Shown here: one piece after another, positions 1 through 64,000 of the stretch
Numbering within the stretch: the first letter of the stretch is position 1
How the letters are laid out: each line of letters begins with the position of its first letter
From: Rahnella victoriana
GTDB taxonomy: Bacteria; Pseudomonadota; Gammaproteobacteria; Enterobacterales; Enterobacteriaceae
Reading direction: 5' to 3'
NCBI RefSeq assembly: GCF_004330295.1
Contig: NZ_SJOJ01000002.1
Location: 248,001-312,000, forward strand
Length of the DNA: 64,000 nucleotides
Notes under the pieces: model-generated
The model's input: the letters and a program-made list of their open reading frames with translations, nothing else
What the model was told of the DNA's origin: nothing
The model's database searches: none
Made by a program: the position numbers and the translations under genes

Positions 1-333
1 ATCGGTATATTCCGGCAGTTCAATCACGTCGTACTGTTCGCCGTCTTCGTTAAAAAGACAGAGTTCCACCTTGGTGGCATTGGCTGAAAACAGCGCAAAA
101 TTCACGCCCAGCCCGTCCCAGGTGGCACCCAGCGGCACCGGTAAGCCTTCACGGACCCGCGTGGTGTGTCCGGAATCAAAACTGCGGACAATCTCACCGT
201 CGCTGTAAGGTTCAATAATCCGCACGCCAAACTCATCGACTGCAATATCGGCCTGTAAATGTGACGGAATGGTGCGGGTTTCTTCCGTCGTTACGACAGG
301 TTTACTTTTCTTGCTGGATCGGGCCTTTGCCAT
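1..333 (-). CDS. glgX: Glycogen debranching enzyme GlgX, N-terminal part (cut by window edge)
   Basis: The minus strand opens with ATG at 333 ([11 protein letters not shown]...) and stays open for 111 codons to the window edge, so only the N-terminus is seen. After a basic, low-complexity leader of about 60 residues comes [20 protein letters not shown] and then [13 protein letters not shown], the start of the N-terminal CBM48 beta-sandwich of isoamylase/GlgX-type enzymes, which remove alpha-1,6 branches from glycogen. The catalytic GH13 barrel lies outside the window. The long leader before the CBM48 is not found in short E. coli GlgX and resembles the longer form of many other bacteria. A related isoamylase (TreX type) is the main alternative. 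Confidence 0.8.
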
Positions 334-559
334 ACTTGACGTCACTCCGTTTCAGGGAAATCTGACAAAAAATTGCCGAAAGAGGGCCGCCTGCGTCTGC
401 GCAGACGATAACAACGAGTGTAGACCGGACTCTGTAACTTCTCCCGTAAACCGCCGAAAACCATGATAAGGCGCTGTACAAGGCCATGAGCATCGCCGAT
501 AGTGAAAGCGAAAAAGCTAGCCTGCTAGTTATTGTCTGACTTTATCCAGAGGAATCTCC

Positions 560-1504
560 ATGACCATCGCATTGCTCAGCCATGTTGAACTTGATGCTGG
601 CTATCCTGAGCGGTTTGAAGCCGCCGGTTTTTCCCTTTATTTCGCCACGACGCCAGAACAGCGCGCCAGCCTTGATCCGCACATCGCCGGGAAAATTCGC
701 GCAGTGTTAACCATCGGCAGTATCGGACTGAGCGCCAGTGAAATGGCCGCGCTGCCGGCACTTGAAATCATTTGTGCGCAGGGTGTCGGCTATGAACACA
801 TCGACGTTGCTGCCGCCAGACAGCGTGGTATTCACGTCACGCATGGTCCGGGTACCAATAATTCATCGGTGGCTGACCACACGCTGGCGCTGATGCTGGC
901 GATCACCCGCAAAATCCCGCAATTTGATGCCGCCGTCCGGGCCGGTGAATGGAAAAAAACACGCTGGAATACGCCGGGCATGGCAGGAAAACGTCTCGGT
1001 GTGATCGGGCTGGGAAACATCGGCGCACTGATCGCACGACGTGCAGCGGGCGGGTTCGATATGGAGATCGGTTATCACAACCGTCGCCCGCTGGAAGACA
1101 GTCCGTACCGCTATTTCCTCAGTATCACTGAACTGGCGGCGTGGGCGGATTATCTGGTGGTCGCGACGCCTGGCGGTAAAAGCACCGTCCGGCTGGTGGA
1201 TGCTGAGGTGCTTCGCGCGCTCGGGCCTGAAGGTTTTGTCATTAACATTGCGCGGGGAAGCGTGGTAGACAGCGGGGCGCTGATCGCCAGTCTGAGCCGT
1301 CAGGAAATCGCCGGTGCCGCGCTGGATGTGGTGGACGGTGAGCCGCAGGTGCCAGTGGAAATGCTTTCGCTCAGCAATCTGGTGATCACGCCGCATGTGG
1401 CGGGGCGTTCACCGCAATCCGTTGAAAATATGATGGCGCTGGTACTCTCAAATCTCGGGGCGCATTTCGCCGGTAAACCGGTGATGACGCCGGTGCCGGA
1501 ATAA
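560..1504 (+). CDS. D-isomer-specific 2-hydroxyacid dehydrogenase (glyoxylate/hydroxypyruvate reductase-like)
   Basis: 314 residues, the normal size for soluble D-2-hydroxyacid dehydrogenases that reduce 2-ketoacids with NAD(P)H. The nucleotide-binding Rossmann motif is GVIGLGNIGALIARR near residue 143. The catalytic Arg is in NIARGSVVDSGAL, the Glu in DVVDGEPQVP, and the His in NLVITPHVAGRS. The start has an AGAGGAA ribosome site seven bases upstream. It is followed by the cbl-like gene on the same strand 113 bp downstream, so cotranscription is possible but not shown. The exact ketoacid cannot be read from sequence; glyoxylate or hydroxypyruvate is typical of this subgroup. Confidence 0.85.
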   Translation: MTIALLSHVELDAGYPERFEAAGFSLYFATTPEQRASLDPHIAGKIRAVLTIGSIGLSASEMAALPALEIICAQGVGYEHIDVAAARQRGIHVTHGPGTNNSSVADHTLALMLAITRKIPQFDAAVRAGEWKKTRWNTPGMAGKRLGVIGLGNIGALIARRAAGGFDMEIGYHNRRPLEDSPYRYFLSITELAAWADYLVVATPGGKSTVRLVDAEVLRALGPEGFVINIARGSVVDSGALIASLSRQEIAGAALDVVDGEPQVPVEMLSLSNLVITPHVAGRSPQSVENMMALVLSNLGAHFAGKPVMTPVPE

Positions 1505-1617
1505 CCGTATTTTGTGCCTATAGTCGTAAAAAGCATAAGTAACCGCTTTTTCTTATTTGTCTGGCATAGCCACAGCCCGTAAGAATAGGGTTTTGGCAAG
1601 CTAAGAGGCAGACAGCG

Positions 1618-2571
1618 GTGAACTTTCAACAACTCAAAATTATACGGGAATCAGCGCGATGCAATTACAACCTGACTGAGGTGTCGAACATGTTGTTCAC
1701 GTCGCAGTCAGGTGTCAGCCGTCACATCCGCGAGCTGGAAGATGAGCTGGGCGTTGAGATATTTATCCGTCGTGGAAAGCGTTTACTGGGGCTGACAGAA
1801 CCGGGTAAAGAGTTGCTGGCAGTGGCCGAGAGGATCCTCAACGAGGCGCAAAATATCCGCCGTCTGGCCGATGTATTTTCAAAAGAGGACGCGGGGGTGC
1901 TGACCATTGCCACCACCCACACACAGGCGCGTTACAGTTTGCCTAAGGTGATCAAGGCGTTCCGCGCCATCTATCCGGGTGTGCGCCTTGAGTTACATCA
2001 GGGCTCGCCACAGGAAGTGCTGGCGATGCTGCTGAGCGGGCAGGCGGATGTGGCCATCGCCAGTGAAAAGCTGATGAATGACCCTTCCGTCGCCGCGTTC
2101 CCGTATTACCGCTGGCATCACGCGATTGTGGTGCCGCAGGGGCATCCGCTGACACTGCAACACCCGCTGACGTTGCAGCACCTGAGCGAACAACCGCTGA
2201 TCACCTATCGTCAGGGCATCACCGGCCGTTCCCGTCTTGATGAAGCCTTCAGCCGCGCGGCGCTGACCGCCGATATCGTGCTCAGCGCACAGGATTCCGA
2301 CGTCATCAAAACCTATGTCGAACTCGGGCTGGGTGTCGGTATTCTGGCGGATAAGGCGTTTGAAGCGGGGCGTGATACCGGCCTTCAGCTGATCAACGCG
2401 GAGCATTTATTCGAAGGCAACACGGTCTGGCTGGGGCTGAAGAAAGCGCAGTTGCAGCGAAACTACGTCTGGCGGTTCATCGAGCTATGTAATCCGGGGC
2501 TGTCGGTGACTGAGATTAAAGAGAAGGTGTTCGCAACGGGGGGCGAGCCGGTGATTGACTATCAGATTTAG
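1618..2571 (+). CDS. cbl: LysR-type regulator Cbl (CysB-like, sulfur starvation)
   Basis: 317 residues beginning with GTG (NFQQLKIIRES...). The N-terminal winged helix is followed by TIATTHTQARYSLPKVIKAF and by TYRQGITGRS and AQDSDVIKTYVELGLGVGI. These are the hallmark segments of the CysB/Cbl branch, whose effector domain binds sulfate or adenosine phosphosulfate. The C-terminal NTVWLGLKKAQLQRNYVWRF is closer to Cbl than to CysB. Cbl activates tau and ssu genes for taurine and alkanesulfonate use, which fits the SsuA/SsuD-like genes 9 kb away. No direct link in regulation can be shown here. The GTG start was chosen because it gives the family N-terminus exactly. Confidence 0.88.
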   Translation: MNFQQLKIIRESARCNYNLTEVSNMLFTSQSGVSRHIRELEDELGVEIFIRRGKRLLGLTEPGKELLAVAERILNEAQNIRRLADVFSKEDAGVLTIATTHTQARYSLPKVIKAFRAIYPGVRLELHQGSPQEVLAMLLSGQADVAIASEKLMNDPSVAAFPYYRWHHAIVVPQGHPLTLQHPLTLQHLSEQPLITYRQGITGRSRLDEAFSRAALTADIVLSAQDSDVIKTYVELGLGVGILADKAFEAGRDTGLQLINAEHLFEGNTVWLGLKKAQLQRNYVWRFIELCNPGLSVTEIKEKVFATGGEPVIDYQI

Positions 2572-2594
2572 GCAGCCAGCGGGGACGGTTTTTG

Positions 2595-2723
2595 GCTCCT
2601 CCCCCTGCGAACGGGGAGGCTGGGAGGGGGTATAGCAAACGAAATTAATGCCAAAGCACACTTCAACTCTTTGATTTGTCATTAATACCCCACCCCAACC
2701 CTCCCCTTCGCAGGGGAGGGAGC
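2595..2723. repeat. Dispersed 129-bp palindromic repeat, copy A
   Basis: Imperfect palindrome with outer arms rich in CTCCCC...GGGGAG around a TGCGAA centre and an inner TTAATACC arm. Its reverse complement closely matches 49398-49526, including the middle AATCAAAGAGTTGAAGTGTG. It lies between cbl and the rnb terminator. It has no coding capacity, and the size and symmetry resemble a MITE or a REP-like mobile intergenic unit. Confidence 0.85.
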
Positions 2724-2761
2724 TTACAGAGCACTTTCTCAGGAATGCCTCTTTTGGACAT

Positions 2762-2790
2762 AAAAAAACCGGTCAAATGACCGGTTTTTT
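2762..2790. terminator. Bidirectional rho-independent terminator between cbl and rnb
   Basis: Stem AACCGGTC / GACCGGTT with a four-base loop, preceded by a run of seven A and followed by a run of T. It can therefore end transcripts from both strands. It sits 21 bp after the rnb stop codon on the minus strand. Confidence 0.88.
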
Positions 2791-2810
2791 ACCTTCGCTA
2801 AACGCGAAAT

Positions 2811-4754
2811 TCACACCGCCGGTTTGGCGATCACATTGCGATTTTCCATGCGAACTTCCGCAATATTCACGTCAATGATATCGCTCTGACGGTAGGCGAC
2901 TTCGCCTTTGATCAGCACGGTGCCGGTATCGGCGCTGCACACCAGCTCGTCGCGCACGCTGTGCAGGAACGGCGCAGGGATGAACGCCACGGCACCGATG
3001 TCTTGCAGGCGCACACGCAGGCCGCCGCGGGTGACATCAATGATTTCCGCGCTGAACTTCACGTCAGTACCGACTTTGTCTTCCAGATAACGCGCATACA
3101 GCCAGTCACCGACATCGCGCTCGGCCATGCGGTTGGCACGGCGGCGTTCTGCCAGCTGGACGGTCATGTCGTCCTGAGGCTTACCGGCAGACTGTTGCAG
3201 GATCATCGCTTTCAGCAGACGGTGGTTCACCATGTCGCCGTATTTACGGATCGGGGATGTCCAGGTGGCGTAAGCTTCCAGACCCAGACCGAAGTGTGGC
3301 CCCGGCGTGGTGCTGATTTCTGCAAAGGTCTGGAAACGACGGATGCGGCTGTCGAGGAACTGTGTCGGCAATGCATCAAGTTTACGACGCAGGGCGCAGA
3401 AACCTGGCAAGGTCAGCAATTCCTGAGCGTTGGCTTCAACGTCATTGGCCTGCAACACGGTGACCGCGTTTTCGACCAGCAGCGGATCAAAACCGGTGTG
3501 CACGTTGTAAACGCCGAAACCGAGGCTGTCGCGCAGGGCGATAGCGGCGCAGACGTTGGCGGCAATCATCGATTCTTCAACGATACGGTTAGCGATACGG
3601 CGGTGCTCAGCGACGATTTCCAGCACGTTGCCTTTCTCACCCAGTACGAAGCGGTAATCCGGGCGGTCTTTAAACACCAGCGCATGCTCGGTACGCCATG
3701 CGCTGCGCACATCACAGACGCGTTTCAGCAGGCGGATCTGATCGGCGATCACATCACTTGCCGGTTGCCATTCGCTTTTCTCATCGGCTTCCAGCCAGTC
3801 AGAAACATCGTCGTACGCCAGTTTGGCTTTCGATTCGATGGTTGCGGCGAAGAAACGAATGTCGCTGCCCAGCTGGCCATCCGTGCCCAGTGTGACAGAA
3901 CACGCCAGCACAGGACGGCTGACGTCCGGCCACAGGGAACAGATATCATCGGACAGTTCACGCGGCAGCATCGGGATGTTGAAGCCCGGCAGATAGTTGG
4001 TGAACGCGCGTTTTTTCGCGATGTTGTCCAGCTCGCTGCCTTCGCTGACGTAAGCCGTCGGGTCAGCAATAGCGATGGTCATTTGCAGGGTGCCGTCGCC
4101 GTTATCTTTGACATACAGCGCGTCATCCATGTCCTGCGTGCTGCCGCTGTCGATGGTGACAAATGGCAGGGCAGTCAGGTCTTCACGGGTCAGGCCTTCG
4201 TCGCGCAGTTCCGCGATATCGGATTTCGGCGCTTCACGTTCGAGATTATGACGTGCCAGCGTGACCCACCACGGCGCGAGATCGTCGGTGCCGGTGGTGA
4301 TCCATTCGGTGATTTCAGCCTGGAAGCTGTGATCGCCTTCTTTCAATGGGTGGCGACGCATTTCAGCCACACACCAGTCGCCGTCGCTCACTTCATGATT
4401 GATATTGCGGGCAACGCGGCACTGAATGGCATCACGTAATAAAGGATGATCCGGGATGATGGAAAGACGGTCGTCTTTCTTCGTTACGCGGCCCACAAAG
4501 CGGCTGAGGAAAGGTTCAACCAGGGTTTCCGGCTGGACGACTTCACGCTCTTTTTCGGTTTGCAGCGAGGCAATAACGCGGTCCCCGTGCATGACTTTTT
4601 TCATGTACGGAGGCGGAATGAAATAGCTTTTTTGGCCGTCTACTTCAAGAAAGCCAAAGCCTTTCTCAGTGCCTTTTACGATGCCTTCGACACGTGGGGT
4701 CTGAGAGTGAAGTTGCTGTTTTAACTGCGCGAGCAGCGGGTTATCTTGAAACAT
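2811..4754 (-). CDS. rnb: Exoribonuclease II (RNase II)
   Basis: 647 residues (E. coli RNase II has 644), with the same N-terminus [20 protein letters not shown]. Cold-shock RNA-binding domains occupy about residues 20-180, and the RNB catalytic domain follows. The four metal-binding aspartates are in [14 protein letters not shown] (D202, D208, D210, D211). The C-terminal S1 domain is around residue 560. The enzyme degrades single-stranded RNA processively 3' to 5' in the cytoplasm and takes part in mRNA turnover. It is monocistronic, with its own terminator downstream. A long open frame on the opposite strand (2961-4439) is a shadow of its codon bias. Confidence 0.97.
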
Positions 4755-4840
4755 ATCGTCCAGAAAATTGGGGGTTAATGTGGCTCGATTAGCGGCAGAC
4801 AGTTTTACGCGATCTGACCCCGTCGGGCAAGCGGCATCTG

Positions 4841-4874
4841 CCCCTTTCGCCTCATAACCCTGAAGCGAAAGGGG
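4841..4874. terminator. Hairpin between rnb and the YdeP-like gene
   Basis: Perfect ten-base inverted repeat CCCCTTTCGC / GCGAAAGGGG with a 14-base loop, 30 bp after the stop codon of the minus-strand oxidoreductase gene. There is no T run after the stem, so it may be a weak terminator or an mRNA-stabilising hairpin. Confidence 0.45.
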
Positions 4875-4903
4875 AGATTTGCGCGATGTCGCGCAGGGAT
4901 AGT

Positions 4904-7210
4904 TTAGGCGATACGTTGCAGGTCGGTTTTTTGTTCGCAGCGACGGATGGTCACCGGAACGGCTTTGGAGGTCGGGGTATGGGTCTGATCACCAAAACTG
5001 GACATCGGGACCAGCGGGTTGGTTTCCGGATAATAGGCTGCCAGATTACCGCGCGGGATATCGTAGCTGACCAGTTTGAAACCGGACACCTTACGCTCGA
5101 TTCCGTCATTCCACAGCGTTTCGATTTCCACCAGTTCACCGTCTTTCAGGCCCAGATCCGCCAGATCCTGCGGATGAATGAACAGCACTTCGCGCTGGCC
5201 GTAAACGCCACGATAACGGTCATCGAGGCCGTAAATGGTGGTGTTGTACTGATCATGCGAACGCAGCGTTTGCAGGGTAAATGGTGCATTCTGATCGCCC
5301 ATCGGAATCAGCACCTCAGGCAGCGGGGCGGCGCTGAAATTGGCCTTGCCGCTCAGGGTATTGAACTTCAGTTCTGCCGCCGCATTGCCCAGATAGAAAC
5401 CGCCTTTAATATCGCAGCGCGCATTGAAGTCTTTAAAGCCCGGGATCGTGGCTTCAATGTGATCGCGGATCAGATTGTAATCGTCAGCCAGCGCCATCCA
5501 GTCGAGGTATTTATCACCCAGCACGGCATTGGCGATACCACAGACAATGGCGGTTTCAGAACGCTGTTCTTTGGATAACGGAATGCCGACACCTTCGGAC
5601 GCGTGCACCATGCTGAAAGAGTCTTCCACAGTGATGAACTGCGAACCGGTCGCCTGCATATCCAGCTCGGTACGACCCAAAGTAGGCAGGATCAGCGCTT
5701 CTGCGCCCGGCGTCAGGTGCGTACGGTTCAGTTTGGTGCTGATTTGCACGGACAGATCCAGATTGCTCAGCGCCTGCTCGGTACGCGGGGTATCCGGTGC
5801 GGCGGCGGCCAGATTCCCGCCGAGGCAGATCAGCACTTTGGCTTCTTTGCGCAGCATGGCTTCCAGCGCTTCAACGGTGTTATGACCCGGCACGCGTGGC
5901 GGAGTGAATTTGAAGTGGCTTTCCATCGCATCCAGCAGGGCGGTCGGCGCTTTTTCGTCGATACCCATGGTGCGGTTGCCCTGCACGTTACTGTGACCAC
6001 GAACCGGACATAAACCCGCGCCCGGTTTACCCAGCTGACCAAACAACAGTTGCAGGTTGGTGATTTCACGCACCGTCGGCACGGAGTGTTTATGCTGCGT
6101 CACGCCCATTGCCCAGGTACAAATCACGCGTTCAGCATTCATATAAATAGACGCCGCTTCACGCAAATCCTGTTCGCTCAGACCGGACTGTTCAGTGATT
6201 TTTTCCCAGCTGGTGGCATCGACCACGGCCAGATACTCATCAACACCGGCACAGTTTGCCGCAATGAATTCGTCATCAAACAGGGAAGGCTGACCGGATG
6301 CGATACGTTCGCGGTGCGTCTGTAATAAGGCTTTCACGATACCGCGCACGGCCGCCATGTCACCGCCAAGGTTTGGCTGGTAATAGGCGGCGCTGATGCG
6401 ACCTGCTTTCGGTGTCACCACTTCCAGCGGTTTTTGCGGATCGGCAAAACGTTCCAGACCACGTTCACGCAGGGTATTGAAGCTGACCACTTTTGCGCCA
6501 CGGTCGGAGGCATGACGCAGGCTGTGCAGCATACGCGGATGGTTGGTACCCGGATTCTGGCCGAAGACAAATATGGCATCGGCTTTCTCAAAGTCATCCA
6601 GACGGATGGTGCCTTTACCGACACCGATACTTTGCTTCAGGCCCACGCCGCTCGCTTCGTGACACATGTTAGAACAGTCAGGGAAGTTATTGGTCCCGAA
6701 CATACGGCCAAATACCTGATACAGATAAGAGGCTTCGTTACTGGCGCGGCCGGAGGTGTAGAAATCCGCCTGATCCGGGCTTTCCAGTCCTTTCAGATGG
6801 CTGGCGATCAGCGAGAACGCCTCGTCCCAGCTGACAGGTTCGTAATGGTCGGTGGTGCGGTTGTATCGCATCGGGTGAGTCAGACGACCCTGATATTCCA
6901 GGAAGTAATCGCTCTGGGCGCGCAGTTTGCTGACGCTGTGCCGGGCGAAGAATTCCGGTTCGACAGCTTTGCGGGTGGCTTCCCAGCTGACGGCTTTGGC
7001 ACCGTTTTCGCAGAAACTAAAGGTACTGTGATTGTCGTCACCCCAGGCACAGCCCGGGCAGTCGAAACCGCGACCTTTGTTAACACGCATCAGGTTACGT
7101 AAGTTTGAAAGGACTTTCTTACTGTCGAAGACGAAACGGGTGGTTGATTCCAATGCACCCCAGCCACCGGCCGCGCCGTGGTAGGGTTTGATCTCAGTTT
7201 TGAATTTCAT
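4904..7210 (-). CDS. FdhF/YdeP family molybdopterin oxidoreductase
   Basis: 768 residues from ATG at 7210 ([20 protein letters not shown]); an upstream in-frame ATG gives 16 extra residues that do not fit the family. Close overall resemblance to E. coli YdeP (759 aa): [12 protein letters not shown] and FCENGAK near residues 50-72, then [41 protein letters not shown] and [19 protein letters not shown]. These are molybdopterin-guanine dinucleotide binding segments of the formate dehydrogenase alpha/DMSO reductase superfamily. No electron-transfer partner genes are next to it, as for YdeP. YdeP is linked to acid resistance in E. coli, but its substrate is not established, so formate dehydrogenase activity should not be assumed. 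Confidence 0.85.
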
Positions 7211-7669
7211 AGTTATGCTTCGCAGGTGGTTTTTGTCTTGTCTGTAAACAACCGGCACGGTGAAATGTTAATCCGATTGTTAATTTTATGTCACAAGTTT
7301 AGGAGGGAGATACGCGAACGTCTAATCGAATGCCATGATGGTGCGATAAGTATTATCTATCGCAGAAAAATATCGGGGAATAACGCAAATTCCTTGTCCG
7401 CAAAGGGGCTGTTCAGGGATTTTCATCCGCTGGCAAAACAGCGGGTTGTGATAATAAAACCTGATGGCGGGCGGAAAGACCGTTTCAGGCTGAATTTAAC
7501 ACAACTTGTAACAGAACCGTTTCATTATGAAATGGTTAGCAAAAGACTAAGGGTTTTTCTGCAAGGGGTTTTAGTGCACCCTATGCCGCAGATTTTTATC
7601 CCATAGTTTTTTTATATATGGCCGGAGCTATCAATGCGCCGTTCATATTGCGTGTTTAAGGAAGATTCA
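7211..7669. other. 459-bp intergenic region between divergent ydeP-like and dacD genes
   Basis: AT-rich stretch that must hold both divergent promoters. A weak plus-strand open frame at 7178-7606 has no family resemblance and overlaps the start of the oxidoreductase gene, so I do not call it a gene. No riboswitch-like or strongly structured element was recognised. Confidence 0.5.
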
Positions 7670-8839
7670 GTGAAACGTAGTGTAATGAGTGTCTTATCTT
7701 GTGTGTTGATGTTCTCCGCAGGCAGTGCGAAAGCTATCGCGCCACTGGATTTCCCTGTTGTGCCGCCGAGCATTGATGCCGCTTCTTTCGTGCTGATGGA
7801 TTATGCCAGCGGAGATGTGCTGGCCGCAGGCAGCCCGGACGAACGCCGTAATCCCGCCAGCCTGACCAAACTGATGACAGGTTATGTCATTGACCGCGCA
7901 TTGGATCACAAAAAAATCACCATGGATGACGTGGTGACAGTGCCGCAGGAAGCCTGGGTTGCGGGCAATAAAAGTCTGGCCGGTTCTTCCCTGATGTTCC
8001 TCAAACCGGGTGACCGTGTTTCGGTGCGTGACCTGATCCGCGGCATCATCATTACTTCCGGTAATGACGCCTGTGTGGCGATGGCCGATTACGTGGCGGG
8101 CAGCCAGGATTCATTCGTCGGAATGATGAATCAGTACGTAGTGAGCATGGGCCTGACCAATACCCATTTCGAAACCGTACACGGTCTGGATGCGCCGGGA
8201 CAATACACCACTTCTTACGATCTGGCGAAGCTGTCTCGCGCCATTATCGGCGGTGAACCTGAGGAATATCATATGTATGCCGAGAAATCGCTGACCTATG
8301 ACAACATCACTCAGCAAAACCGTAACGGCCTGCTGTGGGATAAAAACCTGCAGGTGGATGGCCTGAAAACCGGTCATACCGAAAGCGCCGGTTTCAACAT
8401 CATTGCGTCGGCAACGCAGGGCGATCGTCGTCTGATTGCGGTGGTGATGGGCGGTAAAAGCTCAAAAGGCCGTGAAGAACAGGCGCGTAAACTGCTGACC
8501 TGGGGATTCCGCGAATACACCAGCAAACAGATTTTCAAAGCGGGTCAGACCGTTTCGGATGAGCACGTGTGGTTTGGTGCCGCTCCGCAGGTGAAAGTCG
8601 GTTCCATGAGCGATGTGTTCATCAGTGTCCCGCAAGCCGATGCCGATAAGCTGAAAGCCCAGTACGTGCTGACTAATCCGCAAATCGATGCCCCGCTGAA
8701 GAAAGGTCAGGAGCTGGGTAATATCAACATCGTGGATAACGGCAAAGTGATCAAAACCGTGCCGCTGGTGGCGCTGGAAGATGTGGCGCAGGGCGGGATC
8801 ATCAGCCGTGCCATTGATTATGTGAAACTGAAAATCTGA
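7670..8839 (+). CDS. dacD: D-alanyl-D-alanine carboxypeptidase DacD (PBP6b-type)
   Basis: 389 residues if started at GTG 7670, which has AAGGAAG upstream and gives a clean signal peptide (VKRSVMSVLSCVLMFSAGSAKA). Penicillin-binding protein motifs are all present: S64-LTK in ASLTKLMTGY, SGN at 130-132, and KTG at 233-235. The stretch GITQQNRNGLLWDK-like (NITQQNRNGLLWDKNL) and REEQARKLLTWG match DacD better than DacA or DacC. The C-terminal RAIDYVKLKI is a plausible amphipathic membrane anchor. The protein trims the terminal D-Ala from peptidoglycan pentapeptides in the periplasm. An ATG start at 7634 would add 12 residues with no good ribosome site. Confidence 0.9.
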   Translation: MKRSVMSVLSCVLMFSAGSAKAIAPLDFPVVPPSIDAASFVLMDYASGDVLAAGSPDERRNPASLTKLMTGYVIDRALDHKKITMDDVVTVPQEAWVAGNKSLAGSSLMFLKPGDRVSVRDLIRGIIITSGNDACVAMADYVAGSQDSFVGMMNQYVVSMGLTNTHFETVHGLDAPGQYTTSYDLAKLSRAIIGGEPEEYHMYAEKSLTYDNITQQNRNGLLWDKNLQVDGLKTGHTESAGFNIIASATQGDRRLIAVVMGGKSSKGREEQARKLLTWGFREYTSKQIFKAGQTVSDEHVWFGAAPQVKVGSMSDVFISVPQADADKLKAQYVLTNPQIDAPLKKGQELGNINIVDNGKVIKTVPLVALEDVAQGGIISRAIDYVKLKI

Positions 8840-8865
8840 TCCTGCGTCATTCTGAAAAAGATACC

Positions 8866-8895
8866 GAGCCTGCCCGCAAAGCAGGCTCTTTTTTT
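8866..8895 (+). terminator. Rho-independent terminator of dacD
   Basis: GAGCCTGC / GCAGGCTC stem with a short CCGCAAA loop followed by seven T, 26 bp after the dacD stop codon. Confidence 0.9.
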
Positions 8896-9091
8896 GTGCC
8901 TAATGCACCATCGCTGGACATTCTGCTCCCCGGAGGTGACGGCGTTTTTTGTCACAGCCCGCCACAGACGCCGATTTCATTCATTGAAAACCGAGTTAAA
9001 TCAATGTGGCACAGTTGTTGCTCAATCCTTATTTCTTGCTAGCAATCTGACCATTTTCGCTGGCTTCGACAGGAAATAAGGGAGATGACGA

Positions 9092-10360
9092 ATGACGACA
9101 TTACCTATGCCCATGACAGTGGCGGCCGGAACCCGGTGGCGGCAGTTAATTTTGGGGCTGATTTGCATGGCAGCCATTTCCAGTCCGCAATACGTCTGGA
9201 CGCTGCTGACTAAGCCGCTGGCGCTTAAACTGGGTGTACCGCTGGCAGAATTACAGGTCACTTTTTCGTTACTGATTATCCTGCAAACTTTCTTTTCTCC
9301 TTTTCAGGGCAGCCTGATTGAACGTTTCGGTCCGCGTAAACTGATCTCCATCGGCACGTTGTTATCCGGCTTCAGCTGGGTGCTGACGTCACAAGTTAGC
9401 AGCATTACCGGTCTGTATCTGGTGTATGGCTGCATCGGCGGTTTGGGTACCGGCATCGTCTATGTCGGTGTCGTCGGGCTGATGGTGCGCTGGTTCCCGC
9501 ATAAACGAGGCTTCGCGGCAGGTATGGTCGCGGCAGGCTACGGAATGGGGGCGATACTGACCACTTTCCCCGTATCGGTCTCTCTGACCAGCCGGGGACT
9601 GGAAAGTACGCTGACCCTGTTTGGCATCATCTTCGCTTTGATTGGTTTTTTGGCAAGTCAGGGATTACGGATGCCACCGTCTGCCAGTGACCGGCAGGAT
9701 GTGCCGGTTGTGGTCACGGAAGGCAAACAATACCGCCCCAAACAAATGCTCCGACAACCGCTTTTCTGGCTGATGTTTTTCATGATGGCAATGATGTCTA
9801 CGTCGGGGCTGATGGTCACGTCGCAAATGGCGGTGTTTGCCCATGACTTTGGTATCACTGACGCCGTGGTGTTTGGTATGGCGGCCTTGCCGCTGGCGCT
9901 GACCATTGACCGTTTTACCAACGGGCTGACGCGTCCGCTGTTCGGTTTTATCTCAGATAAATTTGGTCGCGAGCAGACAATGTTTATCGCCTTTGCACTT
10001 GAAGGTTGCGCGATGATTTTGTGGCTGATGTGCCGCGATAATGCAGTGTTATTTGTGCTGCTCTCGGGCGTGGTGTTTTTTGGCTGGGGCGAAATTTTCT
10101 CGTTGTTTCCGTCAACGCTGACCGACACGTTTGGCAGCCAGAATGCCACGGCTAACTATGGCTGGTTGTATATGTCTCAGGGTATCGGATCTATTTTTGG
10201 CGGCCCGCTGGCGGCGTTGATTTACCAGCATACCGGCGGCTGGAACATCGTGTTTACCTGCGCCATTACCTTAGATTTTGTCACCGCTATTCTGGCGCTG
10301 TGGGTACTGAAACCCTGGCGTGCCCGATTTATGCAGGCTTCGGCAACTGAGCCACAGTAA
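9092..10360 (+). CDS. MFS transporter of the oxalate/formate antiporter type
   Basis: 422 residues with about 12 hydrophobic segments. MFS loop signature between TM2 and TM3 is GSLIERFGPRKLISIG; the segment YGCIGGLGTGIVYVGVVGLMVRWFPHKRGFAAGM is typical of the OxlT/YhjX group, as is NGLTRPLFGFISDKFGRE in the central loop. These inner-membrane carriers exchange or import small carboxylates (oxalate, formate, pyruvate). A GGGAGATGACGA ribosome site precedes the ATG. It is a single-gene unit with its own terminator. The substrate is not determined; the nearby YdeP-like protein is not evidence for formate because dacD lies between. Confidence 0.8.
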   Translation: MTTLPMPMTVAAGTRWRQLILGLICMAAISSPQYVWTLLTKPLALKLGVPLAELQVTFSLLIILQTFFSPFQGSLIERFGPRKLISIGTLLSGFSWVLTSQVSSITGLYLVYGCIGGLGTGIVYVGVVGLMVRWFPHKRGFAAGMVAAGYGMGAILTTFPVSVSLTSRGLESTLTLFGIIFALIGFLASQGLRMPPSASDRQDVPVVVTEGKQYRPKQMLRQPLFWLMFFMMAMMSTSGLMVTSQMAVFAHDFGITDAVVFGMAALPLALTIDRFTNGLTRPLFGFISDKFGREQTMFIAFALEGCAMILWLMCRDNAVLFVLLSGVVFFGWGEIFSLFPSTLTDTFGSQNATANYGWLYMSQGIGSIFGGPLAALIYQHTGGWNIVFTCAITLDFVTAILALWVLKPWRARFMQASATEPQ

Positions 10361-10369
10361 AAACACAGA

Positions 10370-10390
10370 AGGCGCCCATTCGGCGCCTTT
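10370..10390. terminator. Terminator between the MFS gene and the pirin gene
   Basis: AGGCGCC / GGCGCCT stem with a five-base loop, then a short T run on the plus strand. It lies between two convergent genes. Confidence 0.75.
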
Positions 10391-10414
10391 GTTATCCCAT
10401 GCGTACTCTAACTA

Positions 10415-11269
10415 TCACAACGTCACATCAAACTTCACGGCCTGATAGTCGAGGATCGCCTGATTGATTTCCTGGGTGGTGTTCATCACAAACGGGCCGT
10501 GAGAGACCACAGGTTCATTGATTTTATCGCCGTGACCGAACAGGAACGTCGCGTCATCCTTTGCCGTGATGGTCACGCGATCTTCGCTGTTATCCAGTTC
10601 AATCAGATGCCAGGCCTGTGCCCCGGTGCCATCAATGATCAGACGTCCTTTCACGGTGTAGAGGAATACCTGTCGCGCAGCCGGTGCCGGTAAGGTGACT
10701 TCGCTGCCTGCGGACATCTGTACCGTCATCATGGTGACGCCGGTCAGTGATTCCACAGGCCCTGTGACGCCCGCCACGGTGCCGGAAATCAGGTTAATCA
10801 CGCCGTGACCTTTGCTGAGCGGGATCTGCGGTATGTCATGCTCCTGCAACCCGACATAACCCGGTGCCGTCATTTTCAGGCGGGAAGGCAGATTCACCCA
10901 CAATTGCAGGATTTCCAGTTCGCCACCGGTCTGTTTGAACGATTCCGGCGACAGCTCAGAATGGATCAGACCGGAACCGGCAGTCATCCACTGTACGCCG
11001 CCCGGCCCGATCACGCTCTCATGGCCGCCGGTATCGCTGTGCGCCAGTTCCCCCCGCAGGATAAAGGTCACGGTTTCAAAACCGCGGTGCGGGTGCGGGC
11101 CAAAAGGCAGGCCGAGATTATCCGGCGCGTAAACCTGCGGGCCGTGATGATTGAGAAACAGGAATGGATCCAGTTGTTCCAGCTGCGGTCCGGGCACTGG
11201 ACGGCGGGTTTGCAAATCACGAATATCATCGCGATAGGCTTTGTATTGCTGAACAATTTTACGGGTCAT
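10415..11269 (-). CDS. Pirin family protein
   Basis: 284 residues, the usual length of bacterial pirins (bicupin fold). The N-terminal cupin carries the metal ligands in PFGPHPHRGFETVTFILRG and GELAHSDTGG, and GSGLIHSE supplies the third His and the Glu. The C-terminal cupin (residues about 170-284) lacks an obvious metal site, as in YhhW-type members. Some pirins oxidise quercetin; others bind partner enzymes. Which applies here cannot be told. ATG 11269 is preceded by a GGAG on the minus strand and begins MTRKIVQQYKAYRD. A single-gene unit convergent with the MFS gene. Confidence 0.88.
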   Translation of the reverse strand: MTRKIVQQYKAYRDDIRDLQTRRPVPGPQLEQLDPFLFLNHHGPQVYAPDNLGLPFGPHPHRGFETVTFILRGELAHSDTGGHESVIGPGGVQWMTAGSGLIHSELSPESFKQTGGELEILQLWVNLPSRLKMTAPGYVGLQEHDIPQIPLSKGHGVINLISGTVAGVTGPVESLTGVTMMTVQMSAGSEVTLPAPAARQVFLYTVKGRLIIDGTGAQAWHLIELDNSEDRVTITAKDDATFLFGHGDKINEPVVSHGPFVMNTTQEINQAILDYQAVKFDVTL

Positions 11270-11403
11270 GGTGATGCTCCGGGAAAACTTTGGGCTTTTT
11301 ACGAAGACTAGCGGGGTTTGCAGAGGTTGTCACAGAGGAATGTTAACAAGCTGTAAGTCAGGCAGAAGCAGCGGGGCGACCGGCTCACTGTCGCCCCGAC
11401 CGG

Positions 11404-11631
11404 TCAGAATACTTTGGAAGAAAAATCCGTTTTCACTTCGCTTTCAATGTAGGTATTTAACCCCCATCCGGCGCGGGCGAGTTCCTTCATTTTTTCGAGA
11501 TGTTCCGGGCCAGGATGGCGGATGTCGTAGAGATAAACGTGATTGTTTTTGAAACGGACTTTGATCGAGTTGGCATCAATCTGGAAGCTGACAACCTGTG
11601 AATCACCGCTTTTGTTGGCGTAATTTTCCAT
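11404..11631 (-). CDS. Small KTSC-like domain protein
   Basis: 75 residues with a plausible ATG (MENYANKSGDSQ). The pattern VVSFQIDANSIKVRFKNNHVYLYD followed by a helix and GWGLNTYIESEVK resembles the KTSC fold, a small domain found alone or fused to tRNA-synthetase-like and nuclease proteins. Function is not known. There is no signal peptide or membrane segment. It stands alone between the pirin and the sulfonate genes, with a GC-rich hairpin (11372-11398) after its stop codon. Confidence 0.65.
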   Translation of the reverse strand: MENYANKSGDSQVVSFQIDANSIKVRFKNNHVYLYDIRHPGPEHLEKMKELARAGWGLNTYIESEVKTDFSSKVF

Positions 11632-11779
11632 GCTGTATCCTGTTAGCTAAGCCTGATTTCGGGCGACGTCTTCTATTAACCACGTCTGGCATTTTCTAAC
11701 AGGGTGACAGTTCACAGTTTACGGAACGTGTTTTAAAACAAGAGCTCCGGCGATAAACCAGAGCTCCCGCATCCGCGGA

Positions 11780-12718
11780 TTATTTCAACAAGAACGAATG
11801 GTCAAAGGTACCTTTGACATTCAGCGCGACGGGTAATAATCCCTGCGCATGATAGAAATCAGCCGTCTGTTGTTGCTGTGTTTCGGTCGCGGCATCGATC
11901 GCCTGCCAGTATGATTGACGACGTTCGAACCCCAGTTTCGCGGCATCCAGCGGGAAGCCGATAATTTTCGCCAGTTTCTCGCTGTAAGCATCCAGATTTT
12001 TATATGCCCAGATTTGTGAATCACTCAGGCGTTGCAGATAGTCCACAATGGCCTGACGCTTTGCCGGATCTTTCAGCGCAGTATCTGTCGCGGCGAGGAA
12101 ACTGTTACCCGACCACAATCCACGGCCATTCACCACAACCCGCAGATGATCCTGCGTTTCAGCAAACGCGGTATAAGGTTCCCAGGTTGCCCAGACATCC
12201 ACGGAACCCTGCGTCAGCGCCAGTTTCGCATCGCTTGGCGGCAGGAAACGGAAGGTGACGTCTTTGGCGCTCAGCCCGGCGGAAGCCAGTGCTTTCAGGG
12301 CGACGAAATGTCCGATTGATCCCCGGTTGGTGGCGATACTTTTGCCTTTCAGATCCGCTGCGCTTTTTATCGGGCTGTCGGGTTTCACCAGCAGCGCCGT
12401 GCCGTAGGCATCTGACTTATCGACCGCGATGGCTTTTACCTGCGCACCGGCGGCTTCTGCAAATAACAAGGGCGCATCGCCAATAATACCGACATCCACG
12501 GCCTGCGCGTTCAGGGCTTCGGCTAAGGGTGCCGCCGCCGGGAATTCTGACCATTCAATTTTGTAGGGCAGGTTATCAAGTTTATTTGCCGCTTCCAGCT
12601 GTGCCCGCATGTTGCCTTTCTGATCGGCGACCCGCAGGGTAACTTGTTCCGCTTGTGTGGCGGACACCGCACCGGTCAGTGTGACCAGCAGCAGAAGATT
12701 TCTCACATTCAGTCGCAT
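11780..12718 (-). CDS. Aliphatic sulfonate ABC transporter substrate-binding protein, SsuA-like
   Basis: 312 residues with a Sec signal peptide (MRLNVRNLLLLVTLTGAVSATQA). The SsuA/TauA/NMT1 fold is shown by LRVADQKGN, EFPAAAPLAEALNAQAVDVGIIGDAPLLFAEAAGA, DLKGKSIATNRGSIGHF and QGSVDVWATWEPYTAFAE. It should bind a sulfonate or related organosulfur compound in the periplasm. The gene is 9 bp downstream of the SsuD-like gene on the same strand, so the two form an operon. The permease and ATPase genes are absent here, so it must use a transporter encoded elsewhere. Confidence 0.85.
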   Translation of the reverse strand: MRLNVRNLLLLVTLTGAVSATQAEQVTLRVADQKGNMRAQLEAANKLDNLPYKIEWSEFPAAAPLAEALNAQAVDVGIIGDAPLLFAEAAGAQVKAIAVDKSDAYGTALLVKPDSPIKSAADLKGKSIATNRGSIGHFVALKALASAGLSAKDVTFRFLPPSDAKLALTQGSVDVWATWEPYTAFAETQDHLRVVVNGRGLWSGNSFLAATDTALKDPAKRQAIVDYLQRLSDSQIWAYKNLDAYSEKLAKIIGFPLDAAKLGFERRQSYWQAIDAATETQQQQTADFYHAQGLLPVALNVKGTFDHSFLLK

Positions 12719-12727
12719 CGGGTTTCC

Positions 12728-13825
12728 TTAACTCAGTGCCGTTGCAGCAGTGTCTTTTTGGGCTTCCCGCGCGGCGATTTTCTGCTTTGTCAGGGGGATC
12801 AGGCTTTTACCGTATTCCACGGCGTCATTGAGCGGATCAAAGCCACGGATCAGGAAGGTGGTGATGCCAAGATCGTAATATTTCAGCAGCGCATCCGAGA
12901 CCTGTTCCGGCGTGCCGACCAGCGCGGTGGAGTTGGAACCGCCCCCAATCAGTCCGGCAATCCCAGTCCACAGGCAATCGTCCAGACGATCACCCTGCGC
13001 GACGGCATTCAGCAACCGCTGCGCACCGACACTTTGCGGTTTCGGTGCCAGCGCCTGACCTTTTTCCGCCTGCTGCGCCCGGGCTTTCTCCAGGATCTGA
13101 TCTGCTTTCGCCCAGGCTTCTTCTTCGGTTTTCCCCAGGATAGGGCGGAAGGAAATACTGAAGCTGATGTCACGCTGATGTTCTGCCGCAGAGGCTTTCA
13201 CGGCTGCGACGGTTTCAGCCGCACTGGCCAGCGGTTCACCCCACAGCGCAAACACGTCGGCCTGTTTACCGGCTACGCGAATGGCATCCTCAGATGACCC
13301 GCCAAAAAACACCGGAAGTTTTTTCTGATAAGGCTTAATGGCGGAGAAGGCGTTTTCAGCCTGATAAAACTCGCCCTGATGATCAAAGCCGGTTTCTGAA
13401 TACCAGCTCTGTTTCAGCACATCGATGTATTCATCGGTACGCTGATAACGGCCAGATTTCGCCACATAATCCCCGTCACGGCGCTGTTCCGCATCGCTGC
13501 CACCGCTGATGATATGTACCGCCACGCGGCCATCGAGCAGATGATCGAGTGTTGCCAGTTTACGGGCGGCCAGTGTCGGCGCGACAAACCCCGGACGGTG
13601 CGCGAGCAGGAAATGAATACGGGAAGTGCTGGCACCGGCATGGGCGGTCACCAGAAAGGCATCAGGCTGGTCGGAGGCATACGCCACCAGAATACGGTCA
13701 AAACCGGCATCTTCATGGGCTTTGGCAAAATCAGAGATGTATTTTTTATCGAAAATCGGGCCGGACGGCGGGATGATTTCAGATGCCAGACGGTGGCCGA
13801 TCATACCAATAAATTGCACGCTCAT
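12728..13825 (-). CDS. FMNH2-dependent alkanesulfonate-type monooxygenase (LLM class), SsuD-like
   Basis: 365 residues of the bacterial-luciferase-like flavin monooxygenase family, close in length to SsuD. Typical segments are HEDAGFDRILVAYASDQPDAF, RPGFVAPTLAARKLATLDHLLDGR, HIISGGSDAEQRRDGD, RTDEYIDVLK and LPVFFGGSSEDAIRVAG. Such enzymes cleave C-S bonds of sulfonates or oxidise sulfones with reduced flavin from a separate reductase, releasing sulfite. No flavin reductase gene adjoins it. It is the first gene of a two-gene operon with the SsuA-like gene. The first repeat lies 140 bp upstream of its start, so its promoter is between 13826 and 13965. Confidence 0.85.
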   Translation of the reverse strand: MSVQFIGMIGHRLASEIIPPSGPIFDKKYISDFAKAHEDAGFDRILVAYASDQPDAFLVTAHAGASTSRIHFLLAHRPGFVAPTLAARKLATLDHLLDGRVAVHIISGGSDAEQRRDGDYVAKSGRYQRTDEYIDVLKQSWYSETGFDHQGEFYQAENAFSAIKPYQKKLPVFFGGSSEDAIRVAGKQADVFALWGEPLASAAETVAAVKASAAEHQRDISFSISFRPILGKTEEEAWAKADQILEKARAQQAEKGQALAPKPQSVGAQRLLNAVAQGDRLDDCLWTGIAGLIGGGSNSTALVGTPEQVSDALLKYYDLGITTFLIRGFDPLNDAVEYGKSLIPLTKQKIAAREAQKDTAATALS

Positions 13826-13964
13826 AGGCTGTCACTCCTCGGGGTGAGGCCAGCGGATGAAAGTCTGCGCTGGCAGGAGTTATCACCATAAACGGCAACT
13901 TACTATGTGAGAAATTCATTATTCTCATAAGCTAATATAAAATATGTGCATAAATGGGATGGAT

Positions 13965-14563
13965 TGGGTTTGCTACCCAAACCGGCTTTTAAGTTCAAGT
14001 TCAAGTTCAAGTTCAAGACCGTGGGCGTCGGCCCACACCGACCAGAGACCCGGTAACGCGCGGGCCTCTGGACTCCGCGCTTTTTTAACTGCGCGCTATC
14101 GCTGGACACTATGTTTCAGATACCACAGTGACAGGCTGGAAATCTTGCCGCTGCGCGGTGCCTTCTCTCGGTCCCGGAGCCTTTGGTCTCCGGGCCGCTC
14201 CGTTCAGCAAGATTTCTGAATCGCCCGCACGATCTCAAATTCAAAACCCATTGGCTTTAAATATTCAAAAAAAGTGAGGTTGTGCAGTAGAAGCCGGAGG
14301 CCGGTTCCAAAATCACGCCGGACGAGAGGTGGAAAACCGCGTGTCTTTTTACGCGGGTTGTAACCCGATGGGAGGGCACCGCGCAGCGGCGGGATTTTGC
14401 GGCTGTCACAGTGCTTTCTGAAACATAGTCTTGAGCGGTAGCGCGCAGTGAAAGAGCCCGGGGGTCTTGGGGGCGGCGGCGACAGGCCGCCCCCAAGTCG
14501 GTGTGGGCCGACGCCCACGACCTTGACCTTGACCTTAAAAAGGCCCGTTTGGGTGGCAACCCA
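13965..14563. repeat. Long inverted pair of hairpin-rich repeat units, copy 1
   Basis: About 600 bp with no convincing gene. The left half and the reverse complement of the right half are the same kind of unit: end hairpin TTGGGT..ACCCAA, tandem AAGTTC/AAGGTC hexamers (13991-14017 holds four), hairpin GTGGGCGTCGGCCCAC (14021-14036), a second long hairpin whose sequence differs between halves, then ACTATGTTTCAG, GTGACAG and CCGCTGCGCGGTGCC. The halves meet at an AT-rich centre near 14250. Copy 2 at 18784-19360 is closely similar in the same orientation. The right end stops 13 bp from the stop codon of the minus-strand YgiW-like gene. Confidence 0.9.
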
Positions 14564-14576
14564 AAAAAAACAACAT

Positions 14577-14975
14577 TTACTGTTTCCGTAACTGTTCTGC
14601 ATTCAACACAATATCGTGCCCTTTTTTCTCGGTGCGACCACTCAGGCTGACGATATCGGCGGGGGTTATTTCCTGACCGTTCCAGGCGGATTGCTTAATA
14701 TGCACATCCATCGTGCCGGTCTGGTCACGGAAAATATAAGAATTCTCGCCGGTTTTTTTAATTAAATACCCTTCAACCGTCACCCAGTTGAGTGACTGAG
14801 TTTTCTTGATCCTGGCAACATTATTGGTGTGGGCATCCTGCATACCACGCTGACCGCTGTCCTGTTCGTGCGGCGGCGGCGGTGTGTCGTCATTTTTGAA
14901 TCCGCCGCCGGTATCGGCCATGACCTGCGTGTTGATTGCACAGGCGGCCAGCAAAATAATAATCCATGATTTCAT
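14577..14975 (-). CDS. YgiW/YdeI family OB-fold stress protein
   Basis: 132 residues with a signal peptide (MKSWIIILLAACAINTQVMA) and predicted periplasmic location. The mature part holds a Pro-rich stretch (residues 31-36) and a BOF-type OB-fold, seen as NWVTVEGYLIKKTGENSYIFRDQTGTMDVHI and WNGQEITPADIVSLSGRTEKK, as in YgiW and YdeI. Family members are tied to tolerance of peroxide, cadmium, acid or cationic peptides. The family assignment is clear but the exact ortholog is not. The stop codon lies 13 bp from repeat copy 1. Confidence 0.85.
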   Translation of the reverse strand: MKSWIIILLAACAINTQVMADTGGGFKNDDTPPPPHEQDSGQRGMQDAHTNNVARIKKTQSLNWVTVEGYLIKKTGENSYIFRDQTGTMDVHIKQSAWNGQEITPADIVSLSGRTEKKGHDIVLNAEQLRKQ

Positions 14976-15058
14976 TTTTAGTATCCTCTGCCTTATTTCC
15001 GGTAATAAAAAGCATGGCAGAAAATAACTGTTTTACTAGCAAACGGAGCGGTTCCAGA

Positions 15059-15976
15059 TTATTCCCGAAGACTGTTTGCGCTGTGTATCGGTAAATCCAG
15101 ACCCTGCGCAATCGCCGCCGCAAAGGCATCAATGGCCGGTATCTGGCTTGCCGGAACATTCGGGTAGATCAGCCACAACTGGCTGCGTGGCGCAAAATCT
15201 TTCAGGGCATAAATCGCCAGATCCGGGCGCAGGGCGTGATGTTCCACCAGCGCGCGGGGCATCAGCCCGAGGCCACGGCCTTCGGCGATCAGCGAAAGTT
15301 GCAGCGTGGTGCCGAACGCCTCGAGATTAATCAGCAACGGCAAACCCTGCTCGGTCAGCGCCCGTTGCAGGGCAGCGCGAAAACCACACCCTTGCGGATT
15401 CAGGATCCAGCCGCGCTGATAACACTCCTCCAGTCTCTGCGGTAAAGCCTGTGCCTCTTTCGGGCCGACCACCACCAGATCCACCGCGCCGAGCGGTTGG
15501 TTTTCCACGCCTTCCGGAAATTGCTTGCTGACCGGGAATAACACCACCGCAGCCTCCAGTTCCTGTTGCTGTACGCGCAGCAACAACTCTTCTCCCCAGC
15601 CGCTGGAAAGACGGGGCTGGATATCAGGAAACTGGGCAGACAACGTTTTCAGCGCGGGCAGCAGACTGCTTTCACTCAGGCTTTGTGGCACGGCCAGACG
15701 CAACAGGCCGGAGGGCGGGCTGTCAGCGGCCACCAGATCGCTGAGCGCATCGACCTCGCGCAGGATATGACGACATTGCTGATAAACACGGTTACCCATC
15801 AGTGTCGGTTTCAGCGGTTTGGTCTGGCGGTTCAGCAATGGAATGCCCAGGGATTCTTCAAAGTTTTGCACCCGGCGGGTGATGGCGGGCTGAGTCAGCC
15901 CCAGTTCTTCAGCGGCAAGGCGGGTGGATTGCAGGCGGATCACCGCCACAAAGGCGGTCAGGTCTTCAATTTTCAT
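15059..15976 (-). CDS. LysR-type regulator divergent from the thiol dioxygenase operon
   Basis: 305 residues from ATG 15976 (MKIEDLTAFVAVIRLQS); an in-frame GTG six bases upstream is a second option. The helix-turn-helix is AAEELGLTQPAITRRVQNFEESLG, followed by a periplasmic-binding-type effector domain (residues about 90-295). The gene is divergent from the dioxygenase-rhodanese pair with a 183-bp shared control region, the classic layout for a LysR regulator of its neighbours. The effector is unknown; a thiol or organosulfur compound is my inference from context. Confidence 0.88.
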   Translation of the reverse strand: MKIEDLTAFVAVIRLQSTRLAAEELGLTQPAITRRVQNFEESLGIPLLNRQTKPLKPTLMGNRVYQQCRHILREVDALSDLVAADSPPSGLLRLAVPQSLSESSLLPALKTLSAQFPDIQPRLSSGWGEELLLRVQQQELEAAVVLFPVSKQFPEGVENQPLGAVDLVVVGPKEAQALPQRLEECYQRGWILNPQGCGFRAALQRALTEQGLPLLINLEAFGTTLQLSLIAEGRGLGLMPRALVEHHALRPDLAIYALKDFAPRSQLWLIYPNVPASQIPAIDAFAAAIAQGLDLPIHSANSLRE

Positions 15977-16045
15977 GGGCACTCAGTATCAGTAACGAAT
16001 CAGGGCAGGATAAATCAATTATGCGCATGACGCTGGATCCCAATG

Positions 16046-16059
16046 CACATTTTTATGTG
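16046..16059. promoter_or_regulatory. Candidate LysR operator
   Basis: Dyad CACAT-TTTT-ATGTG in the divergent control region between the LysR gene and the dioxygenase gene. Interrupted dyads of this size are typical LysR boxes. No binding data; assignment rests on position and symmetry. Confidence 0.4.
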
Positions 16060-16159
16060 TGATTTGCATATTAGCTTATCCATAAAATGAATTTTGCTTG
16101 AGTTTCGCCGGTGCTAGCCTGAAGGGAATACAGACGGCAGTTAAGAAAAGAGGTGAGTG

Positions 16160-16765
16160 ATGAGCAGGTTACAGCTAGCGCCGCTGCGGCAATTTCTGGC
16201 AGATTTCACCCGGCTGGTGCAGGCACCGCACGGACAAACGGAAACCCTGAGGCAGGGCAGCGAACTGCTGGCGACCCTGATCGCTGGCGACAGCTGGCTG
16301 CCGGATGAATTTGCGCAGCCGCACCCTGAGCATTATCAGCAATACCTGCTGTATGCCGATCCGCTGTCCCGCTTTTCTGTGGTGAGTTTTGTCTGGGGAC
16401 CGGGGCAAAAAACACCGATCCACGATCACCGTGTCTGGGGGCTGATCGGTATGCTGCGCGGCGCGGAAATCAGCCAGAACTACAGCCGCCATCCGGGCGG
16501 CAGTCTGCAACCCGAGGGTAAAGCCATCACCCTGCAACCGGGCGATGTCGAAAAAATTGCGCCCGACCAGCTGGATATTCATCAGGTCAGCAATGCGTAT
16601 CTGGATCGGGTGTCGGTCAGTATTCATGTCTATGGCGACAATATCGGTGCGGTATCCCGTGCGGTGTATCAGCCAGACGGGAGCGAAAAAACGTTCATTT
16701 CCGGTTATTCCAGTGCTTATCTTCCCAACCTCTGGGACCTGTCAAAAGAGAAAAATCATGACTGA
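16160..16765 (+). CDS. Cysteine dioxygenase-type cupin thiol dioxygenase
   Basis: 201 residues from ATG 16160, with AAAAGAGG upstream; GTG 16157 would add one residue. The metal-binding cupin motif is KTPIHDHRVWG (His 88 and 90), and the third His is in LDIHQVSN (141). A conserved RYS-like NYSRHPGG segment sits between. Family members add O2 to cysteine (giving cysteine sulfinate) or 3-mercaptopropionate. The protein is cytoplasmic. Its stop codon overlaps the start of the rhodanese gene by 8 bp (ATGACTGA), so the two are translationally coupled. The substrate cannot be fixed from sequence alone. Confidence 0.87.
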   Translation: MSRLQLAPLRQFLADFTRLVQAPHGQTETLRQGSELLATLIAGDSWLPDEFAQPHPEHYQQYLLYADPLSRFSVVSFVWGPGQKTPIHDHRVWGLIGMLRGAEISQNYSRHPGGSLQPEGKAITLQPGDVEKIAPDQLDIHQVSNAYLDRVSVSIHVYGDNIGAVSRAVYQPDGSEKTFISGYSSAYLPNLWDLSKEKNHD

Positions 16766-18377
16766 TTCATCGGCATTACCTTTGCGTCATTTTGCCCAGC
16801 TGCGTGATGCCTTGCGTGAAGGGCGGGAAGTGGCACTGATCGACCTCCGTGAAGAAGCGGCGTTTGCCACCGGCCATCCGTTATTCGCGGCTAATCTGGC
16901 ACTCTCAAAGCTGGAACTGGAAATACTCGATCGCGTACCGAATCGCCGGACAGCCATCACGCTGTATGACAACGGTGAATTTTACGACCAGCAACGTGGT
17001 CAGCGGAAAACCACACGCGCCGCCGCTTTGCTGACATCGCTGGGCTATCAGGATATTGCCTTACTGGCGGGCGATCTGGCGGGATGGAAAGAAGCTGGCG
17101 GTGAGATCTTTATTGATGTGAATGCGCCTAGCAAGGCATTCGGTGAATGGGTTGAGCATCATTATGACACGCCGTCACTGAGCGCGGAGCAGGTGCTGGC
17201 TTTGCAACAGCAGGGCGCTAACCTCGCGGTGCTGGATGTCCGTCGTTTTGATGAGTTTCAGGCGATGAGTATTCCCGGCGGTGTCAGTGTGCCGGGCGGC
17301 GAACTGGTACTGCGGCTGAAGGATGTGGTGCCAGACCCAAACGCCCAGATTATCGTCAATTGCGCCGGACGCACCCGCAGCATTATTGGCACTCAGTCGC
17401 TGATTAATGCCGGGGTAAAGCAGCCTGTCGCGGCCTTGCGTAATGGTACGATTGGCTGGACGCTGGCGGGACAAGCACTTTCGCATCTGCAACATAAACA
17501 GTTTCCTGCGCTGAGTGAGGATTCCCGCCGGATTGCCATGAAAGGTGCGCAGGCGCTGGGGATCCGCGCGGGTGTGCGCTCCGTGACGCTGTCACAAATC
17601 GCCGACTGGCAGCAGGATACGTCACGCACACTTTATCTTTTTGACGTGCGTACCGCGGAGGAATTTCGGGCAGGGCATTTATCCGGTGCGCGGCATGTTC
17701 CCGGTGGACAACTGGTTCAGGAAACCGATCACTACGCCACGGTTCGCGGTGCGCGGGTCGTACTGGCCGATAACGACGGGGTGCGCGCCCGTATGGCGGC
17801 ATCCTGGCTGGCGCAAATGAACTGGGAAGTGTATATCGCAGAAACCGGCACGGAGGACTTTACACAAACCGGTGACTGGAAAGCGCAGGTTGCCCCTGCA
17901 CCGGCGGTAGAATCCGTTAAACCTGAACAGTTACTCAGCTGGCTGAGCGACGGCAAAACCGGTGTTATTGATCTGACCACCAGCGCGAATTTCCGCAACC
18001 GTCGCATTCCGGGTGCTATCTGGACGACAAGAGGCAATATCCCGCAGGTGATTGCCTCACAGCCGGAAAAGGAAAGGTGGGTCGTCACCTGCACCAGCGG
18101 TTTACTGGCACGTTACGCTGTCACGGAAGTCGCTGCGCTGACCGGCAAAACGGTGTACCTGCTGGAGAAAGGCACGGTGGGCTGGATTGATAATGGTCTG
18201 CTGCTGGAACGCGGAGATTCGCCGTATCTGGATAATGCACAGGATCGCTATCGTCGCCCGTATGAAGGCACAGATGTCAGCCCGCAGGCGATGCAGGATT
18301 ATCTGGACTGGGAATACGGACTGGTTGCACAACTGGAAAAAGACGGGACACACGGCTTCAGATTGCTGGAGGGATAA
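16758..18377 (+). CDS. Four-domain rhodanese-like sulfurtransferase
   Basis: 539 residues, starting at ATG 16758 inside the end of the dioxygenase gene. It holds four rhodanese-like repeats at about residues 8-125, 138-250, 277-375 and 387-500. Two have the catalytic Cys: C202 in VNCAGRTRS and C445 in VVTCTSGLLAR. The other two have Asp at that place (LYDNGEFYDQQR, LADNDGVRARMA), so they are probably structural. Rhodaneses move sulfane sulfur to thiophilic acceptors. Next to a thiol dioxygenase it probably handles persulfide or thiosulfate from organosulfur breakdown. Such dioxygenase-rhodanese pairs are known in other proteobacteria. Confidence 0.87.
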   Translation: MTDSSALPLRHFAQLRDALREGREVALIDLREEAAFATGHPLFAANLALSKLELEILDRVPNRRTAITLYDNGEFYDQQRGQRKTTRAAALLTSLGYQDIALLAGDLAGWKEAGGEIFIDVNAPSKAFGEWVEHHYDTPSLSAEQVLALQQQGANLAVLDVRRFDEFQAMSIPGGVSVPGGELVLRLKDVVPDPNAQIIVNCAGRTRSIIGTQSLINAGVKQPVAALRNGTIGWTLAGQALSHLQHKQFPALSEDSRRIAMKGAQALGIRAGVRSVTLSQIADWQQDTSRTLYLFDVRTAEEFRAGHLSGARHVPGGQLVQETDHYATVRGARVVLADNDGVRARMAASWLAQMNWEVYIAETGTEDFTQTGDWKAQVAPAPAVESVKPEQLLSWLSDGKTGVIDLTTSANFRNRRIPGAIWTTRGNIPQVIASQPEKERWVVTCTSGLLARYAVTEVAALTGKTVYLLEKGTVGWIDNGLLLERGDSPYLDNAQDRYRRPYEGTDVSPQAMQDYLDWEYGLVAQLEKDGTHGFRLLEG

Positions 18378-18428
18378 TGTCTTCATACTGAGACCTCTGC
18401 GTAAGGCACGCAGAGGATCAGTTACTGC

Positions 18429-18695
18429 TTAACGGCGGCCACGCGGATGGGTACGTGCGGTCCAGTCATACGTTGCCGACGTACTTGGAACGGCTTTATT
18501 ACGGCGCTTTTCAGCACGCGCTCTGGCAGCGACTTTTTCTTTTTCTTCCATCAGTTTGTCGATGTAGTCATCTTTGATCCGGTTATTTTCCGAATTCGTC
18601 AGCTCACGGCCCTGCGCCTTGCGGGCTTTATCCAGCAGTGTTTTCAACTCACGCTGTTCGCTTTCCGTCATATCTTGTTGGGTCAGTCTTTTCAT
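18429..18695 (-). CDS. yjbD: DUF3811 family protein YjbD-like
   Basis: 88 residues, highly charged and helical (MTESEQRELKTLLDKARKAQGRELTNSENNRIKDDYID...), ending in TRTHPRGRR. This matches E. coli YjbD (90 aa), including the TESEQR start of the helix and the basic RGRR tail. Function is unknown. No signal peptide or membrane segment. It is convergent with the rhodanese gene, 51 bp away, and repeat copy 2 begins 88 bp upstream of its start. Confidence 0.8.
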   Translation of the reverse strand: MKRLTQQDMTESEQRELKTLLDKARKAQGRELTNSENNRIKDDYIDKLMEEKEKVAARARAEKRRNKAVPSTSATYDWTARTHPRGRR

Positions 18696-18783
18696 GGTTA
18701 CTGCGTCCTGAGAGGAAAGTGGCTACCAGTGTAGTCGAAATGGTTGCAGGAGTCGCTGCAACGGGCGACTTTAAAATCAAAAT

Positions 18784-19360
18784 CTTGGGTTTGGCAGCCA
18801 AACGGGCTTGCCTTTCAAGGTCAAATTCAAGACCGTGGGCGTCGGCCCACACCGACCAGAGACCCGGTAACGCGCGGGCCTCTGGACTCCGCGCTTTTTT
18901 TAACTGCGCGCTGTCGCTGGATACTATGTTTCAGTTACCACAGTGACAGGCTGGAAATCTTGCCGCTGCGCGGTGCCTTCTCTCGGTCTTCGAGCCACAG
19001 GTCTCGAAGCCGCTCCGTTCAGCAAGATTTCTGAATCGCCTCTGGCTTTTTTTAAAGACAAAATCAGTAAGGTTGCGCAGTAGAAGCCGCAGGCCGGTTC
19101 CAAAATCACGCCGGAGGAGAGGTGGAAAACCGCGTGTCTTTTTACGCGGGTTGTAACCCGAACGGAGGGCACCGCGCAGCGGCGGGATTTTGCGGCTATC
19201 ACATGGCTTTCTGAAACATAGTCTTGAGCGGTAGCGCGCAGTGAAAGAGCCCGGGGGTCTTGGGGGCGGCGGCGATAAGCCGCCCCCAAGTCGGTGTGGG
19301 CCGACGCCCACGGTGTTGACCTTGACCTTAAAAAAGGCCCGTCTGGGCGGCCACCCCCAA
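18784..19360. repeat. Long inverted pair of hairpin-rich repeat units, copy 2
   Basis: Same architecture and orientation as copy 1 (13965-14563), 4.8 kb away. It has the GTGGGCGTCGGCCCAC hairpin in both halves, the ACTATGTTTCAG box and the CCGCTGCGCGGTGCC box. The right-half stem CTTGGGGGCGGC / GCCGCCCCCAAG is identical, but its loop differs. The hairpin at 18988-19009 uses a different stem sequence from copy 1 (14173-14194) yet pairs fully. The hexamer tract is shorter (AAGGTCAAATTC). The centre is shorter than in copy 1. It ends 15 bp from the stop codon of the minus-strand gene at 19376. Confidence 0.9.
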
Positions 19361-19375
19361 GATGCCCGTATGGAT

Positions 19376-19747
19376 TTATTCTACCGTCGAATACTTCACG
19401 TAGTGATTCGAACAGTTAAAGTGCGCGACATAGCTCAGGGTGCCATCGGGACCTTTCGCACTGAACGGGATGTGATATGTCCCTTTGTCTTCTTTGGCGT
19501 CGTCGCTGATGAAATTCAGTACCGGCACGGAGGTGCCCATATTGTCTTTATCATTCCCCCAGTTCGGGATGCGGTTTTCCATGTAGTCACGGGTGACGGT
19601 ATCAATGGCATTGTTTTTGCTGATTTCAGCACACGCGCCTTCTGTGGAACGCTGCATCCACCATGGATAGACATAGACCGATCCCAGCATCAGCACCATC
19701 AGCAGGAAAATGACCGAAACGATCCCGATTAAAACGACTTTACTCAT
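19376..19747 (-). CDS. Membrane-anchored hypothetical protein
   Basis: 123 residues. One N-terminal membrane segment (residues about 4-28, VVLIGIVSVIFLLMVLMLGS) followed by a soluble part, probably periplasmic. It contains two Cys (in EGACAE and HFNCSNHY) that could form a disulfide, and a stretch PDGTLSYVAHFNC. I do not recognise the family. The start has good spacing to a GGAG on the minus strand. It is divergent from the dehydrogenase gene at 19967. Confidence 0.65.
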   Translation of the reverse strand: MSKVVLIGIVSVIFLLMVLMLGSVYVYPWWMQRSTEGACAEISKNNAIDTVTRDYMENRIPNWGNDKDNMGTSVPVLNFISDDAKEDKGTYHIPFSAKGPDGTLSYVAHFNCSNHYVKYSTVE

Positions 19748-19966
19748 AATGCTTGCTACTCCTGAAAATTATCAGTCAAATCATAATCTGCCTGAATAAA
19801 TCAATATCCATCCCAGGCGCGAAAGCGCGTATGTTACGCCAGTTAGTCAGCAGAGGTTAAGTAATATCAGCCTTTCTGTTGCATTCGCTTACAGAAGCCA
19901 ATACCGCCAGCAGAACGGCGGTGTTAGCCTTTTTGATACCGTTATTATTAACACAAGGAGTAAGGC

Positions 19967-20845
19967 ATGAGTCAGCAACAACCGATCGTCGCGGTACTGG
20001 GTCTGGGCGCGATGGGGCATGCATTTGCCGCAAACCTGATTAAAAAGGGCTTCACCACCCGCGTATGGAACCGTACCGCCACGCGGGCAGATTCGCTGGT
20101 TGCCGCCGGGGCGACATTGGGGCAGACGCCGCGTGAAGCGGCTGAAGGCGCTGATGTGGTCATCACCATGTTAGCGGATGCCAAAACGTCTCTTGAGGTT
20201 TATCAGGGCGATAACGGTTTGCTCGCCGGTCTGAAACAGGGCGGCATTATTGCCCAGATGGGCACGCTGGGCGTGGAAGGGACGGGATCTCTGATTGCGC
20301 TGATCAAACAGCAACGTCCGGACGTGGTGTTCCTTGATGCGCCGGTTTCCGGTACCAAAGCACCGGCCGAACAGGCGCAGATTGTGGTACTGGCCAGCGG
20401 CGATCGCGACGCTGCACCGGCAATTGAGCCGGTGTTTGCGGCCATTTCCAAAGCCACCAAATGGCTGGGTGAGGCCGGGCGTGCATCGAAAATGAAGCTG
20501 GTGGTGAATGCCTGGCTGATCGCCATGATGGAAGGGATCGCGGAAAGCACGCAACTGGCTGAAGAACTGGGGTTCACGGCCGATGAACTGTGGAATGTGC
20601 TGGAAGGCGGTCCGCTGGCGGCCCCTTATATCAAAGGCAAAATGGAGATGTTCAAAAGCGGCGATTACACCCCGCAGATGCAGCTGACCTGGGCGCTGAA
20701 AGATATTAATCTCGCCCTCGATGCAGGCAAAAATCTTCAATTACCGGTGATGAAACGTATCAGTCAGACCTGGCAAAGCGCGGTCGACGGCGGGTATGGC
20801 GATCAGGATCTGGCGGTGGTTTATCGCTACCTTGGTAACAAATAG
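19967..20845 (+). CDS. Beta-hydroxyacid dehydrogenase family NAD(P)-dependent oxidoreductase
   Basis: 292 residues. The Rossmann motif VLGLGAMGHAFAANLIKKGF is at the N-terminus. The substrate-binding DAPVSGTKAPAEQAQIVVLASG, the catalytic Lys region GRASKMKLVVNAWLIAMMEG, and the C-terminal GDYTPQMQLTWALKDINLAL are typical of 3-hydroxyisobutyrate/6-phosphogluconate-like dehydrogenases. Its bulky residues near the active site resemble the glyoxylate/succinic semialdehyde reductase and imine reductase side of the family. The substrate is uncertain. CAAGGAG seven bases before ATG supports the start. A terminator follows directly. Confidence 0.85.
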   Translation: MSQQQPIVAVLGLGAMGHAFAANLIKKGFTTRVWNRTATRADSLVAAGATLGQTPREAAEGADVVITMLADAKTSLEVYQGDNGLLAGLKQGGIIAQMGTLGVEGTGSLIALIKQQRPDVVFLDAPVSGTKAPAEQAQIVVLASGDRDAAPAIEPVFAAISKATKWLGEAGRASKMKLVVNAWLIAMMEGIAESTQLAEELGFTADELWNVLEGGPLAAPYIKGKMEMFKSGDYTPQMQLTWALKDINLALDAGKNLQLPVMKRISQTWQSAVDGGYGDQDLAVVYRYLGNK

Positions 20846-20851
20846 ATCGTC

Positions 20852-20875
20852 CTGCCCACGGACGGGCAGTCTTTT
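20852..20875 (+). terminator. Rho-independent terminator after the beta-hydroxyacid dehydrogenase
   Basis: CTGCCC / GGGCAG stem with a six-base loop, then TCTTTT, seven bases after the stop codon. Confidence 0.8.
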
Positions 20876-20988
20876 AACAAAAATCATTCATAACCCCTGC
20901 GTATAAATCAGTCCATCTGGCTATTGGTTATCCGTTCCGCCGCTGTGTTAGCGTGGCGTAATGTAGATAACATCCTTGCGGAGCCTGT

Positions 20989-22017
20989 ATGAGCCAGACA
21001 TCAACCCTTATCCCGCTGATCGACTTCAGTCAGTTTTCCGCCTCGCCGGAACAGCGTGAAGAATTCCTTGAACAATTACGTTATGCCGCCCGTGAAATTG
21101 GTTTCTTCTATCTCAAAAATCATGGCGTTGACGCACAACTGCTGAAGGATGTTCAGCGGGTCGCGCGGGAATTTTTTGCCTTGCCGGAAGAGGATAAGTT
21201 GGCGGTGGCGATGATCAATTCCTCCCATTTTCGTGGCTATAACCGTGCCGCTTCCGAAATTACCCGGGGTCAGCCGGACTGGCGTGAACAGTTTGATCTC
21301 GGGGCTGAGCGTACGGCATTGCCGGTCACCGCGGACACACCAGCATGGGCGCGGTTGCAAGGCCCTAATCAGTGGCCGGAGGCGCTGCCGGAATTACGTC
21401 CGTTATTGCTGCACTGGCAACGGGAAATGACGGCGATGTCGCTGCGTCTTTTACGTGCCTTTGCGCTGGCGTTGAAATTACCCGAAGAGGCGTTTGATCC
21501 GCTGTATGGCGAAAAGCCCAACGAACACATCAAACTGATCCGCTATCCGGGACGCGCGCAAAGCAGTGGCAATCAGGGCGTCGGCGCGCATAAGGATTCC
21601 GGCTTCCTCAGTTTCTTGCTACAGGATGAACAGCGTGGCTTGCAGGTGGAAGTCGAGGAAGGCCAGTGGGTGGATGCGTTGCCGGTTCCCGGTACGCTGG
21701 TGGTGAATATCGGTGAGTTGCTCGAGCTGGCCACCAACGGTTATCTGCGGGCCACCGTGCACCGCGTGGTGTCGCCGCCAGAGGGCGGTGAACGCCTGTC
21801 GCTGGCCTTTTTCCTCGGGGCGCAGCTGGATGCCGTGGTGCCGTTATTTCCGCTGCCCGACAGTCTGGCAAAAGAAGCGCGGGGCGAGGCCAGTGATCCG
21901 CTCAATCCGTTATTCCGCGACGTGGGTTTCAACTATCTGAAAGGGCGTCTGCGCTCACATCCTGATGTGGCGCAGCGTTATTACGCCGACATTGTCAGCG
22001 CTGAAATTACGGGCTGA
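20989..22017 (+). CDS. 2-oxoglutarate/Fe(II)-dependent dioxygenase, isopenicillin N synthase-like
   Basis: 342 residues. DIOX_N domain at about residues 8-120 (PLIDFSQF, EIGFFYLKNHG). The C-terminal jelly roll has the iron ligands His201 and Asp203 (GVGAHKDSGFLSFLLQD) and His258 (ATVHRVVSP), and the 2-oxoglutarate-binding Arg269-x-Ser271 (GERLSLAFF). All catalytic residues are present, so it should be active as a hydroxylase or oxidase. The substrate is not recognisable. The gene ends by overlapping the 3' end of the emrA-like gene by 11 bp on the opposite strand. Confidence 0.87.
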   Translation: MSQTSTLIPLIDFSQFSASPEQREEFLEQLRYAAREIGFFYLKNHGVDAQLLKDVQRVAREFFALPEEDKLAVAMINSSHFRGYNRAASEITRGQPDWREQFDLGAERTALPVTADTPAWARLQGPNQWPEALPELRPLLLHWQREMTAMSLRLLRAFALALKLPEEAFDPLYGEKPNEHIKLIRYPGRAQSSGNQGVGAHKDSGFLSFLLQDEQRGLQVEVEEGQWVDALPVPGTLVVNIGELLELATNGYLRATVHRVVSPPEGGERLSLAFFLGAQLDAVVPLFPLPDSLAKEARGEASDPLNPLFRDVGFNYLKGRLRSHPDVAQRYYADIVSAEITG

Positions 22018-23059
22018 CCGGTGCCTGTGCGGTATCGACGCTGACTACCGTCGACATGCCCGGGCGCAGTTGCTCACTTTGCGATTGCCCCGGTTCCAGT
22101 TCAATCCTCACCGCGATACGCTGCGAAATCTTGGTAAAGTTACCGGTCGCGTTATCTGCTTTCAGTACGCTAAATTCCGAACCAGCCGCTGGCGAGATCC
22201 GCACCACGTGGCCTTTAAACGGATGATCGTTCAGCGCATCGACGGTGAAAGAGGCCGGTGTGCCAACCGCCATACCCGCCAGCTGACGCTCTTTAAAATT
22301 CGCCGTTACCCAGACCATTTTGGGGGTGATGGACGTCAGTTGTGTTCCGGCACTGACATATTGCCCGAGACGCGCGCTGACTTCCCCGAGCTGCCCGTCT
22401 GACGGCGCAATGATCTTGGTATGTTGCAGATTGATTTGCGCCACCTGAACTTTGGCTTCTGCGGCCTTTAACGCCGCCGCCAGCGAAGCCTTATTGGTAT
22501 CGACTAACGCCAGATCCTGACGGGCAATATTCACTGAGGCGCGGGCTTTGGCGACATTGGCCTGTGCGGTCAGCAACGCGGCGTGAAGTTCATCACCGGT
22601 GGTTTTGGAAACCAGCCCTTTCTCCAGTAACGGTCCGTTACGACCGGTATCCAACGCGGCCTTGCTTTGCGTGGCCTGAGCACTTTGCAGTTCGGCCTCG
22701 GCCAGTTGCAGGCTGGCAGCGCGCGATGCACGATTCTGCTCCACATTTTGCAGTGAAACCTTCGCCTGTGCGGCGGCCGCTTCGGCCTGTAACAACTCCT
22801 GACGGTAGGTGCTGTCGTCGATCACAAACAGCACATCGCCTTTTTTAACCGCCATGAAATCCTGCACGCTGACGTCGGTGACATAGCCGGAAACCTGCGG
22901 GCTGAGCAGGGTGACATTACCGCGCACATAGGCGTTATCCGTCGTTTCAACCTGTGAGTTGAAGGGGAATAATTGCCAGCTGTATAACACAATCATGACC
23001 CCGATAATCCCGAGGCAAAGCACCACAATAATGGATGGATAACGAAAGATATTTTTCAT
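22007..23059 (-). CDS. HlyD/EmrA-family periplasmic adaptor of a multidrug efflux pump
   Basis: 350 residues. N-terminal membrane anchor (IIVVLCLGIIGVMIVLYSW), then TTDNAYVRGNVTLLSPQVSGYVTDVSVQDFMAVKKGDVLFVID, the first half of the lipoyl domain. A long coiled-coil hairpin (residues about 105-205) follows, then the second half with IIAPSDGQLGEVSARLGQYVSAGTQL. It links an inner-membrane DHA2 pump to an outer-membrane TolC-like channel. It is the last gene of a marR - emrB-like - emrA-like operon, 48 bp after the pump gene. The start is ATG 23059. Confidence 0.9.
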   Translation of the reverse strand: MKNIFRYPSIIVVLCLGIIGVMIVLYSWQLFPFNSQVETTDNAYVRGNVTLLSPQVSGYVTDVSVQDFMAVKKGDVLFVIDDSTYRQELLQAEAAAAQAKVSLQNVEQNRASRAASLQLAEAELQSAQATQSKAALDTGRNGPLLEKGLVSKTTGDELHAALLTAQANVAKARASVNIARQDLALVDTNKASLAAALKAAEAKVQVAQINLQHTKIIAPSDGQLGEVSARLGQYVSAGTQLTSITPKMVWVTANFKERQLAGMAVGTPASFTVDALNDHPFKGHVVRISPAAGSEFSVLKADNATGNFTKISQRIAVRIELEPGQSQSEQLRPGMSTVVSVDTAQAPVSP

Positions 23060-23107
23060 CAGTTTTTCCGCGTGACTCTTTTTTGTTCATCTGTAAAAGC
23101 GAGTGAT

Positions 23108-24853
23108 TCAGGCGACAGCCTCAGTGGCTTCGCGTCTTTTCGTCTGGATCCGTCCGACAATAATGTGCGCGCAAAGCACGGCAAAACAGCCCAGCGACAT
23201 GTAAAACACCACCAAAAAAACATCGTTGTAGGCCAGCAATCCGGCCTGCTGTGTCACTTTCTGACTCAGTTGTGCCAGACCTTCGGCGCTCAGTTGCGTG
23301 CCGTCGTTTAACACCGGTTTCAGAAAATGGCTGTATTGAGAAACGCGCTCGACCACTAACGGATTTTGCAGGCTGATATTTTCTACCAGCGCGCTGGAAT
23401 GAAATTTCTCCCTCAGGATCTGAACAGTCCCGAGGAAGGCGCTGCCAACCTGTGCGCCGACGTTCTGGGTGGAGAGAAACACCAGAATAAAACTGATGAT
23501 CTGACTCTGACCAAACTGCAATGCGCGGATAAACCCAAGCCACAGTGAGGTCGGCAGGAAAATCGCCCCGGCAAAGGCAATCATTCCCTGCGTCAGATAA
23601 AACTGTTCAGGGCGCGTATCCACGGTGGAATGGGCATCCATAAACGAGGCGACGGCGATCAGGGCTATGGAAAACAGATGGATATAGACAATCCGGTTGG
23701 CTTTGTGAATGATGCTGACCACCACCAGTCCGGCGAAAGTCGCGCCGAGGATCACACAAAACAACGTCACCAGTTGGTCATTGAGCAGCCCGACCAGATT
23801 CAGAAAGCCGACCATGCCGGTGGTCTGTTCGGAAAGCAGCATGCGCACAAACAACATTGAGCCGGTGAACAGCAGCATTTCCGGCGTCATCAGCCAGCGC
23901 AAATCAATGATCGGATTTTTACGCTTCAGCTCGACCATAAAAGAGAGTGTCAGCGCGATGATTCCGACCACCAGCACTTCGCCAATCCAGTCTTTTTCCT
24001 GCCACCAGTAATAGCGGCCCATGGTCAGCACCACCGACATACAGGCCACGGCCGTGGCGATCAGCGGATAACTGATCCAGTCCGTCCGCTCGAAAACTTT
24101 CACCCGGGGCGGATGCGTCAGCGGCAAAATCCAGATAATCGTCAGACAGATCAGCGACAGACCGGATTCCAGCGTCGTCAGCTGATGCCAGTGCCCGAGA
24201 TCTAACAGATGCGGCGAGATAATGCGCGACACCGGCAGGGCAATCTGACTCCCCGCCAGCCCGAAACACAATCCTGCCGTCAGCTTTTTGGCGGGCGGGA
24301 AAATCTCAAACATATAAAACAACGCCAGCGGACCGAGCGACGCCATGGCAAAACCCATCACTGCCCGCACGGCCAGTGCAGTCTGGAAATCATGCGTGAA
24401 AGTTTGCGCCATCGAGGCGACGGCAAAAAACAACAGGCCATACTCGCCGAAACGACGGAAACCAAACTGGGTGCGAATTTTGTATAACAGGATCGTACCG
24501 GTGACGCTGGTGGCGGTATAGGCGGCGACCAGCCAGTAACTTTCCACATTGGAAATCCCCAGCGAACCCTGAATGCCCGGCAGATTTGAGCTGACCAGAT
24601 TGATCCCCAGCCCCTGCGTCATGCCGATAATCAGCGACGCCAGCGCATAAACCCCAATCCTCAAACGCGGAAATTGCCAGAGCCAGGTGCTGACCTGAAC
24701 GGCAAAAGGGTGATGCTGCGACGGCGGCACCGGGGGCGGCGTATCGGCTTTCGGTACTTCGGGCGGTGCAGGCTGGCTTTTTTGTGGTGATGCATCCCGT
24801 GTTGATAATTCACCGGCATCCTGCCGGACATCTGAATCAGAACCCGTCGTCAT
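23108..24853 (-). CDS. DHA2-family (14-TM) MFS multidrug efflux transporter, EmrB-like
   Basis: 581 residues from ATG 24853, which has ACAAGG nine bases before it; an upstream ATG adds nine residues. The first 60 residues are polar and Pro-rich (PQKSQPAPPEVPKADTPPPV), unlike most EmrB proteins. About 14 hydrophobic segments follow, beginning RIGVYALASLIIGMTQGLGIN. Motif C-like residues are weak, and the loop KIRTQFGFRRFGEYG takes the place of motif A. It probably exports amphipathic drugs or aromatic acids by proton antiport together with the HlyD-type partner just downstream. Confidence 0.87.
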   Translation of the reverse strand: MTTGSDSDVRQDAGELSTRDASPQKSQPAPPEVPKADTPPPVPPSQHHPFAVQVSTWLWQFPRLRIGVYALASLIIGMTQGLGINLVSSNLPGIQGSLGISNVESYWLVAAYTATSVTGTILLYKIRTQFGFRRFGEYGLLFFAVASMAQTFTHDFQTALAVRAVMGFAMASLGPLALFYMFEIFPPAKKLTAGLCFGLAGSQIALPVSRIISPHLLDLGHWHQLTTLESGLSLICLTIIWILPLTHPPRVKVFERTDWISYPLIATAVACMSVVLTMGRYYWWQEKDWIGEVLVVGIIALTLSFMVELKRKNPIIDLRWLMTPEMLLFTGSMLFVRMLLSEQTTGMVGFLNLVGLLNDQLVTLFCVILGATFAGLVVVSIIHKANRIVYIHLFSIALIAVASFMDAHSTVDTRPEQFYLTQGMIAFAGAIFLPTSLWLGFIRALQFGQSQIISFILVFLSTQNVGAQVGSAFLGTVQILREKFHSSALVENISLQNPLVVERVSQYSHFLKPVLNDGTQLSAEGLAQLSQKVTQQAGLLAYNDVFLVVFYMSLGCFAVLCAHIIVGRIQTKRREATEAVA

Positions 24854-25041
24854 CGTTATGCCTTGTAAGTCATTACCCAACTAGTTTGTAGCTTGCTACA
24901 TAATGTAATAAGGCGTTTCAACGGTGTCTAGCCAATTATTCATATCAGTGATATTTACAAACGAAAATAACGAATAACAAATCAGTAACGGAAGTGATTA
25001 GTGCAGGCGATGGCGGGGGGGAATTCGGGAGAAAAACGCCA

Positions 25042-25500
25042 CTACAATGCGGCGATATTGGCAGTGATACTGGCGAGAACGCCACGGGCGATATCCACAT
25101 CTTTTTGCGGAATGCCTTCCATAACGCGGATCAGAATATCATCCGTCATGCTGCGAACCTGATTGGCCAGTTCGGTACCGGCTTCGGTCAGCCTGATATC
25201 TTTGGAGCGGCGGTCAGTTTCACCAGGGCAACGTTCCAGCAGCCCCAGCTCAGCAAGGCTGTCGAACAGGCGGATAGCGGTGGGGTGTTCCACTTCCAGC
25301 AACGATGTCAGTTCGCCCTGAGGCAGGCGACCCCTGGCGGCTTCGAGGTGTAATAACACCTGACCCCGTGCCAGCGTCAGACCAATGGTTTTGAATCGGG
25401 CATCACAATAGGTTCGCAGCTGACGACCGATATGGATGGTTTCAGGCAGGAAACGGACGGCAGGCGAGGTGGCTTCCGGGCGGCGGTGTAATGTGGTCAA
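25042..25500 (-). CDS. MarR-family regulator of the adjacent efflux operon
   Basis: 152 residues. The winged helix spans about residues 45-110: GQVLLHLEAARGRLPQGELTSLLEVEHPTAIRLFDSLAELGLLERCPGETDRRSKDIRLTEAG, including the wing DRRSK. It lies 188 bp upstream of the pump gene on the same strand. MarR proteins normally repress such pumps and release DNA when bound by phenolic ligands. Gene order regulator-pump-adaptor differs from E. coli emrRAB, where the adaptor precedes the pump. The control of this operon by this protein is inferred from position. Confidence 0.87.
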   Translation of the reverse strand: MTTLHRRPEATSPAVRFLPETIHIGRQLRTYCDARFKTIGLTLARGQVLLHLEAARGRLPQGELTSLLEVEHPTAIRLFDSLAELGLLERCPGETDRRSKDIRLTEAGTELANQVRSMTDDILIRVMEGIPQKDVDIARGVLASITANIAAL

Positions 25501-25694
25501 AGGCGATCCTCAGCGACGGGGCGTAAGCAGGTTTTTTATGGCGTCAGAGTAGCACGATATGCAACATTTACCAGAAAAGGCAGGCCGCTGTTAACATTTT
25601 GAGACAAGTGGAAGAGGCGTCGCAGCAGGGTTTTCAGAAACCCGTTAGTCTGTTTTTCTGACGTTTCCTTTATCCCTCTTATGGAGAAAATACG

Positions 25695-26108
25695 ATGCAA
25701 CCGGTCATCAACATGATTACGCTGGGCGTTAAAGACTTAGCGGTGGCGACTGAATTTTATCAGCACGGACTCGGCTTTCCCAAAGTCGTCATCGATTCCG
25801 ACGGGGTCAGTTTCTTCGAACTGGCAGGGGCGTGGCTGTCTCTTTTTCCGTGGGAAGAACTGGCAAAAGACGCAGAAGTCAGCGCGGCAGGGCAAGGTTT
25901 TCGCGGTGTCGCACTGGCGCAGACGGTCGCCAGTGAAGCCAAAGTGGATGCGATCCTGGCTCAGGCCGTAAAAGCCGGAGGCAAACTCATCAAGCCGGGG
26001 CAGAAAGTGTTCTGGGGCGGATATTCGGGCTACTTCGCCGATCCGGACGGACATCTTTGGGAAATCGCCTACAACCCGTTTATGAAAATCGGCCCGCAGG
26101 AAGAGTGA
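25695..26108 (+). CDS. VOC (glyoxalase/bleomycin resistance) family protein
   Basis: 137 residues forming two beta-alpha-beta-beta-beta modules of the vicinal oxygen chelate fold: MQPVINMITLGVKDLAVATEFYQHGLGF at the start and GYSGYFADPDGHLWEIAYNPF at the end, with the conserved Glu metal ligand in WEIAYN. Members isomerise, dioxygenate or simply bind small ligands; the specific activity is not evident. A single-gene unit with GGAG before ATG. Its stop codon is 8 bp from a Ter site. Confidence 0.85.
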   Translation: MQPVINMITLGVKDLAVATEFYQHGLGFPKVVIDSDGVSFFELAGAWLSLFPWEELAKDAEVSAAGQGFRGVALAQTVASEAKVDAILAQAVKAGGKLIKPGQKVFWGGYSGYFADPDGHLWEIAYNPFMKIGPQEE

Positions 26109-26116
26109 AAGTCATT

Positions 26117-26139
26117 ATATTAGTTACAACATACAATTT
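26117..26139 (-). other. Replication terminus (Ter) site, Tus-binding, first of the pair
   Basis: The minus strand reads the exact 14-base core GTATGTTGTAACTA (plus-strand positions 26134 down to 26121), preceded by AAATT. This matches E. coli Ter sites such as TerA and TerB. From known Tus polarity the blocking face is on the right, so leftward-moving forks stop here. It lies in non-coding DNA between a VOC gene and the GAPDH terminator. Confidence 0.92.
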
Positions 26140-26173
26140 ATTTCTTTAAACAGGGTGACAGTCTGCAAGCCAT

Positions 26174-26200
26174 AAAAAAACACCGCCATACGGCGGTGTC
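26174..26200 (-). terminator. Rho-independent terminator of the GAPDH gene
   Basis: CACCGCC / GGCGGTG stem with a four-base loop. On the minus strand it is followed by seven T. It lies 30 bp past the GAPDH stop codon. Confidence 0.9.
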
Positions 26201-26229
26201 TGTCATTATTCTGGCAGGAAAAGAGGATC

Positions 26230-27240
26230 TTATAAACCGCGTTTTTCCATTAACAGGGCAAGATCCACCAGACGGTTTGAGAAGCCCCATTCATTGTCAT
26301 ACCAGGCTAGAATCTTAACCAGTTTGCCGCCGATCACCAGCGTTGACAGCCCGTCGATGATAGAAGAGCGCGGGTCGCCACGGTAATCACTCGAGACCAG
26401 CGGCTCTTCGCTGTAGCCCAGAATGCCTTTAAGCGGACCGGATTCAGCAGCTTTACGGAACGCGGCATTGATTTCTTCCACCGTTGCTTCACGTTTCAGG
26501 TTCACGGTTAAATCGACGATGGATACGACAGGAACCGGCACACGCAGGGAATAACCGGTCATCCGTCCGTCAAGTTCAGGGATGACTTTCCCGATGGCTT
26601 TAGCGGCGCCGCTGGAATAAGGCACGATAGAAACAGCCGCCGCACGCGCACCGCGCAAATCTTTTTCAGGCTGATCGTGTAACGCCTGACTGTTGGTGTA
26701 AGCGTGTGTGGTGTTCATCAAACCGTGCTCGATGCCGAAGGTCTGATGCAGAACCTGCGCGGCAGGGGCAAGGCCATTGGTGGTACAACTGCCGTTGCTG
26801 ACCACTTTGTGTTTTGCCGGGTCGTACTCGCCGTCATTAACGCCCATCACGATAGTGATGTCGTCATTTTTGGCCGGTGCGGAAATGATCACGCGTTTGG
26901 CTCCGCCTTTGGTGATATGCACTTCAGCTTTGGCTTTTTCAGTAAAGAAGCCGGTCGCTTCAATGACAATATCCACGCCGACACTGCTCCACGGAATAGC
27001 CGCCGGATCTCTTTCTGAAAAGACTCGTACCGTTTTGCCATCGACCAGCAGCTGGCCTTCGCCCGCTTCAACATCTGCCTTTAAGGTGCCGGACAGGGAA
27101 TCATATTTCAGAAGATGCGCGAGGGTCTTACTGTCGGTAAGATCGTTAATCGCCACCACCTGAAAGTCATCACGCCCCAGTGCAGCGCGCAACACATTCC
27201 GCCCAATCCTGCCGAAACCATTGATACCTACTTTGACCAT
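26230..27240 (-). CDS. Type I glyceraldehyde-3-phosphate dehydrogenase (additional paralog)
   Basis: 336 residues from ATG 27240 (MVKVGINGFGRIGRNVLRAA), with AAGGAG on the minus strand upstream. The NAD-binding motif is at the N-terminus, and Asp33 (INDLTD) points to NAD rather than NADP. The catalytic Cys152 is in SNGSCTTNGLAP and His179 in MNTTHAYTN. The sequence is more like Bacillus-type GapA than the usual enterobacterial GapA (for example KYDSLSGTLKADVEAG), so it is probably a second, laterally derived or GapC-like enzyme. It catalyses the phosphorylating oxidation of glyceraldehyde 3-phosphate. It lies just inside the fork trap. Confidence 0.9.
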   Translation of the reverse strand: MVKVGINGFGRIGRNVLRAALGRDDFQVVAINDLTDSKTLAHLLKYDSLSGTLKADVEAGEGQLLVDGKTVRVFSERDPAAIPWSSVGVDIVIEATGFFTEKAKAEVHITKGGAKRVIISAPAKNDDITIVMGVNDGEYDPAKHKVVSNGSCTTNGLAPAAQVLHQTFGIEHGLMNTTHAYTNSQALHDQPEKDLRGARAAAVSIVPYSSGAAKAIGKVIPELDGRMTGYSLRVPVPVVSIVDLTVNLKREATVEEINAAFRKAAESGPLKGILGYSEEPLVSSDYRGDPRSSIIDGLSTLVIGGKLVKILAWYDNEWGFSNRLVDLALLMEKRGL

Positions 27241-27318
27241 GATGAACTCCTTAGTTATCTGACTTACGATTAATTTAGTCCGAAGGAGATATGGCGTAAA
27301 TGACAATAAAAGATCAAT

Positions 27319-28296
27319 TTACGCCAACATGCGTGAACAAAAACGTTCTCTGTATTCTTTGGGTGTCAGTTGTAAATTTCTTTCAAACACACGGCGCAAA
27401 TTCAGCCCGCCACCAAAGCCGGTGGAAAGGGCGATCCGCCCGATGCTTTGCGTCGTCTGTTCCAGAAGTTGTCTTGCGGCGCTCAGTCGCGCTTCTTCCA
27501 CGTATTTGGCGGGAGTGATGCCGGTTTCACGGGTGAAGACCCGCGTGAAGTTTCGCGGACTCATCGCCACGCGTTCTGCCAGGCTTTCGACCGATAAGTC
27601 ACCGGTCAAATTCTGCATGAGCCATGTCTGAAGTTCGCGGATGGGGCCGTCACTGGCCTGATTCAAAAGATAGCGGCTGAATTGCGACTGTCCACCCGGA
27701 CGCCGCAGAAACATCACCAGATCCTGTGCGACATCTCTGGCCAGGCTGAAACCGTGGTCATCTTCAACCAGAGCCAGGGTGAGGTCGAACCCCGAACTGA
27801 CGCCGCCGGATGTCCAGACCGGTCCGTCCTGAACATATAACGGCCCGCGTTCGACCACGATCTGCGGGTATTCAGCCTGCAACGCGTCCAGCAATCGCCA
27901 GTGTGTGGTGGCATGGCGACCGTTCAGCAATCCCGTTTTCGCCAGCAATACGGCACCGCCACAAACAGACACCACGCGGCGGGCATAGGGTGCTGCCTGT
28001 TTCAGCCAGTCAACCACGCCGGAGCCTTCTTCATCCGTCAGGCCCTTGCCGGTGATCATAATGGTGTCACGGGGCAGCGTCGGGTCAAGGTCACAAAGCC
28101 GGTGGTCGGCCAGCAGATTCAGGCCGGAAACGCCGTGTACCACGCGGTGCGGTTGCGTCGTCGCCACCGTGACCTGATACGGCGAACCGGACGCATCGGG
28201 TGGCAACAGACGGTTGGCCTGCATGAGGATATCGGCAATGCCTGCCGCTTCGAATAACATGCCCCCGTCGGGGACGATAATCAGAAATGTGTTCAT
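27319..28296 (-). CDS. GlxA-type transcriptional regulator (DJ-1/PfpI domain plus AraC HTH)
   Basis: 325 residues from ATG 28296 (MNTFLIIVPDGGMLFEAAGIADIL). The N-terminal DJ-1/PfpI-like domain has VVSVCGGAVLLAKTGLL, with Cys at the nucleophile elbow, and TSGGVSSGFDLTLALV. The C-terminal AraC/XylS domain (residues about 220-320) has two HTH motifs: SVESLAERVAMSPRNFTRVFTRETG and IGRIALSTGFGGGLNLRRVFERN. It is in the same direction as the GAPDH gene, 78 bp upstream of it, so it may control that gene; this is only positional. A longer ATG start at 28416 adds 40 residues unlike the family. Confidence 0.87.
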   Translation of the reverse strand: MNTFLIIVPDGGMLFEAAGIADILMQANRLLPPDASGSPYQVTVATTQPHRVVHGVSGLNLLADHRLCDLDPTLPRDTIMITGKGLTDEEGSGVVDWLKQAAPYARRVVSVCGGAVLLAKTGLLNGRHATTHWRLLDALQAEYPQIVVERGPLYVQDGPVWTSGGVSSGFDLTLALVEDDHGFSLARDVAQDLVMFLRRPGGQSQFSRYLLNQASDGPIRELQTWLMQNLTGDLSVESLAERVAMSPRNFTRVFTRETGITPAKYVEEARLSAARQLLEQTTQSIGRIALSTGFGGGLNLRRVFERNLQLTPKEYRERFCSRMLA

Positions 28297-28515
28297 GGCA
28301 TTAAAAATACAATCTGTATTAAATAAGTCAAACCGCTTGATGCTTTTATCCGCATCGTCAGCCAGCGGATGAACATAAAAGCAGGGCGCCCGGACAGGAT
28401 TCCGCATTTTTGGCACAGGCTGACTGCCAAAAAGTACGCATTACTGCATGACCGGAAGTGACGATAACGGTATCTTATCAGCGCGGAGAATTACTCATAT
28501 CAACCCTGGAAGATT

Positions 28516-29121
28516 ATGATTTCAACATTAAAAAAACCATTACAATTCAGCATGTTGGTCATGCTGATGATTCTGGCTGGCTGTTCCAGCAAACCTCATT
28601 ATAAAAAATACGATACGCATGCCTTTGATGATGAAATCGAGGATGCCGCTGATGAATACAAAGTCGATCGTAAACTTGTTAAAGCGATTATTCAGGTCGA
28701 ATCCGGTTTCAATCCGGAAGCCGTCAGTCCTTCAAATGCCATCGGCCTGATGCAATTGAAAGCCTCGACCAGTGGTTGTGACGCATACCGTTATAAAGGC
28801 AAACGGGGTTGTCCTGATGATGACGATTTACTGGATCCGGAAACCAACATTGATTTGGGCACCGCCTATATCAGCGCATTACAACGGCAGCAGCTAAACT
28901 GGATCAATGATCCGCTGACACGGCGTTACGCCACCGAAGTTGCATATGCCAATGGCGCCGGTGCGTTACTGCGTACTTTTTCCAGTAACCGGCAAACGGC
29001 CATTCAGATGATCAACCAGCTGACGCCGGATGCCTTTAACTGGCATGTGCGTCAGTATCATCCTGCGGCGCAGGCACCCAGATACATGGCGAAAGTTGAG
29101 AAGGCGTACGCCGGTTTATAA
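28516..29121 (+). CDS. emtA: Membrane-bound lytic murein transglycosylase EmtA/MltE
   Basis: 201 residues (E. coli EmtA/MltE 203). A lipoprotein signal ends in LMILAGCSS (lipobox Cys23). The SLT domain has the catalytic Glu in IIQVESGFNPEAVSPSNAIGLMQLK, followed by ASTSG, and ATEVAYANGAGALLRTFSSNR and QAPRYMAKVEKAY near the end, all as in EmtA. It cleaves glycan strands endolytically to 1,6-anhydromuramyl products, anchored to the outer membrane. A Cys pair (SGCDAYRYKGKRGCPDD) and an acidic run are local variations. Confidence 0.9.
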   Translation: MISTLKKPLQFSMLVMLMILAGCSSKPHYKKYDTHAFDDEIEDAADEYKVDRKLVKAIIQVESGFNPEAVSPSNAIGLMQLKASTSGCDAYRYKGKRGCPDDDDLLDPETNIDLGTAYISALQRQQLNWINDPLTRRYATEVAYANGAGALLRTFSSNRQTAIQMINQLTPDAFNWHVRQYHPAAQAPRYMAKVEKAYAGL

Positions 29122-29145
29122 CCTTTAAGCGTGTTAAAAATGGAT

Positions 29146-29204
29146 GCGCTACGTGAATTTTGCAGTACTACGGTACTGATTGATTCTCAGAATCGACGTA
29201 GCGC
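29146..29204. other. Three-way junction-like structured element after emtA
   Basis: Outer stem GCGCTACGT (29146-29154) pairs with ACGTAGCGC (29196-29204). Inside are two hairpins: CAGTAC-TACG-GTACTG (29163-29178), whose loop is a cUACGg tetraloop, and GATTCTCAGAATC (29182-29194). No T run follows, so it is not a standard terminator. Fifty-nine bases; it could be a 3' RNA structure or a short repeat. Confidence 0.5.
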
Positions 29205-29247
29205 GATCAGGTTGAAATGTCAGATTCAGTGCAAACGGAGGGTTTGA

Positions 29248-29607
29248 ATGCCGGACAATATGTTCAGAGACATTCCTCAGGCAGCAGGCGACCGGGAAAA
29301 AGAAACCTTTGAAGATTTGCTGACCCGGCCAGGTCTGCGTATCGAGCGGATCGTGTCGACCGGACAGGCCAGTCCGCCGGGGTTCTGGTATTGTCAGCCG
29401 CAAAATGAGTGGGTGCTGGTTCTGCAAGGTTCGGCAGGTTTGCAAATCGAAAACGAAACAGAAGTGCGGATCATGAAATCAGGCGACTTCGTGAATATCC
29501 CGTCGTTATGCAGACACCGTGTCGAATGGACAGATCCTGATGAAACCACCTTATGGCTGGCCATTCACTATGATGATGACAGAGACAAAGGGGCGGGTGA
29601 GGCGTGA
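29248..29607 (+). CDS. Small cupin-domain protein
   Basis: 119 residues. Single cupin barrel with EWVLVLQGSAGLQIENETEVRIMKSGDFVNIPSLCRHRVEWTDPDETTLWLAIHY. The His in CRHRVEW and the Glu in QNEWVLVLQG could be metal ligands, although the usual first His pair is replaced. Related small cupins occur next to many unrelated genes. Function unknown. GGAGGGTTTG precedes ATG. It is the last gene before dif. Confidence 0.75.
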   Translation: MPDNMFRDIPQAAGDREKETFEDLLTRPGLRIERIVSTGQASPPGFWYCQPQNEWVLVLQGSAGLQIENETEVRIMKSGDFVNIPSLCRHRVEWTDPDETTLWLAIHYDDDRDKGAGEA

Positions 29608-29647
29608 TACAGGAAGAATAAAGGTCTGGTGCGCAGCTCTTTATCTT

Positions 29648-29675
29648 ATTTAACATAATATACATTATACGCACT
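29648..29675 (-). other. dif: dif chromosome-dimer resolution site
   Basis: Read on the minus strand, the 28 bases are AGTGCGTATAA (XerC arm), TGTATA (spacer), TTATGTTAAAT (XerD arm). E. coli dif differs at only two places, both in the XerC arm; the spacer and XerD arm are identical. It is intergenic, between a cupin gene and a metallophosphoesterase gene, and lies between the two oppositely oriented Ter sites. XerCD recombination here, driven by FtsK, would resolve chromosome dimers. Confidence 0.95.
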
Positions 29676-29747
29676 TTGATTATCTACCTGATATCTTCTA
29701 CATTAACCTTGTATCCGGCCGCACATATCCTTTCAGGAGGTTTTTTA

Positions 29748-30485
29748 GTGATCATCGCTCAGTTGTCTGACATCCATGCTCATGAACATAACGATAACCT
29801 CACCCGACTTGATCGCGCCCTGGCATGGCTGGATCTCATGTCGCCGGACGCCCTTGTACTGACCGGCGATTTGATTGACGACGGCTGGTTTGATGGTTAT
29901 GAGATCATTGCAGGTAAACTTAACGAAAGAACCTTTCCATCTTTTATCCTGCCTGGTAATTCTGATGACCGCGCAGTGATGAAGTCCGTTTTGGATGGTC
30001 ACTACTGGAATCACACCTCAACCCATGGCGCTCTGCATTTTGTTGCAGACATCGGTGAGCTTCGTCTTATTGGCCTTGATACCACCCTCAGAAATAGCGC
30101 TGCCGGATCGGTCGGCGAACATCTTCCGTGGCTTACCGATATTCTGGCCACTGACGGTCCCACAGCATCGATTCTTTTTATGCATCATCCGGTTATCCGC
30201 AGCGGCATACCGCCTTTAGATCAGATAATGTGTCTTGATGCGGCAAAATTGGCTGAGTGTTTATCTGACCATCCGCGAAAACCCCTGGCAATCACCTCGG
30301 GTCATGTTCACCGGCCAATGGCGGGAAACCTGGCCGGAATCCCGGCTTATATCTGTGGATCACTCTGTCCGGAAAACCCGTTATGGTTTGGCTCCGACAT
30401 CGTTCCTCCGGTGAACAACTGCCTGTCATTTATGATCCACCGCTACGCTGACGGCGAACTGGTCACCCACCCTGTTCTTCTTTAA
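29748..30485 (+). CDS. Calcineurin-like metallophosphoesterase (CpdA-type)
   Basis: 245 residues from GTG 29748, which has a perfect AGGAGG seven bases upstream; an upstream ATG at 29676 would start at the edge of dif and has no good site. All metal-binding blocks are present: QLSDIHAHEH, LTGDLIDDG, LPGNSDDR, LFMHHPVI and TSGHVHRPM. This order matches class III cyclic nucleotide phosphodiesterases such as CpdA, though other small phosphoesterases share it. Probably cytoplasmic, di-metal enzyme. The natural substrate is not evident. Confidence 0.87.
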   Translation: MIIAQLSDIHAHEHNDNLTRLDRALAWLDLMSPDALVLTGDLIDDGWFDGYEIIAGKLNERTFPSFILPGNSDDRAVMKSVLDGHYWNHTSTHGALHFVADIGELRLIGLDTTLRNSAAGSVGEHLPWLTDILATDGPTASILFMHHPVIRSGIPPLDQIMCLDAAKLAECLSDHPRKPLAITSGHVHRPMAGNLAGIPAYICGSLCPENPLWFGSDIVPPVNNCLSFMIHRYADGELVTHPVLL

Positions 30486-30580
30486 TGCCATCACTGAGGA
30501 TTATTGAACCGTTTACAATCTCCATTCGGCTCGTATAATGAGCCAAATAGACTTTCTATTCGGCTCACAGGTTTCCCGTT

Positions 30581-32032
30581 ATGGATAATCAACAATGGAT
30601 CTGGCAAAAATCTGACTGGCCACAGTTGAACTGGGATGACGATGTTATCCAGCCCATGTTGCGGCAGACTCGCCTGAAAATGGGCAAACTGGTGGGTAAA
30701 GTCGAATCCCGCTCCGGGCATGAAGCCACTGAGTATTCGCTCGAAGCCATGCTGAGCAACATTCTTTCTTCTTCTGAAATCGAAAATGAACGGCCCGATG
30801 CCCGTTCTGTTCGTTCGTCTTTGGCAAAACGGTTGGGACTTGCGGAACACCCGGCGGGCACAATGACGGAACGTTCGGAAGGTCTGGCAAAAATGATGAT
30901 GGATGTATTTGATCCCCATAATCCTTTGCTTTCAGAAACCCGTTTGTTCCAGTGGCATTGCTGGTTGTTCCCCGAGCCAGCCCCGTTGTATTTAAGGCGG
31001 GGGCAATGGCGTGGCGAGGAGACAATGCGCGTCGTTTCCGGGCGGATTGGGCATGAGAAAGTGCATTACCAGGCGCCTCCCCGTGAACAATTAACCGAAG
31101 AACTTCAGCATTTTATCGGATGGTATAACCAGTCATTCGACCGACCGGCTCTGGATCCGCTGCTTCGGGCTGCTATAGCCCATTTCTGGTTCATTACGCT
31201 TCACCCGTTTGAAGATGGTAACGGACGGATCACCCGGGCACTGACGGACATGGCGCTGTTTCAGGCCGATCATGACAGCGTCCGTTTATATGCCATGTCG
31301 GAGGCCATACTGCGTCACCGCAGCGGATATTATGATGTTCTTGAAGCCACCCAGCGCGGAGGCATGGATCTGACCCGCTGGCTCAGCTGGTTTTTGCAAA
31401 TGCTTGAAACCACGATGGATACAGCAATCCAGCGCATTGATCAGATCCTGGAGAAATCTCGGTTCTGGCAGATTTACCACGCGAGTCATTTCTCTGATGA
31501 ACAGAGAAAAGTCCTCAACCGCTTACTCGATGGCGGAGAGAAAGGTTTTTCAGAAGGCATAAATGCCAGCCAGTATCAGAAAGTCGCCAAAGTCAGTAAG
31601 GCCACGGCAACACGGCATCTGGCCGATCTCGTTTCTCTTGGTTGTCTGATAAAATCAGCCACCGGCGGGCGCAGCACCCGCTATACCATCAACCGGAACT
31701 TCTCGTGTATCAACGCAGGAAAACTCATGAAAAACATCACTTTTTACGGCCGTTTTGAAACGGACATCCTTGCCGGACGCAAAACGATCACACTGCGTGA
31801 AGCCAGCGACGCAGATTTTAACGCAGGCGATCAGGTACGTGTCAGCCGTTATGAAGACGGGGTGTTTTTCTGCAACATTGAGGTTATTGCAGTCACACCG
31901 GTTCATTTCGATGCGCTGAATGAGCAACATGCCGCGCAGGAAAACATGACTCTCGCGGAGCTGAAACAGGTGATCAGCGAGATTTATCCGGGGCTGAAAG
32001 AATTGTTTATGATTGAATTTCGCCTGCTTTGA
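30581..32032 (+). CDS. Fic protein fused to YqfB-type N4-acetylcytidine amidohydrolase
   Basis: 483 residues. Residues 1-382 are a Fic protein: N-terminal DUF4172-type helices with the inhibitory motif SSEIEN (64-69), the catalytic [12 protein letters not shown] (208-219), and a C-terminal winged helix ([18 protein letters not shown]). Residues 383-483 match the complete YqfB family, an ASCH-fold amidohydrolase, with the catalytic Lys401 and Thr404 (RKTITLRE) and Glu454 (QENMT) equivalent to K21, T24 and E74 of E. coli YqfB. No stop separates them. An internal AGGA plus ATG at 31727 could allow separate translation of the second part. Fic enzymes transfer AMP to proteins; YqfB deacetylates N4-acetylcytidine. 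Confidence 0.9.
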
Positions 32033-32039
32033 GGATGCA

Positions 32040-32076
32040 GCGCGCGGCGGATTCCCTTCCCCGCGCGCCCTTTTCT
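32040..32076 (+). terminator. Terminator of the fic-yqfB gene
   Basis: GCGCGCGG / CCGCGCGC stem with a 13-base loop followed by CCTTTTCTT, seven bases after the stop codon. Confidence 0.7.
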
Positions 32077-32718
32077 TCAGCCTTTCCAGCGTGAATTTCG
32101 GATCACTGAGCAGAAATTCCCTCTGACAAATCCGGGATCTTTATCGGCTATAACGTCAGCTTTCACGTTGCCGAATGTCGTGTCTGGTTTGTTTTTGATG
32201 CCGTCATAAAATGCCTGAATAATGTCTTCCTTGAAGGCCGGTGTCCGTGGATGGGCGTCCACCACGGCGTGACGGACATCATCGTTGTAACCCTGATAAT
32301 TAATCCCCAGCACATCCATTTCCACACCGGCCGTCACCAGCGCAATGACCGGATCCATAAATTCCGGGATCCCGGGCGTGGTATGCAGCGCAATTGCCGT
32401 CCAGACCTTGTCGATATCCTGCGGGCTGACGCCATGCTGTTGCATAAACTCACGGGCCGCGTTCGCCCCGTCAACTTCAAAGCGTTTGTCACAACTGCAA
32501 TGTTCATGAGTCAGCCCCATGTCATGAAACATGCAGCCAATATAAAGCAGTTCAAGATCGACCTTTAACTGACGTTGCTGCCCGGCCAGGGCTGCCCAGT
32601 AATACACACGGCTGGAATGATGAAACAGTAAATCAGTTTCTGTGTCGCGGACCCGTTCAGTCGCCTCGCGGGCCATCTTACTGTCGGGAATACGAATGCC
32701 ATTGATGTTCAGCGTCAT
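32077..32718 (-). CDS. HD-domain protein, cyanamide hydratase-like
   Basis: 213 residues from ATG 32718 (MTLNINGIRIPDSKMAREATE), with GGAGAAAC on the minus strand before it. The HD-domain metal ligands are seen in LLFHHSSRVYYWAALAG, YIGCMFHDMGLTHEH and IALHTTPGIPEF. The layout is like the Ddi2/cyanamide hydratase group of HD proteins rather than nucleotide phosphohydrolases. It is divergent from a GlxA-type regulator, 115 bp apart, an arrangement that suggests control by it. Substrate unknown; cyanamide or a nitrile-like compound is only a family-based guess. Confidence 0.78.
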   Translation of the reverse strand: MTLNINGIRIPDSKMAREATERVRDTETDLLFHHSSRVYYWAALAGQQRQLKVDLELLYIGCMFHDMGLTHEHCSCDKRFEVDGANAAREFMQQHGVSPQDIDKVWTAIALHTTPGIPEFMDPVIALVTAGVEMDVLGINYQGYNDDVRHAVVDAHPRTPAFKEDIIQAFYDGIKNKPDTTFGNVKADVIADKDPGFVRGNFCSVIRNSRWKG

Positions 32719-32833
32719 AATGTTTCTCCTGTTGGCTTGAATGAAATCAGGATAAGCGGCAGGATGAATGTCATCAATCGTCGCATCAAGACGATATGAG
32801 ACATAACCGTAATCTGCGACAGGAAACCCTTCA

Positions 32834-33796
32834 ATGGCAAAACACATCATCATTCTTGCGGTACCGGGCGTGCAGTTGCTCGATGTCTCGGGGCCGCTGG
32901 ACGTTTTCGCCGAAGCCAATCAGCAGCGCGGCCGTGAGGTGTATAAACTGAGCGTGATGGCCGTCAGCGAAGATCGGGTTGTGCCAACCTCGTCCGGTGC
33001 AAAACTTCTGGCGGATATCTCCCTGTCCTCCGCCCTTTCGTCGCCTGCCGATACCTTTCTGGTTGCCGGTGCACCGGTACTGGACCCCTTCATCACCGAT
33101 GAAATGCTGAAAGAAGATATTCGTCGGCTTAGTCTGCAATCCCGGCGTTTTGGCTCCGTGTGTACGGGCGCGCTGTTACTTGCCGCTGCGGGATTACTCG
33201 ACGATTGTCACGTCACCACGCACTGGTCGGTCGCCGGTCAGCTCAGGACGCAATACCCGCGGGTGAATGTTGAGGAAGATGCCATTTTTATTGCTGACGG
33301 CAGGCTACGCACCGCAGCGGGGGTGACGTCCGGGCTGGATTTAGCCCTGCATATGGTGGAAGAAGATCTCGGTCGGGAAACTGCGCTGGATGTCGCCGCA
33401 CAGCTGGTGATGTTCTTTAAACGTCCGGGCGGACAGTTACAGTTCAGCCGTCATGGTCAGGCATCGCTAAGCGGGCGTTCCGCCCTGCAGGATGTACAAC
33501 GCTGGGTGATGAACTCACTGGATCAGCCGCATAATGTGAAAAGTCTGTCCCGGCATATGGGCATCAGCGCCCGGCATCTGACACGGTTGTTCAATCAGGA
33601 ACTGAAGCAGTCCCCGGCGGAATGGCTGGAACAGCAGCGGGTATTTCATGCCAGAACGCTGCTGGAATCCGGGGAACTGGCCATCAAACAAATTGCGGCA
33701 CAGTGCGGGTTTTCAGGTGTTGATGTGCTGCGACGGGCATTTGTGCGGCAGCTTTCTGTGACACCGTCACAATATAAAAAGCATCACACCCGCTGA
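32834..33796 (+). CDS. GlxA-type transcriptional regulator divergent from the HD-domain gene
   Basis: 320 residues. N-terminal DJ-1/PfpI-like domain (IIILAVPGVQLLDVSGPLDVFAEA; SVCTGALLLAAAGLL with the elbow Cys; AAGVTSGLDLALHMVEED) and a C-terminal AraC domain from about residue 215 (NVKSLSRHMGISARHLTRLFNQEL; IKQIAAQCGFSGVDVLRRAFVRQLSVTPSQY). It is the second regulator of this kind in the terminus region, but the two share only family-level similarity. By position it should control the divergent HD-domain gene. Confidence 0.87.
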   Translation: MAKHIIILAVPGVQLLDVSGPLDVFAEANQQRGREVYKLSVMAVSEDRVVPTSSGAKLLADISLSSALSSPADTFLVAGAPVLDPFITDEMLKEDIRRLSLQSRRFGSVCTGALLLAAAGLLDDCHVTTHWSVAGQLRTQYPRVNVEEDAIFIADGRLRTAAGVTSGLDLALHMVEEDLGRETALDVAAQLVMFFKRPGGQLQFSRHGQASLSGRSALQDVQRWVMNSLDQPHNVKSLSRHMGISARHLTRLFNQELKQSPAEWLEQQRVFHARTLLESGELAIKQIAAQCGFSGVDVLRRAFVRQLSVTPSQYKKHHTR

Positions 33797-33814
33797 ATAA
33801 ACACGGTGTTTTTG

Positions 33815-34378
33815 CTATAAAACGGCCACCTGTGCCCGACGAAAACACGCCGGATGATGGGTATTAATCAGGCCGGTAGCCTCCATCCAGGCATAGACAA
33901 TGGTCGGGCCGACAAATTTAAATCCCCTCTTTTTGAGATCTTTCGAAATGCGTTCTGACAATGCATCTTTCGTGGGCACCGGCCCGCTATGCTGAATCGC
34001 TTTTCCGCCGATTTGCGCCCAGATCCATTCACCGAAATCTTCCCCTGCCTGCTGCATAGCAAGGTACGCGCGGGCGTTGTTAATCACCGCCGTGATTTTG
34101 CTTCGCGAACGGATAATATCGGCGTTATTTACCAGCCTTTCGATGTCCTCTTCCGTGAAGCCGGCGATTTTTGCAGGTTCGAACTGGCAAAAAGCCAGCC
34201 GCAATGCGTCTCGTTTTTTCAGCACAATGCGCCAGGATAACCCGGCCTGAAAACCATCCAGCATCAGTTTTTCCCACAATGCGCGGCTGTCACGAACCGG
34301 CTTGCCCCATTCATTGTCATGATAGGCGATCATCATGGGGTCAGTTGTGCCCCAGGGGCAGCGGATAAGGTCGGTCAT
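33815..34378 (-). CDS. tag: DNA-3-methyladenine glycosylase I
   Basis: 187 residues (E. coli Tag 187). Typical segments: CPWGTTDPMMIAYHDNEWGKP, GFQAGLSWRIVLKKRDALR, RSKITAVINNARAYLAMQ and KKRGFKFVGPTIVYAWMEATGLINTHHPACF. The zinc ligands of the Tag family (Cys near the N-terminus, His in AYHDNEWG, His and Cys in NTHHPAC) are kept. It removes 3-methyladenine from alkylated DNA as the first step of base excision repair. It is divergent from tus. Confidence 0.95.
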   Translation of the reverse strand: MTDLIRCPWGTTDPMMIAYHDNEWGKPVRDSRALWEKLMLDGFQAGLSWRIVLKKRDALRLAFCQFEPAKIAGFTEEDIERLVNNADIIRSRSKITAVINNARAYLAMQQAGEDFGEWIWAQIGGKAIQHSGPVPTKDALSERISKDLKKRGFKFVGPTIVYAWMEATGLINTHHPACFRRAQVAVL

Positions 34379-34527
34379 AGCGCACTCACGATGGAAGAAG
34401 TTTCGCTATTCTAACCCGATATCCGGCCTGAAGTGGTAAACTTGCTTTCCACCCTGCCTGACGACTATCTCACTGAATTTGATGAATTCCCCATGATTAA
34501 GGTGTGCACGTTTTATGATTATGGCCT

Positions 34528-34550
34528 ACACTGTATGTTGTAACTAACTG
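34528..34550 (+). other. Replication terminus (Ter) site in front of tus, second of the pair
   Basis: The plus strand has the exact core GTATGTTGTAACTA at 34533-34546, starting 26 bp upstream of the tus start codon. In E. coli, TerB overlaps the tus promoter and mediates autorepression, and the same position here suggests the same. The blocking face is on the left, so rightward forks stop. Orientation is opposite to the site at 26117-26139. Confidence 0.95.
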
Positions 34551-34558
34551 GAGGATGT

Positions 34559-35494
34559 ATGGCGGATTATGATTTGATTGCCCGGATGAACGGCTGTTTT
34601 AATGAGCTTGAACTGGCACTGCACGATCTGGGGAATTTCCTGAATCAGCTGGAATTATTGCAGGCACGGGTCTTTGCCCTGCCCGAAATAGTGAAAGGTG
34701 AAGAGCATAATCCTGCGGATAAAATCAGCGTGACACCGCACACCGGTGAAGCCGCACAAACACTGGCGTTACAACATTTTCAGCGCCTGTTCATTCATCA
34801 TAATAATGAAAATGTCAGCAGTAAATCGGCAGTACGCTTGCCCGGCGTGCTGTGTTATGCCGTTGATCCTGCGGAACATCAGTCCGCCCTGCTGCTGATA
34901 GAAGAAGTGAATAAACTCAAAGCCGAGCTGGAACATATTGTCACCGTTGAATCGGGTCTTGCCCGTGAACAACGCTTTGAGTTTGTGCATACCCACCTTC
35001 GCGGTCTGATCACCCTGAATGCTTACCGTTCGGTGACCTGGCTGAATGATCCGGACTCCGTGCGCTTTGGCTGGGCAAATAAGCACATTATAAAAAATGT
35101 GACCCGCGATGAAGTGCTGGCACAACTGGAAAAAAGCCTGAATGCCGGACGGGCGGTCTCGCCTTATACCCGGGAGCAATGGATGGAGAATATTAACCGC
35201 GAAATGAATGATGTGAAGCGACTGCCGGAACATGCGGCGCTGAAATTTAAACGACCGGTGAAAGTGCAACCCATTGCCCGCGTGTGGTATCGCAACAGTC
35301 AGAAACAGGTGCAACATCCCTGCCCGCTGCCCCTGATTGCGTTATGTCTGCGTTCGCCAATGATGCAGGTACCGAAGCTGGGAGTATTGCCGGATTATGA
35401 TGTCACGATGATCAAACACAAATATAAACCGCAGTCGCAGCCGCTGAGTCTGCTGATTAAACGCCTGCACCTTTATACCGATCATCCTTTATAA
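34559..35494 (+). CDS. tus: DNA replication terminus site-binding protein Tus
   Basis: 311 residues (E. coli Tus 309). Diagnostic segments: KSAVRLPGVLCYAVD, LITLNAYRSVTWLNDPDSVRFGWANKHIIKN, DEVLAQLEKSLNAGR, FKRPVKVQPIARVWYRNSQKQVQHPCPLPLIAL and HKYKPQSQPLSLLIKRLHLY. These include the DNA-contact beta strands and the cytosine-trapping pocket residues (IKRPVKVQPIARVW-type). Tus binds Ter as a monomer and stops DnaB on one side. The start is ATG with GGAGG close by. Its neighbour fumC on the opposite strand keeps the E. coli order. Confidence 0.97.
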   Translation: MADYDLIARMNGCFNELELALHDLGNFLNQLELLQARVFALPEIVKGEEHNPADKISVTPHTGEAAQTLALQHFQRLFIHHNNENVSSKSAVRLPGVLCYAVDPAEHQSALLLIEEVNKLKAELEHIVTVESGLAREQRFEFVHTHLRGLITLNAYRSVTWLNDPDSVRFGWANKHIIKNVTRDEVLAQLEKSLNAGRAVSPYTREQWMENINREMNDVKRLPEHAALKFKRPVKVQPIARVWYRNSQKQVQHPCPLPLIALCLRSPMMQVPKLGVLPDYDVTMIKHKYKPQSQPLSLLIKRLHLYTDHPL

Positions 35495-35502
35495 ATCAGC
35501 CA

Positions 35503-35528
35503 GAAAAAAGGTCCGGTTTCCCGGACCT
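35503..35528. terminator. Terminator between tus and fumC
   Basis: AGGTCCGG / CCGGACCT stem with a four-base loop. On the minus strand it is followed by six T, so it ends fumC; it may also serve tus. Confidence 0.85.
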
Positions 35529-35553
35529 CATGTCATCATCAGCAATATGCTAC

Positions 35554-36951
35554 TTATGCCTTCATGCTGCCTACCATTGCTTCCGGACGCACCCATTCGT
35601 CGAACTGTTCTTCGGTCAGATAACCGAGTTTCAGCGCCGACGCCTTAAGGGTCAGCCCTTCTTTATGGGCTTTCTTGGCGATTTCCGCCGCCTTGTCATA
35701 GCCGATATGCGTATTCAGCGCCGTCACCAGCATCAGCGATTCATTCAGCAGTTGCGTGATACGGTCACGGTTAGGTTCGATACCGACCGCGCAATGCTCG
35801 TTAAAACCGCTCATGCCATCCGCCAGCAAACGGACAGATTGCAGGAAGTTGTGGATCACCAGCGGACGGAACACGTTCAGCTCAAAGTTACCGGATGCGC
35901 CGCCAATATTGACCGCCACGTCGTTGCCCAGCACCTGCGCGCAGAGCATGGTCATGGCTTCGCACTGCGTCGGGTTCACTTTGCCCGGCATGATGGAACT
36001 GCCCGGTTCGTTCTCCGGAATCGAGATCTCGCCAATGCCGCAACGCGGGCCGGAAGATAACCAGCGCACATCGTTGGCGATTTTCATCAGTGACGCCGCA
36101 AGCCCCTTCAGCGCACCGTGGCCGTGAACCAGCGCATCGCAGGTGGCCAGCGCTTCGAATTTATTCGGTGACGTCACAAACGGCTGTCCGGTCAGTTCAG
36201 CCAGTGCTTTTGCCACACGCACCGCGTATTCCGGATGGGTATTCAGCCCGGTACCGACCGCCGTGCCGCCCAGCGCCAGCTCGGCAATATGCGGAATACT
36301 GTTTTCGATGTGCGTCAGGCTGTGCGCCAGCATCGCCACCCAGCCGGAAATCTCCTGCCCAAGTGTCAGCGGTGTGGCGTCCTGTAAATGCGTACGGCCA
36401 ATTTTTACGATGTCGCGATAGGCTGTGGCTTTGTCGAAGAGTGTTTTATGCAGCACCTTCAGTTGCGGGATCAACGTTTCGCGCAGTTCAATCACCGCCG
36501 CGACGTGCATGGCCGTCGGGAAAACATCGTTCGAGCTTTGGCTTTTATTCACATCATCGTTCGGGTGAACTTTACGTTCTTCCCCGCGCACGCCGCCGAG
36601 AATTTCACTCGCCCGGTTGGCCAGCACTTCATTCATGTTCATGTTGGTCTGGGTGCCGGAACCGGTCTGCCAGATGGACAGCGGGAATTCGGCAGAATGT
36701 TTGCCAGCCAGCACTTCATCGGCGGCGGCAATAATGGCGTTGGCCCGCTCTTCCGGCAGCAGTCCCAGATCCATATTGACACTGGCTGCCGCGCGTTTGG
36801 TGAGTGCCAGCGCGTGGATCAGCGCCGTGGGCATTTTTTCAGAGGAAATACGAAAATGCTCGAGGGAACGTTGTGTTTGCGCGCCCCATAGCTTATCTGC
36901 CGGAACATCAATTGGCCCCATTGAGTCTTTTTCAATGCGTATAGCTGCCAT
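35554..36951 (-). CDS. fumC: Fumarate hydratase class II
   Basis: 465 residues (E. coli FumC 467). The superfamily signature [13 protein letters not shown] is present, with [42 protein letters not shown] and [16 protein letters not shown]. It interconverts fumarate and malate in the TCA cycle without an iron-sulfur cluster, so it works under oxidative stress and iron limitation. The gene is convergent with tus and divergent from manA. No fumA gene stands next to it, unlike E. coli. Confidence 0.97.
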
Positions 36952-37221
36952 TACTGTCTCCTTAGCTGCTTATTTACGATGCAATTTACGGTGCTCTTTA
37001 TGATAAAAAAGCGGATTCTGCAGGTGTTGTAAAATACCGCGCGCGCTCCCACGCATCCTGTCGCGGCCAATAGATTATAGTGACATATAAGCCAGACGTA
37101 TAATTCGAACCGATCCCCATTCCGAAATTGCCCTTTCATCGCACTTTTTAGCGCTTCAATGTTGTAAACCCTGCTTTGTCATTGTCTACTAGGCGCAATA
37201 TTTTCTATTCAGGATGAAGCA

Positions 37222-38400
37222 ATGCAAAAGATGCATAACGGTGTACAAAACTACGCCTGGGGCAGCAAAGACGCGCTGACAAAACTCTACGGGATCACCG
37301 ATCCGCAGAACCGTCCGATGGCCGAATTGTGGATGGGTGCCCATCCGAAAAGCAGTTCTCAGGTTGAGAATACCAGTGGTCAGACGATTTCCCTGCGTGA
37401 TCAAATCACCGCCAGCCCCGATGAGCAGTTAGGTAAAAAAGTCGCCAGGCGTTTTGGCGAATTGCCTTTCCTGTTTAAAGTGCTTTGCGCCGATCAGCCT
37501 CTTTCCATTCAGGTTCACCCGAGTAAAGGTGCCGCTGAAATAGGTTATGCCAAAGAAAATGCCGCCGGAATTCCTCTGGACGCGGCTGAACGTAACTACA
37601 AAGATCCGAACCATAAACCTGAACTGGTCTACGCCCTGACGCCTTTCCAGGCGATGAACGGTTTCCGCGAGCTGCGCGACATTGTTTCCCTGCTGCAACC
37701 GGTCGCCGGTGCGCATCCGCTGATCGCCAGTTTCCTCAACTTCCCGGATGTCGATCACCTGCGCGCCCTGTTTGCGGGCTTACTGAGTCTCGAAGGTGAA
37801 GATAAATCCCGCGCGCTGGATGTGCTGAAATCCGTGCTGGATGAACAACACGGCGAGCCGTGGGACACCGTCCGCAGTATTGGCGAATTCTATCCTGACG
37901 ACAGCGGTCTGTTCTCTCCGCTGCTGCTGAACGTGATTACGCTGCAACCGGGCGAAGGCATGTTCCTGTATGCCGAAACCCCGCATGCTTATCTGAAAGG
38001 TGTCTCGCTGGAAGTGATGGCGAACTCTGATAACGTGCTGCGTGCCGGTCTGACCCCGAAATACATTGACATTCCGGAACTGCTGGCGAACCTGAAATTC
38101 AACGCCAAGCCCGCCGGAGAGCTGCTGACCACGCCGGTGGCGAAAGGCGCGGAACTCAACTTCCCTATTCCGGTCGAAGACTTTGCGTTTTCGATCCACA
38201 GCCTGTCTGCACAACCTCAGACGCTGGAGCAGGACAGTGCAGCGATTGTTTTCTGTATCGAAGGCCAGAGCATTTTGGTAAAAGACCAGGAAACACGGGT
38301 GCTGAACCCTGGTGAATCCTGTTACCTGTCTGCCAGCGAATCGCCGGTGAATGTCAGCGGCAATGGCCGGATCGCACGGGTCTTCAATACACTCGGTTAA
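37222..38400 (+). CDS. manA: Mannose-6-phosphate isomerase, class I
   Basis: 392 residues (E. coli ManA 391). Zinc-binding motif segments: QPLSIQVHPSKGAAEIGYAKENA (Gln and His ligands), NHKPELVYALTPFQAMNGFR (Glu) and GEGMFLYAETPHAYLKGVSLEVMANSDNVLRAGLTPKY, which includes the family signature near the third His. It interconverts mannose 6-phosphate and fructose 6-phosphate. It is divergent from fumC with 270 bp between and is followed by ydgA, as in E. coli. Confidence 0.97.
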   Translation: MQKMHNGVQNYAWGSKDALTKLYGITDPQNRPMAELWMGAHPKSSSQVENTSGQTISLRDQITASPDEQLGKKVARRFGELPFLFKVLCADQPLSIQVHPSKGAAEIGYAKENAAGIPLDAAERNYKDPNHKPELVYALTPFQAMNGFRELRDIVSLLQPVAGAHPLIASFLNFPDVDHLRALFAGLLSLEGEDKSRALDVLKSVLDEQHGEPWDTVRSIGEFYPDDSGLFSPLLLNVITLQPGEGMFLYAETPHAYLKGVSLEVMANSDNVLRAGLTPKYIDIPELLANLKFNAKPAGELLTTPVAKGAELNFPIPVEDFAFSIHSLSAQPQTLEQDSAAIVFCIEGQSILVKDQETRVLNPGESCYLSASESPVNVSGNGRIARVFNTLG

Positions 38401-38419
38401 ATGATCATTTGCTTAAACA

Positions 38420-38443
38420 AAACGGGGCTAACTGCCCCATTTT
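38420..38443 (+). terminator. Rho-independent terminator of manA
   Basis: AACGGGG..CCCC stem (GGGGC-TAACT-GCCCC) followed by ATTTTG, 20 bp after the manA stop codon. Confidence 0.75.
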
Positions 38444-38538
38444 GATGATTTTTTTGCTGATTCAGCTACACTGAAGAAACTAATAACGCCGGAAGGCGTT
38501 TTTTATTTTCGGGACATTTCATAAGGATAAACAGAGAT

Positions 38539-40074
38539 ATGAAGAAGTCATTAGTCGCTGTAAGCGTCATTGTCGTCATTGGCGCGGCCTGGACAGGCGT
38601 CTCGTGGTATACGGGCAAACTGATCGAACAACATATGGATGAGCAGGTTGCCGCAGCCAACAGCCAGCTGCAAAGTGCGTATCCGAAAGCCGGTCTGAAA
38701 GTCAGCTATCAGGATTATCAGCGCGGGCTGTTCAGCAGCAAAATGCGTATCGTTCTGCAACCTGAACCTGCCGCTGCCACCGCCGGCACCAGTGTGCTGA
38801 AAACCGGTGATGAAATTGCCTTCATCGAAACCATCGATCATGGTCCTTTCCCTGCCGCTCAGCTGAAAAAATTCAATCTGATCCCAAGCATGGCGTCCGT
38901 GCATTCAGAACTGCAAAATACGCCGACAGTGAAAGGCCTGTTTGATGTGACCAAAGGCAAATCGCTGATCACCATTGATACGCGTGTTTCCTACAGTGGC
39001 GCGAGTGCTTCAGCCGCTGACATTATTCCGGTGACCTATCAGAAAGAAGACAGCGTGCTGGCCTTCTCCGGCGGCAAAATCAATGTCGATGTGGACAAAG
39101 ACATGACCGCCATGAAGCTGGACGCGAACACCGACAGCATTGCCCTGACCTCGAAAAACCAGTGGGGACAGCTTGAGAAAGTCACTCTGGCCGGTTTCAG
39201 CATGGACAGCGACACCAAACAAGGTAAGTTCCAGGTTGGCGTGGGCGATCAGAACCTGACCGTTAAGCAAATTCTGGTGAACGTAGACGGTAAAGACGCC
39301 GGTTCTCTGGATAACTTCAAACTGGTGAGCAAATTCTCTGAAAACGGCAATAACATCGCCGGTCAGCAGGATTACACCATCGACGCGCTGAAAATTCAGG
39401 GTGCGGATTTTGGTTCAGCCAAACTGACCCTCAAGCTGGATAAACTGGATGGTGCTGCAATGAAGCAATTCGCAGACAACTATAACCAGCAATCCCGCGC
39501 CCTGCTGTTGCAGCAAGGCCAGCTTGATCCGGCCATCTATCAGCAGCAGGCCGCAGATTTACTTCTGGCTAACCTGCCGTTGTTGCTGAAAGGCAATCCA
39601 AGCATCAGCGTTGCGCCGCTGAGCTGGAAAAACAGCAAAGGCGAAAGCAGCTTCACCCTGCAACTGGATCTGAAAGATCCGGCCGCAACACCGGCACCGA
39701 CACAGGATCAGATGTTGTCTCAGCTGGTGAACAAAGTGGATGCTAAGCTGACCATTCCGTTGCCGATGGCGACACAGGTCACCACGCAGGTTGCGCAGCT
39801 GGAAGGCTACAGCGCTGACGATGCGGCGAAACTGGCTCAGCAGCAGGTTCAGGGGCTGGCCGCAATGGGTCAGATGTTTAAACTGACTACCGTGAAAGAC
39901 GACACCATTTCCAGCACGTTCCATTACGCTGACAATCAGGTTGACCTGAATGGCCAGAAAATGACCTTGCAGGAATTTGCAGGTCTGTTCGGGATCCTGG
40001 GCGGGCCAGCAGCGCCAGCACCTACTCCGGAGCAGGAAACGCCAGTGGTTCCGACCCCCGCGCCAGCTCAGTAA
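38539..40074 (+). CDS. ydgA: DUF945 family protein YdgA
   Basis: 511 residues (E. coli YdgA 502), same place after manA. N-terminal membrane anchor or uncleaved signal (KKSLVAVSVIVVIGAAWTGVSWYTG), then a large beta-rich periplasmic DUF945 domain with YPKAGLKVSYQDYQRGLFSSKMRI and IDHGPFPAAQLKKFNLIPSMASVHSEL. The C-terminus is a Pro/Ala-rich tail (PAAPAPTPEQETPVVPTP). Its function is not established. GATAAACAGAGA precedes ATG, a weak ribosome site. Confidence 0.9.
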   Translation: MKKSLVAVSVIVVIGAAWTGVSWYTGKLIEQHMDEQVAAANSQLQSAYPKAGLKVSYQDYQRGLFSSKMRIVLQPEPAAATAGTSVLKTGDEIAFIETIDHGPFPAAQLKKFNLIPSMASVHSELQNTPTVKGLFDVTKGKSLITIDTRVSYSGASASAADIIPVTYQKEDSVLAFSGGKINVDVDKDMTAMKLDANTDSIALTSKNQWGQLEKVTLAGFSMDSDTKQGKFQVGVGDQNLTVKQILVNVDGKDAGSLDNFKLVSKFSENGNNIAGQQDYTIDALKIQGADFGSAKLTLKLDKLDGAAMKQFADNYNQQSRALLLQQGQLDPAIYQQQAADLLLANLPLLLKGNPSISVAPLSWKNSKGESSFTLQLDLKDPAATPAPTQDQMLSQLVNKVDAKLTIPLPMATQVTTQVAQLEGYSADDAAKLAQQQVQGLAAMGQMFKLTTVKDDTISSTFHYADNQVDLNGQKMTLQEFAGLFGILGGPAAPAPTPEQETPVVPTPAPAQ

Positions 40075-40082
40075 CTGTTTTT

Positions 40083-40108
40083 ACTCCTCCCCTGCAAAGG
40101 GGAGGAGT
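40083..40108. repeat. Short hairpin related to the arm of the 129-bp palindromic repeat
   Basis: Perfect stem ACTCCTCCCCT / AGGGGAGGAGT around GCAA, nine bases after the ydgA stop codon. The sequence is close to one arm of the repeats at 2595 and 49398, so it may be a remnant or a half-unit. It may also act as a terminator, though there is no T run. Confidence 0.6.
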
Positions 40109-40142
40109 AATGTATCCCTCCCGATCCCAAAGGATTTCAGGC

Positions 40143-40808
40143 GTGACCACCCCCACCGACCTTCTCCATCTGCACGACGTCTCATTTACGCGTAATAATA
40201 TCCCTTTACTGGAACCGGTTTCACTCTCGCTGGAACCCGGTGAATTCACATTACTGACCGGCCCCTCTGGCAGCGGGAAAAGCACGCTGCTAAAGATTAT
40301 TGCGTCATTGCAAAATCCGACCGGCGGTAAGGTTTATTTCAACGGCGAAGACATTGCGCAGATCAAACCCGAAGTGTACCGGCAGCGCGTGTCTTATTGC
40401 TTTCAGACGCCCTCGCTGTTTGGTGAAACGGTTTACGATAATCTTGCCCTGCCTTATCAGATCCGCAATAAAAAACCTGATGAAGAACAAATGCGTAACT
40501 GGCTGGAACGGGTGAAGTTATCCGCAGACATGCTCACCAAACGCACGCAGGAACTGTCCGGCGGCGAGAAGCAACGTGTTGCCCTGCTGCGGAATTTACA
40601 GTTTATGCCGGATGTTTTATTGCTGGATGAAATCACCAGCGCGCTGGATGAAGAGAATAAAATCAATATCAACGACATTATCGCCGGACTGGTGGAAAAA
40701 GAGCAGATCGCCGTCTTGTGGGTGAGCCATGATACGAACGAGATCCGCCACGCCAAAAACGTCATTACCCTGACCCGCCATTCACAAGGGAGTGCGGTTC
40801 ATGAATGA
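40143..40808 (+). CDS. fetA: ABC transporter ATP-binding protein FetA (YbbL)
   Basis: 221 residues from GTG 40143, which has AAGGA eight bases upstream; ATG 40110 lies next to the hairpin and is less likely. Walker A is GPSGSGKST, the signature LSGGEKQR, and Walker B VLLLDEITSALDE. The segments EVYRQRVSYCFQTPSLFGETVYDNLALPYQIRNKKPDE and AVLWVSHDTNEIRHAKNVITL follow E. coli FetA. With FetB it forms a transporter linked to iron homeostasis and oxidative stress resistance. It overlaps fetB by 8 bp. Confidence 0.92.
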   Translation: MTTPTDLLHLHDVSFTRNNIPLLEPVSLSLEPGEFTLLTGPSGSGKSTLLKIIASLQNPTGGKVYFNGEDIAQIKPEVYRQRVSYCFQTPSLFGETVYDNLALPYQIRNKKPDEEQMRNWLERVKLSADMLTKRTQELSGGEKQRVALLRNLQFMPDVLLLDEITSALDEENKININDIIAGLVEKEQIAVLWVSHDTNEIRHAKNVITLTRHSQGSAVHE

Positions 40809-41574
40809 GCATAATATTACCAATCAGTCTCTGGCCCTCGCGCTGATCCTGGTGGTTGTCGCCCTGCTGGTCAGCAAGAAAGAAAAACTCGGACTGGAAA
40901 AGGACATCATCTGGAGCGTTGGCCGCGCCATCGTACAGTTAGTGATTGTCGGTTATGTCCTGAAGTCTGTTTTTGAAATCAATAACAGCCTGTTAACGGT
41001 TCTGATGGTGCTGTTTATCTGCGTCAATGCCGCGCTGAATGCGAAGAAACGCAGCCGCAATATCGATAACGGATTTACGATTTCGTTTATTGCCATTACC
41101 GTCGGCACCATCCTGACGTTAGCGATCCTGATCCTCAGCGGATCCATAGAGTTCCTGCCGATGCAGGTGATCCCGATTTCAGGGATGATTGCCGGAAATG
41201 CGATGGTTGCGGTGGGATTGTGTTACAGCAATCTGAACCAGCGTTTTCTCGATAACCAGCAAAAAATCCTCGAGATGCTGAGCCTCGGCGCACCGGTGAA
41301 AATGGCGTCTGGCCGGATTATCCGTGACAGTATTCGTGCCGCGATGATCCCGACCATCGATGCGGCGAAAACCGTGGGAATTGTCAGTTTGCCGGGCATG
41401 ATGTCAGGTTTGATTTTTGCCGGGATCGACCCGGTCAAAGCCATCAAATATCAGATAATGGTCACGTTTATGCTGCTGGCGACCGCCAGTCTCTCCACGA
41501 TTATTGCCGGTTATCTGGCGTATAAACGTTTTTATAATGACCGTGCGCAGCTGCGCGATTTGACGTCATCGTAA
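40801..41574 (+). CDS. fetB: ABC transporter permease FetB (YbbM)
   Basis: 257 residues from ATG 40801, which overlaps the end of fetA (ATGAATGA). About seven membrane segments of the UPF0014 family. Key parts are NAALNAKKRSRNIDNGF, PMQVIPISGMIAGNAMVAVGLCYSNL and GIVSLPGMMSGLIFAGIDPVKAIKYQIMVTFMLL. It is the membrane partner of FetA and probably exports iron. The start at GTG 40792 is possible but would overlap fetA further. Confidence 0.92.
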   Translation: MNEHNITNQSLALALILVVVALLVSKKEKLGLEKDIIWSVGRAIVQLVIVGYVLKSVFEINNSLLTVLMVLFICVNAALNAKKRSRNIDNGFTISFIAITVGTILTLAILILSGSIEFLPMQVIPISGMIAGNAMVAVGLCYSNLNQRFLDNQQKILEMLSLGAPVKMASGRIIRDSIRAAMIPTIDAAKTVGIVSLPGMMSGLIFAGIDPVKAIKYQIMVTFMLLATASLSTIIAGYLAYKRFYNDRAQLRDLTSS

Positions 41575-41628
41575 TCGTATCAGCGTGCCCGTCCGCTTCA
41601 CCGTGTCGGGCATGCCGTTCATCCGGCG

Positions 41629-42324
41629 TTATAAGTCGGACAACACCTGACGCAGGTTGACTTCGCCGGCGGCTTCATCGTCAAGATCCAGCACCCCTTC
41701 CAAATCATCCAGATGCTCCTGCATAATCGCCGCCGCATGGGTGTTATCACCGGCCTCCAGTGCATCAATAATGGCCTGATGCTCATCACACTGGCAGGAA
41801 GGCACTTCGTTACGCTGATAAAGCGCCACAATCAGTGAGCTGCGCACCATCAGGTTAGCCAGAATTTCACTCAGTACGTCGTTCCCGCAGATCTCGCCGA
41901 GAATAAGATGAAACTCGCTTAATTCACGCACGATAGCGCGGCGATCTTCTGACTGCGCGGCGTCACGTTCGCCACGCAAATGAGTACTGATTCGATGCCG
42001 GTGACGGCGGATCACATCAGCCCCGATGCTTTCGACAATCGCACGCTCAATGGCGCGGCGGGCAATAAACACTTCACGCGCTTCTTTGGCCGTCGGCTGC
42101 GCCACCATCGCACCCCGGTTCGGCTCGATGGTGACGATGCGCTGCATCGCCAGACGTTGTAACGCCACCTGAACATGGTTACGGTTGGCACTGAGCGCGT
42201 CAACCAGCTGAGATTCCACCAGGCGGGTTCCCGGACGCAGGCGTTGCCGGGCGATAGCTTTAGACAGAACGTCGACAATGCGCTGAACTTCCAGCTGCTT
42301 GGCGGTTGTAGTTTGAGTACTCAT
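41629..42324 (-). CDS. GntR-family (FadR/FCD subfamily) regulator
   Basis: 231 residues. N-terminal winged helix (LRPGTRLVESQLVDALSANRNHVQVALQRLAMQRIVTIEPNRGAMVAQPT) and an all-helical FCD effector domain with possible metal-binding His (FHLILGEICGND; QCDEHQAIIDALEAGD). FCD regulators sense small organic acids or nucleobase-related metabolites. It stands alone, convergent with fetB, and no neighbour clearly tells its target; the purine genes start about 2.4 kb away. Effector unknown. Confidence 0.85.
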   Translation of the reverse strand: MSTQTTTAKQLEVQRIVDVLSKAIARQRLRPGTRLVESQLVDALSANRNHVQVALQRLAMQRIVTIEPNRGAMVAQPTAKEAREVFIARRAIERAIVESIGADVIRRHRHRISTHLRGERDAAQSEDRRAIVRELSEFHLILGEICGNDVLSEILANLMVRSSLIVALYQRNEVPSCQCDEHQAIIDALEAGDNTHAAAIMQEHLDDLEGVLDLDDEAAGEVNLRQVLSDL

Positions 42325-42590
42325 GGATTGCTAAATGGCCTCTCTCTGGCGGTTTCCGTGCAACCTAACACCAACGGTTCCCGTTCGTCATTAGTAAATG
42401 ACGTGCTGTTTCAAATCATTCAAAAAAATGCAACGAAATAGCACATAGTATTCATCAAAATTATCATTCCAGCACGCATTCCCAATACCCTGTTTACGAC
42501 CTTACGTATCCTTGCAGCACCTCAGGCTACACAGCGTCATGTTATGAAGCTGTCAGGCGTGCAGGCCAACGTATTGAAAACAGGACCATA

Positions 42591-43199
42591 ATGAAACAGA
42601 CACTCTTGAAACACTTACTTAATTTTGTGTTATTAGCACTGGGCGCAGTAAGTACCGCACTGGTCATCTGGCTGGATGTGGCGATCTTTAAAGACGGAGT
42701 GCAGGAAATCTCCGCCACTGAAATTCTTCAGGAACTGACCTTGCTGGCCATCAGCGCACTCTTTTTCCTGCAAGCCAGAAAACATCCCGCCTTACGCGGT
42801 GGCATGATCCTGATCGGGGGGTTTTTCGGTTGTATGCTGATCCGCGAACTCGATGCCGTCTTTGACCTGATCCATTATGGCTCATGGGTCTATTTCGCCA
42901 GTCTGCTCGCCGTCTATTGCGTCGGCTGGGCTTGTATCACACCGAAAACCAGTGTGCGCGGGCTGTCCGCTTTTCTGGCGCACCCGGCCTGCCATTATAT
43001 GGTGTGCGGACTGGTTCTGATTCTGGTGTTTTCCCGCGTCTTTGGCATGAACATGATCTGGAAAGTCGTGATGCAGGGTGAATATGTGCGTACGGTAAAA
43101 AATATCGTCGAAGAAGGCACCGAACTGATGGGGTATCTGTTGTGTCTGGGGTCTGCCGTGGCCTTCTGGCAACGCAGCGAACCGCTGAAAACCCTGTAA
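42591..43199 (+). CDS. Multi-spanning inner-membrane protein of unknown function
   Basis: 202 residues with about six hydrophobic segments (HLLNFVLLALGAVSTALVIW; LTLLAISALFFLQA; GGMILIGGFFGCMLI; WVYFASLLAVYCVGWACI; YMVCGLVLILVFSRVFGM; GYLLCLGSAVAFW). Charged residues between them (RELDAVFD; KNIVEEGTEL) are probably functional. I do not recognise the family. GGACCATA precedes ATG at weak spacing. A terminator-like hairpin follows the stop codon. Confidence 0.7.
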   Translation: MKQTLLKHLLNFVLLALGAVSTALVIWLDVAIFKDGVQEISATEILQELTLLAISALFFLQARKHPALRGGMILIGGFFGCMLIRELDAVFDLIHYGSWVYFASLLAVYCVGWACITPKTSVRGLSAFLAHPACHYMVCGLVLILVFSRVFGMNMIWKVVMQGEYVRTVKNIVEEGTELMGYLLCLGSAVAFWQRSEPLKTL

Positions 43200-43211
43200 T
43201 AATAATCTGTA

Positions 43212-43237
43212 AGCCCGCCCGCACAGGGCAGGCTTTT
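43212..43237. terminator. Terminator between the membrane protein gene and the phosphatase gene
   Basis: AGCC-GCCC / GGGC-GGCT stem with single bulges and a GCACA loop, then six T on the plus strand. It lies between convergent genes. Confidence 0.75.
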
Positions 43238-43834
43238 TTACCCTGCAATCTTACCAAACCAACCCTGAACCGGTAACTCCGCCACCTGCTGAATCAGTGT
43301 CAGCAAGGGTTCGCACGGATGCGCCGGGTCCAGACCCCGCAACTGGCGCAAAAATGTCAACGCGGCTTCCGGCGAGGGGAATCTTTCCGGTTGCGTGAAA
43401 TACAAATACAGCGCCAGTACCGCGACCGAACGACTGCGTCCACCCCGGCAATGCACCAGCACATTAGCAGCACGGTGCGGCGGATAGCTTACTTTACCGG
43501 GGCTGGCCTGCCCGAGTAATCCATCCAGCGCCAGCACACCGGCCAGCAGATGATTTGCCGTATTTCCCGCCCCATCAATCAGCCCGATCTGGGTACGCCG
43601 CAGCCAGGTGCCATCCGGCAAGGCCAGATCGCCGAGTTGCAGATTCACTGCCATATTCAGTGCCGACGTAATGTTGTGCTGATGCAACAGATACGCATCT
43701 TGCGCCGCCGGACCGTTACCCAGATACAGCCAGCGGTGGACTTGTCCGGTGACCGGCACCAGTTTAATCAATAAAGGTCTGCCGTCTTCTTCCTGTTCGG
43801 CCTGTCTTCGTGTCATTTGTAGGGAATCAGTCAT
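43238..43834 (-). CDS. Dual-specificity/tyrosine phosphatase family protein
   Basis: 198 residues from ATG 43834 (MTDSLQMTRRQAE), with AGGAAG ten bases upstream. The phosphatase loop is VLVHCRGGRSRSVAVLALYLY, the HCxxGxxRS signature with catalytic Cys and Arg. An Asp in QIGLIDGAGNTANH may be the general acid. The fold is like eukaryotic dual-specificity phosphatases, which bacteria use on phosphotyrosine, phosphoinositides or sugar phosphates. Substrate unknown. It is not in an operon. Confidence 0.83.
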   Translation of the reverse strand: MTDSLQMTRRQAEQEEDGRPLLIKLVPVTGQVHRWLYLGNGPAAQDAYLLHQHNITSALNMAVNLQLGDLALPDGTWLRRTQIGLIDGAGNTANHLLAGVLALDGLLGQASPGKVSYPPHRAANVLVHCRGGRSRSVAVLALYLYFTQPERFPSPEAALTFLRQLRGLDPAHPCEPLLTLIQQVAELPVQGWFGKIAG

Positions 43835-44089
43835 TATCATCTTCCTGACATCAGTGATTTCCTGCACGGTAACACATTAGAAAACCTCAAACCTTCGCAT
43901 GATGAACATTTTAACCACTTCATAAGGCCGGACACGCCATGGTGCGTTGCCGTGTGTGATTTTTTGCGAGACGTCGCGGAGGAAAACATCATCCGTCTGA
44001 TTATGCCCGGTAAACCGTTCAATATGCGGATTCGTGGGAACATGAAACGGCGGAGGCGGCGGAAAATTGTGAAGCAGCTTCCTGATTAA
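43823..44089 (+). pseudogene. Possible gene remnant without a start codon
   Basis: An open frame of 88 codons with no ATG until codon about 52. It reads through RPDTPWCVAVCDFLRDVAEENIIRLIMPGKPFN to a basic tail (MKRRRRRKIVKQLPD) and TAA at 44087. Its 5' part overlaps the phosphatase start on the other strand. I do not recognise it. It may be the 3' end of a decayed gene, or chance. Confidence 0.2.
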
Positions 44090-44158
44090 AAAGAATCATA
44101 AATGATTACTTTTCATTTGAACAAAGAGTAATCATACTTCACCGCAAGGAAAGCGATT

Positions 44159-44485
44159 GTGTACGACGTGACGATATTGCCCGCTGCTAAGAAAGCACTC
44201 CTTAAATTACCTATGACACTTTATGCCGCAGTCGTTGATGCTCTGGAAGAACTTGAGGTCTGCGGAGCAGATCTCAAAGAGCCTTTGGTCAGATATGTGG
44301 GAAATGGATTACGCGAGATCCGGGTGACCAGTCTGGATGGTCTGGGCAGAGCGTTTTACTTTTTTATGAAGGGGCGTCGTATTTATGTCGTCCATATACT
44401 GCATAAAAAAACGGATAAGACCCCTCAGCAGGATTTAGACCTGGCTGTAAAACGCATGAAAACAATCAAAAGGAATGAAGTATGA
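44159..44485 (+). CDS. RelE/HigB-like toxin of a type II toxin-antitoxin pair
   Basis: 108 residues from GTG 44159, with AAGGAAAG upstream. Fold features: LPAAKKALLKLPMTLYAAVVDALEELEVCG, LVRYVGNGLREIRVTSLDGLGRAFYFFMKGRRIYVVHILHKKTDKTPQQDL, the Gp49/HigB-type RelE superfamily pattern (LREIR, R-x-FYF, H-x-x-KK). Such toxins cut mRNA on the ribosome. Stop and start of the next gene overlap by 4 bp (ATGA). Toxin-first order is typical of higBA. Confidence 0.87.
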   Translation: MYDVTILPAAKKALLKLPMTLYAAVVDALEELEVCGADLKEPLVRYVGNGLREIRVTSLDGLGRAFYFFMKGRRIYVVHILHKKTDKTPQQDLDLAVKRMKTIKRNEV

Positions 44486-44784
44486 AAGACGATGATGACG
44501 ACTATGAACTGATCCCCTTTAGCGTGGTGAAAGCCGAAGCGATGAAAGATCCCGAATTTGTCGCCGCCTATGCTGCCCACAAAATGCATAAAAAAATGGT
44601 TGCAGAGCTTAAAGCCATGCGGATTGCAGAATCCCTGACGCAGGAAGATATTGCAAAACGCACCGGCATGAAAAAGCAAAACATCAGTCGCTTTGAAAAT
44701 GGTGCCGCCTGCCCTACGCTCAATACTGTCAGCCGTTATGCCGTCGCCCTCGGCGGCACCTTTGAATTTAAAAAGATCCACTGA
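44482..44784 (+). CDS. XRE/HigA-family antitoxin
   Basis: 100 residues. Acidic N-terminus (KDDDDDYELIPFSVVKAEAMKDPEFVAAYAAHK), then an HTH: LKAMRIAESLTQEDIAKRTGMKKQNISRFENGAACPTLNTVSRYAVALGGTFEF. It should neutralise the RelE/HigB-like toxin and repress the shared promoter. Its end overlaps the end of xdhC on the opposite strand by 17 bp, so the pair sits tightly against the purine cluster. Confidence 0.88.
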   Translation: MKDDDDDYELIPFSVVKAEAMKDPEFVAAYAAHKMHKKMVAELKAMRIAESLTQEDIAKRTGMKKQNISRFENGAACPTLNTVSRYAVALGGTFEFKKIH

Positions 44785-45562
44785 TCCTGCTGTGCGCACC
44801 ATACGCGGCGATAAACTCCCCGGCAATCGCTACGGCTATTTCTGCCGGGAGTTTGCCGCGTACATCGGGCAACCCCACCGGACATCGCATGCTTGCCAGT
44901 TGCTCCCCGGTAATTCCTTTCCCCGATAACCGGTAATCGAAGCGTTTCCGTTTGGTCTCTGAACCGATCAGCCCGAAATAACGGAAATCCCCCCGCTTGA
45001 GAATGCGCTCGCTGAGGGCAAAATCCAGCTGATGATCATGGGTCAGCACCATGAAATAGCTGTCTGCGGGCATCTGCGCCACGGTGCCTTCCGGTTCCTC
45101 ATCAATGATGCAGGTGATATGCGGATCGACCTGCGCGGGAAACTCGCTGGCGCGGGCATCCACCCAGGTGATACGGCACGGTAAGGTGCTGAGAATGTTC
45201 ACCAGCGCCCGCCCGACATGCCCTGCGCCATATACCACAACATGCGGCTGCGGTTGCCCGAGCGGTTCGAGCAACACTGACGCCATGCCTCCGCAGCATT
45301 GTCCCAGCCGCGCCCCTAATGAAAAACGTTCGAAGCGGCTGGATGTCGCCCCCTGCTGCAACATCTCGCGGGCAATGGCCGTGACCTGAAACTCAAGATT
45401 GCCGCCGCCCAGCGTATAAAATTGCTCGCTGGCGGTGATCAGCATTTTGCTGCCTGCATCGCGCGGCGTGGAACCTTGCTGATCAACCAGCGTCGCCATC
45501 ACACAGGGTTCGCCGCGCCGTTGTAATTCATGTAAACGGGTCACCCAGTCATCAGTGCGCAT
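44768..45562 (-). CDS. xdhC: Xanthine dehydrogenase accessory protein XdhC
   Basis: 264 residues. N-terminal XdhC/CoxI domain (PCVMATLVDQQGSTPRDAGSKMLI; GGGNLEFQVTAIARE; LGARLGQCCGGMASVLLEPL) and a C-terminal Rossmann-like domain (VVYGAGHVGRALVNILSTLPCRITWVDAR; FRYFGLIGSETKRKRF). XdhC binds the molybdenum cofactor, adds the terminal sulfur and delivers it to XdhB. Start ATG 45562 is 12 bp after the xdhB stop codon. Last gene of the guaD-tetR-xdhABC block. Confidence 0.95.
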   Translation of the reverse strand: MRTDDWVTRLHELQRRGEPCVMATLVDQQGSTPRDAGSKMLITASEQFYTLGGGNLEFQVTAIAREMLQQGATSSRFERFSLGARLGQCCGGMASVLLEPLGQPQPHVVVYGAGHVGRALVNILSTLPCRITWVDARASEFPAQVDPHITCIIDEEPEGTVAQMPADSYFMVLTHDHQLDFALSERILKRGDFRYFGLIGSETKRKRFDYRLSGKGITGEQLASMRCPVGLPDVRGKLPAEIAVAIAGEFIAAYGAHSRISGSF

Positions 45563-45573
45563 CAGAACCTCCG

Positions 45574-47973
45574 TTAGCCCGTGACATTGCTGTTTAGCAC
45601 AGTATCAAAAGTGACAATGTCACCCGTGAAACGTAACTGATTCACCCCATTCAGCACCCTTTCCGGCGTGGCAGGCGCATCGATATGCGGATGAACGCGG
45701 TAATTTGCCAGACTGGCGACCGCATCTTTGATCGCGCACCAGACCGAAATCCCCAGCATAAAAGGCGGTTCGCCCACGGCCTTGGAATGGAAAACGGTGT
45801 CTTCCGGGTTTTTGCGGTTCTCCACCAGCCTGACACGTAAATCCTGCGGGATATCGCCAATCGCCGGGATCTTATACGCCGCCGGACCGCTGGTCATCAG
45901 ACGTCCTTTGTCGTTCCATACCAGTTCTTCGGTGGTCAGCCAGCCCATGCCCTGCACGAAACCGCCTTCAACCTGACCAATATCAATCGCCGGATTCAGC
46001 GAGTCGCCGACGTCATGCAGAATATCCGCACGCAGCAACTTGTATTCGCCGGTCAGCGTGTCGACCAGCACTTCCGCGCAGGCCGCGCCGTAGGAGAAAT
46101 AGTAGAACGGATGCCCGGCTGCTTTGCTGCGGTCATAGAAAATCTTCGGCGTTTTGTAATAACCGGTGCTGGAAAGCGGTACCTGATTCAGCCAGCACTG
46201 GGTGGCGACCTGTCCGAAACTGAAATATTGATCTTTAACCCGCACCTGACCGTTGCTGAACACAATGTCCTTTTCCTGCGCATCATGCTGTCGCATCAGC
46301 ATCTCAACCATGCGCCCTTTAATGATTTCGGCCGCGTTTTGTGCGGCTTTCCCGTTAAGATCCGCGCCGGAGGAGGCTGCGGTCGGCGAGGTGTTAGGCA
46401 CTTTGCCGGTATCGGTCGCCGTGATCTGAATAGCGCTGATATCAACCTGAAACACTTCCGCCACCACCTGCGCCACTTTGGTATTCAGCCCCTGTCCCAT
46501 CTCGGTGCCGCCGTGATTAAGCTGAATACTGCCGTCGGTATACACCAGCACCAGAGCGCCCGCCTGATTGAGAAAACTGGCGGTGAAGGAGATGCCGAAT
46601 TTTACCGGCGTCAGCGCCAGACCCTTTTTCAGATAACGGTTGCGGTGGTTAAACTCTGTGACAGCGTCACGTCTTGCGGTGTATTCCGCGCTGTCTTCCA
46701 GATGCTGAGTCATTTCCTGCAACAGATTTTGCCCGACCGGCTGGTGATAATGTGTAACGTTGCGGCTTTCCTGACCGTAGTAATTGTTTTTACGCACTGT
46801 CAGCGGATCCAGCCCCAGTTCGCGGGCGATGTGATCGACAATGTGCTCAATCGCCACTATCCCCTGCGGGCCGCCAAATCCGCGGTACGCCGTATTGGAG
46901 GCCATATTGGTTTTACAGCGATAACCGGTAATCAGCGCATCACCGAGGTAATAGGAATTATCAGAATGGAACATGGCACGATCGACGATAGATCCGGACA
47001 GATCCAGCGAATAACCGCAGTTGGCCGCCAGTTTGATATCGATCCCATGAATGATGCCCTCATCGGTAAACCCGACGTCATAACTGACGTGAAAAGGATG
47101 GCGCTTGCCGGTGATCAGCATGTCATCCTGACGGGCCAGACGCATTTTCGCGGGGCGTCCGGTGAGGTGCGCCGCCAGGGCCGCCAGACATGCAGTGCCT
47201 GCCGCCTGTGTTTCTTTGCCACCAAATCCCCCGCCCATGCGGCGCATATCAACCACCACTTTATGCATCGGCACACCCAGTACCGACGCGACCAGCTTTT
47301 GCACTTCTGTCGGATGTTGCGTCGAGCTGTACACCAGCATCGCGCCATCTTCACCCGGCATGACGGAAGCAATCTGCGTTTCGAGATAAAAATGCTCCTG
47401 ACCGCCAATTTCCAGTTCACCCTGCAAACGGTGCGGCGCACAGGCCAGCGCCATTTCGGCGTCACCCCGTTTATGCTGGTGCGGTTCTTCCACGTAATGT
47501 TCCAGCGCCAGCGCCTGTTTGACCGTCAGTACCGCGTCGCGTGGCTGATACTCCACTTTCGCCAGGGCCACCGCTGCGCGTGCGGCTTCCATTGACGTTG
47601 CGGCAACCACCAGCACAATCTGGCCAACATACTGCACCGTGCCCTGCGCCATCAGCGGATCACCGTGAGTCAGTGGCGCGATGTCCGGATTGCCCGGCAC
47701 ATCGCCGGCGGTCATTACCCGCACCACGCCCGGTACGCCATAACAAGGTTCGGTATTGATGGACACAATTTCCGCGTGAGCGTGCGGACTGAGCAGCGGC
47801 ACAAGATGCAACTGATTGGGGAATTCCAGCCGGTCGTCGACATACACCGCCTCGCCGCTGACATGTTTATCCGCGCTTTCGTGTTTCTGGCTTTTGCCGA
47901 CGCCGCTCTGCAGGCCTGCGCGAAAACGGGCTTCCATCTCAGCCTGAGAAAGTAAGGGTTTGGATTCAGACAT
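45574..47973 (-). CDS. xdhB: Xanthine dehydrogenase molybdopterin-binding subunit
   Basis: 799 residues of the xanthine dehydrogenase large subunit. AGGFGGKE-like RRMGGGFGGKETQAAG, GYRCKTNMASNTAYRGFGGPQGIVAIEHI, NHGGTEMGQGLNTKVAQVVAE and the C-terminal KAVGEPPFMLGISVWCAIKDAV with the catalytic Glu are all present. It hydroxylates hypoxanthine to xanthine and xanthine to urate. Its ATG overlaps the end of xdhA by 8 bp (ATGTCTGA). A long open frame on the opposite strand (46015-47595) is a codon-bias shadow. Confidence 0.96.
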   Translation of the reverse strand: MSESKPLLSQAEMEARFRAGLQSGVGKSQKHESADKHVSGEAVYVDDRLEFPNQLHLVPLLSPHAHAEIVSINTEPCYGVPGVVRVMTAGDVPGNPDIAPLTHGDPLMAQGTVQYVGQIVLVVAATSMEAARAAVALAKVEYQPRDAVLTVKQALALEHYVEEPHQHKRGDAEMALACAPHRLQGELEIGGQEHFYLETQIASVMPGEDGAMLVYSSTQHPTEVQKLVASVLGVPMHKVVVDMRRMGGGFGGKETQAAGTACLAALAAHLTGRPAKMRLARQDDMLITGKRHPFHVSYDVGFTDEGIIHGIDIKLAANCGYSLDLSGSIVDRAMFHSDNSYYLGDALITGYRCKTNMASNTAYRGFGGPQGIVAIEHIVDHIARELGLDPLTVRKNNYYGQESRNVTHYHQPVGQNLLQEMTQHLEDSAEYTARRDAVTEFNHRNRYLKKGLALTPVKFGISFTASFLNQAGALVLVYTDGSIQLNHGGTEMGQGLNTKVAQVVAEVFQVDISAIQITATDTGKVPNTSPTAASSGADLNGKAAQNAAEIIKGRMVEMLMRQHDAQEKDIVFSNGQVRVKDQYFSFGQVATQCWLNQVPLSSTGYYKTPKIFYDRSKAAGHPFYYFSYGAACAEVLVDTLTGEYKLLRADILHDVGDSLNPAIDIGQVEGGFVQGMGWLTTEELVWNDKGRLMTSGPAAYKIPAIGDIPQDLRVRLVENRKNPEDTVFHSKAVGEPPFMLGISVWCAIKDAVASLANYRVHPHIDAPATPERVLNGVNQLRFTGDIVTFDTVLNSNVTG

Positions 47974-49369
47974 AGTGTGTTACCCGCATCAGAGTTTCCG
48001 GAGACGTCATTTCGATATGGCAGCGACGCAGCAGATTTTTCGCCACCTGCATGCGATATTCGCGACTGGCGCGGAAATCACTGATCGGCGTGAAATCCAG
48101 ATCCAGCGCCTGACAGGCTTGCTCAACCGTCGCCGTTTGCCACGGCTGGCCGAGTAACTGTGCCTCGCAATACCCAGCCCGCTTCGCCACTTCCGCCATG
48201 CCGCCAAATGCCACGCGGGCATGCACCACCACGCCGTTTTGCACTTCAATATGCAACGCCGCGCACACCGCTGAAATATCGTCTTCCAGCCGTTTCGACA
48301 CTTTATAGACCCGCAACTGGCGGGCAGCGGAGGTATTGCGCGGGATGCGTATTTGTTCGATGAATTCGCCCGGCTGTAACGCCGTTTTGCGATACCCGAG
48401 GAAGAACTGATCGAGCGGTAATTCCCGCTGTGTTTCTCCGCGACGCAGTAACAGTGACGCGCCGAGCGCCAGTAACACCGGGCCGCCGTCGCCGATGGGC
48501 GAAGCGTTAGCGATGTTGCCGCCAAAAGTGCCCTGATGACGAATTTGCTGCGAGGCAAAACGTTCAAGCAGTTCGCCAAACGCCGGGAATTCATCGTGCA
48601 AAACCGGCATACAGGCGCTGAGCGGTGTCGCCGCGCCAATATGAATTGCCTGACCGGTCAGCGTAATCGCGTTGAGTTCAGGGATATGACTGAGGGAAAT
48701 CAGTTTCGGGATACGCTGGTAACGCTGCGTGACTTCCAGCGCCAGATCGGTGCCGCCAGCCACCAGCCGGGAATCCGGTTGGGCCAGATAACGTTCTGCC
48801 AGTTCATCCACCGTGACCGGTTGATCAGTGGCAGATATCGCGCGGAGTTTTTCCAGCGTCTGCCGGGTATCTGCATCAAACTGATCCGGCTGCGGCGCTT
48901 CACAAATGGCTTTCGCCGCGTCCATGATCGGCCGGTAACCGGTGCAGCGGCAAAGGTTGCCGGAAAGGGTTTCCTGCACGCCTTCCACGGAGAAAACGGG
49001 TTTACTTTTTTCCATCGCAAACAATGACATCACAAAACCCGGCGTACAAAATCCGCATTGCGAGGCGTGGTTATCGACCATCGCCTGCTGCACATGATGC
49101 AGTTCGCCATGATGTTTAAGATCTTCCACCGTGATCAGTTGCTTGCCATGCACGGCAGGCATAAAGGTCAGACAGGCATTGACGGCGCGGTATTGCAGCG
49201 TATCGCCCTGCGCTTCAGCCAGCACCACGGTACAGGCACCGCAGTCACCGGAGGCGCAACCTTCTTTGGTACCGCAACGGCCCGCCTCACGGCGCAGATA
49301 CTGTAATACCGTCGTGTCATCGGGCAGATTTTCTGTGTGGATCCTGCCGTTCATCAGAAATTGGATCAT
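47966..49369 (-). CDS. xdhA: Xanthine dehydrogenase small subunit (2Fe-2S and FAD)
   Basis: 467 residues from ATG 49369 (MIQFLMNGRIHTENLPDD), with AAGGA seven bases upstream. First [2Fe-2S] motif GRCGTKEGCASGDCGAC, second in QCGFCTPGFVMSLFA and GNLCRCTGYRPIMDAA. The FAD domain starts near residue 175 (LVAGGTDLALEVTQ; TFGGNIANASPIGDGGPVLLALGA). It transfers electrons from the molybdenum subunit to NAD. The 129-bp repeat stands between it and the upstream TetR gene. Confidence 0.96.
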   Translation of the reverse strand: MIQFLMNGRIHTENLPDDTTVLQYLRREAGRCGTKEGCASGDCGACTVVLAEAQGDTLQYRAVNACLTFMPAVHGKQLITVEDLKHHGELHHVQQAMVDNHASQCGFCTPGFVMSLFAMEKSKPVFSVEGVQETLSGNLCRCTGYRPIMDAAKAICEAPQPDQFDADTRQTLEKLRAISATDQPVTVDELAERYLAQPDSRLVAGGTDLALEVTQRYQRIPKLISLSHIPELNAITLTGQAIHIGAATPLSACMPVLHDEFPAFGELLERFASQQIRHQGTFGGNIANASPIGDGGPVLLALGASLLLRRGETQRELPLDQFFLGYRKTALQPGEFIEQIRIPRNTSAARQLRVYKVSKRLEDDISAVCAALHIEVQNGVVVHARVAFGGMAEVAKRAGYCEAQLLGQPWQTATVEQACQALDLDFTPISDFRASREYRMQVAKNLLRRCHIEMTSPETLMRVTHYV

Positions 49370-49397
49370 GATCATATCCTTCAAAAATCACTGGTTT

Positions 49398-49526
49398 GCT
49401 CCCTCCCCTGCGAAGGGGAGGGCTGGGGTGGGGTATTAAAGCAAAATCAAAGAGTTGAAGTGTGCTTTAACCGGGTGTCAGCCCTTAATACCCCCTCCCG
49501 TCCTCCCCCTTCGCAGGGGGAGGAGC
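49398..49526. repeat. Dispersed 129-bp palindromic repeat, copy B
   Basis: Reverse-oriented relative to copy A at 2595-2723 and closely similar: arms CTCCCTCCCCTGCGAAGGGG...CCCCTTCGCAGGGGGAGG, inner GGTATTAA/TTAATACC pair, and the shared middle AATCAAAGAGTTGAAGTGTG. One arm lies inside the 3' end of the TetR-type gene (49485-50153) and supplies its last residues and stop codon. Confidence 0.88.
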
Positions 49527-50149
49527 AAAGGCTTTACAGCCATTCAGAATCAGTGTCGTGACCTCATCGATAATGTGCTCACGCGCCTGGTCATCGCCTT
49601 CAAAATTGCCGTACATATGTTTCACCTGCACCGCGAAATCGGCGTAATACTGCGTGACTGCCCAGATATGCATGATGAACAGACGGGCATCCAGCGCACG
49701 GATTTTGCCCTGCACGATCCACTGATGGATCAGGTTCTCTTTGCCAATGATGTTCTGTGTGGCCTGCGGCCAGTATTTCTGCAAATAGTGACCGCCGCCG
49801 AGCACCTCACTGGTGAAAATGCGCGACAGCTCCGGCTGATCAAACGAGAAATTCAGCTTGTTACGGATATAGCGGCTGAGCACCGCCTGCGGTTCGCTGA
49901 GTGACGGGTCGAACTGAATGATATCGCCCCAGACTTTCAGCACTTTTTGCAGCAGTTCTTCGTACAGTTCTTCTTTGCCCGCGATGTAATAATGCAGTTG
50001 GGCCTTTTTGATCCCCGCCCGTTGAGCGATAGCCTGCGTGGTCGCACCCTGAAAACCCTTTTCGCTGAACTCTGCAATCGCTGCCGCGTGAATATTTTCC
50101 AGCGTGCGCTCACGGGCAATGCGGACTTTACCGCCGGTATCATTGTTCA

Positions 50150-50153
<4 letters not shown>
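49485..50153 (-). CDS. TetR-family regulator, RutR-like, with repeat-derived C-terminus
   Basis: 222 residues from ATG 50153, whose start overlaps the guaD stop by 4 bp. HTH: AIAEFSEKGFQGATTQAIAQRAGIKKAQLHYYIAGKEELYEELL. The C-terminal domain resembles RutR (YIRNKLNFSFDQPELSRIFTSEVLGG; IWAVTQYYADFAVQVKHMYG), which binds uracil or thymine. It probably regulates the guanine/xanthine genes. The tail APPPAKGEDGRGY and the stop codon are encoded by the palindromic repeat, so the natural C-terminus has been replaced; family similarity ends just before it. Confidence 0.88.
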
Positions 50154-51502
<1,349 letters not shown>

Positions 51503-51572
51503 GGCATGGTCCTTCTCTGCAACATTCTCGTTCATGATTGATAACAGAACATTTGCAAAGCTTATGCCAAAT

Positions 51573-51588
51573 CTGACCGATCGGTCAG
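51573..51588. promoter_or_regulatory. Palindromic operator upstream of guaD
   Basis: Perfect 16-base palindrome CTGACCGATCGGTCAG. RutR in E. coli recognises TTGACCAnnTGGTCAA, so the half-site TGACC is shared. It lies 71 bp before the guaD start codon and 17 bp past the ROK gene stop codon. The likely ligand of the site is the RutR-like protein encoded in the same operon. Confidence 0.7.
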
Positions 51589-51604
51589 ACCATCCGGATG
51601 TTTT

Positions 51605-52780
51605 TTATTTCAGCAGGACTTCGTACCGGGGATTGAACTCGTCAAAAATGGGTAGCGCCGCCGCACCCAGCGCAGCAGTGTCGCTGCCGGACATTCCCAG
51701 GCGGATACGCGCACTTTGCGCATAGCGGCTGCGCACCGAATTATACAATGGCGTCAGGCGCTTAATCAGCTTCTCCACCAGCGGCTTAGGCATGGTGCCG
51801 CCGATAATCACACTCTGCGCATCGAACACACATTCCATAATATTGATGGCCTGTAACGCCGGTTCGGCGGCAGTATCCAGCCATTTCTCGAACAGCGCCT
51901 CATCGACTTTCAGCAGATCTTCGGGCATGGCCGACATCGGATCCAGACCGCAGGCTTCGTACGCCGCCTGCAAAGAAACATAACGTTCGAGGCAGCCTTT
52001 GTTGCCGCAATAGCATTCGCGGCCGCCCGGTTGCACCACAATGTGGCCGACCTCGCCCGCATTGTGTGCATGACCGGTGTAAATTCGCCCGTCGGTGAAG
52101 ATGCCCGCGCCCAGTCCGGTGCCGATATACAGATACACAAAAGACGATAATTGCTTGGCGACGCCGTGAAAGCGTTCACCGATCGCCGCCACCGTCGCAT
52201 CGTTTTCCAGCGTGACCGGCCAGCCGGTCGCCGCGCTCAAACGCGCTTCAATATCAACGTTATCCCAACCGTGCAGCGTGGTCGGGCCTTGCGAGGAGAT
52301 CCCCTCCACGCCAAACGGCCCCGGCATCACCACGCCCACCCCCAATATTTTTCGCCAGTCTATTTTCACCTGTTGGCGCATTTCTTGCAGAACCTGATCA
52401 ATCAGAGCCAGCGTGGGCTCTGGCTGCGGTTTCTGCACATGGATCAGTTTGCGAAAGCGGACAGTCCCGGTGAGATCCACCAGCACAATCAGCAGCGACT
52501 GATGATCAAGATGGATGCCGATGGAATAGGCGCTGTCAGGATTGAGTGTCAGTGGCGTTGCTGGTTGACCACGTCCGCCCGCCCGGCGCGGCAGATGGGA
52601 GGACAGAATGCCCGCCTGCTCAAGTTCAGTGGCAATGTTGGAGACGGTCTGTGGTGTGAGCGACGTCAGCCGCGCGATTTCGGCGCGGGTCAGTTCACCA
52701 TTAAGGCGAATGGCTTCGATCACCACCCGACGATTGTGCGCACGGGCGTGCTCAAGATTGGTGCCAGAAGTTGTTATCAC
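51605..52780 (-). CDS. ROK-family transcriptional regulator (NagC/Mlc-like)
   Basis: 391 residues from GTG 52780, with GGAG six bases upstream; a longer start at GTG 52792 or at ATG 52924 is possible but unlike the family. N-terminal winged helix (RAEIARLTSLTPQTVSNIATELEQAGIL), then a ROK sugar-kinase fold with VYLYIGTGLGAGIFTDGRIYTGHAHNAGEVGHIVV and the zinc-site REC-YCGNKGCLERYVS. It is divergent from the sugar ABC operon; both promoters carry the same palindrome. It most likely represses this operon in the absence of the sugar. Confidence 0.88.
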   Translation of the reverse strand: MITTSGTNLEHARAHNRRVVIEAIRLNGELTRAEIARLTSLTPQTVSNIATELEQAGILSSHLPRRAGGRGQPATPLTLNPDSAYSIGIHLDHQSLLIVLVDLTGTVRFRKLIHVQKPQPEPTLALIDQVLQEMRQQVKIDWRKILGVGVVMPGPFGVEGISSQGPTTLHGWDNVDIEARLSAATGWPVTLENDATVAAIGERFHGVAKQLSSFVYLYIGTGLGAGIFTDGRIYTGHAHNAGEVGHIVVQPGGRECYCGNKGCLERYVSLQAAYEACGLDPMSAMPEDLLKVDEALFEKWLDTAAEPALQAINIMECVFDAQSVIIGGTMPKPLVEKLIKRLTPLYNSVRSRYAQSARIRLGMSGSDTAALGAAALPIFDEFNPRYEVLLK

Positions 52781-52834
52781 GTCCCTCTCCACGGTGAAGA
52801 CCTTGCGGGCAAGTATGCTGTCACGGATTACAGC

Positions 52835-52847
52835 AATCAAATTGATT
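52835..52847. promoter_or_regulatory. Candidate ROK operator, regulator-proximal copy
   Basis: Palindrome AATCAAATTGATT, 55 bp upstream of the regulator start. The same 13-base palindrome with matching flanks (GCAATCAAATTGATTT) recurs at 53041-53053. AT-rich dyads of this type are typical of NagC/Mlc family sites. Confidence 0.7.
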
Positions 52848-53040
52848 TTATAAATGACAGAATATAAATATGACGGTGCCATCACAGCTTTGAATGTTAT
52901 TGGCATGTTAATAATAATCGCCAATCACTATTCGCTTTCCAATGTTTTTAAGATTCACCTTCAGATCCAGTAGCACAATCCGGCAGGGACGCAGGGACTG
53001 GCAGAACTATGCCTTCCCATTTTTTTTAGCCGATTAAAGC

Positions 53041-53053
53041 AATCAAATTGATT
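53041..53053. promoter_or_regulatory. Candidate ROK operator, transporter-proximal copy
   Basis: Second copy of AATCAAATTGATT, 33 bp upstream of the substrate-binding protein start and about 206 bp from the first copy. Two sites of identical sequence on either side of the divergent promoter suggest repression of both units, perhaps by looping. Confidence 0.7.
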
Positions 53054-53085
53054 TAATAAACTTAACCCTGTTTCGGAGAATGACG

Positions 53086-54336
53086 ATGAGCCTACGATTT
53101 ACCCCTGCGGCCACCTTGTGCGCCCTCTCTGCCCTGACGTTGGGATACACCGCCAGCGCGCTGGCCGACACCACACTCAGCGCCCTGTTTATGACTCAGG
53201 CGGCCTACAGCGAAGCGGATATCCGCGCGATGACGGCGGATTTCACCAAACAGCATCCCGACATCAAAGTGAATCTGGAATTTGTGCCGTATGAAGCGCT
53301 GCACGACAAAATCGTGGCCGCACGCGGTGCCGGTGATAAAGGCTATGACGTGGTGCTATTCGATGCCATCTGGCCTGCGGAATTTAACAAATACGGCCTG
53401 TTGCAGGATGTCACGGCGCGTATTCCGGCCGAAGAAAGCAACAAGATTTTTGACGGTGCCATTTCCACCGTGACCTACAAAGACAAACGCTGGGGAATGC
53501 CGTGGATCCTCGACACCAAATATTTGTATTACAACAAAGCCATGCTGGCCAAAGCCGGGATCACCACCCCGCCCGCCACCTGGGCTGACGTTGAAAAGCA
53601 ATCTGCGATCCTGAAAGAAAAAGGCATCGTCAAATACCCGCTGGTCTGGAGCTGGTCGCAGTCGGAAGCGTTGTTGTGCGACTACACCACCCTGGTTTCC
53701 GCGTTTAAAGGTGATTTCTATAAAGACGGCAAGCTGAACTTCACCAATCCCGGCGCAATGAAAGCCATCAGCTACATGAAAGAGACGCTGGATAAAGGGC
53801 TGACCAACCCGAACTCGCGTGAGTATCTGGAAGAGGATGTGCGTAAATCCTTCTCCAACGGCGATGCCGCTTTCGCGCTGAACTGGACTTACATGTACAA
53901 CATGGCGAACGACCCGAAACAGAGCAAAGTCGCCGGGGATGTCGGCGTGGTGCCTGCGCCGGGTGAAACCGCAGGCGGCGCGTCCGGCGTTAACGGATCG
54001 ATGGGTCTGGGCATCGCCAAAGCCAGCGCGCATCCGGATCAGGCATGGGAATACATCAGCTACATGACCTCGCAGCCGGTGCAGAACAAATACGCCAAAC
54101 TGAGCCTGCCAATCTGGAAATCGTCTTATGAAGATCCGGCGGTGCAGAAAGATCAGGAGCAGCTGATTGCCGCAGCCAAAACCTCGCTGAATGTGATGCT
54201 GTCGCGCCCGGTGACGGCGGATTACTCCCGTCTTTCCAACATTTTGCAGCAAAACATTCAGGCGGTATTGCAGGGTAAAACCCCGGCACAGGACGGTATG
54301 GAAGCCGCGACCAAAGCCGCTGACCGTTTACGTTAA
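53086..54336 (+). CDS. Carbohydrate ABC transporter substrate-binding protein
   Basis: 416 residues from ATG 53086, with GGAG seven bases upstream (an ATG six bases earlier is too close to it). Signal peptide ends at TASALA-DTT. Family 1 solute-binding protein: HPDIKVNLEFVPYEALHDKIVAARGAGDKGYDVVLFDAIWPAEF, WGMPWILDTKYLYYNKAMLAKAG, SFSNGDAAFALNWTYMYN and SGVNGSMGLGIAKASAHPDQAWEYI. It binds a sugar in the periplasm. First gene of a five-gene operon (binding protein, two permeases, kinase, ATPase). The sugar is unknown. Confidence 0.9.
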   Translation: MSLRFTPAATLCALSALTLGYTASALADTTLSALFMTQAAYSEADIRAMTADFTKQHPDIKVNLEFVPYEALHDKIVAARGAGDKGYDVVLFDAIWPAEFNKYGLLQDVTARIPAEESNKIFDGAISTVTYKDKRWGMPWILDTKYLYYNKAMLAKAGITTPPATWADVEKQSAILKEKGIVKYPLVWSWSQSEALLCDYTTLVSAFKGDFYKDGKLNFTNPGAMKAISYMKETLDKGLTNPNSREYLEEDVRKSFSNGDAAFALNWTYMYNMANDPKQSKVAGDVGVVPAPGETAGGASGVNGSMGLGIAKASAHPDQAWEYISYMTSQPVQNKYAKLSLPIWKSSYEDPAVQKDQEQLIAAAKTSLNVMLSRPVTADYSRLSNILQQNIQAVLQGKTPAQDGMEAATKAADRLR

Positions 54337-54360
54337 GTTTTAAAGCCAACACGACAATTA

Positions 54361-54388
54361 AGCCCGCCCGGTTTCGGCCGGACGGGCT
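54361..54388 (+). terminator. Intra-operon hairpin between binding protein and permease genes
   Basis: AGCCCG / CGGGCT outer and CCGG / CCGG inner stem with a TTTCGG loop in the 62-bp gap, with no T run after it. Probably lowers expression downstream or protects the upstream mRNA so that binding protein exceeds permease, as known for malE-malF. Confidence 0.6.
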
Positions 54389-54398
54389 GGGAAAAGAT

Positions 54399-55301
54399 AT
54401 GCTGACATTACCCCAACGCGAGAAACGACAAGCCTGGCTGCTTCTGGCGCCCATGCTTGTAATGATGTTTTTACTCACCGCCTGGCCTCTCGCCCGGACG
54501 TTGTGGCTCAGCTTTACCGATGCCGGTCTGATCGGTGACGGTTCCGCCCCCAACTGGGTGGGCAGCGAGAATTTTATCTATGCACTGACGGATCCGGATT
54601 TTCGCGCCGCACTGTGGCGGACGCTGTATTTCACCGTCGTGTCTGTCGTGATTGAAGGCATCATCGGCGTGCTGGTGGCCCTGTTACTTAACCAGCCATT
54701 TTGGGGGCGCAGTGCCCTGCGCGTGCTGGTCATTTTACCCTGGGCATTGCCGACCATCGTCAACGCCACGATGTGGCGGCTGAACTTTAATCCGGATTAC
54801 GGCAGCATCAACGCCCTGCTTTCTCAGCTCGGTCTGATTGATGCCTACCGCAGCTGGCTCGGCGATCCCGCCTCCGCCATCAATGCCGTGATGTTCGCCG
54901 ATATCTGGAAGAACTACCCGCTGATCACCCTGCTGGTGCTGGCGGCGTTACAAACCATTCCGGAGGACCTGTTCGAAGCGGCGCGGCTTGACGGTGCATC
55001 AGCTTTCCGCCGTTTCCGTAAAATCACCTTACCGGCGATTGCGGCACCGCTGGCTGTCGCGCTGATCCTGCGCACCATCGATGCTTTTAAAATCTTCGAC
55101 ATCATTTATGTCATGACCCGTGGCGGCCCGCTCGACAGCACCAAAACGGTCAGCTTCTTTGTTTATCAGGAATCGTTCAGCTATCTGCGCGCCGGTAGCG
55201 GCGCCGCTTACGCGATACTGATGACACTGATCTGCGCCCTGCTGATCATGATTTATATGGTGATGTTACTGCGCCAGCGCCGTTCAGGGAGCAGCGAATG
55301 A
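54399..55301 (+). CDS. Carbohydrate ABC transporter permease, MalF-like
   Basis: 300 residues with six membrane segments, starting MLTLPQREKRQAWLLLAPMLVMMFLLTAWPLARTLWLSF, typical of this subfamily. The EAA loop that contacts the ATPase is EDLFEAARLDGASAFRRFRKITLPAIAAPL. The DAFKIFDIIYVMTRGGPLDSTKTVSFFVYQESF segment is diagnostic for CUT1 permeases. It pairs with the next gene, which overlaps it by 4 bp. Confidence 0.92.
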   Translation: MLTLPQREKRQAWLLLAPMLVMMFLLTAWPLARTLWLSFTDAGLIGDGSAPNWVGSENFIYALTDPDFRAALWRTLYFTVVSVVIEGIIGVLVALLLNQPFWGRSALRVLVILPWALPTIVNATMWRLNFNPDYGSINALLSQLGLIDAYRSWLGDPASAINAVMFADIWKNYPLITLLVLAALQTIPEDLFEAARLDGASAFRRFRKITLPAIAAPLAVALILRTIDAFKIFDIIYVMTRGGPLDSTKTVSFFVYQESFSYLRAGSGAAYAILMTLICALLIMIYMVMLLRQRRSGSSE

Positions 55302-56137
55302 AACAGAAAATCCGCCTCGTTTTACGTTATGTCGCCGCGCTGGTGCTGGCGGTGTCCATTCTTGCGCCATTGCTGTGGATGTTCCTGATGAGCGTCAGCT
55401 CGGCGGAAGATCTGACCCGCATTCCGCTGGAATGGCTGCCGCGTCACTGGGATTTCAGCCGTTACGCCAGCCTGCTGACTTTACAGGCCGGCACGCCCGG
55501 CGCGCTGTTCCTGCATGCGCTCGGCAACAGTGTGCTGGTGGCCTGCGGTGCCACACTGGTGTCGTTGCTGCTGGCGATACCGGCAGCCTACAGCTTTTCG
55601 CGTTATCCCGGTCGTGACGGCTGGCTGTTTGGCAGTCTGGCGATTTACATGGTGCCGCCGGTGGCGTTTGTGCTGCCGCTGTATTTCATTCTGCAACAAC
55701 TGACGCTGCTGAATACTCACCTCGGGCTGATTCTGGTCTATTGCTCGATGATCCTGCCGTTCCTGACGTGGATGCTGAAAAACCAGTTCGATGCGCTGCC
55801 GGTGGATATCGAGCAGGCTTCCCGCCTCGACGGCCTGCGTTACTGGCAGGTATTGCTGCGCATCACCCTGCCGCTGGCCAAACCGGCGCTGGGCGCGTCG
55901 GCCATGTTTGGCTGGCTGCTGGCCTGGGATGAATTTTTCTACGCCTTGCTGTTTACCAACAATATCGATGCCCAGACGTTGCCGGTTACCATTGCCGGAT
56001 TCACCGCCGGGCGCGCCACTGACGACGGCCTGATTGCCGCTGTCGGTATTCTTGCGGCCATTCCGCCGCTCTTCATTGCGCTCTGGCTGCAAAAAACCAT
56101 GGTCAGCGGGTTAACCGCCGGCGGCAGCAAAGGCTGA
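55298..56137 (+). CDS. Carbohydrate ABC transporter permease, MalG-like
   Basis: 279 residues, six membrane segments. First TM LVLRYVAALVLAVSILAPLLWMFLMSVS. EAA loop: PVDIEQASRLDGLRYWQVLLRITLPLAKPALGASAMFGWLLAWDEFFYALLF. It forms the second half of the CUT1 channel with the preceding permease. Start overlaps the previous stop (ATGA), so translation is coupled. Confidence 0.92.
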   Translation: MKQKIRLVLRYVAALVLAVSILAPLLWMFLMSVSSAEDLTRIPLEWLPRHWDFSRYASLLTLQAGTPGALFLHALGNSVLVACGATLVSLLLAIPAAYSFSRYPGRDGWLFGSLAIYMVPPVAFVLPLYFILQQLTLLNTHLGLILVYCSMILPFLTWMLKNQFDALPVDIEQASRLDGLRYWQVLLRITLPLAKPALGASAMFGWLLAWDEFFYALLFTNNIDAQTLPVTIAGFTAGRATDDGLIAAVGILAAIPPLFIALWLQKTMVSGLTAGGSKG

Positions 56138-56139
56138 TT

Positions 56140-57117
56140 ATGACCCTAAGGGAATTCTCATCAATGACAACACAACCTGAAACCCGCGCCACGCTGTATG
56201 TGGCGGGCAACATTAACGTGGATTTGATCATGAGCACGCTGCATGAATGGCCGAAAAAAGGCACCGAAGCGATGCTCGAAAGCAGTTCCTTACGCCCCGG
56301 CGGTTCAGCAGGAAACTGTGCACTGGCGCTGTCCGCGCTGGGTTCGCCTTTTCGTCTGGTGGCGAATCAGGGCAACGATCAGTTCAGCGGCTGGCTGGCG
56401 GGCATGTTCCCGGAAAGCGCATCAGGCTGGCCGACCTGTGACTGCGAAACCTCGCTGACATTTGGCGTGACGCATCCCGATCACGAACGGACGTTTTTCA
56501 GCAATCAGGGGCATATCGTCCGCCTCTCCATGCAGGATGTGCTGGGGCAAATCCCGGACACCGCTCAGGCCGGTGACTGGATATTGTTGTGCGGCACCTG
56601 GCTGTGTACCGCGCTGTATGCCGACTATCCGCAACTGCTGGCACAGCTCAGAGCGCGCGGTTATCGGGTGGCAGTCGACAGTGGCTGGCCGCCGGAAGAC
56701 TGGAGCGATGCCCTGCGGGATCAGGCGGCGAACTGGCTGCCGCATTGCGATGCCCTGCTGCTCAATGAAGTCGAAACTCTCGGGCTGGCGGACTCCGCCA
56801 CGCTCGACGAGGCCGCATATCATCTTCTGGGAAAGATGGCTGCAAAGGCATTTTGCGTGGCGAAATGCGGCCCGGACGGCGCACGTCTGTGGAGCCGCAA
56901 CCTGACGCTGCATCAGCACGCCGAACCGGTAGAGGTGGTGGATACCATCGGTGCCGGAGACAGTTTTAACGCCGGATTTTTATCCGCGCTGATTTATGGC
57001 CTGCCGCCTGCCACGGCGCTGCAATGGGGTGTCCGCGTGGCCGGTTGTGCCATCAGCAGTTCCCCGCGCCGTTATCCTGACTGGCAATCGCTTTCTGGCC
57101 TTGTGGAGAAAATCTAA
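56140..57117 (+). CDS. PfkB-family carbohydrate kinase
   Basis: 325 residues from ATG 56140, with AAAGG six bases upstream; ATG 56164 is an alternative that begins closer to the family start. N-terminal ATLYVAGNINVDLIMSTL and SLRPGGSAGNCALALSALGSPFRLVANQGND are PfkB substrate-binding elements. The catalytic signature DTIGAGDSFNAGFLSALIYG, with the base Asp, is near residue 270. It should phosphorylate the imported sugar or a nucleoside-like substrate. Its location between permease and ATPase genes, 2 bp after the permease stop, ties it to this uptake system. Confidence 0.9.
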   Translation: MTLREFSSMTTQPETRATLYVAGNINVDLIMSTLHEWPKKGTEAMLESSSLRPGGSAGNCALALSALGSPFRLVANQGNDQFSGWLAGMFPESASGWPTCDCETSLTFGVTHPDHERTFFSNQGHIVRLSMQDVLGQIPDTAQAGDWILLCGTWLCTALYADYPQLLAQLRARGYRVAVDSGWPPEDWSDALRDQAANWLPHCDALLLNEVETLGLADSATLDEAAYHLLGKMAAKAFCVAKCGPDGARLWSRNLTLHQHAEPVEVVDTIGAGDSFNAGFLSALIYGLPPATALQWGVRVAGCAISSSPRRYPDWQSLSGLVEKI

Positions 57118-58212
57118 ATGGCTCTGGTAGAACTGGTAAAAGTGGCCAAACATTATGGCAAAGTGCAGGTGCTGAAACCGCTGGATCTGACCATCCCGGA
57201 CGGCAGTTTCACCGTACTGGTCGGCCCGTCGGGCTGCGGAAAATCCACCTTACTGCGCCTGCTGGCCGGGCTGGAATCGCTGTCTGACGGTGACATTCTG
57301 CTCGACAAACAGCAGATCAATAATTTCGATCCGGCCGATCGTGATATCGCCATGGTGTTCCAGAGTTACGCGCTGTATCCGCACCTGACCGTGGCCGAAA
57401 ACATGGCATTTCACATGCAGGTGAAGAAAGTGCCGAAAGCCGAACAGCAGGCCAAAGTGCAACAGGCCGCCAAAGTGCTGGGCATCGACCATTTACTGAA
57501 ACGCCTGCCGAAGGATCTGTCCGGCGGCCAGCGCCAGCGTGTCGCCATGGGGCGTGCGCTGGTGCGTAATCCGAAAGTGTTTCTGTTTGACGAACCGCTG
57601 TCCAACCTTGACGCCCAGTTGCGTATGGAGCTGCGCGCTGAAATCAAATCACTGCATCAGCAGTTCCGCACCACCACGGTGTACGTGACGCACGACCAGA
57701 TCGAAGCCATGACTCTTGCCGATAATATCGTGGTGATGAAAGACGGTTTTATCGTGCAACAGGGCGATCCGCTGTCGATTTATGACAAACCGGTCAATAC
57801 CTTTGTGGCGCGGTTTATCGGCTCGCCGCCGATGAATCTGCTCAGCGGCGTGTTCCAGAATATCGACGGTCAGCCGGGCGTGACCTGCGATCAGTTGTGG
57901 TTTGCGCTGCCGGAGAAATGGGCGTTACAGGCGCGGCATTCTGAAGGTCAGGCTGTCACCCTGGGTCTGCGTCCGCATGATTTGAGACCGGTGCAGCACA
58001 GCGTCCAGCCTGCGGCGACGTTGCGTCTGCTGGAAGTGACCGGCGAAAGCAGCCTGCTGCATATCGACTGGAGCGGATTCCCGTTGCATGTTCAGTTTGC
58101 CGGACGCGCCCGCGTCAGCGCCGATCAGCCGCTTTATCTCGACGCCAACAGTGAGGCGATCCACCTGTTTGATGCGGCGACAGGCGAACGTCTGGCGGAA
58201 GATCACCGTTAA
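57118..58212 (+). CDS. Sugar ABC transporter ATPase, MalK/UgpC-like
   Basis: 364 residues, starting directly after the kinase stop codon. Walker A GPSGCGKST, Q-loop VFQSYALYPHLTVAENMAF, signature LSGGQRQRVAMGRALVRNP, Walker B VFLFDEPLSNLDAQLR, and VTHDQIEAMTLADN with the switch His. The C-terminal TOBE/regulatory domain (residues about 240-360) is as in MalK and UgpC, although shorter in conserved motifs. It powers the CUT1 transporter encoded upstream. Confidence 0.93.
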   Translation: MALVELVKVAKHYGKVQVLKPLDLTIPDGSFTVLVGPSGCGKSTLLRLLAGLESLSDGDILLDKQQINNFDPADRDIAMVFQSYALYPHLTVAENMAFHMQVKKVPKAEQQAKVQQAAKVLGIDHLLKRLPKDLSGGQRQRVAMGRALVRNPKVFLFDEPLSNLDAQLRMELRAEIKSLHQQFRTTTVYVTHDQIEAMTLADNIVVMKDGFIVQQGDPLSIYDKPVNTFVARFIGSPPMNLLSGVFQNIDGQPGVTCDQLWFALPEKWALQARHSEGQAVTLGLRPHDLRPVQHSVQPAATLRLLEVTGESSLLHIDWSGFPLHVQFAGRARVSADQPLYLDANSEAIHLFDAATGERLAEDHR

Positions 58213-58223
58213 CACGCCACTGC

Positions 58224-58248
58224 GTCTCCCCCGTTTTCCGGGGGAGAC
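58224..58248 (+). terminator. Hairpin at the end of the sugar ABC operon
   Basis: Stem GTCTCCCCCG / CGGGGGAGAC with TTTTC-type loop, 12 bp after the ATPase stop codon. No long T run, so efficiency is uncertain. Confidence 0.6.
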
Positions 58249-58276
58249 CGCAAAACGCCGTTGACGCGTTTCCCCG

Positions 58277-59770
58277 ATGGGTTATGCTCAGTCTTTGCTT
58301 ATTTCATTAGCGCGCTTACTGTCTATGGGCTTCTTCTCAAACAAAAAATTCTCACTTCCGCCGGGTTCCGCACTGCCGTTGCTGGTCGCAGGGGCGTTCT
58401 TTATGGAAAACCTCGACGCCACGGTGATCGTGACCGCGCTGCCGCAGATGGCGAAAGATTTCGGCGTGCATCCGGTGGACATGAACATCGGCGTTTCGGC
58501 CTATATTCTGACGCTCACGGTATTTATTCCCGCCAGCGGCTGGATTGCTAACCGTTTCGGCACCCGTAATGTCTTCTCGCTGGCGCTGATTTTGTTCACC
58601 CTCGCCTCAGTGCTGTGTTCCGCCAGTACCAGTCTGCCGACCTTTACCGCCGCGCGCATGTTGCAGGGATTTGCCGGTGCGCTGATGGTGCCGGTCGGGC
58701 GTTTAGTGGTACTGAAAAACACCCAAAAGTCGGATCTCATCCGCGCCATCGCCACCATCACCTGGCCGGGGCTGGTCGCGCCCATCCTCGGGCCGCCGCT
58801 CGGCGGGTTTATCACGACCTATGCGTCGTGGCACTGGATATTTATTCTCAATGTGCCGCTCGGGATTATCGCCCTGCTATACAGCCGTAAACTGATCCCG
58901 CAGGTGCCCGGTGAGAAAGGCGTGCCCTTTGATATCACCGGTTTCGTGCTGACCGGCGCGGCATGTCTCGGGTTAATCTTCGGGCTGGACATGTTTAATC
59001 AGGGCAATATCGACTGGAAGCCGGTGTCGATGGTAACCGGCGCGGTGATGATGGGGGCGCTGGCAGTCTGGCATTCGCGCCGGGCTGCGCATCCGTTACT
59101 GCCGCTGACGGCATTGAAAATTAAAAGTTACGCTGTCACGATTTACGGCGGTTCGCTGTTCCGTGTTGCCATCGGCGCCCTGCCTTTCCTGCTGCCGCTG
59201 ATGTTCCAGCTGGGTTATGGCATGAGTGCATTTGATGCCGGTCTGCTGGTGCTGTCGGTGTTTGCCGGAAATCTGGCGATGAAGCCTTTTACATCACCGA
59301 TTCTGCACCGCTTCCGCTTTAAGTCGATTATGCTGGTTAACGGCCTGATCAATTCCGCGACCATTTTTGCCTGTGCGCTGTTGACGCCCGAGGTGCCGAC
59401 GGCGCTGACGCTGTTACTGCTGTTTGCCAGCGGGATGAGCCGCTCGATGCAGTTTACCGCGCTTAACACGCTGGCCTTTTCTCAGGTGCCTTCGGAACAA
59501 ATGGGCGGCGCGAACACACTGTTTAATACCGCGCAGCAGCTTTCCACCGGTCTGGGGATCGCCATCGGTGCGCTTTCCCTGCGCCTTGCGGAACATTTTC
59601 TGCCCGCCAGCGACACCTTGCAGACCGGCACGTTTCACATCGCTTTTATCATCATTGGCCTGTTTTCACTGGCCGGCACGCTCGACAGCCTGACGCTGGA
59701 CAAAACGGCAGGCGATGAAATACGTCGTAAAAAAGAATCTGTACCCCGACCGGCTGTACCGGAAAAATAA
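58277..59770 (+). CDS. DHA2-family MFS transporter
   Basis: 497 residues from ATG 58277; ATG 58325 (MGFFSNKKFSLPPGS) is an alternative start nearer to the family N-terminus, and neither has a strong ribosome site. About 14 membrane segments. Motifs: MENLDATVIVTALPQMAKDFGV (D1-type motif), GWIANRFGTRNVF (motif A), RMLQGFAGALMVPVGRLVV (motif B) and GLVAPILGPPLGGFI (motif C of antiporters). It should export drugs or metabolites by proton exchange. No adaptor gene adjoins. Ends 46 bp before the aldo/keto reductase gene. Confidence 0.88.
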   Translation: MGYAQSLLISLARLLSMGFFSNKKFSLPPGSALPLLVAGAFFMENLDATVIVTALPQMAKDFGVHPVDMNIGVSAYILTLTVFIPASGWIANRFGTRNVFSLALILFTLASVLCSASTSLPTFTAARMLQGFAGALMVPVGRLVVLKNTQKSDLIRAIATITWPGLVAPILGPPLGGFITTYASWHWIFILNVPLGIIALLYSRKLIPQVPGEKGVPFDITGFVLTGAACLGLIFGLDMFNQGNIDWKPVSMVTGAVMMGALAVWHSRRAAHPLLPLTALKIKSYAVTIYGGSLFRVAIGALPFLLPLMFQLGYGMSAFDAGLLVLSVFAGNLAMKPFTSPILHRFRFKSIMLVNGLINSATIFACALLTPEVPTALTLLLLFASGMSRSMQFTALNTLAFSQVPSEQMGGANTLFNTAQQLSTGLGIAIGALSLRLAEHFLPASDTLQTGTFHIAFIIIGLFSLAGTLDSLTLDKTAGDEIRRKKESVPRPAVPEK

Positions 59771-59816
59771 GGCGCAGCCAGACTGAAATTACGTATCCGA
59801 AAAATGGAGCTAAACC

Positions 59817-60872
59817 ATGGAATACCGTCTGTTAGGCCGTTCCGGCCTGAAAGTTTCAGTTTTAAGCCTGGGCACCATGACGTTTGGTGGTCAGGGGAAA
59901 TTTGCCAAAACCGGGCAAACTGACGTTGAGGCGGCACAGCGCCAGATCGGCTTGTGCCTTGATGCCGGGATTAATCTGTTTGATACCGCTGATGTCTATT
60001 CAGGCGGTGAATCAGAAGTGATCCTCGGCAAAGCACTGGGCAGCAAACGCCACGAGGTGCTGGTCGCCAGTAAAGCCCGCTTCCCGATGGGTGACGGCCC
60101 GAACGACCGCGGCTCATCCCGCCATCATATCCTGCGCGCCTGCGAAGCCAGCCTGAAGCGTCTGGGCACGGATTATCTGGATTTGTATCAGCTGCATGAA
60201 TGGGACGGCCTGACCCCGCTGGAAGAAACCTTGCGCGCGCTCGACGATCTGGTCAGCAGCGGTAAAGTGCGTTATGTCGGTGTCTCCAACTTTTCCGCCT
60301 GGCATGTGATGAAAACCCTCGGCGTGGCAGAGGCAAATCACTACATCCGTCCGGTCAGCCAGCAAATCCATTACACCCTGCAGGCGCGCGAAGCGGAATA
60401 TGAACTGCTGCCCGCCGCGCAGGATCAGGGGCTGGGCGTGCTGGTCTGGAGTCCGCTGGCAGGCGGATTGCTTTCCGGGAAATATCGCCGCAATCAGGCG
60501 GCACCGGAAGGCACCCGCCATCTGGCCGACTGGGGCGAACCGCCGGTACGTGACGAAAGCGCGCTGTATGACGTGGTGGATGTGCTGGTGGATATCGCCG
60601 AAGCACGCGGCGTTTCAGCCGCCCAAATCGCGCTGGCGTGGCTGATTGCCCGTCCGCAGGTCACTTCCGTGATTGTCGGGGCGCGTAACGACACCCAGTT
60701 GCAGGATAACCTGCGTGCCGCAGAATTAAGCCTCAATAACGATGAAATTGAACGACTTAATCAAGTCAGTCAGTTGCCATTGTTGTATCCTTACTGGCAT
60801 CAGGCGCAGACCGCACCGGATCGTTTATCTCCGGCAGATTTATCGCTGATTGCGCCGTATTTAAAAAAGTAA
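59817..60872 (+). CDS. Aldo/keto reductase
   Basis: 351 residues, (beta/alpha)8 barrel. Catalytic tetrad seen as Asp and Tyr in NLFDTADVYSGGESE, Lys in VLVASKARF, and His in LDLYQLHEWDG. Cofactor segment RPQVTSVIVGARNDTQLQDNLRAAE. Resembles the YajO/YeaE-type group of NADPH-dependent reductases acting on aldehydes or ketones. ATGGAGC sits close before the start. Possibly cotranscribed with the MFS gene 46 bp upstream. Physiological substrate unknown. Confidence 0.9.
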   Translation: MEYRLLGRSGLKVSVLSLGTMTFGGQGKFAKTGQTDVEAAQRQIGLCLDAGINLFDTADVYSGGESEVILGKALGSKRHEVLVASKARFPMGDGPNDRGSSRHHILRACEASLKRLGTDYLDLYQLHEWDGLTPLEETLRALDDLVSSGKVRYVGVSNFSAWHVMKTLGVAEANHYIRPVSQQIHYTLQAREAEYELLPAAQDQGLGVLVWSPLAGGLLSGKYRRNQAAPEGTRHLADWGEPPVRDESALYDVVDVLVDIAEARGVSAAQIALAWLIARPQVTSVIVGARNDTQLQDNLRAAELSLNNDEIERLNQVSQLPLLYPYWHQAQTAPDRLSPADLSLIAPYLKK

Positions 60873-60894
60873 CCGCAACAAAATGATACGCACT

Positions 60895-60930
60895 GAGACC
60901 GGTTGACTATGCCGGTCTCGTTATTTTTGT
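60895..60930 (+). terminator. Rho-independent terminator of the aldo/keto reductase gene
   Basis: GAGACCGG / CCGGTCTC stem with a TTGACTATG-type loop, followed by GTTATTTTTG. Confidence 0.85.
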
Positions 60931-60997
60931 GTTAATACTTACAGAGTTCTTTGGTGTGCTTCGTGCGCATCTTGCTTAAATACAGAGGAATACCGGG

Positions 60998-61747
60998 ATG
61001 ATTATTTTTGTTACCGGCGCCACCGCCGGATTTGGTGCTGAAATCGCACGTAAGTTTGTTAAAGAAGGTCACAAAGTGATTGCCACCGGCCGCCGCAAAG
61101 AGCGTCTGGACGATCTGAAAGCGGAACTGGGCGATGCCCTGTATGCCGTTGAGCTGGACGTGACGAACCGCGCGTCTATCGATGAAGCTATCGCCAGCCT
61201 CCCCGCGGAATGGCGCAATATCGACGTACTGGTCAACAACGCCGGTCTGGCTCTCGGTATGGAAAAAGCCGACAAAGCGTCGCTGGAAGACTGGGACAAA
61301 ATGATCGACACCAACACCAAAGGTCTGGTGTACATGACCCGTGCCGTGCTGCCGGGAATGGTAGAACGCAATACCGGGCATGTGATCAACATCGGTTCCA
61401 CCGCAGGCAACTGGCCTTATGCGGGCGGTAACGTGTATGGCGCAACCAAAGCCTTCGTACGCCAGTTCAGCCTGAACCTGCGCACCGATCTGCACGGTAC
61501 TCACGTCCGCGTCACCAACATCGAACCGGGCCTGTGCGGCGGCACTGAATTCTCCAACGTACGCTTCAAAGGCGACGATGAAAAAGTCAGCAAAACCTAT
61601 GACAATACCAACCCGCTGACCGCAGCAGACGTCGCGGAATCGGTATTCTGGGCATCCACCCTGCCAGCGCACGTCAACATCAACAGCATCGAGATGATGC
61701 CAGTCAGCCAGTCCCTCGCCGGTTTGCAGGTACATCGCGAAGGGTGA
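60998..61747 (+). CDS. ydfG: NADP-dependent 3-hydroxy acid dehydrogenase YdfG
   Basis: 249 residues (E. coli YdfG 248). Short-chain dehydrogenase: VTGATAGFGAEIARKF (TGxxxGxG), basic ATGRRKERL for NADP, NNAG in VLVNNAGLALG, catalytic Ser in NIGSTAG and YxxxK in VYGATKAF. TDLHGTHVRVTNIEPG and SVFWASTLPAHVNINSIEMMP closely follow YdfG. It oxidises L-allo-threonine, L-serine and 3-hydroxy acids, and reduces malonic semialdehyde. GAGGAATACCGGG precedes the start. Confidence 0.94.
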   Translation: MIIFVTGATAGFGAEIARKFVKEGHKVIATGRRKERLDDLKAELGDALYAVELDVTNRASIDEAIASLPAEWRNIDVLVNNAGLALGMEKADKASLEDWDKMIDTNTKGLVYMTRAVLPGMVERNTGHVINIGSTAGNWPYAGGNVYGATKAFVRQFSLNLRTDLHGTHVRVTNIEPGLCGGTEFSNVRFKGDDEKVSKTYDNTNPLTAADVAESVFWASTLPAHVNINSIEMMPVSQSLAGLQVHREG

Positions 61748-61771
61748 TGTGGACTCCTGATTTGAAAGAGA

Positions 61772-61796
61772 AAGCAGCTCCGGCTGCTTTTTTTAT
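61772..61796 (+). terminator. Rho-independent terminator of ydfG
   Basis: AAGCAGC / GCTGCTT stem with a TCCG loop followed by seven T, 25 bp after the stop codon. Confidence 0.88.
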
Positions 61797-61870
61797 TGCC
61801 TGATTTTGTCAAGCCCACAAAAAAGGCGCGGCAAACCTGCCCGCGCCCTTCTGACTGATCCCGCGTTTTT

Positions 61871-63166
61871 TTACGCGCTCAGCCAACCCAGTTTGATCAC
61901 AAACAGAATCGACAACACCACCAGCGCCGCATTCAGCTCACGCGCGCGGCCGGTCAGCAGTTTTGCCAGCGTCCAGGTGATGAAACCAAACGCGATACCG
62001 TTGGCGATCGAATAGGTGAATGGCATGGTCAGCGCCGTCACGGTGACAGGTGCAGCCACGGTGATGTCTTTCCAGTCGATTTCAGCCAGACCAGAGGTCA
62101 TCAGCACTGCGATAAACAGCAGCGCCGGTGCGGTGGCAAAGGCCGGAACGCTACCCGCCAGCGGAGCAAAGAACAGGCTCAGCAGGAACAAAATCGCCAC
62201 CACAATCGCCGTCAGACCGGTACGACCACCGGCGCTCACGCCTGCCGCCGATTCGATGTAACTGGTAGTCGTGGACGTCCCGAGCAGTGACCCGAACAGC
62301 GCAGCCGCACTGTCAGCGACCAGCGCACGGCCCATTTTCGGGATGTTGCCATCTTCGTCAGCCAGACCGGCACGTTTAGTCACGCCAATCAGGGTACCGG
62401 AGTTATCGAACACATCCACAAACAGGAATGCAAACACCACGCTAATCAGGGAAACGTTGAACGCGCCCTTGATATCCAGCTGCATAAAGGTCGGTGCAAT
62501 GGATGGCGGCATGGACATCACGCCGCCAAACGGTGAGTAGCCCAGCGCAATCGCCAGAATCGTCACGCCCAGCACGCCGATCAGTACCGCGCCTGTCACT
62601 TTGCGTGCTTCCAGCACCACAATCACAATGAAGCCCAGCATGGCAAACAGCGGACCCGGTTTGGTCAGATCGCCCAGACCCACCAGCGTGGCCGGGTTAG
62701 CCACCACGATACCGGCGTTTTCCAGCGCAATCAGCGCGAGGAATAACCCGATACCGGCGGCAATCGCCGAACGCAGCGGCAACGGAATGCTGCGGATAAT
62801 CCATTCGCGAATTTTAAAGATCGATAACGCAAAGAAGATACAGGCAGAAAGGAAAACAGCACCCAGTGCGATCTGCCAGGTGTAACCCATATGCAGAACC
62901 ACGGTGTAGGTGAAGAAGGCGTTTAACCCCATGCCCGGCGCCAGTGCGATCGGGTAGTTGGCAATAAAGCCCATCAGTGCGGAACCGATTGCGGCAGCAA
63001 GACACGTTGCCACAAATACCGAGCCTTTATCCATCCCCGTCGCGCCCAAAATAGACGGGTTAACGAACAGAATATAAGCCATTGCTAAAAATGTAGTGAG
63101 TCCTGCCACAATCTCAGTCCGCACGTTGGTACGGTGAGCTTTCAATTTAAATAGTTTTTCTAACAT
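61871..63166 (-). CDS. NCS2-family purine permease, AdeP/GhxP (AzgA)-like
   Basis: 431 residues from ATG 63166 (MLEKLFKLKAHRTNVRTEIVAGLTTFL); a longer start at 63220 is unlike the family. About 12-14 membrane segments. FVNPSILGATGMDKGSVFVATCLAAAIGS, NYPIALAPGMGLNAFFTYTVV, VDVFDNSGTLIGVTKRAGLAD and GTSTTTSYIESAAGVSAGGRTGLTA are hallmark segments of the COG2252/AzgA subgroup, which imports adenine, guanine or hypoxanthine by proton symport. Exact specificity is open. It is divergent from a LysR gene, and fits with the guaD-xdh block 10 kb away. Confidence 0.9.
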   Translation of the reverse strand: MLEKLFKLKAHRTNVRTEIVAGLTTFLAMAYILFVNPSILGATGMDKGSVFVATCLAAAIGSALMGFIANYPIALAPGMGLNAFFTYTVVLHMGYTWQIALGAVFLSACIFFALSIFKIREWIIRSIPLPLRSAIAAGIGLFLALIALENAGIVVANPATLVGLGDLTKPGPLFAMLGFIVIVVLEARKVTGAVLIGVLGVTILAIALGYSPFGGVMSMPPSIAPTFMQLDIKGAFNVSLISVVFAFLFVDVFDNSGTLIGVTKRAGLADEDGNIPKMGRALVADSAAALFGSLLGTSTTTSYIESAAGVSAGGRTGLTAIVVAILFLLSLFFAPLAGSVPAFATAPALLFIAVLMTSGLAEIDWKDITVAAPVTVTALTMPFTYSIANGIAFGFITWTLAKLLTGRARELNAALVVLSILFVIKLGWLSA

Positions 63167-63241
63167 GAGAAGGAATCTCTTGGTCGCGTGACAGCTTTTG
63201 ATCGGGTGACCAAAGTGCACGCTTGTTATTAGTGTTGTTTT

Positions 63242-63310
63242 TCAAAACACGCACCGCGCACATAAACGTGTTTTGACGAACCCTGTCATTGCCCGTTTTG
63301 CACGCAAAAC
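63242..63310. promoter_or_regulatory. Dyad elements between the purine permease and LysR genes
   Basis: Ten-base inverted repeat TCAAAACACG / CGTGTTTTGA (63242-63251, 63267-63276) spaced by 15 bases, and a second palindrome GTTTTGC-AC-GCAAAAC (63295-63310). They lie in the 251-bp divergent control region. The GCAAAAC halves recall but do not match the PurR operator. They may be binding sites of the divergent LysR protein or of PurR. Confidence 0.45.
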
Positions 63311-63417
63311 AACCTGAGGTGATTGTTTTACAAAGGGGCATCGCACAATCTAGGAAAAATGAGTGATGCAGTCCATAATAGATATCTCACTTATTCACTG
63401 CATAAATTAGTACACCC

Positions 63418-64000
63418 ATGTCGCCATTCTCCCGGTTTTCGCAATATTTCACCGAAGTCGCCCGAACAGGAAGTTTGCGCAAAGCAGCGGAAGTGCTGCA
63501 CGTCTCGGCCTCGGCCATCAACCGGCAGATCCTGCAGGCCGAACAGACGCTGGAAACCCCGCTGTTTGAGCGCCTGCCCACGGGTCTGAAACTGACCTCC
63601 GCCGGGGAAATTCTGTTCGATGATATCCGCCGCTGGCGAAAAGAGTTTTCGCGCACGCGTGAACGTTTCGACGAAATTCAGGGGCTGCGGCGCGGACATG
63701 TCACGATTTCGATGATTGCCGCACTCAGCGAAGGCATGGTGGCGGAACTGATTGCCGAGGTGGGCGCAGAGCACCCTTATCTGACGTTTGATATCCGTAT
63801 AGAAGACAGCCGCAATATCAGCGAACAGGTCAGTTCAGCGGAAGTGGATTTCGGGTTATTGCTGGATCCGGTCGAACACACCGGGCTGGAAGTGCGCGCT
63901 TTCGCGGAACTACCCATCGGCATCGCCATGCCGGTCGGCCACACCCTCTCGCAGCAGGCATCACTGTCGTTCAGTGATATCGCCTCTTACCGCCAGATCA
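63418..64000 (+). CDS. LysR-type regulator, N-terminal part (cut by window edge)
   Basis: Opens at ATG 63418 and continues past the window (194 codons seen). N-terminal HTH: FTEVARTGSLRKAAEVLHVSASAINRQILQAEQTLETPLFERLPTGLKLTSAGEIL. The effector domain begins at about residue 90 (GHVTISMIAALSEGMVAELIAEV). It is divergent from the purine permease gene and may regulate it or a gene beyond the window. Confidence 0.88.
   Translation, partial: MSPFSRFSQYFTEVARTGSLRKAAEVLHVSASAINRQILQAEQTLETPLFERLPTGLKLTSAGEILFDDIRRWRKEFSRTRERFDEIQGLRRGHVTISMIAALSEGMVAELIAEVGAEHPYLTFDIRIEDSRNISEQVSSAEVDFGLLLDPVEHTGLEVRAFAELPIGIAMPVGHTLSQQASLSFSDIASYRQI

Follow-up and report, generated by a model that had tools for sequence, protein, structure and literature searches.

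Fic proteins with a DNA-binding domain and the small enzyme YqfB are each known from described systems. CbFic2 of Coxiella burnetii (PDB 8CIL) consists of a DUF4172 domain, a Fic domain, and a winged helix, carries a class II inhibitory motif, and ends after the winged helix at a length of 378-380 residues. DNA is bound by its helix-turn-helix (HTH) domain, and CbFic2 is regulated by that DNA, as stated in the available text of PMC10628234. CccR of Yersinia pseudotuberculosis belongs to the Fic-HTH proteins; acting through inverted repeats near the −35 and −10 boxes, it represses the promoter of its own gene, according to the available text of PMC9755527. A third system, SoFic, ends at a stop codon. 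YqfB of Escherichia coli (PDB 1TE7 and 9KYF) is a free protein of 103 residues, in which K21, T24, R26, H70, E74, and Y89 are the residues tested by mutation (available text of PMC6972931).

The window, i.e. the whole stretch of 64,000 nucleotides of Rahnella DNA that was analyzed, contains a gene in which a Fic protein and a YqfB protein are joined in a single open frame. Like CbFic2, this fusion displays the order DUF4172-Fic-winged helix together with a class II inhibitory motif. Unlike CbFic2, and unlike CccR with the domain plan given in the available text of PMC9755527, it includes YqfB; SoFic terminates where the Rahnella frame continues into YqfB. The YqfB part is similar to the E. coli enzyme over positions 5-103 of 103, including the six tested residues, but forms the C-terminal portion of a chain of 483 residues instead of a free protein of about 103 residues. 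The reported target of CbFic2, a host histone, is uninformative with regard to the target in Rahnella.

The fused gene is located at 30581..32032 on the plus strand and comprises 483 codons and a stop codon, with no internal stop. Its parts, all on the same strand, are (i) the DUF4172 domain at residues 6-87 (30596..30841; Pfam, 1.6e-25); (ii) the Fic domain at residues 117-226 (30929..31258; Pfam, 8.4e-16); (iii) a winged helix at about residues 306-370 (31496..31690), which includes the recognition helix and was identified by sequence and fold matches; (iv) a linker at residues 371-382 (31691..31726); and (v) the YqfB domain at residues 383-483, extending from a retained ATG to the stop codon (31727..32032), with an ASCH domain assigned to residues 386-482 (Pfam, 8.3e-18). 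Pfam, the PDB sequence match, and the fold match to 8cil were consistent in the order and fold of the first three domains. The inhibitory motif SSEIEN was found at residues 64-69, with S64, E68, and N69 being invariant in all four fusions detected (see below). The Fic motif HPFx(D/E)GN(G/K)R is present at residues 208-219 and is identical in the four fusions. Based on these motifs, the Fic part is predicted to be a class II, i.e. self-inhibited, AMPylator.

Structural comparisons gave the same picture of two complete proteins on one chain. A PDB sequence search matched residues 5-370 with CbFic2 (8cil, 5-369 of 380; E = 1.3e-84), winged helix included, and residues 385-483 with E. coli YqfB. 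An AlphaFold model derived from a 29-sequence alignment (mean pLDDT 85.8, pTM 0.70) showed two folded parts, with pLDDT values below 50 at residues 375-382. When this model was submitted to Foldseek, 8cil ranked first (TMt 0.78 and 0.88) and YqfB 9kyf was obtained at rank 4 (TMt 0.87). An initial sequence-only reading of this DNA had proposed a complete self-inhibited Fic protein and a complete YqfB within one frame. The Pfam and NCBIfam domains, the intact motifs, and the missing stop codon bear out this proposal. The winged helix (about residues 306-370) and the promoter/operator region (30512-30567) described below are additional to the features of that reading.

The YqfB part scored well above the cut-off of the NCBIfam model for N(4)-acetylcytidine aminohydrolase (NF003443; residues 383-482, 150.7 bits vs. 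93). All six residues tested in YqfB are kept in the fusion and correspond, in the order given above, to K401, T404, R406, H450, E454, and Y469; these include the Lys, Thr, and Glu at 401, 404, and 454 that had been predicted to be catalytic. The YqfB part would thus be expected to recycle N4-acetylcytidine. Since YqfB-type enzymes have been placed in pyrimidine salvage, with nucleic-acid binding not detected according to the available text of PMC9599836, the substrate is taken to be the free nucleoside. The earlier description of the fusion as joining protein AMPylation with RNA-nucleoside deacetylation therefore stands as anatomy, but its emphasis has to be shifted from RNA to the free nucleoside.

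Exactly one YqfB above the family cut-off was detected in each of the 14 Rahnella species genomes, and the four genomes with a fusion are therefore devoid of a free-standing yqfB gene. For the window's own genome, the check for a separate yqfB that had been suggested at the outset returned none. Its only other ASCH match, a protein of 130 aa (L142, G000:C4:172927-173238), was considered as another YqfB and rejected, as it reached only 23 bits vs. the cut-off of 93. This weak match recurred in 11 of the 14 Rahnella genomes when they were scored with the YqfB model, and the protein is of a different kind.

Full-length fusions were present in 4 of the 14 Rahnella species genomes, i.e. the window's own, G002, G005 (Rahnella ecdela), and G012, the latter three showing 84, 78, and 77% identity to the window's fusion, respectively. 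The remaining ten species have kept YqfB and have no full-length Fic. Relatives with a stop codon at the junction and two separate genes had been named as the finding that would speak against a genuine fusion. None of the four full-length fusions contains such a stop, and in none of the 14 genomes does the locus contain an intact fic with yqfB behind it as a gene of its own. Errors in sequencing or assembly are refuted, as is a read-through of recent origin in a single strain, since four species whose genomes were assembled separately have the same frame; we assign practically no probability to either. The fusion is thereby confirmed as real, being neither a chance event nor a sequencing error.

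Outside Rahnella, no fusion was found among the matches listed for 392 genomes of a family sample, or among those listed at E ≤ 1e-55 for 394 genomes of an order sample and 369 genomes of a class sample; these samples overlap and include some Rahnella. The matches listed for the family sample were the strongest ones, so that any fusion would rank near the top. The fusion was also absent from six genomes of a related genus. One match that extended to residue 425 (G251) was rejected, because its Fic ends at its own stop codon and no YqfB follows. Four genomes from three other genera gave weak matches to residues of about 302-482 that ran across stops; these were likewise discarded, as there was no tblastn match to Fic (E 1e-3).

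Stand-alone relatives of the Fic part were 33-58% identical to it and stop 4-9 residues past the Tyr of GR(S/N)TRY (9 parsed of 13 loci). They also occur on plasmids of Pantoea, Acinetobacter, Vibrio, and others; seven plasmid records covered at least 80% of the query, and 80% of residues 300-483 was covered in none of 259 records. A further stand-alone relative (L095; 53% identity), which has the same operator, lies close to one end of a 33-kb contig from a viral collection (IMGVR_UViG_2617271287_000003), a hint that fic may travel with prophages. No published account of Fic with ASCH, or of Fic in Rahnella, was found in the open-access PMC literature, in line with the initial statement that a Fic-YqfB protein was not known to have been described.

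Upstream of the fused gene, a promoter (TTTACA-16-TATAAT) was identified at 30512..30539 on the plus strand, which agrees with the consensus at 11 of 12 positions and precedes fic in all four fusions. In the window, inverted half-sites surround its −10 box. Half-site 1 (30523..30533, minus strand) has two mismatches to TGAGCCGAATA, half-site 2 (30539..30549, plus strand) has one mismatch and lies 16 bp from half-site 1, and half-site 3 (30557..30567, minus strand) matches TGAGCCGAATA exactly and lies 18 bp from half-site 2. The same array was found upstream of stand-alone fic genes, with 11-bp half-sites of the sequence TGAGCCGAATA or, in others, TGAGGCGAATA or TGAGTAGAATA. The half-sites alternate in orientation with steps of 16 and 18 bp, i.e. 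with a period of 34 bp. Most arrays are positioned within about 100 bp of the fic start (roughly 20-140 bp over the loci).

The occurrence of the array was evaluated at loci L019-L047, L090-L093, L095, and L102-L141, with L094 of the discovery set left unparsed. A pair of half-sites was required to have the exact step and at most two mismatches per half-site, with sequence variants defined on the discovery set. Within this set, whose loci, like all operator loci compared, are related by descent and some of them closely, a correctly spaced pair was present at 32 of 34 stand-alone loci and at all four fusions; it was absent from the stand-alone loci L022 and L028. None of 2040 shuffled controls yielded a spaced pair. 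Among 3309 random segments taken from these loci, 52 did, a number perhaps inflated by segments overlapping real operators if the operator region was imperfectly excluded at minus-strand loci. At held-out loci of the order, the pair was found in 17 of 17 parsed cases (20 loci in total, three of them unparsed), and it occurred in none of 1100 windows inside parsed genes. Loci at the class level carry different half-sites (TGCGGAGAATA and others), and the three fixed variants gave a pair at one of five parsed loci, with 15 of the 20 class loci unparsed. Scored without a fixed sequence, the geometry was present at 17 of 20 loci from the order, with 72 hits in 2000 control windows, and at 19 of 20 loci from the class, with 141 hits in 2000.

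The half-site sequence varies from clade to clade and appears to follow the recognition helix largely, if imperfectly. An exact TGAGCCGAATA accompanied 18 of 18 VSKATA proteins vs. none of 17 VSR proteins in the discovery set (L028 was set aside for this comparison, as were L036 and L093, for which the helix could not be parsed). Among the held-out VSKATA loci, five of seven had an exact TGAGCCGAATA, with one mismatch at L104 and two mismatches at L112. An exact TGAGCCGAATA site was also found at L115, which encodes a VSSATA protein. In the window's own genome, the exact 11-mer TGAGCCGAATA occurs at one place, which is half-site 3, and GGCTC-N7-GAGCC occurs at three places; operator control is therefore probably local. 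Allowing up to one mismatch, 73 matches to the 11-mer were counted in this genome, and 39 to a reversed control pattern.

As the array is common to stand-alone fic genes, and CccR provides a precedent for self-repression, it is most simply interpreted as the operator of Fic itself, which predicts DNA binding and self-repression by the protein. The operator of CccR is unlike the one described here, since it has another sequence and is made up of 10-bp repeats 26 bp apart, as given in the available text of PMC9755527. We also considered that the promoter was originally that of yqfB and had been captured by fic, since it likewise precedes yqfB in a related genus that has no Fic there. This was rejected, because the same palindrome stands before stand-alone fic genes; promoter and operator thus more likely arrived together with fic. 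Among the matches listed in a search of the open-access literature, no description of the half-site array was found.

The locus could be compared across Rahnella by means of its neighbors. Thirteen other Rahnella loci were compared, some of them truncated where the contig or the fetched sequence ended. The downstream genes at 33815-34378 and 34559-35494, the latter presumably tus judged by its place, were present at all 13, and the upstream gene at 28516-29121 was present at 9. Among the ten species without full-length Fic, six different lesions of fic were distinguished, all of which spared yqfB. These lesions comprise (i) G001, in which fic is reduced to its last codons before yqfB; (ii) G008, in which the phosphoesterase gene upstream has been joined to codon 231 of fic by a deletion; (iii) G003 (L072), in which a helix-turn-helix fragment (Pfam HTH_32 and others), probably part of a transposase, replaces fic codons 1-297 and the remaining open frame encodes winged helix-YqfB; (iv) G013 (R. 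woolbedingensis), in which about the first 21 fic codons and the linker remain; (v) G009, in which the operator, the promoter, and a few codons remain; and (vi) G004, in which the promoter remains. For G006, G007, G010, and G011, no fic remnant was detected by blastn (E 0.01).

In a tree of six locus genes, intact fusions were placed in both deep clades of Rahnella and the losses were scattered. The simplest history is a single fusion early in the genus, followed by repeated loss of Fic. That the fusion was ancestral to the whole genus we infer with caution, given the four genomes without a remnant and a support of 69-82% for the deep nodes of a tree whose neighboring genes may share recombination.

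Traces of the operator were also observed beyond Rahnella. Among the loci compared, those of two genera, g25 (the related genus with six genomes mentioned above) and g60, are nearest by YqfB identity. No match to the Fic part was obtained in the six g25 genomes at E 1e-20. Before yqfB, however, G1127 (L099) contains four half-sites at −128 to −77 with steps of 18, 16, and 17, and G037 (L098) contains a half-site pair with the exact step. Single or degraded half-sites were found in G386 (L096) and G330 (L100), and only promoter-like hexamers in G181 and G264. Half-sites were absent before yqfB in the single g60 genome examined (G072). The g25 operators are probably regulatory scars of a lost fic, and the fic module probably adjoined yqfB already in the ancestor common to Rahnella and g25. 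These scars attest the operator and not a fused frame, and they may alternatively result from an independent arrival.

All four domains of the fusion showed purifying selection (DUF4172, Fic, winged helix, and YqfB; dN 0.03-0.20, dS 0.48 to saturation). For the 12-residue linker, dN was 0.27-1.08, and 10 of 33 aligned bases were invariant, so that its sequence appears unconstrained. Its length differs between clades by one whole codon, and the frame is open in all four fusions. Under neutral substitution, the linker would stay open in four lineages with P = 0.25-0.43, which makes its openness unsurprising; an in-frame stop within the 12 codons before yqfB was found at 12 of 26 Fic-free loci.

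The initial reading had noticed an ATG at the junction (31727) with AGGA in front of it. Both were confirmed: the ATG of yqfB lies at 31727-31729, and a Shine-Dalgarno-like AGGAAAA is located within the linker codons (31717..31723, plus strand). The ATG is retained in all four fusions, for which a rough neutral simulation with hand-set branch lengths gave a probability of 0.001-0.024. A GGA is present at −9 to −7 of the internal ATG in three of the four fusions; G002 has AGAAAA instead, with AAGG farther upstream. The predicted Shine-Dalgarno pairing of the fusions was ordinary (−3.3 to −5.4). In R. woolbedingensis (G013) and G001, linker-like sequence serves as the leader of the surviving yqfB. 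Because the ATG is kept in all four fusions amid a variable linker, and because of the linker-like leaders in these two genomes, free YqfB is likely made from the internal start beside the fusion. Alternatively, this Met may be kept because selection acts on it as the first residue of the YqfB fold. Part of the linker probably derives from the former yqfB leader.

As a whole, these observations are best explained by the arrival of fic, its fusion with yqfB, the formation of two products, and self-repression, a joint claim that we hold to be reasonably probable. A stand-alone class II Fic gene with winged helix, promoter, and operator would have arrived directly upstream of yqfB. With no stop codon in Rahnella, each complete Fic chain would run on into YqfB. 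The main product would then be the fusion, with a mass of about 55 kDa, in which a flexible linker connects two enzymes that fold separately; the retained internal start would probably also yield free YqfB of about 12 kDa. By analogy with known relatives, the winged helix would be dimeric. It probably recognizes the half-sites that surround the −10 box and so shuts the promoter down, which would put the supply of YqfB under the self-control of Fic. The YqfB part would recycle N4-acetylcytidine, and the Fic part would AMPylate some target, plausibly in phage defense or stress as SoFic-type proteins do. A match to the PADLOC SoFic model (residues 15-373 to model positions 17-353 of 361, 7e-44), the relatives on plasmids, and the frequent loss of Fic fit a defense-like or stress-related accessory gene. 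Going one step further, a self-repressing AMPylator might control nucleoside salvage, with one frame giving rise to the fusion and to free YqfB, the promoter being shut by the winged helix, and loss of Fic freeing YqfB; we put this forward as a tentative idea.

The joining of the two genes could instead be a tolerated accident, after which both enzymes work as before and free YqfB is what the cell needs. An unconstrained linker that would stay open by chance with a probability of 0.25-0.43 is consistent with such an accident, as are the retained ATG and the persistence of YqfB in the 10 of 14 species without full-length Fic. However, without a stop codon a complete Fic always carries YqfB unless the chain is cleaved, and the sole difference in linker length is a whole codon, which leaves all four fusions in frame. 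We consider this possible, if somewhat doubtful. At the other extreme, the fusion might be a coupled bifunctional enzyme, in which YqfB, with N4-acetylcytidine or cytidine as ligand, serves as a sensor of RNA turnover that influences the AMPylation or the DNA binding of the Fic part, or in which Fic modifies and controls YqfB. Purifying selection acts on all domains, and YqfB is placed directly behind the winged helix, through which DNA regulates CbFic2 (available text of PMC10628234); moreover, the C-terminal domain of SoFic matters for toxicity, as stated in the available text of PMC12249575. Coupling is nevertheless unlikely in our view, as Fic was repeatedly lost and no such coupling was found in the available text of the literature. 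In particular, the flexible and freely changing linker favors two independent enzymes on one chain over a tight coupling.

Possibly, the fusion acts as a SoFic-like anti-phage abortive-infection protein, with YqfB taking the place of a downstream antidote. Besides the PADLOC match, this would agree with the patchy presence of the fusion, with the relatives on plasmids and on one IMG/VR contig, and with the small downstream antitoxin AS1 of the SoFic from E. coli H397 (available text of PMC12249575). Yet the fusion reached 67 bits, far under the NCBIfam SoFic equivalog cut-off of 550. In addition, AS1 has 47 residues according to the same text, whereas YqfB is a 101-residue enzyme that all 14 genomes possess, whether or not Fic is present. 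We regard such a role as improbable.

The Fic-YqfB domain combination and the regulatory site common to stand-alone relatives appear to be new; self-repression as such is already known for CccR. An architecture kept across the genus joins a protein-modifying enzyme to a nucleoside-salvage enzyme, and the readable scars of arrival, fusion, and repeated loss offer a way to study how an accessory Fic gene comes to be linked with a housekeeping gene. The operator array predicts self-repression by DUF4172-Fic-winged-helix proteins in general, for which CccR is the only precedent in the available text of the literature. If true, self-repression across this family would help to explain the purpose of the DNA-binding domain in these Fic proteins.

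Two further observations concern the window and its genome. A second, distant Fic is encoded elsewhere in the same genome (L002, G000:C57:136522-137172), which is 27% identical over residues 160-376 and lies in an open frame of 440 residues. Finally, the locus is flanked by the genes at 27319-28407 and 32834-33796, which look like paralogues (tblastn, 35-38%); the latter encodes a DJ-1/PfpI domain together with an AraC-type HTH (Pfam).
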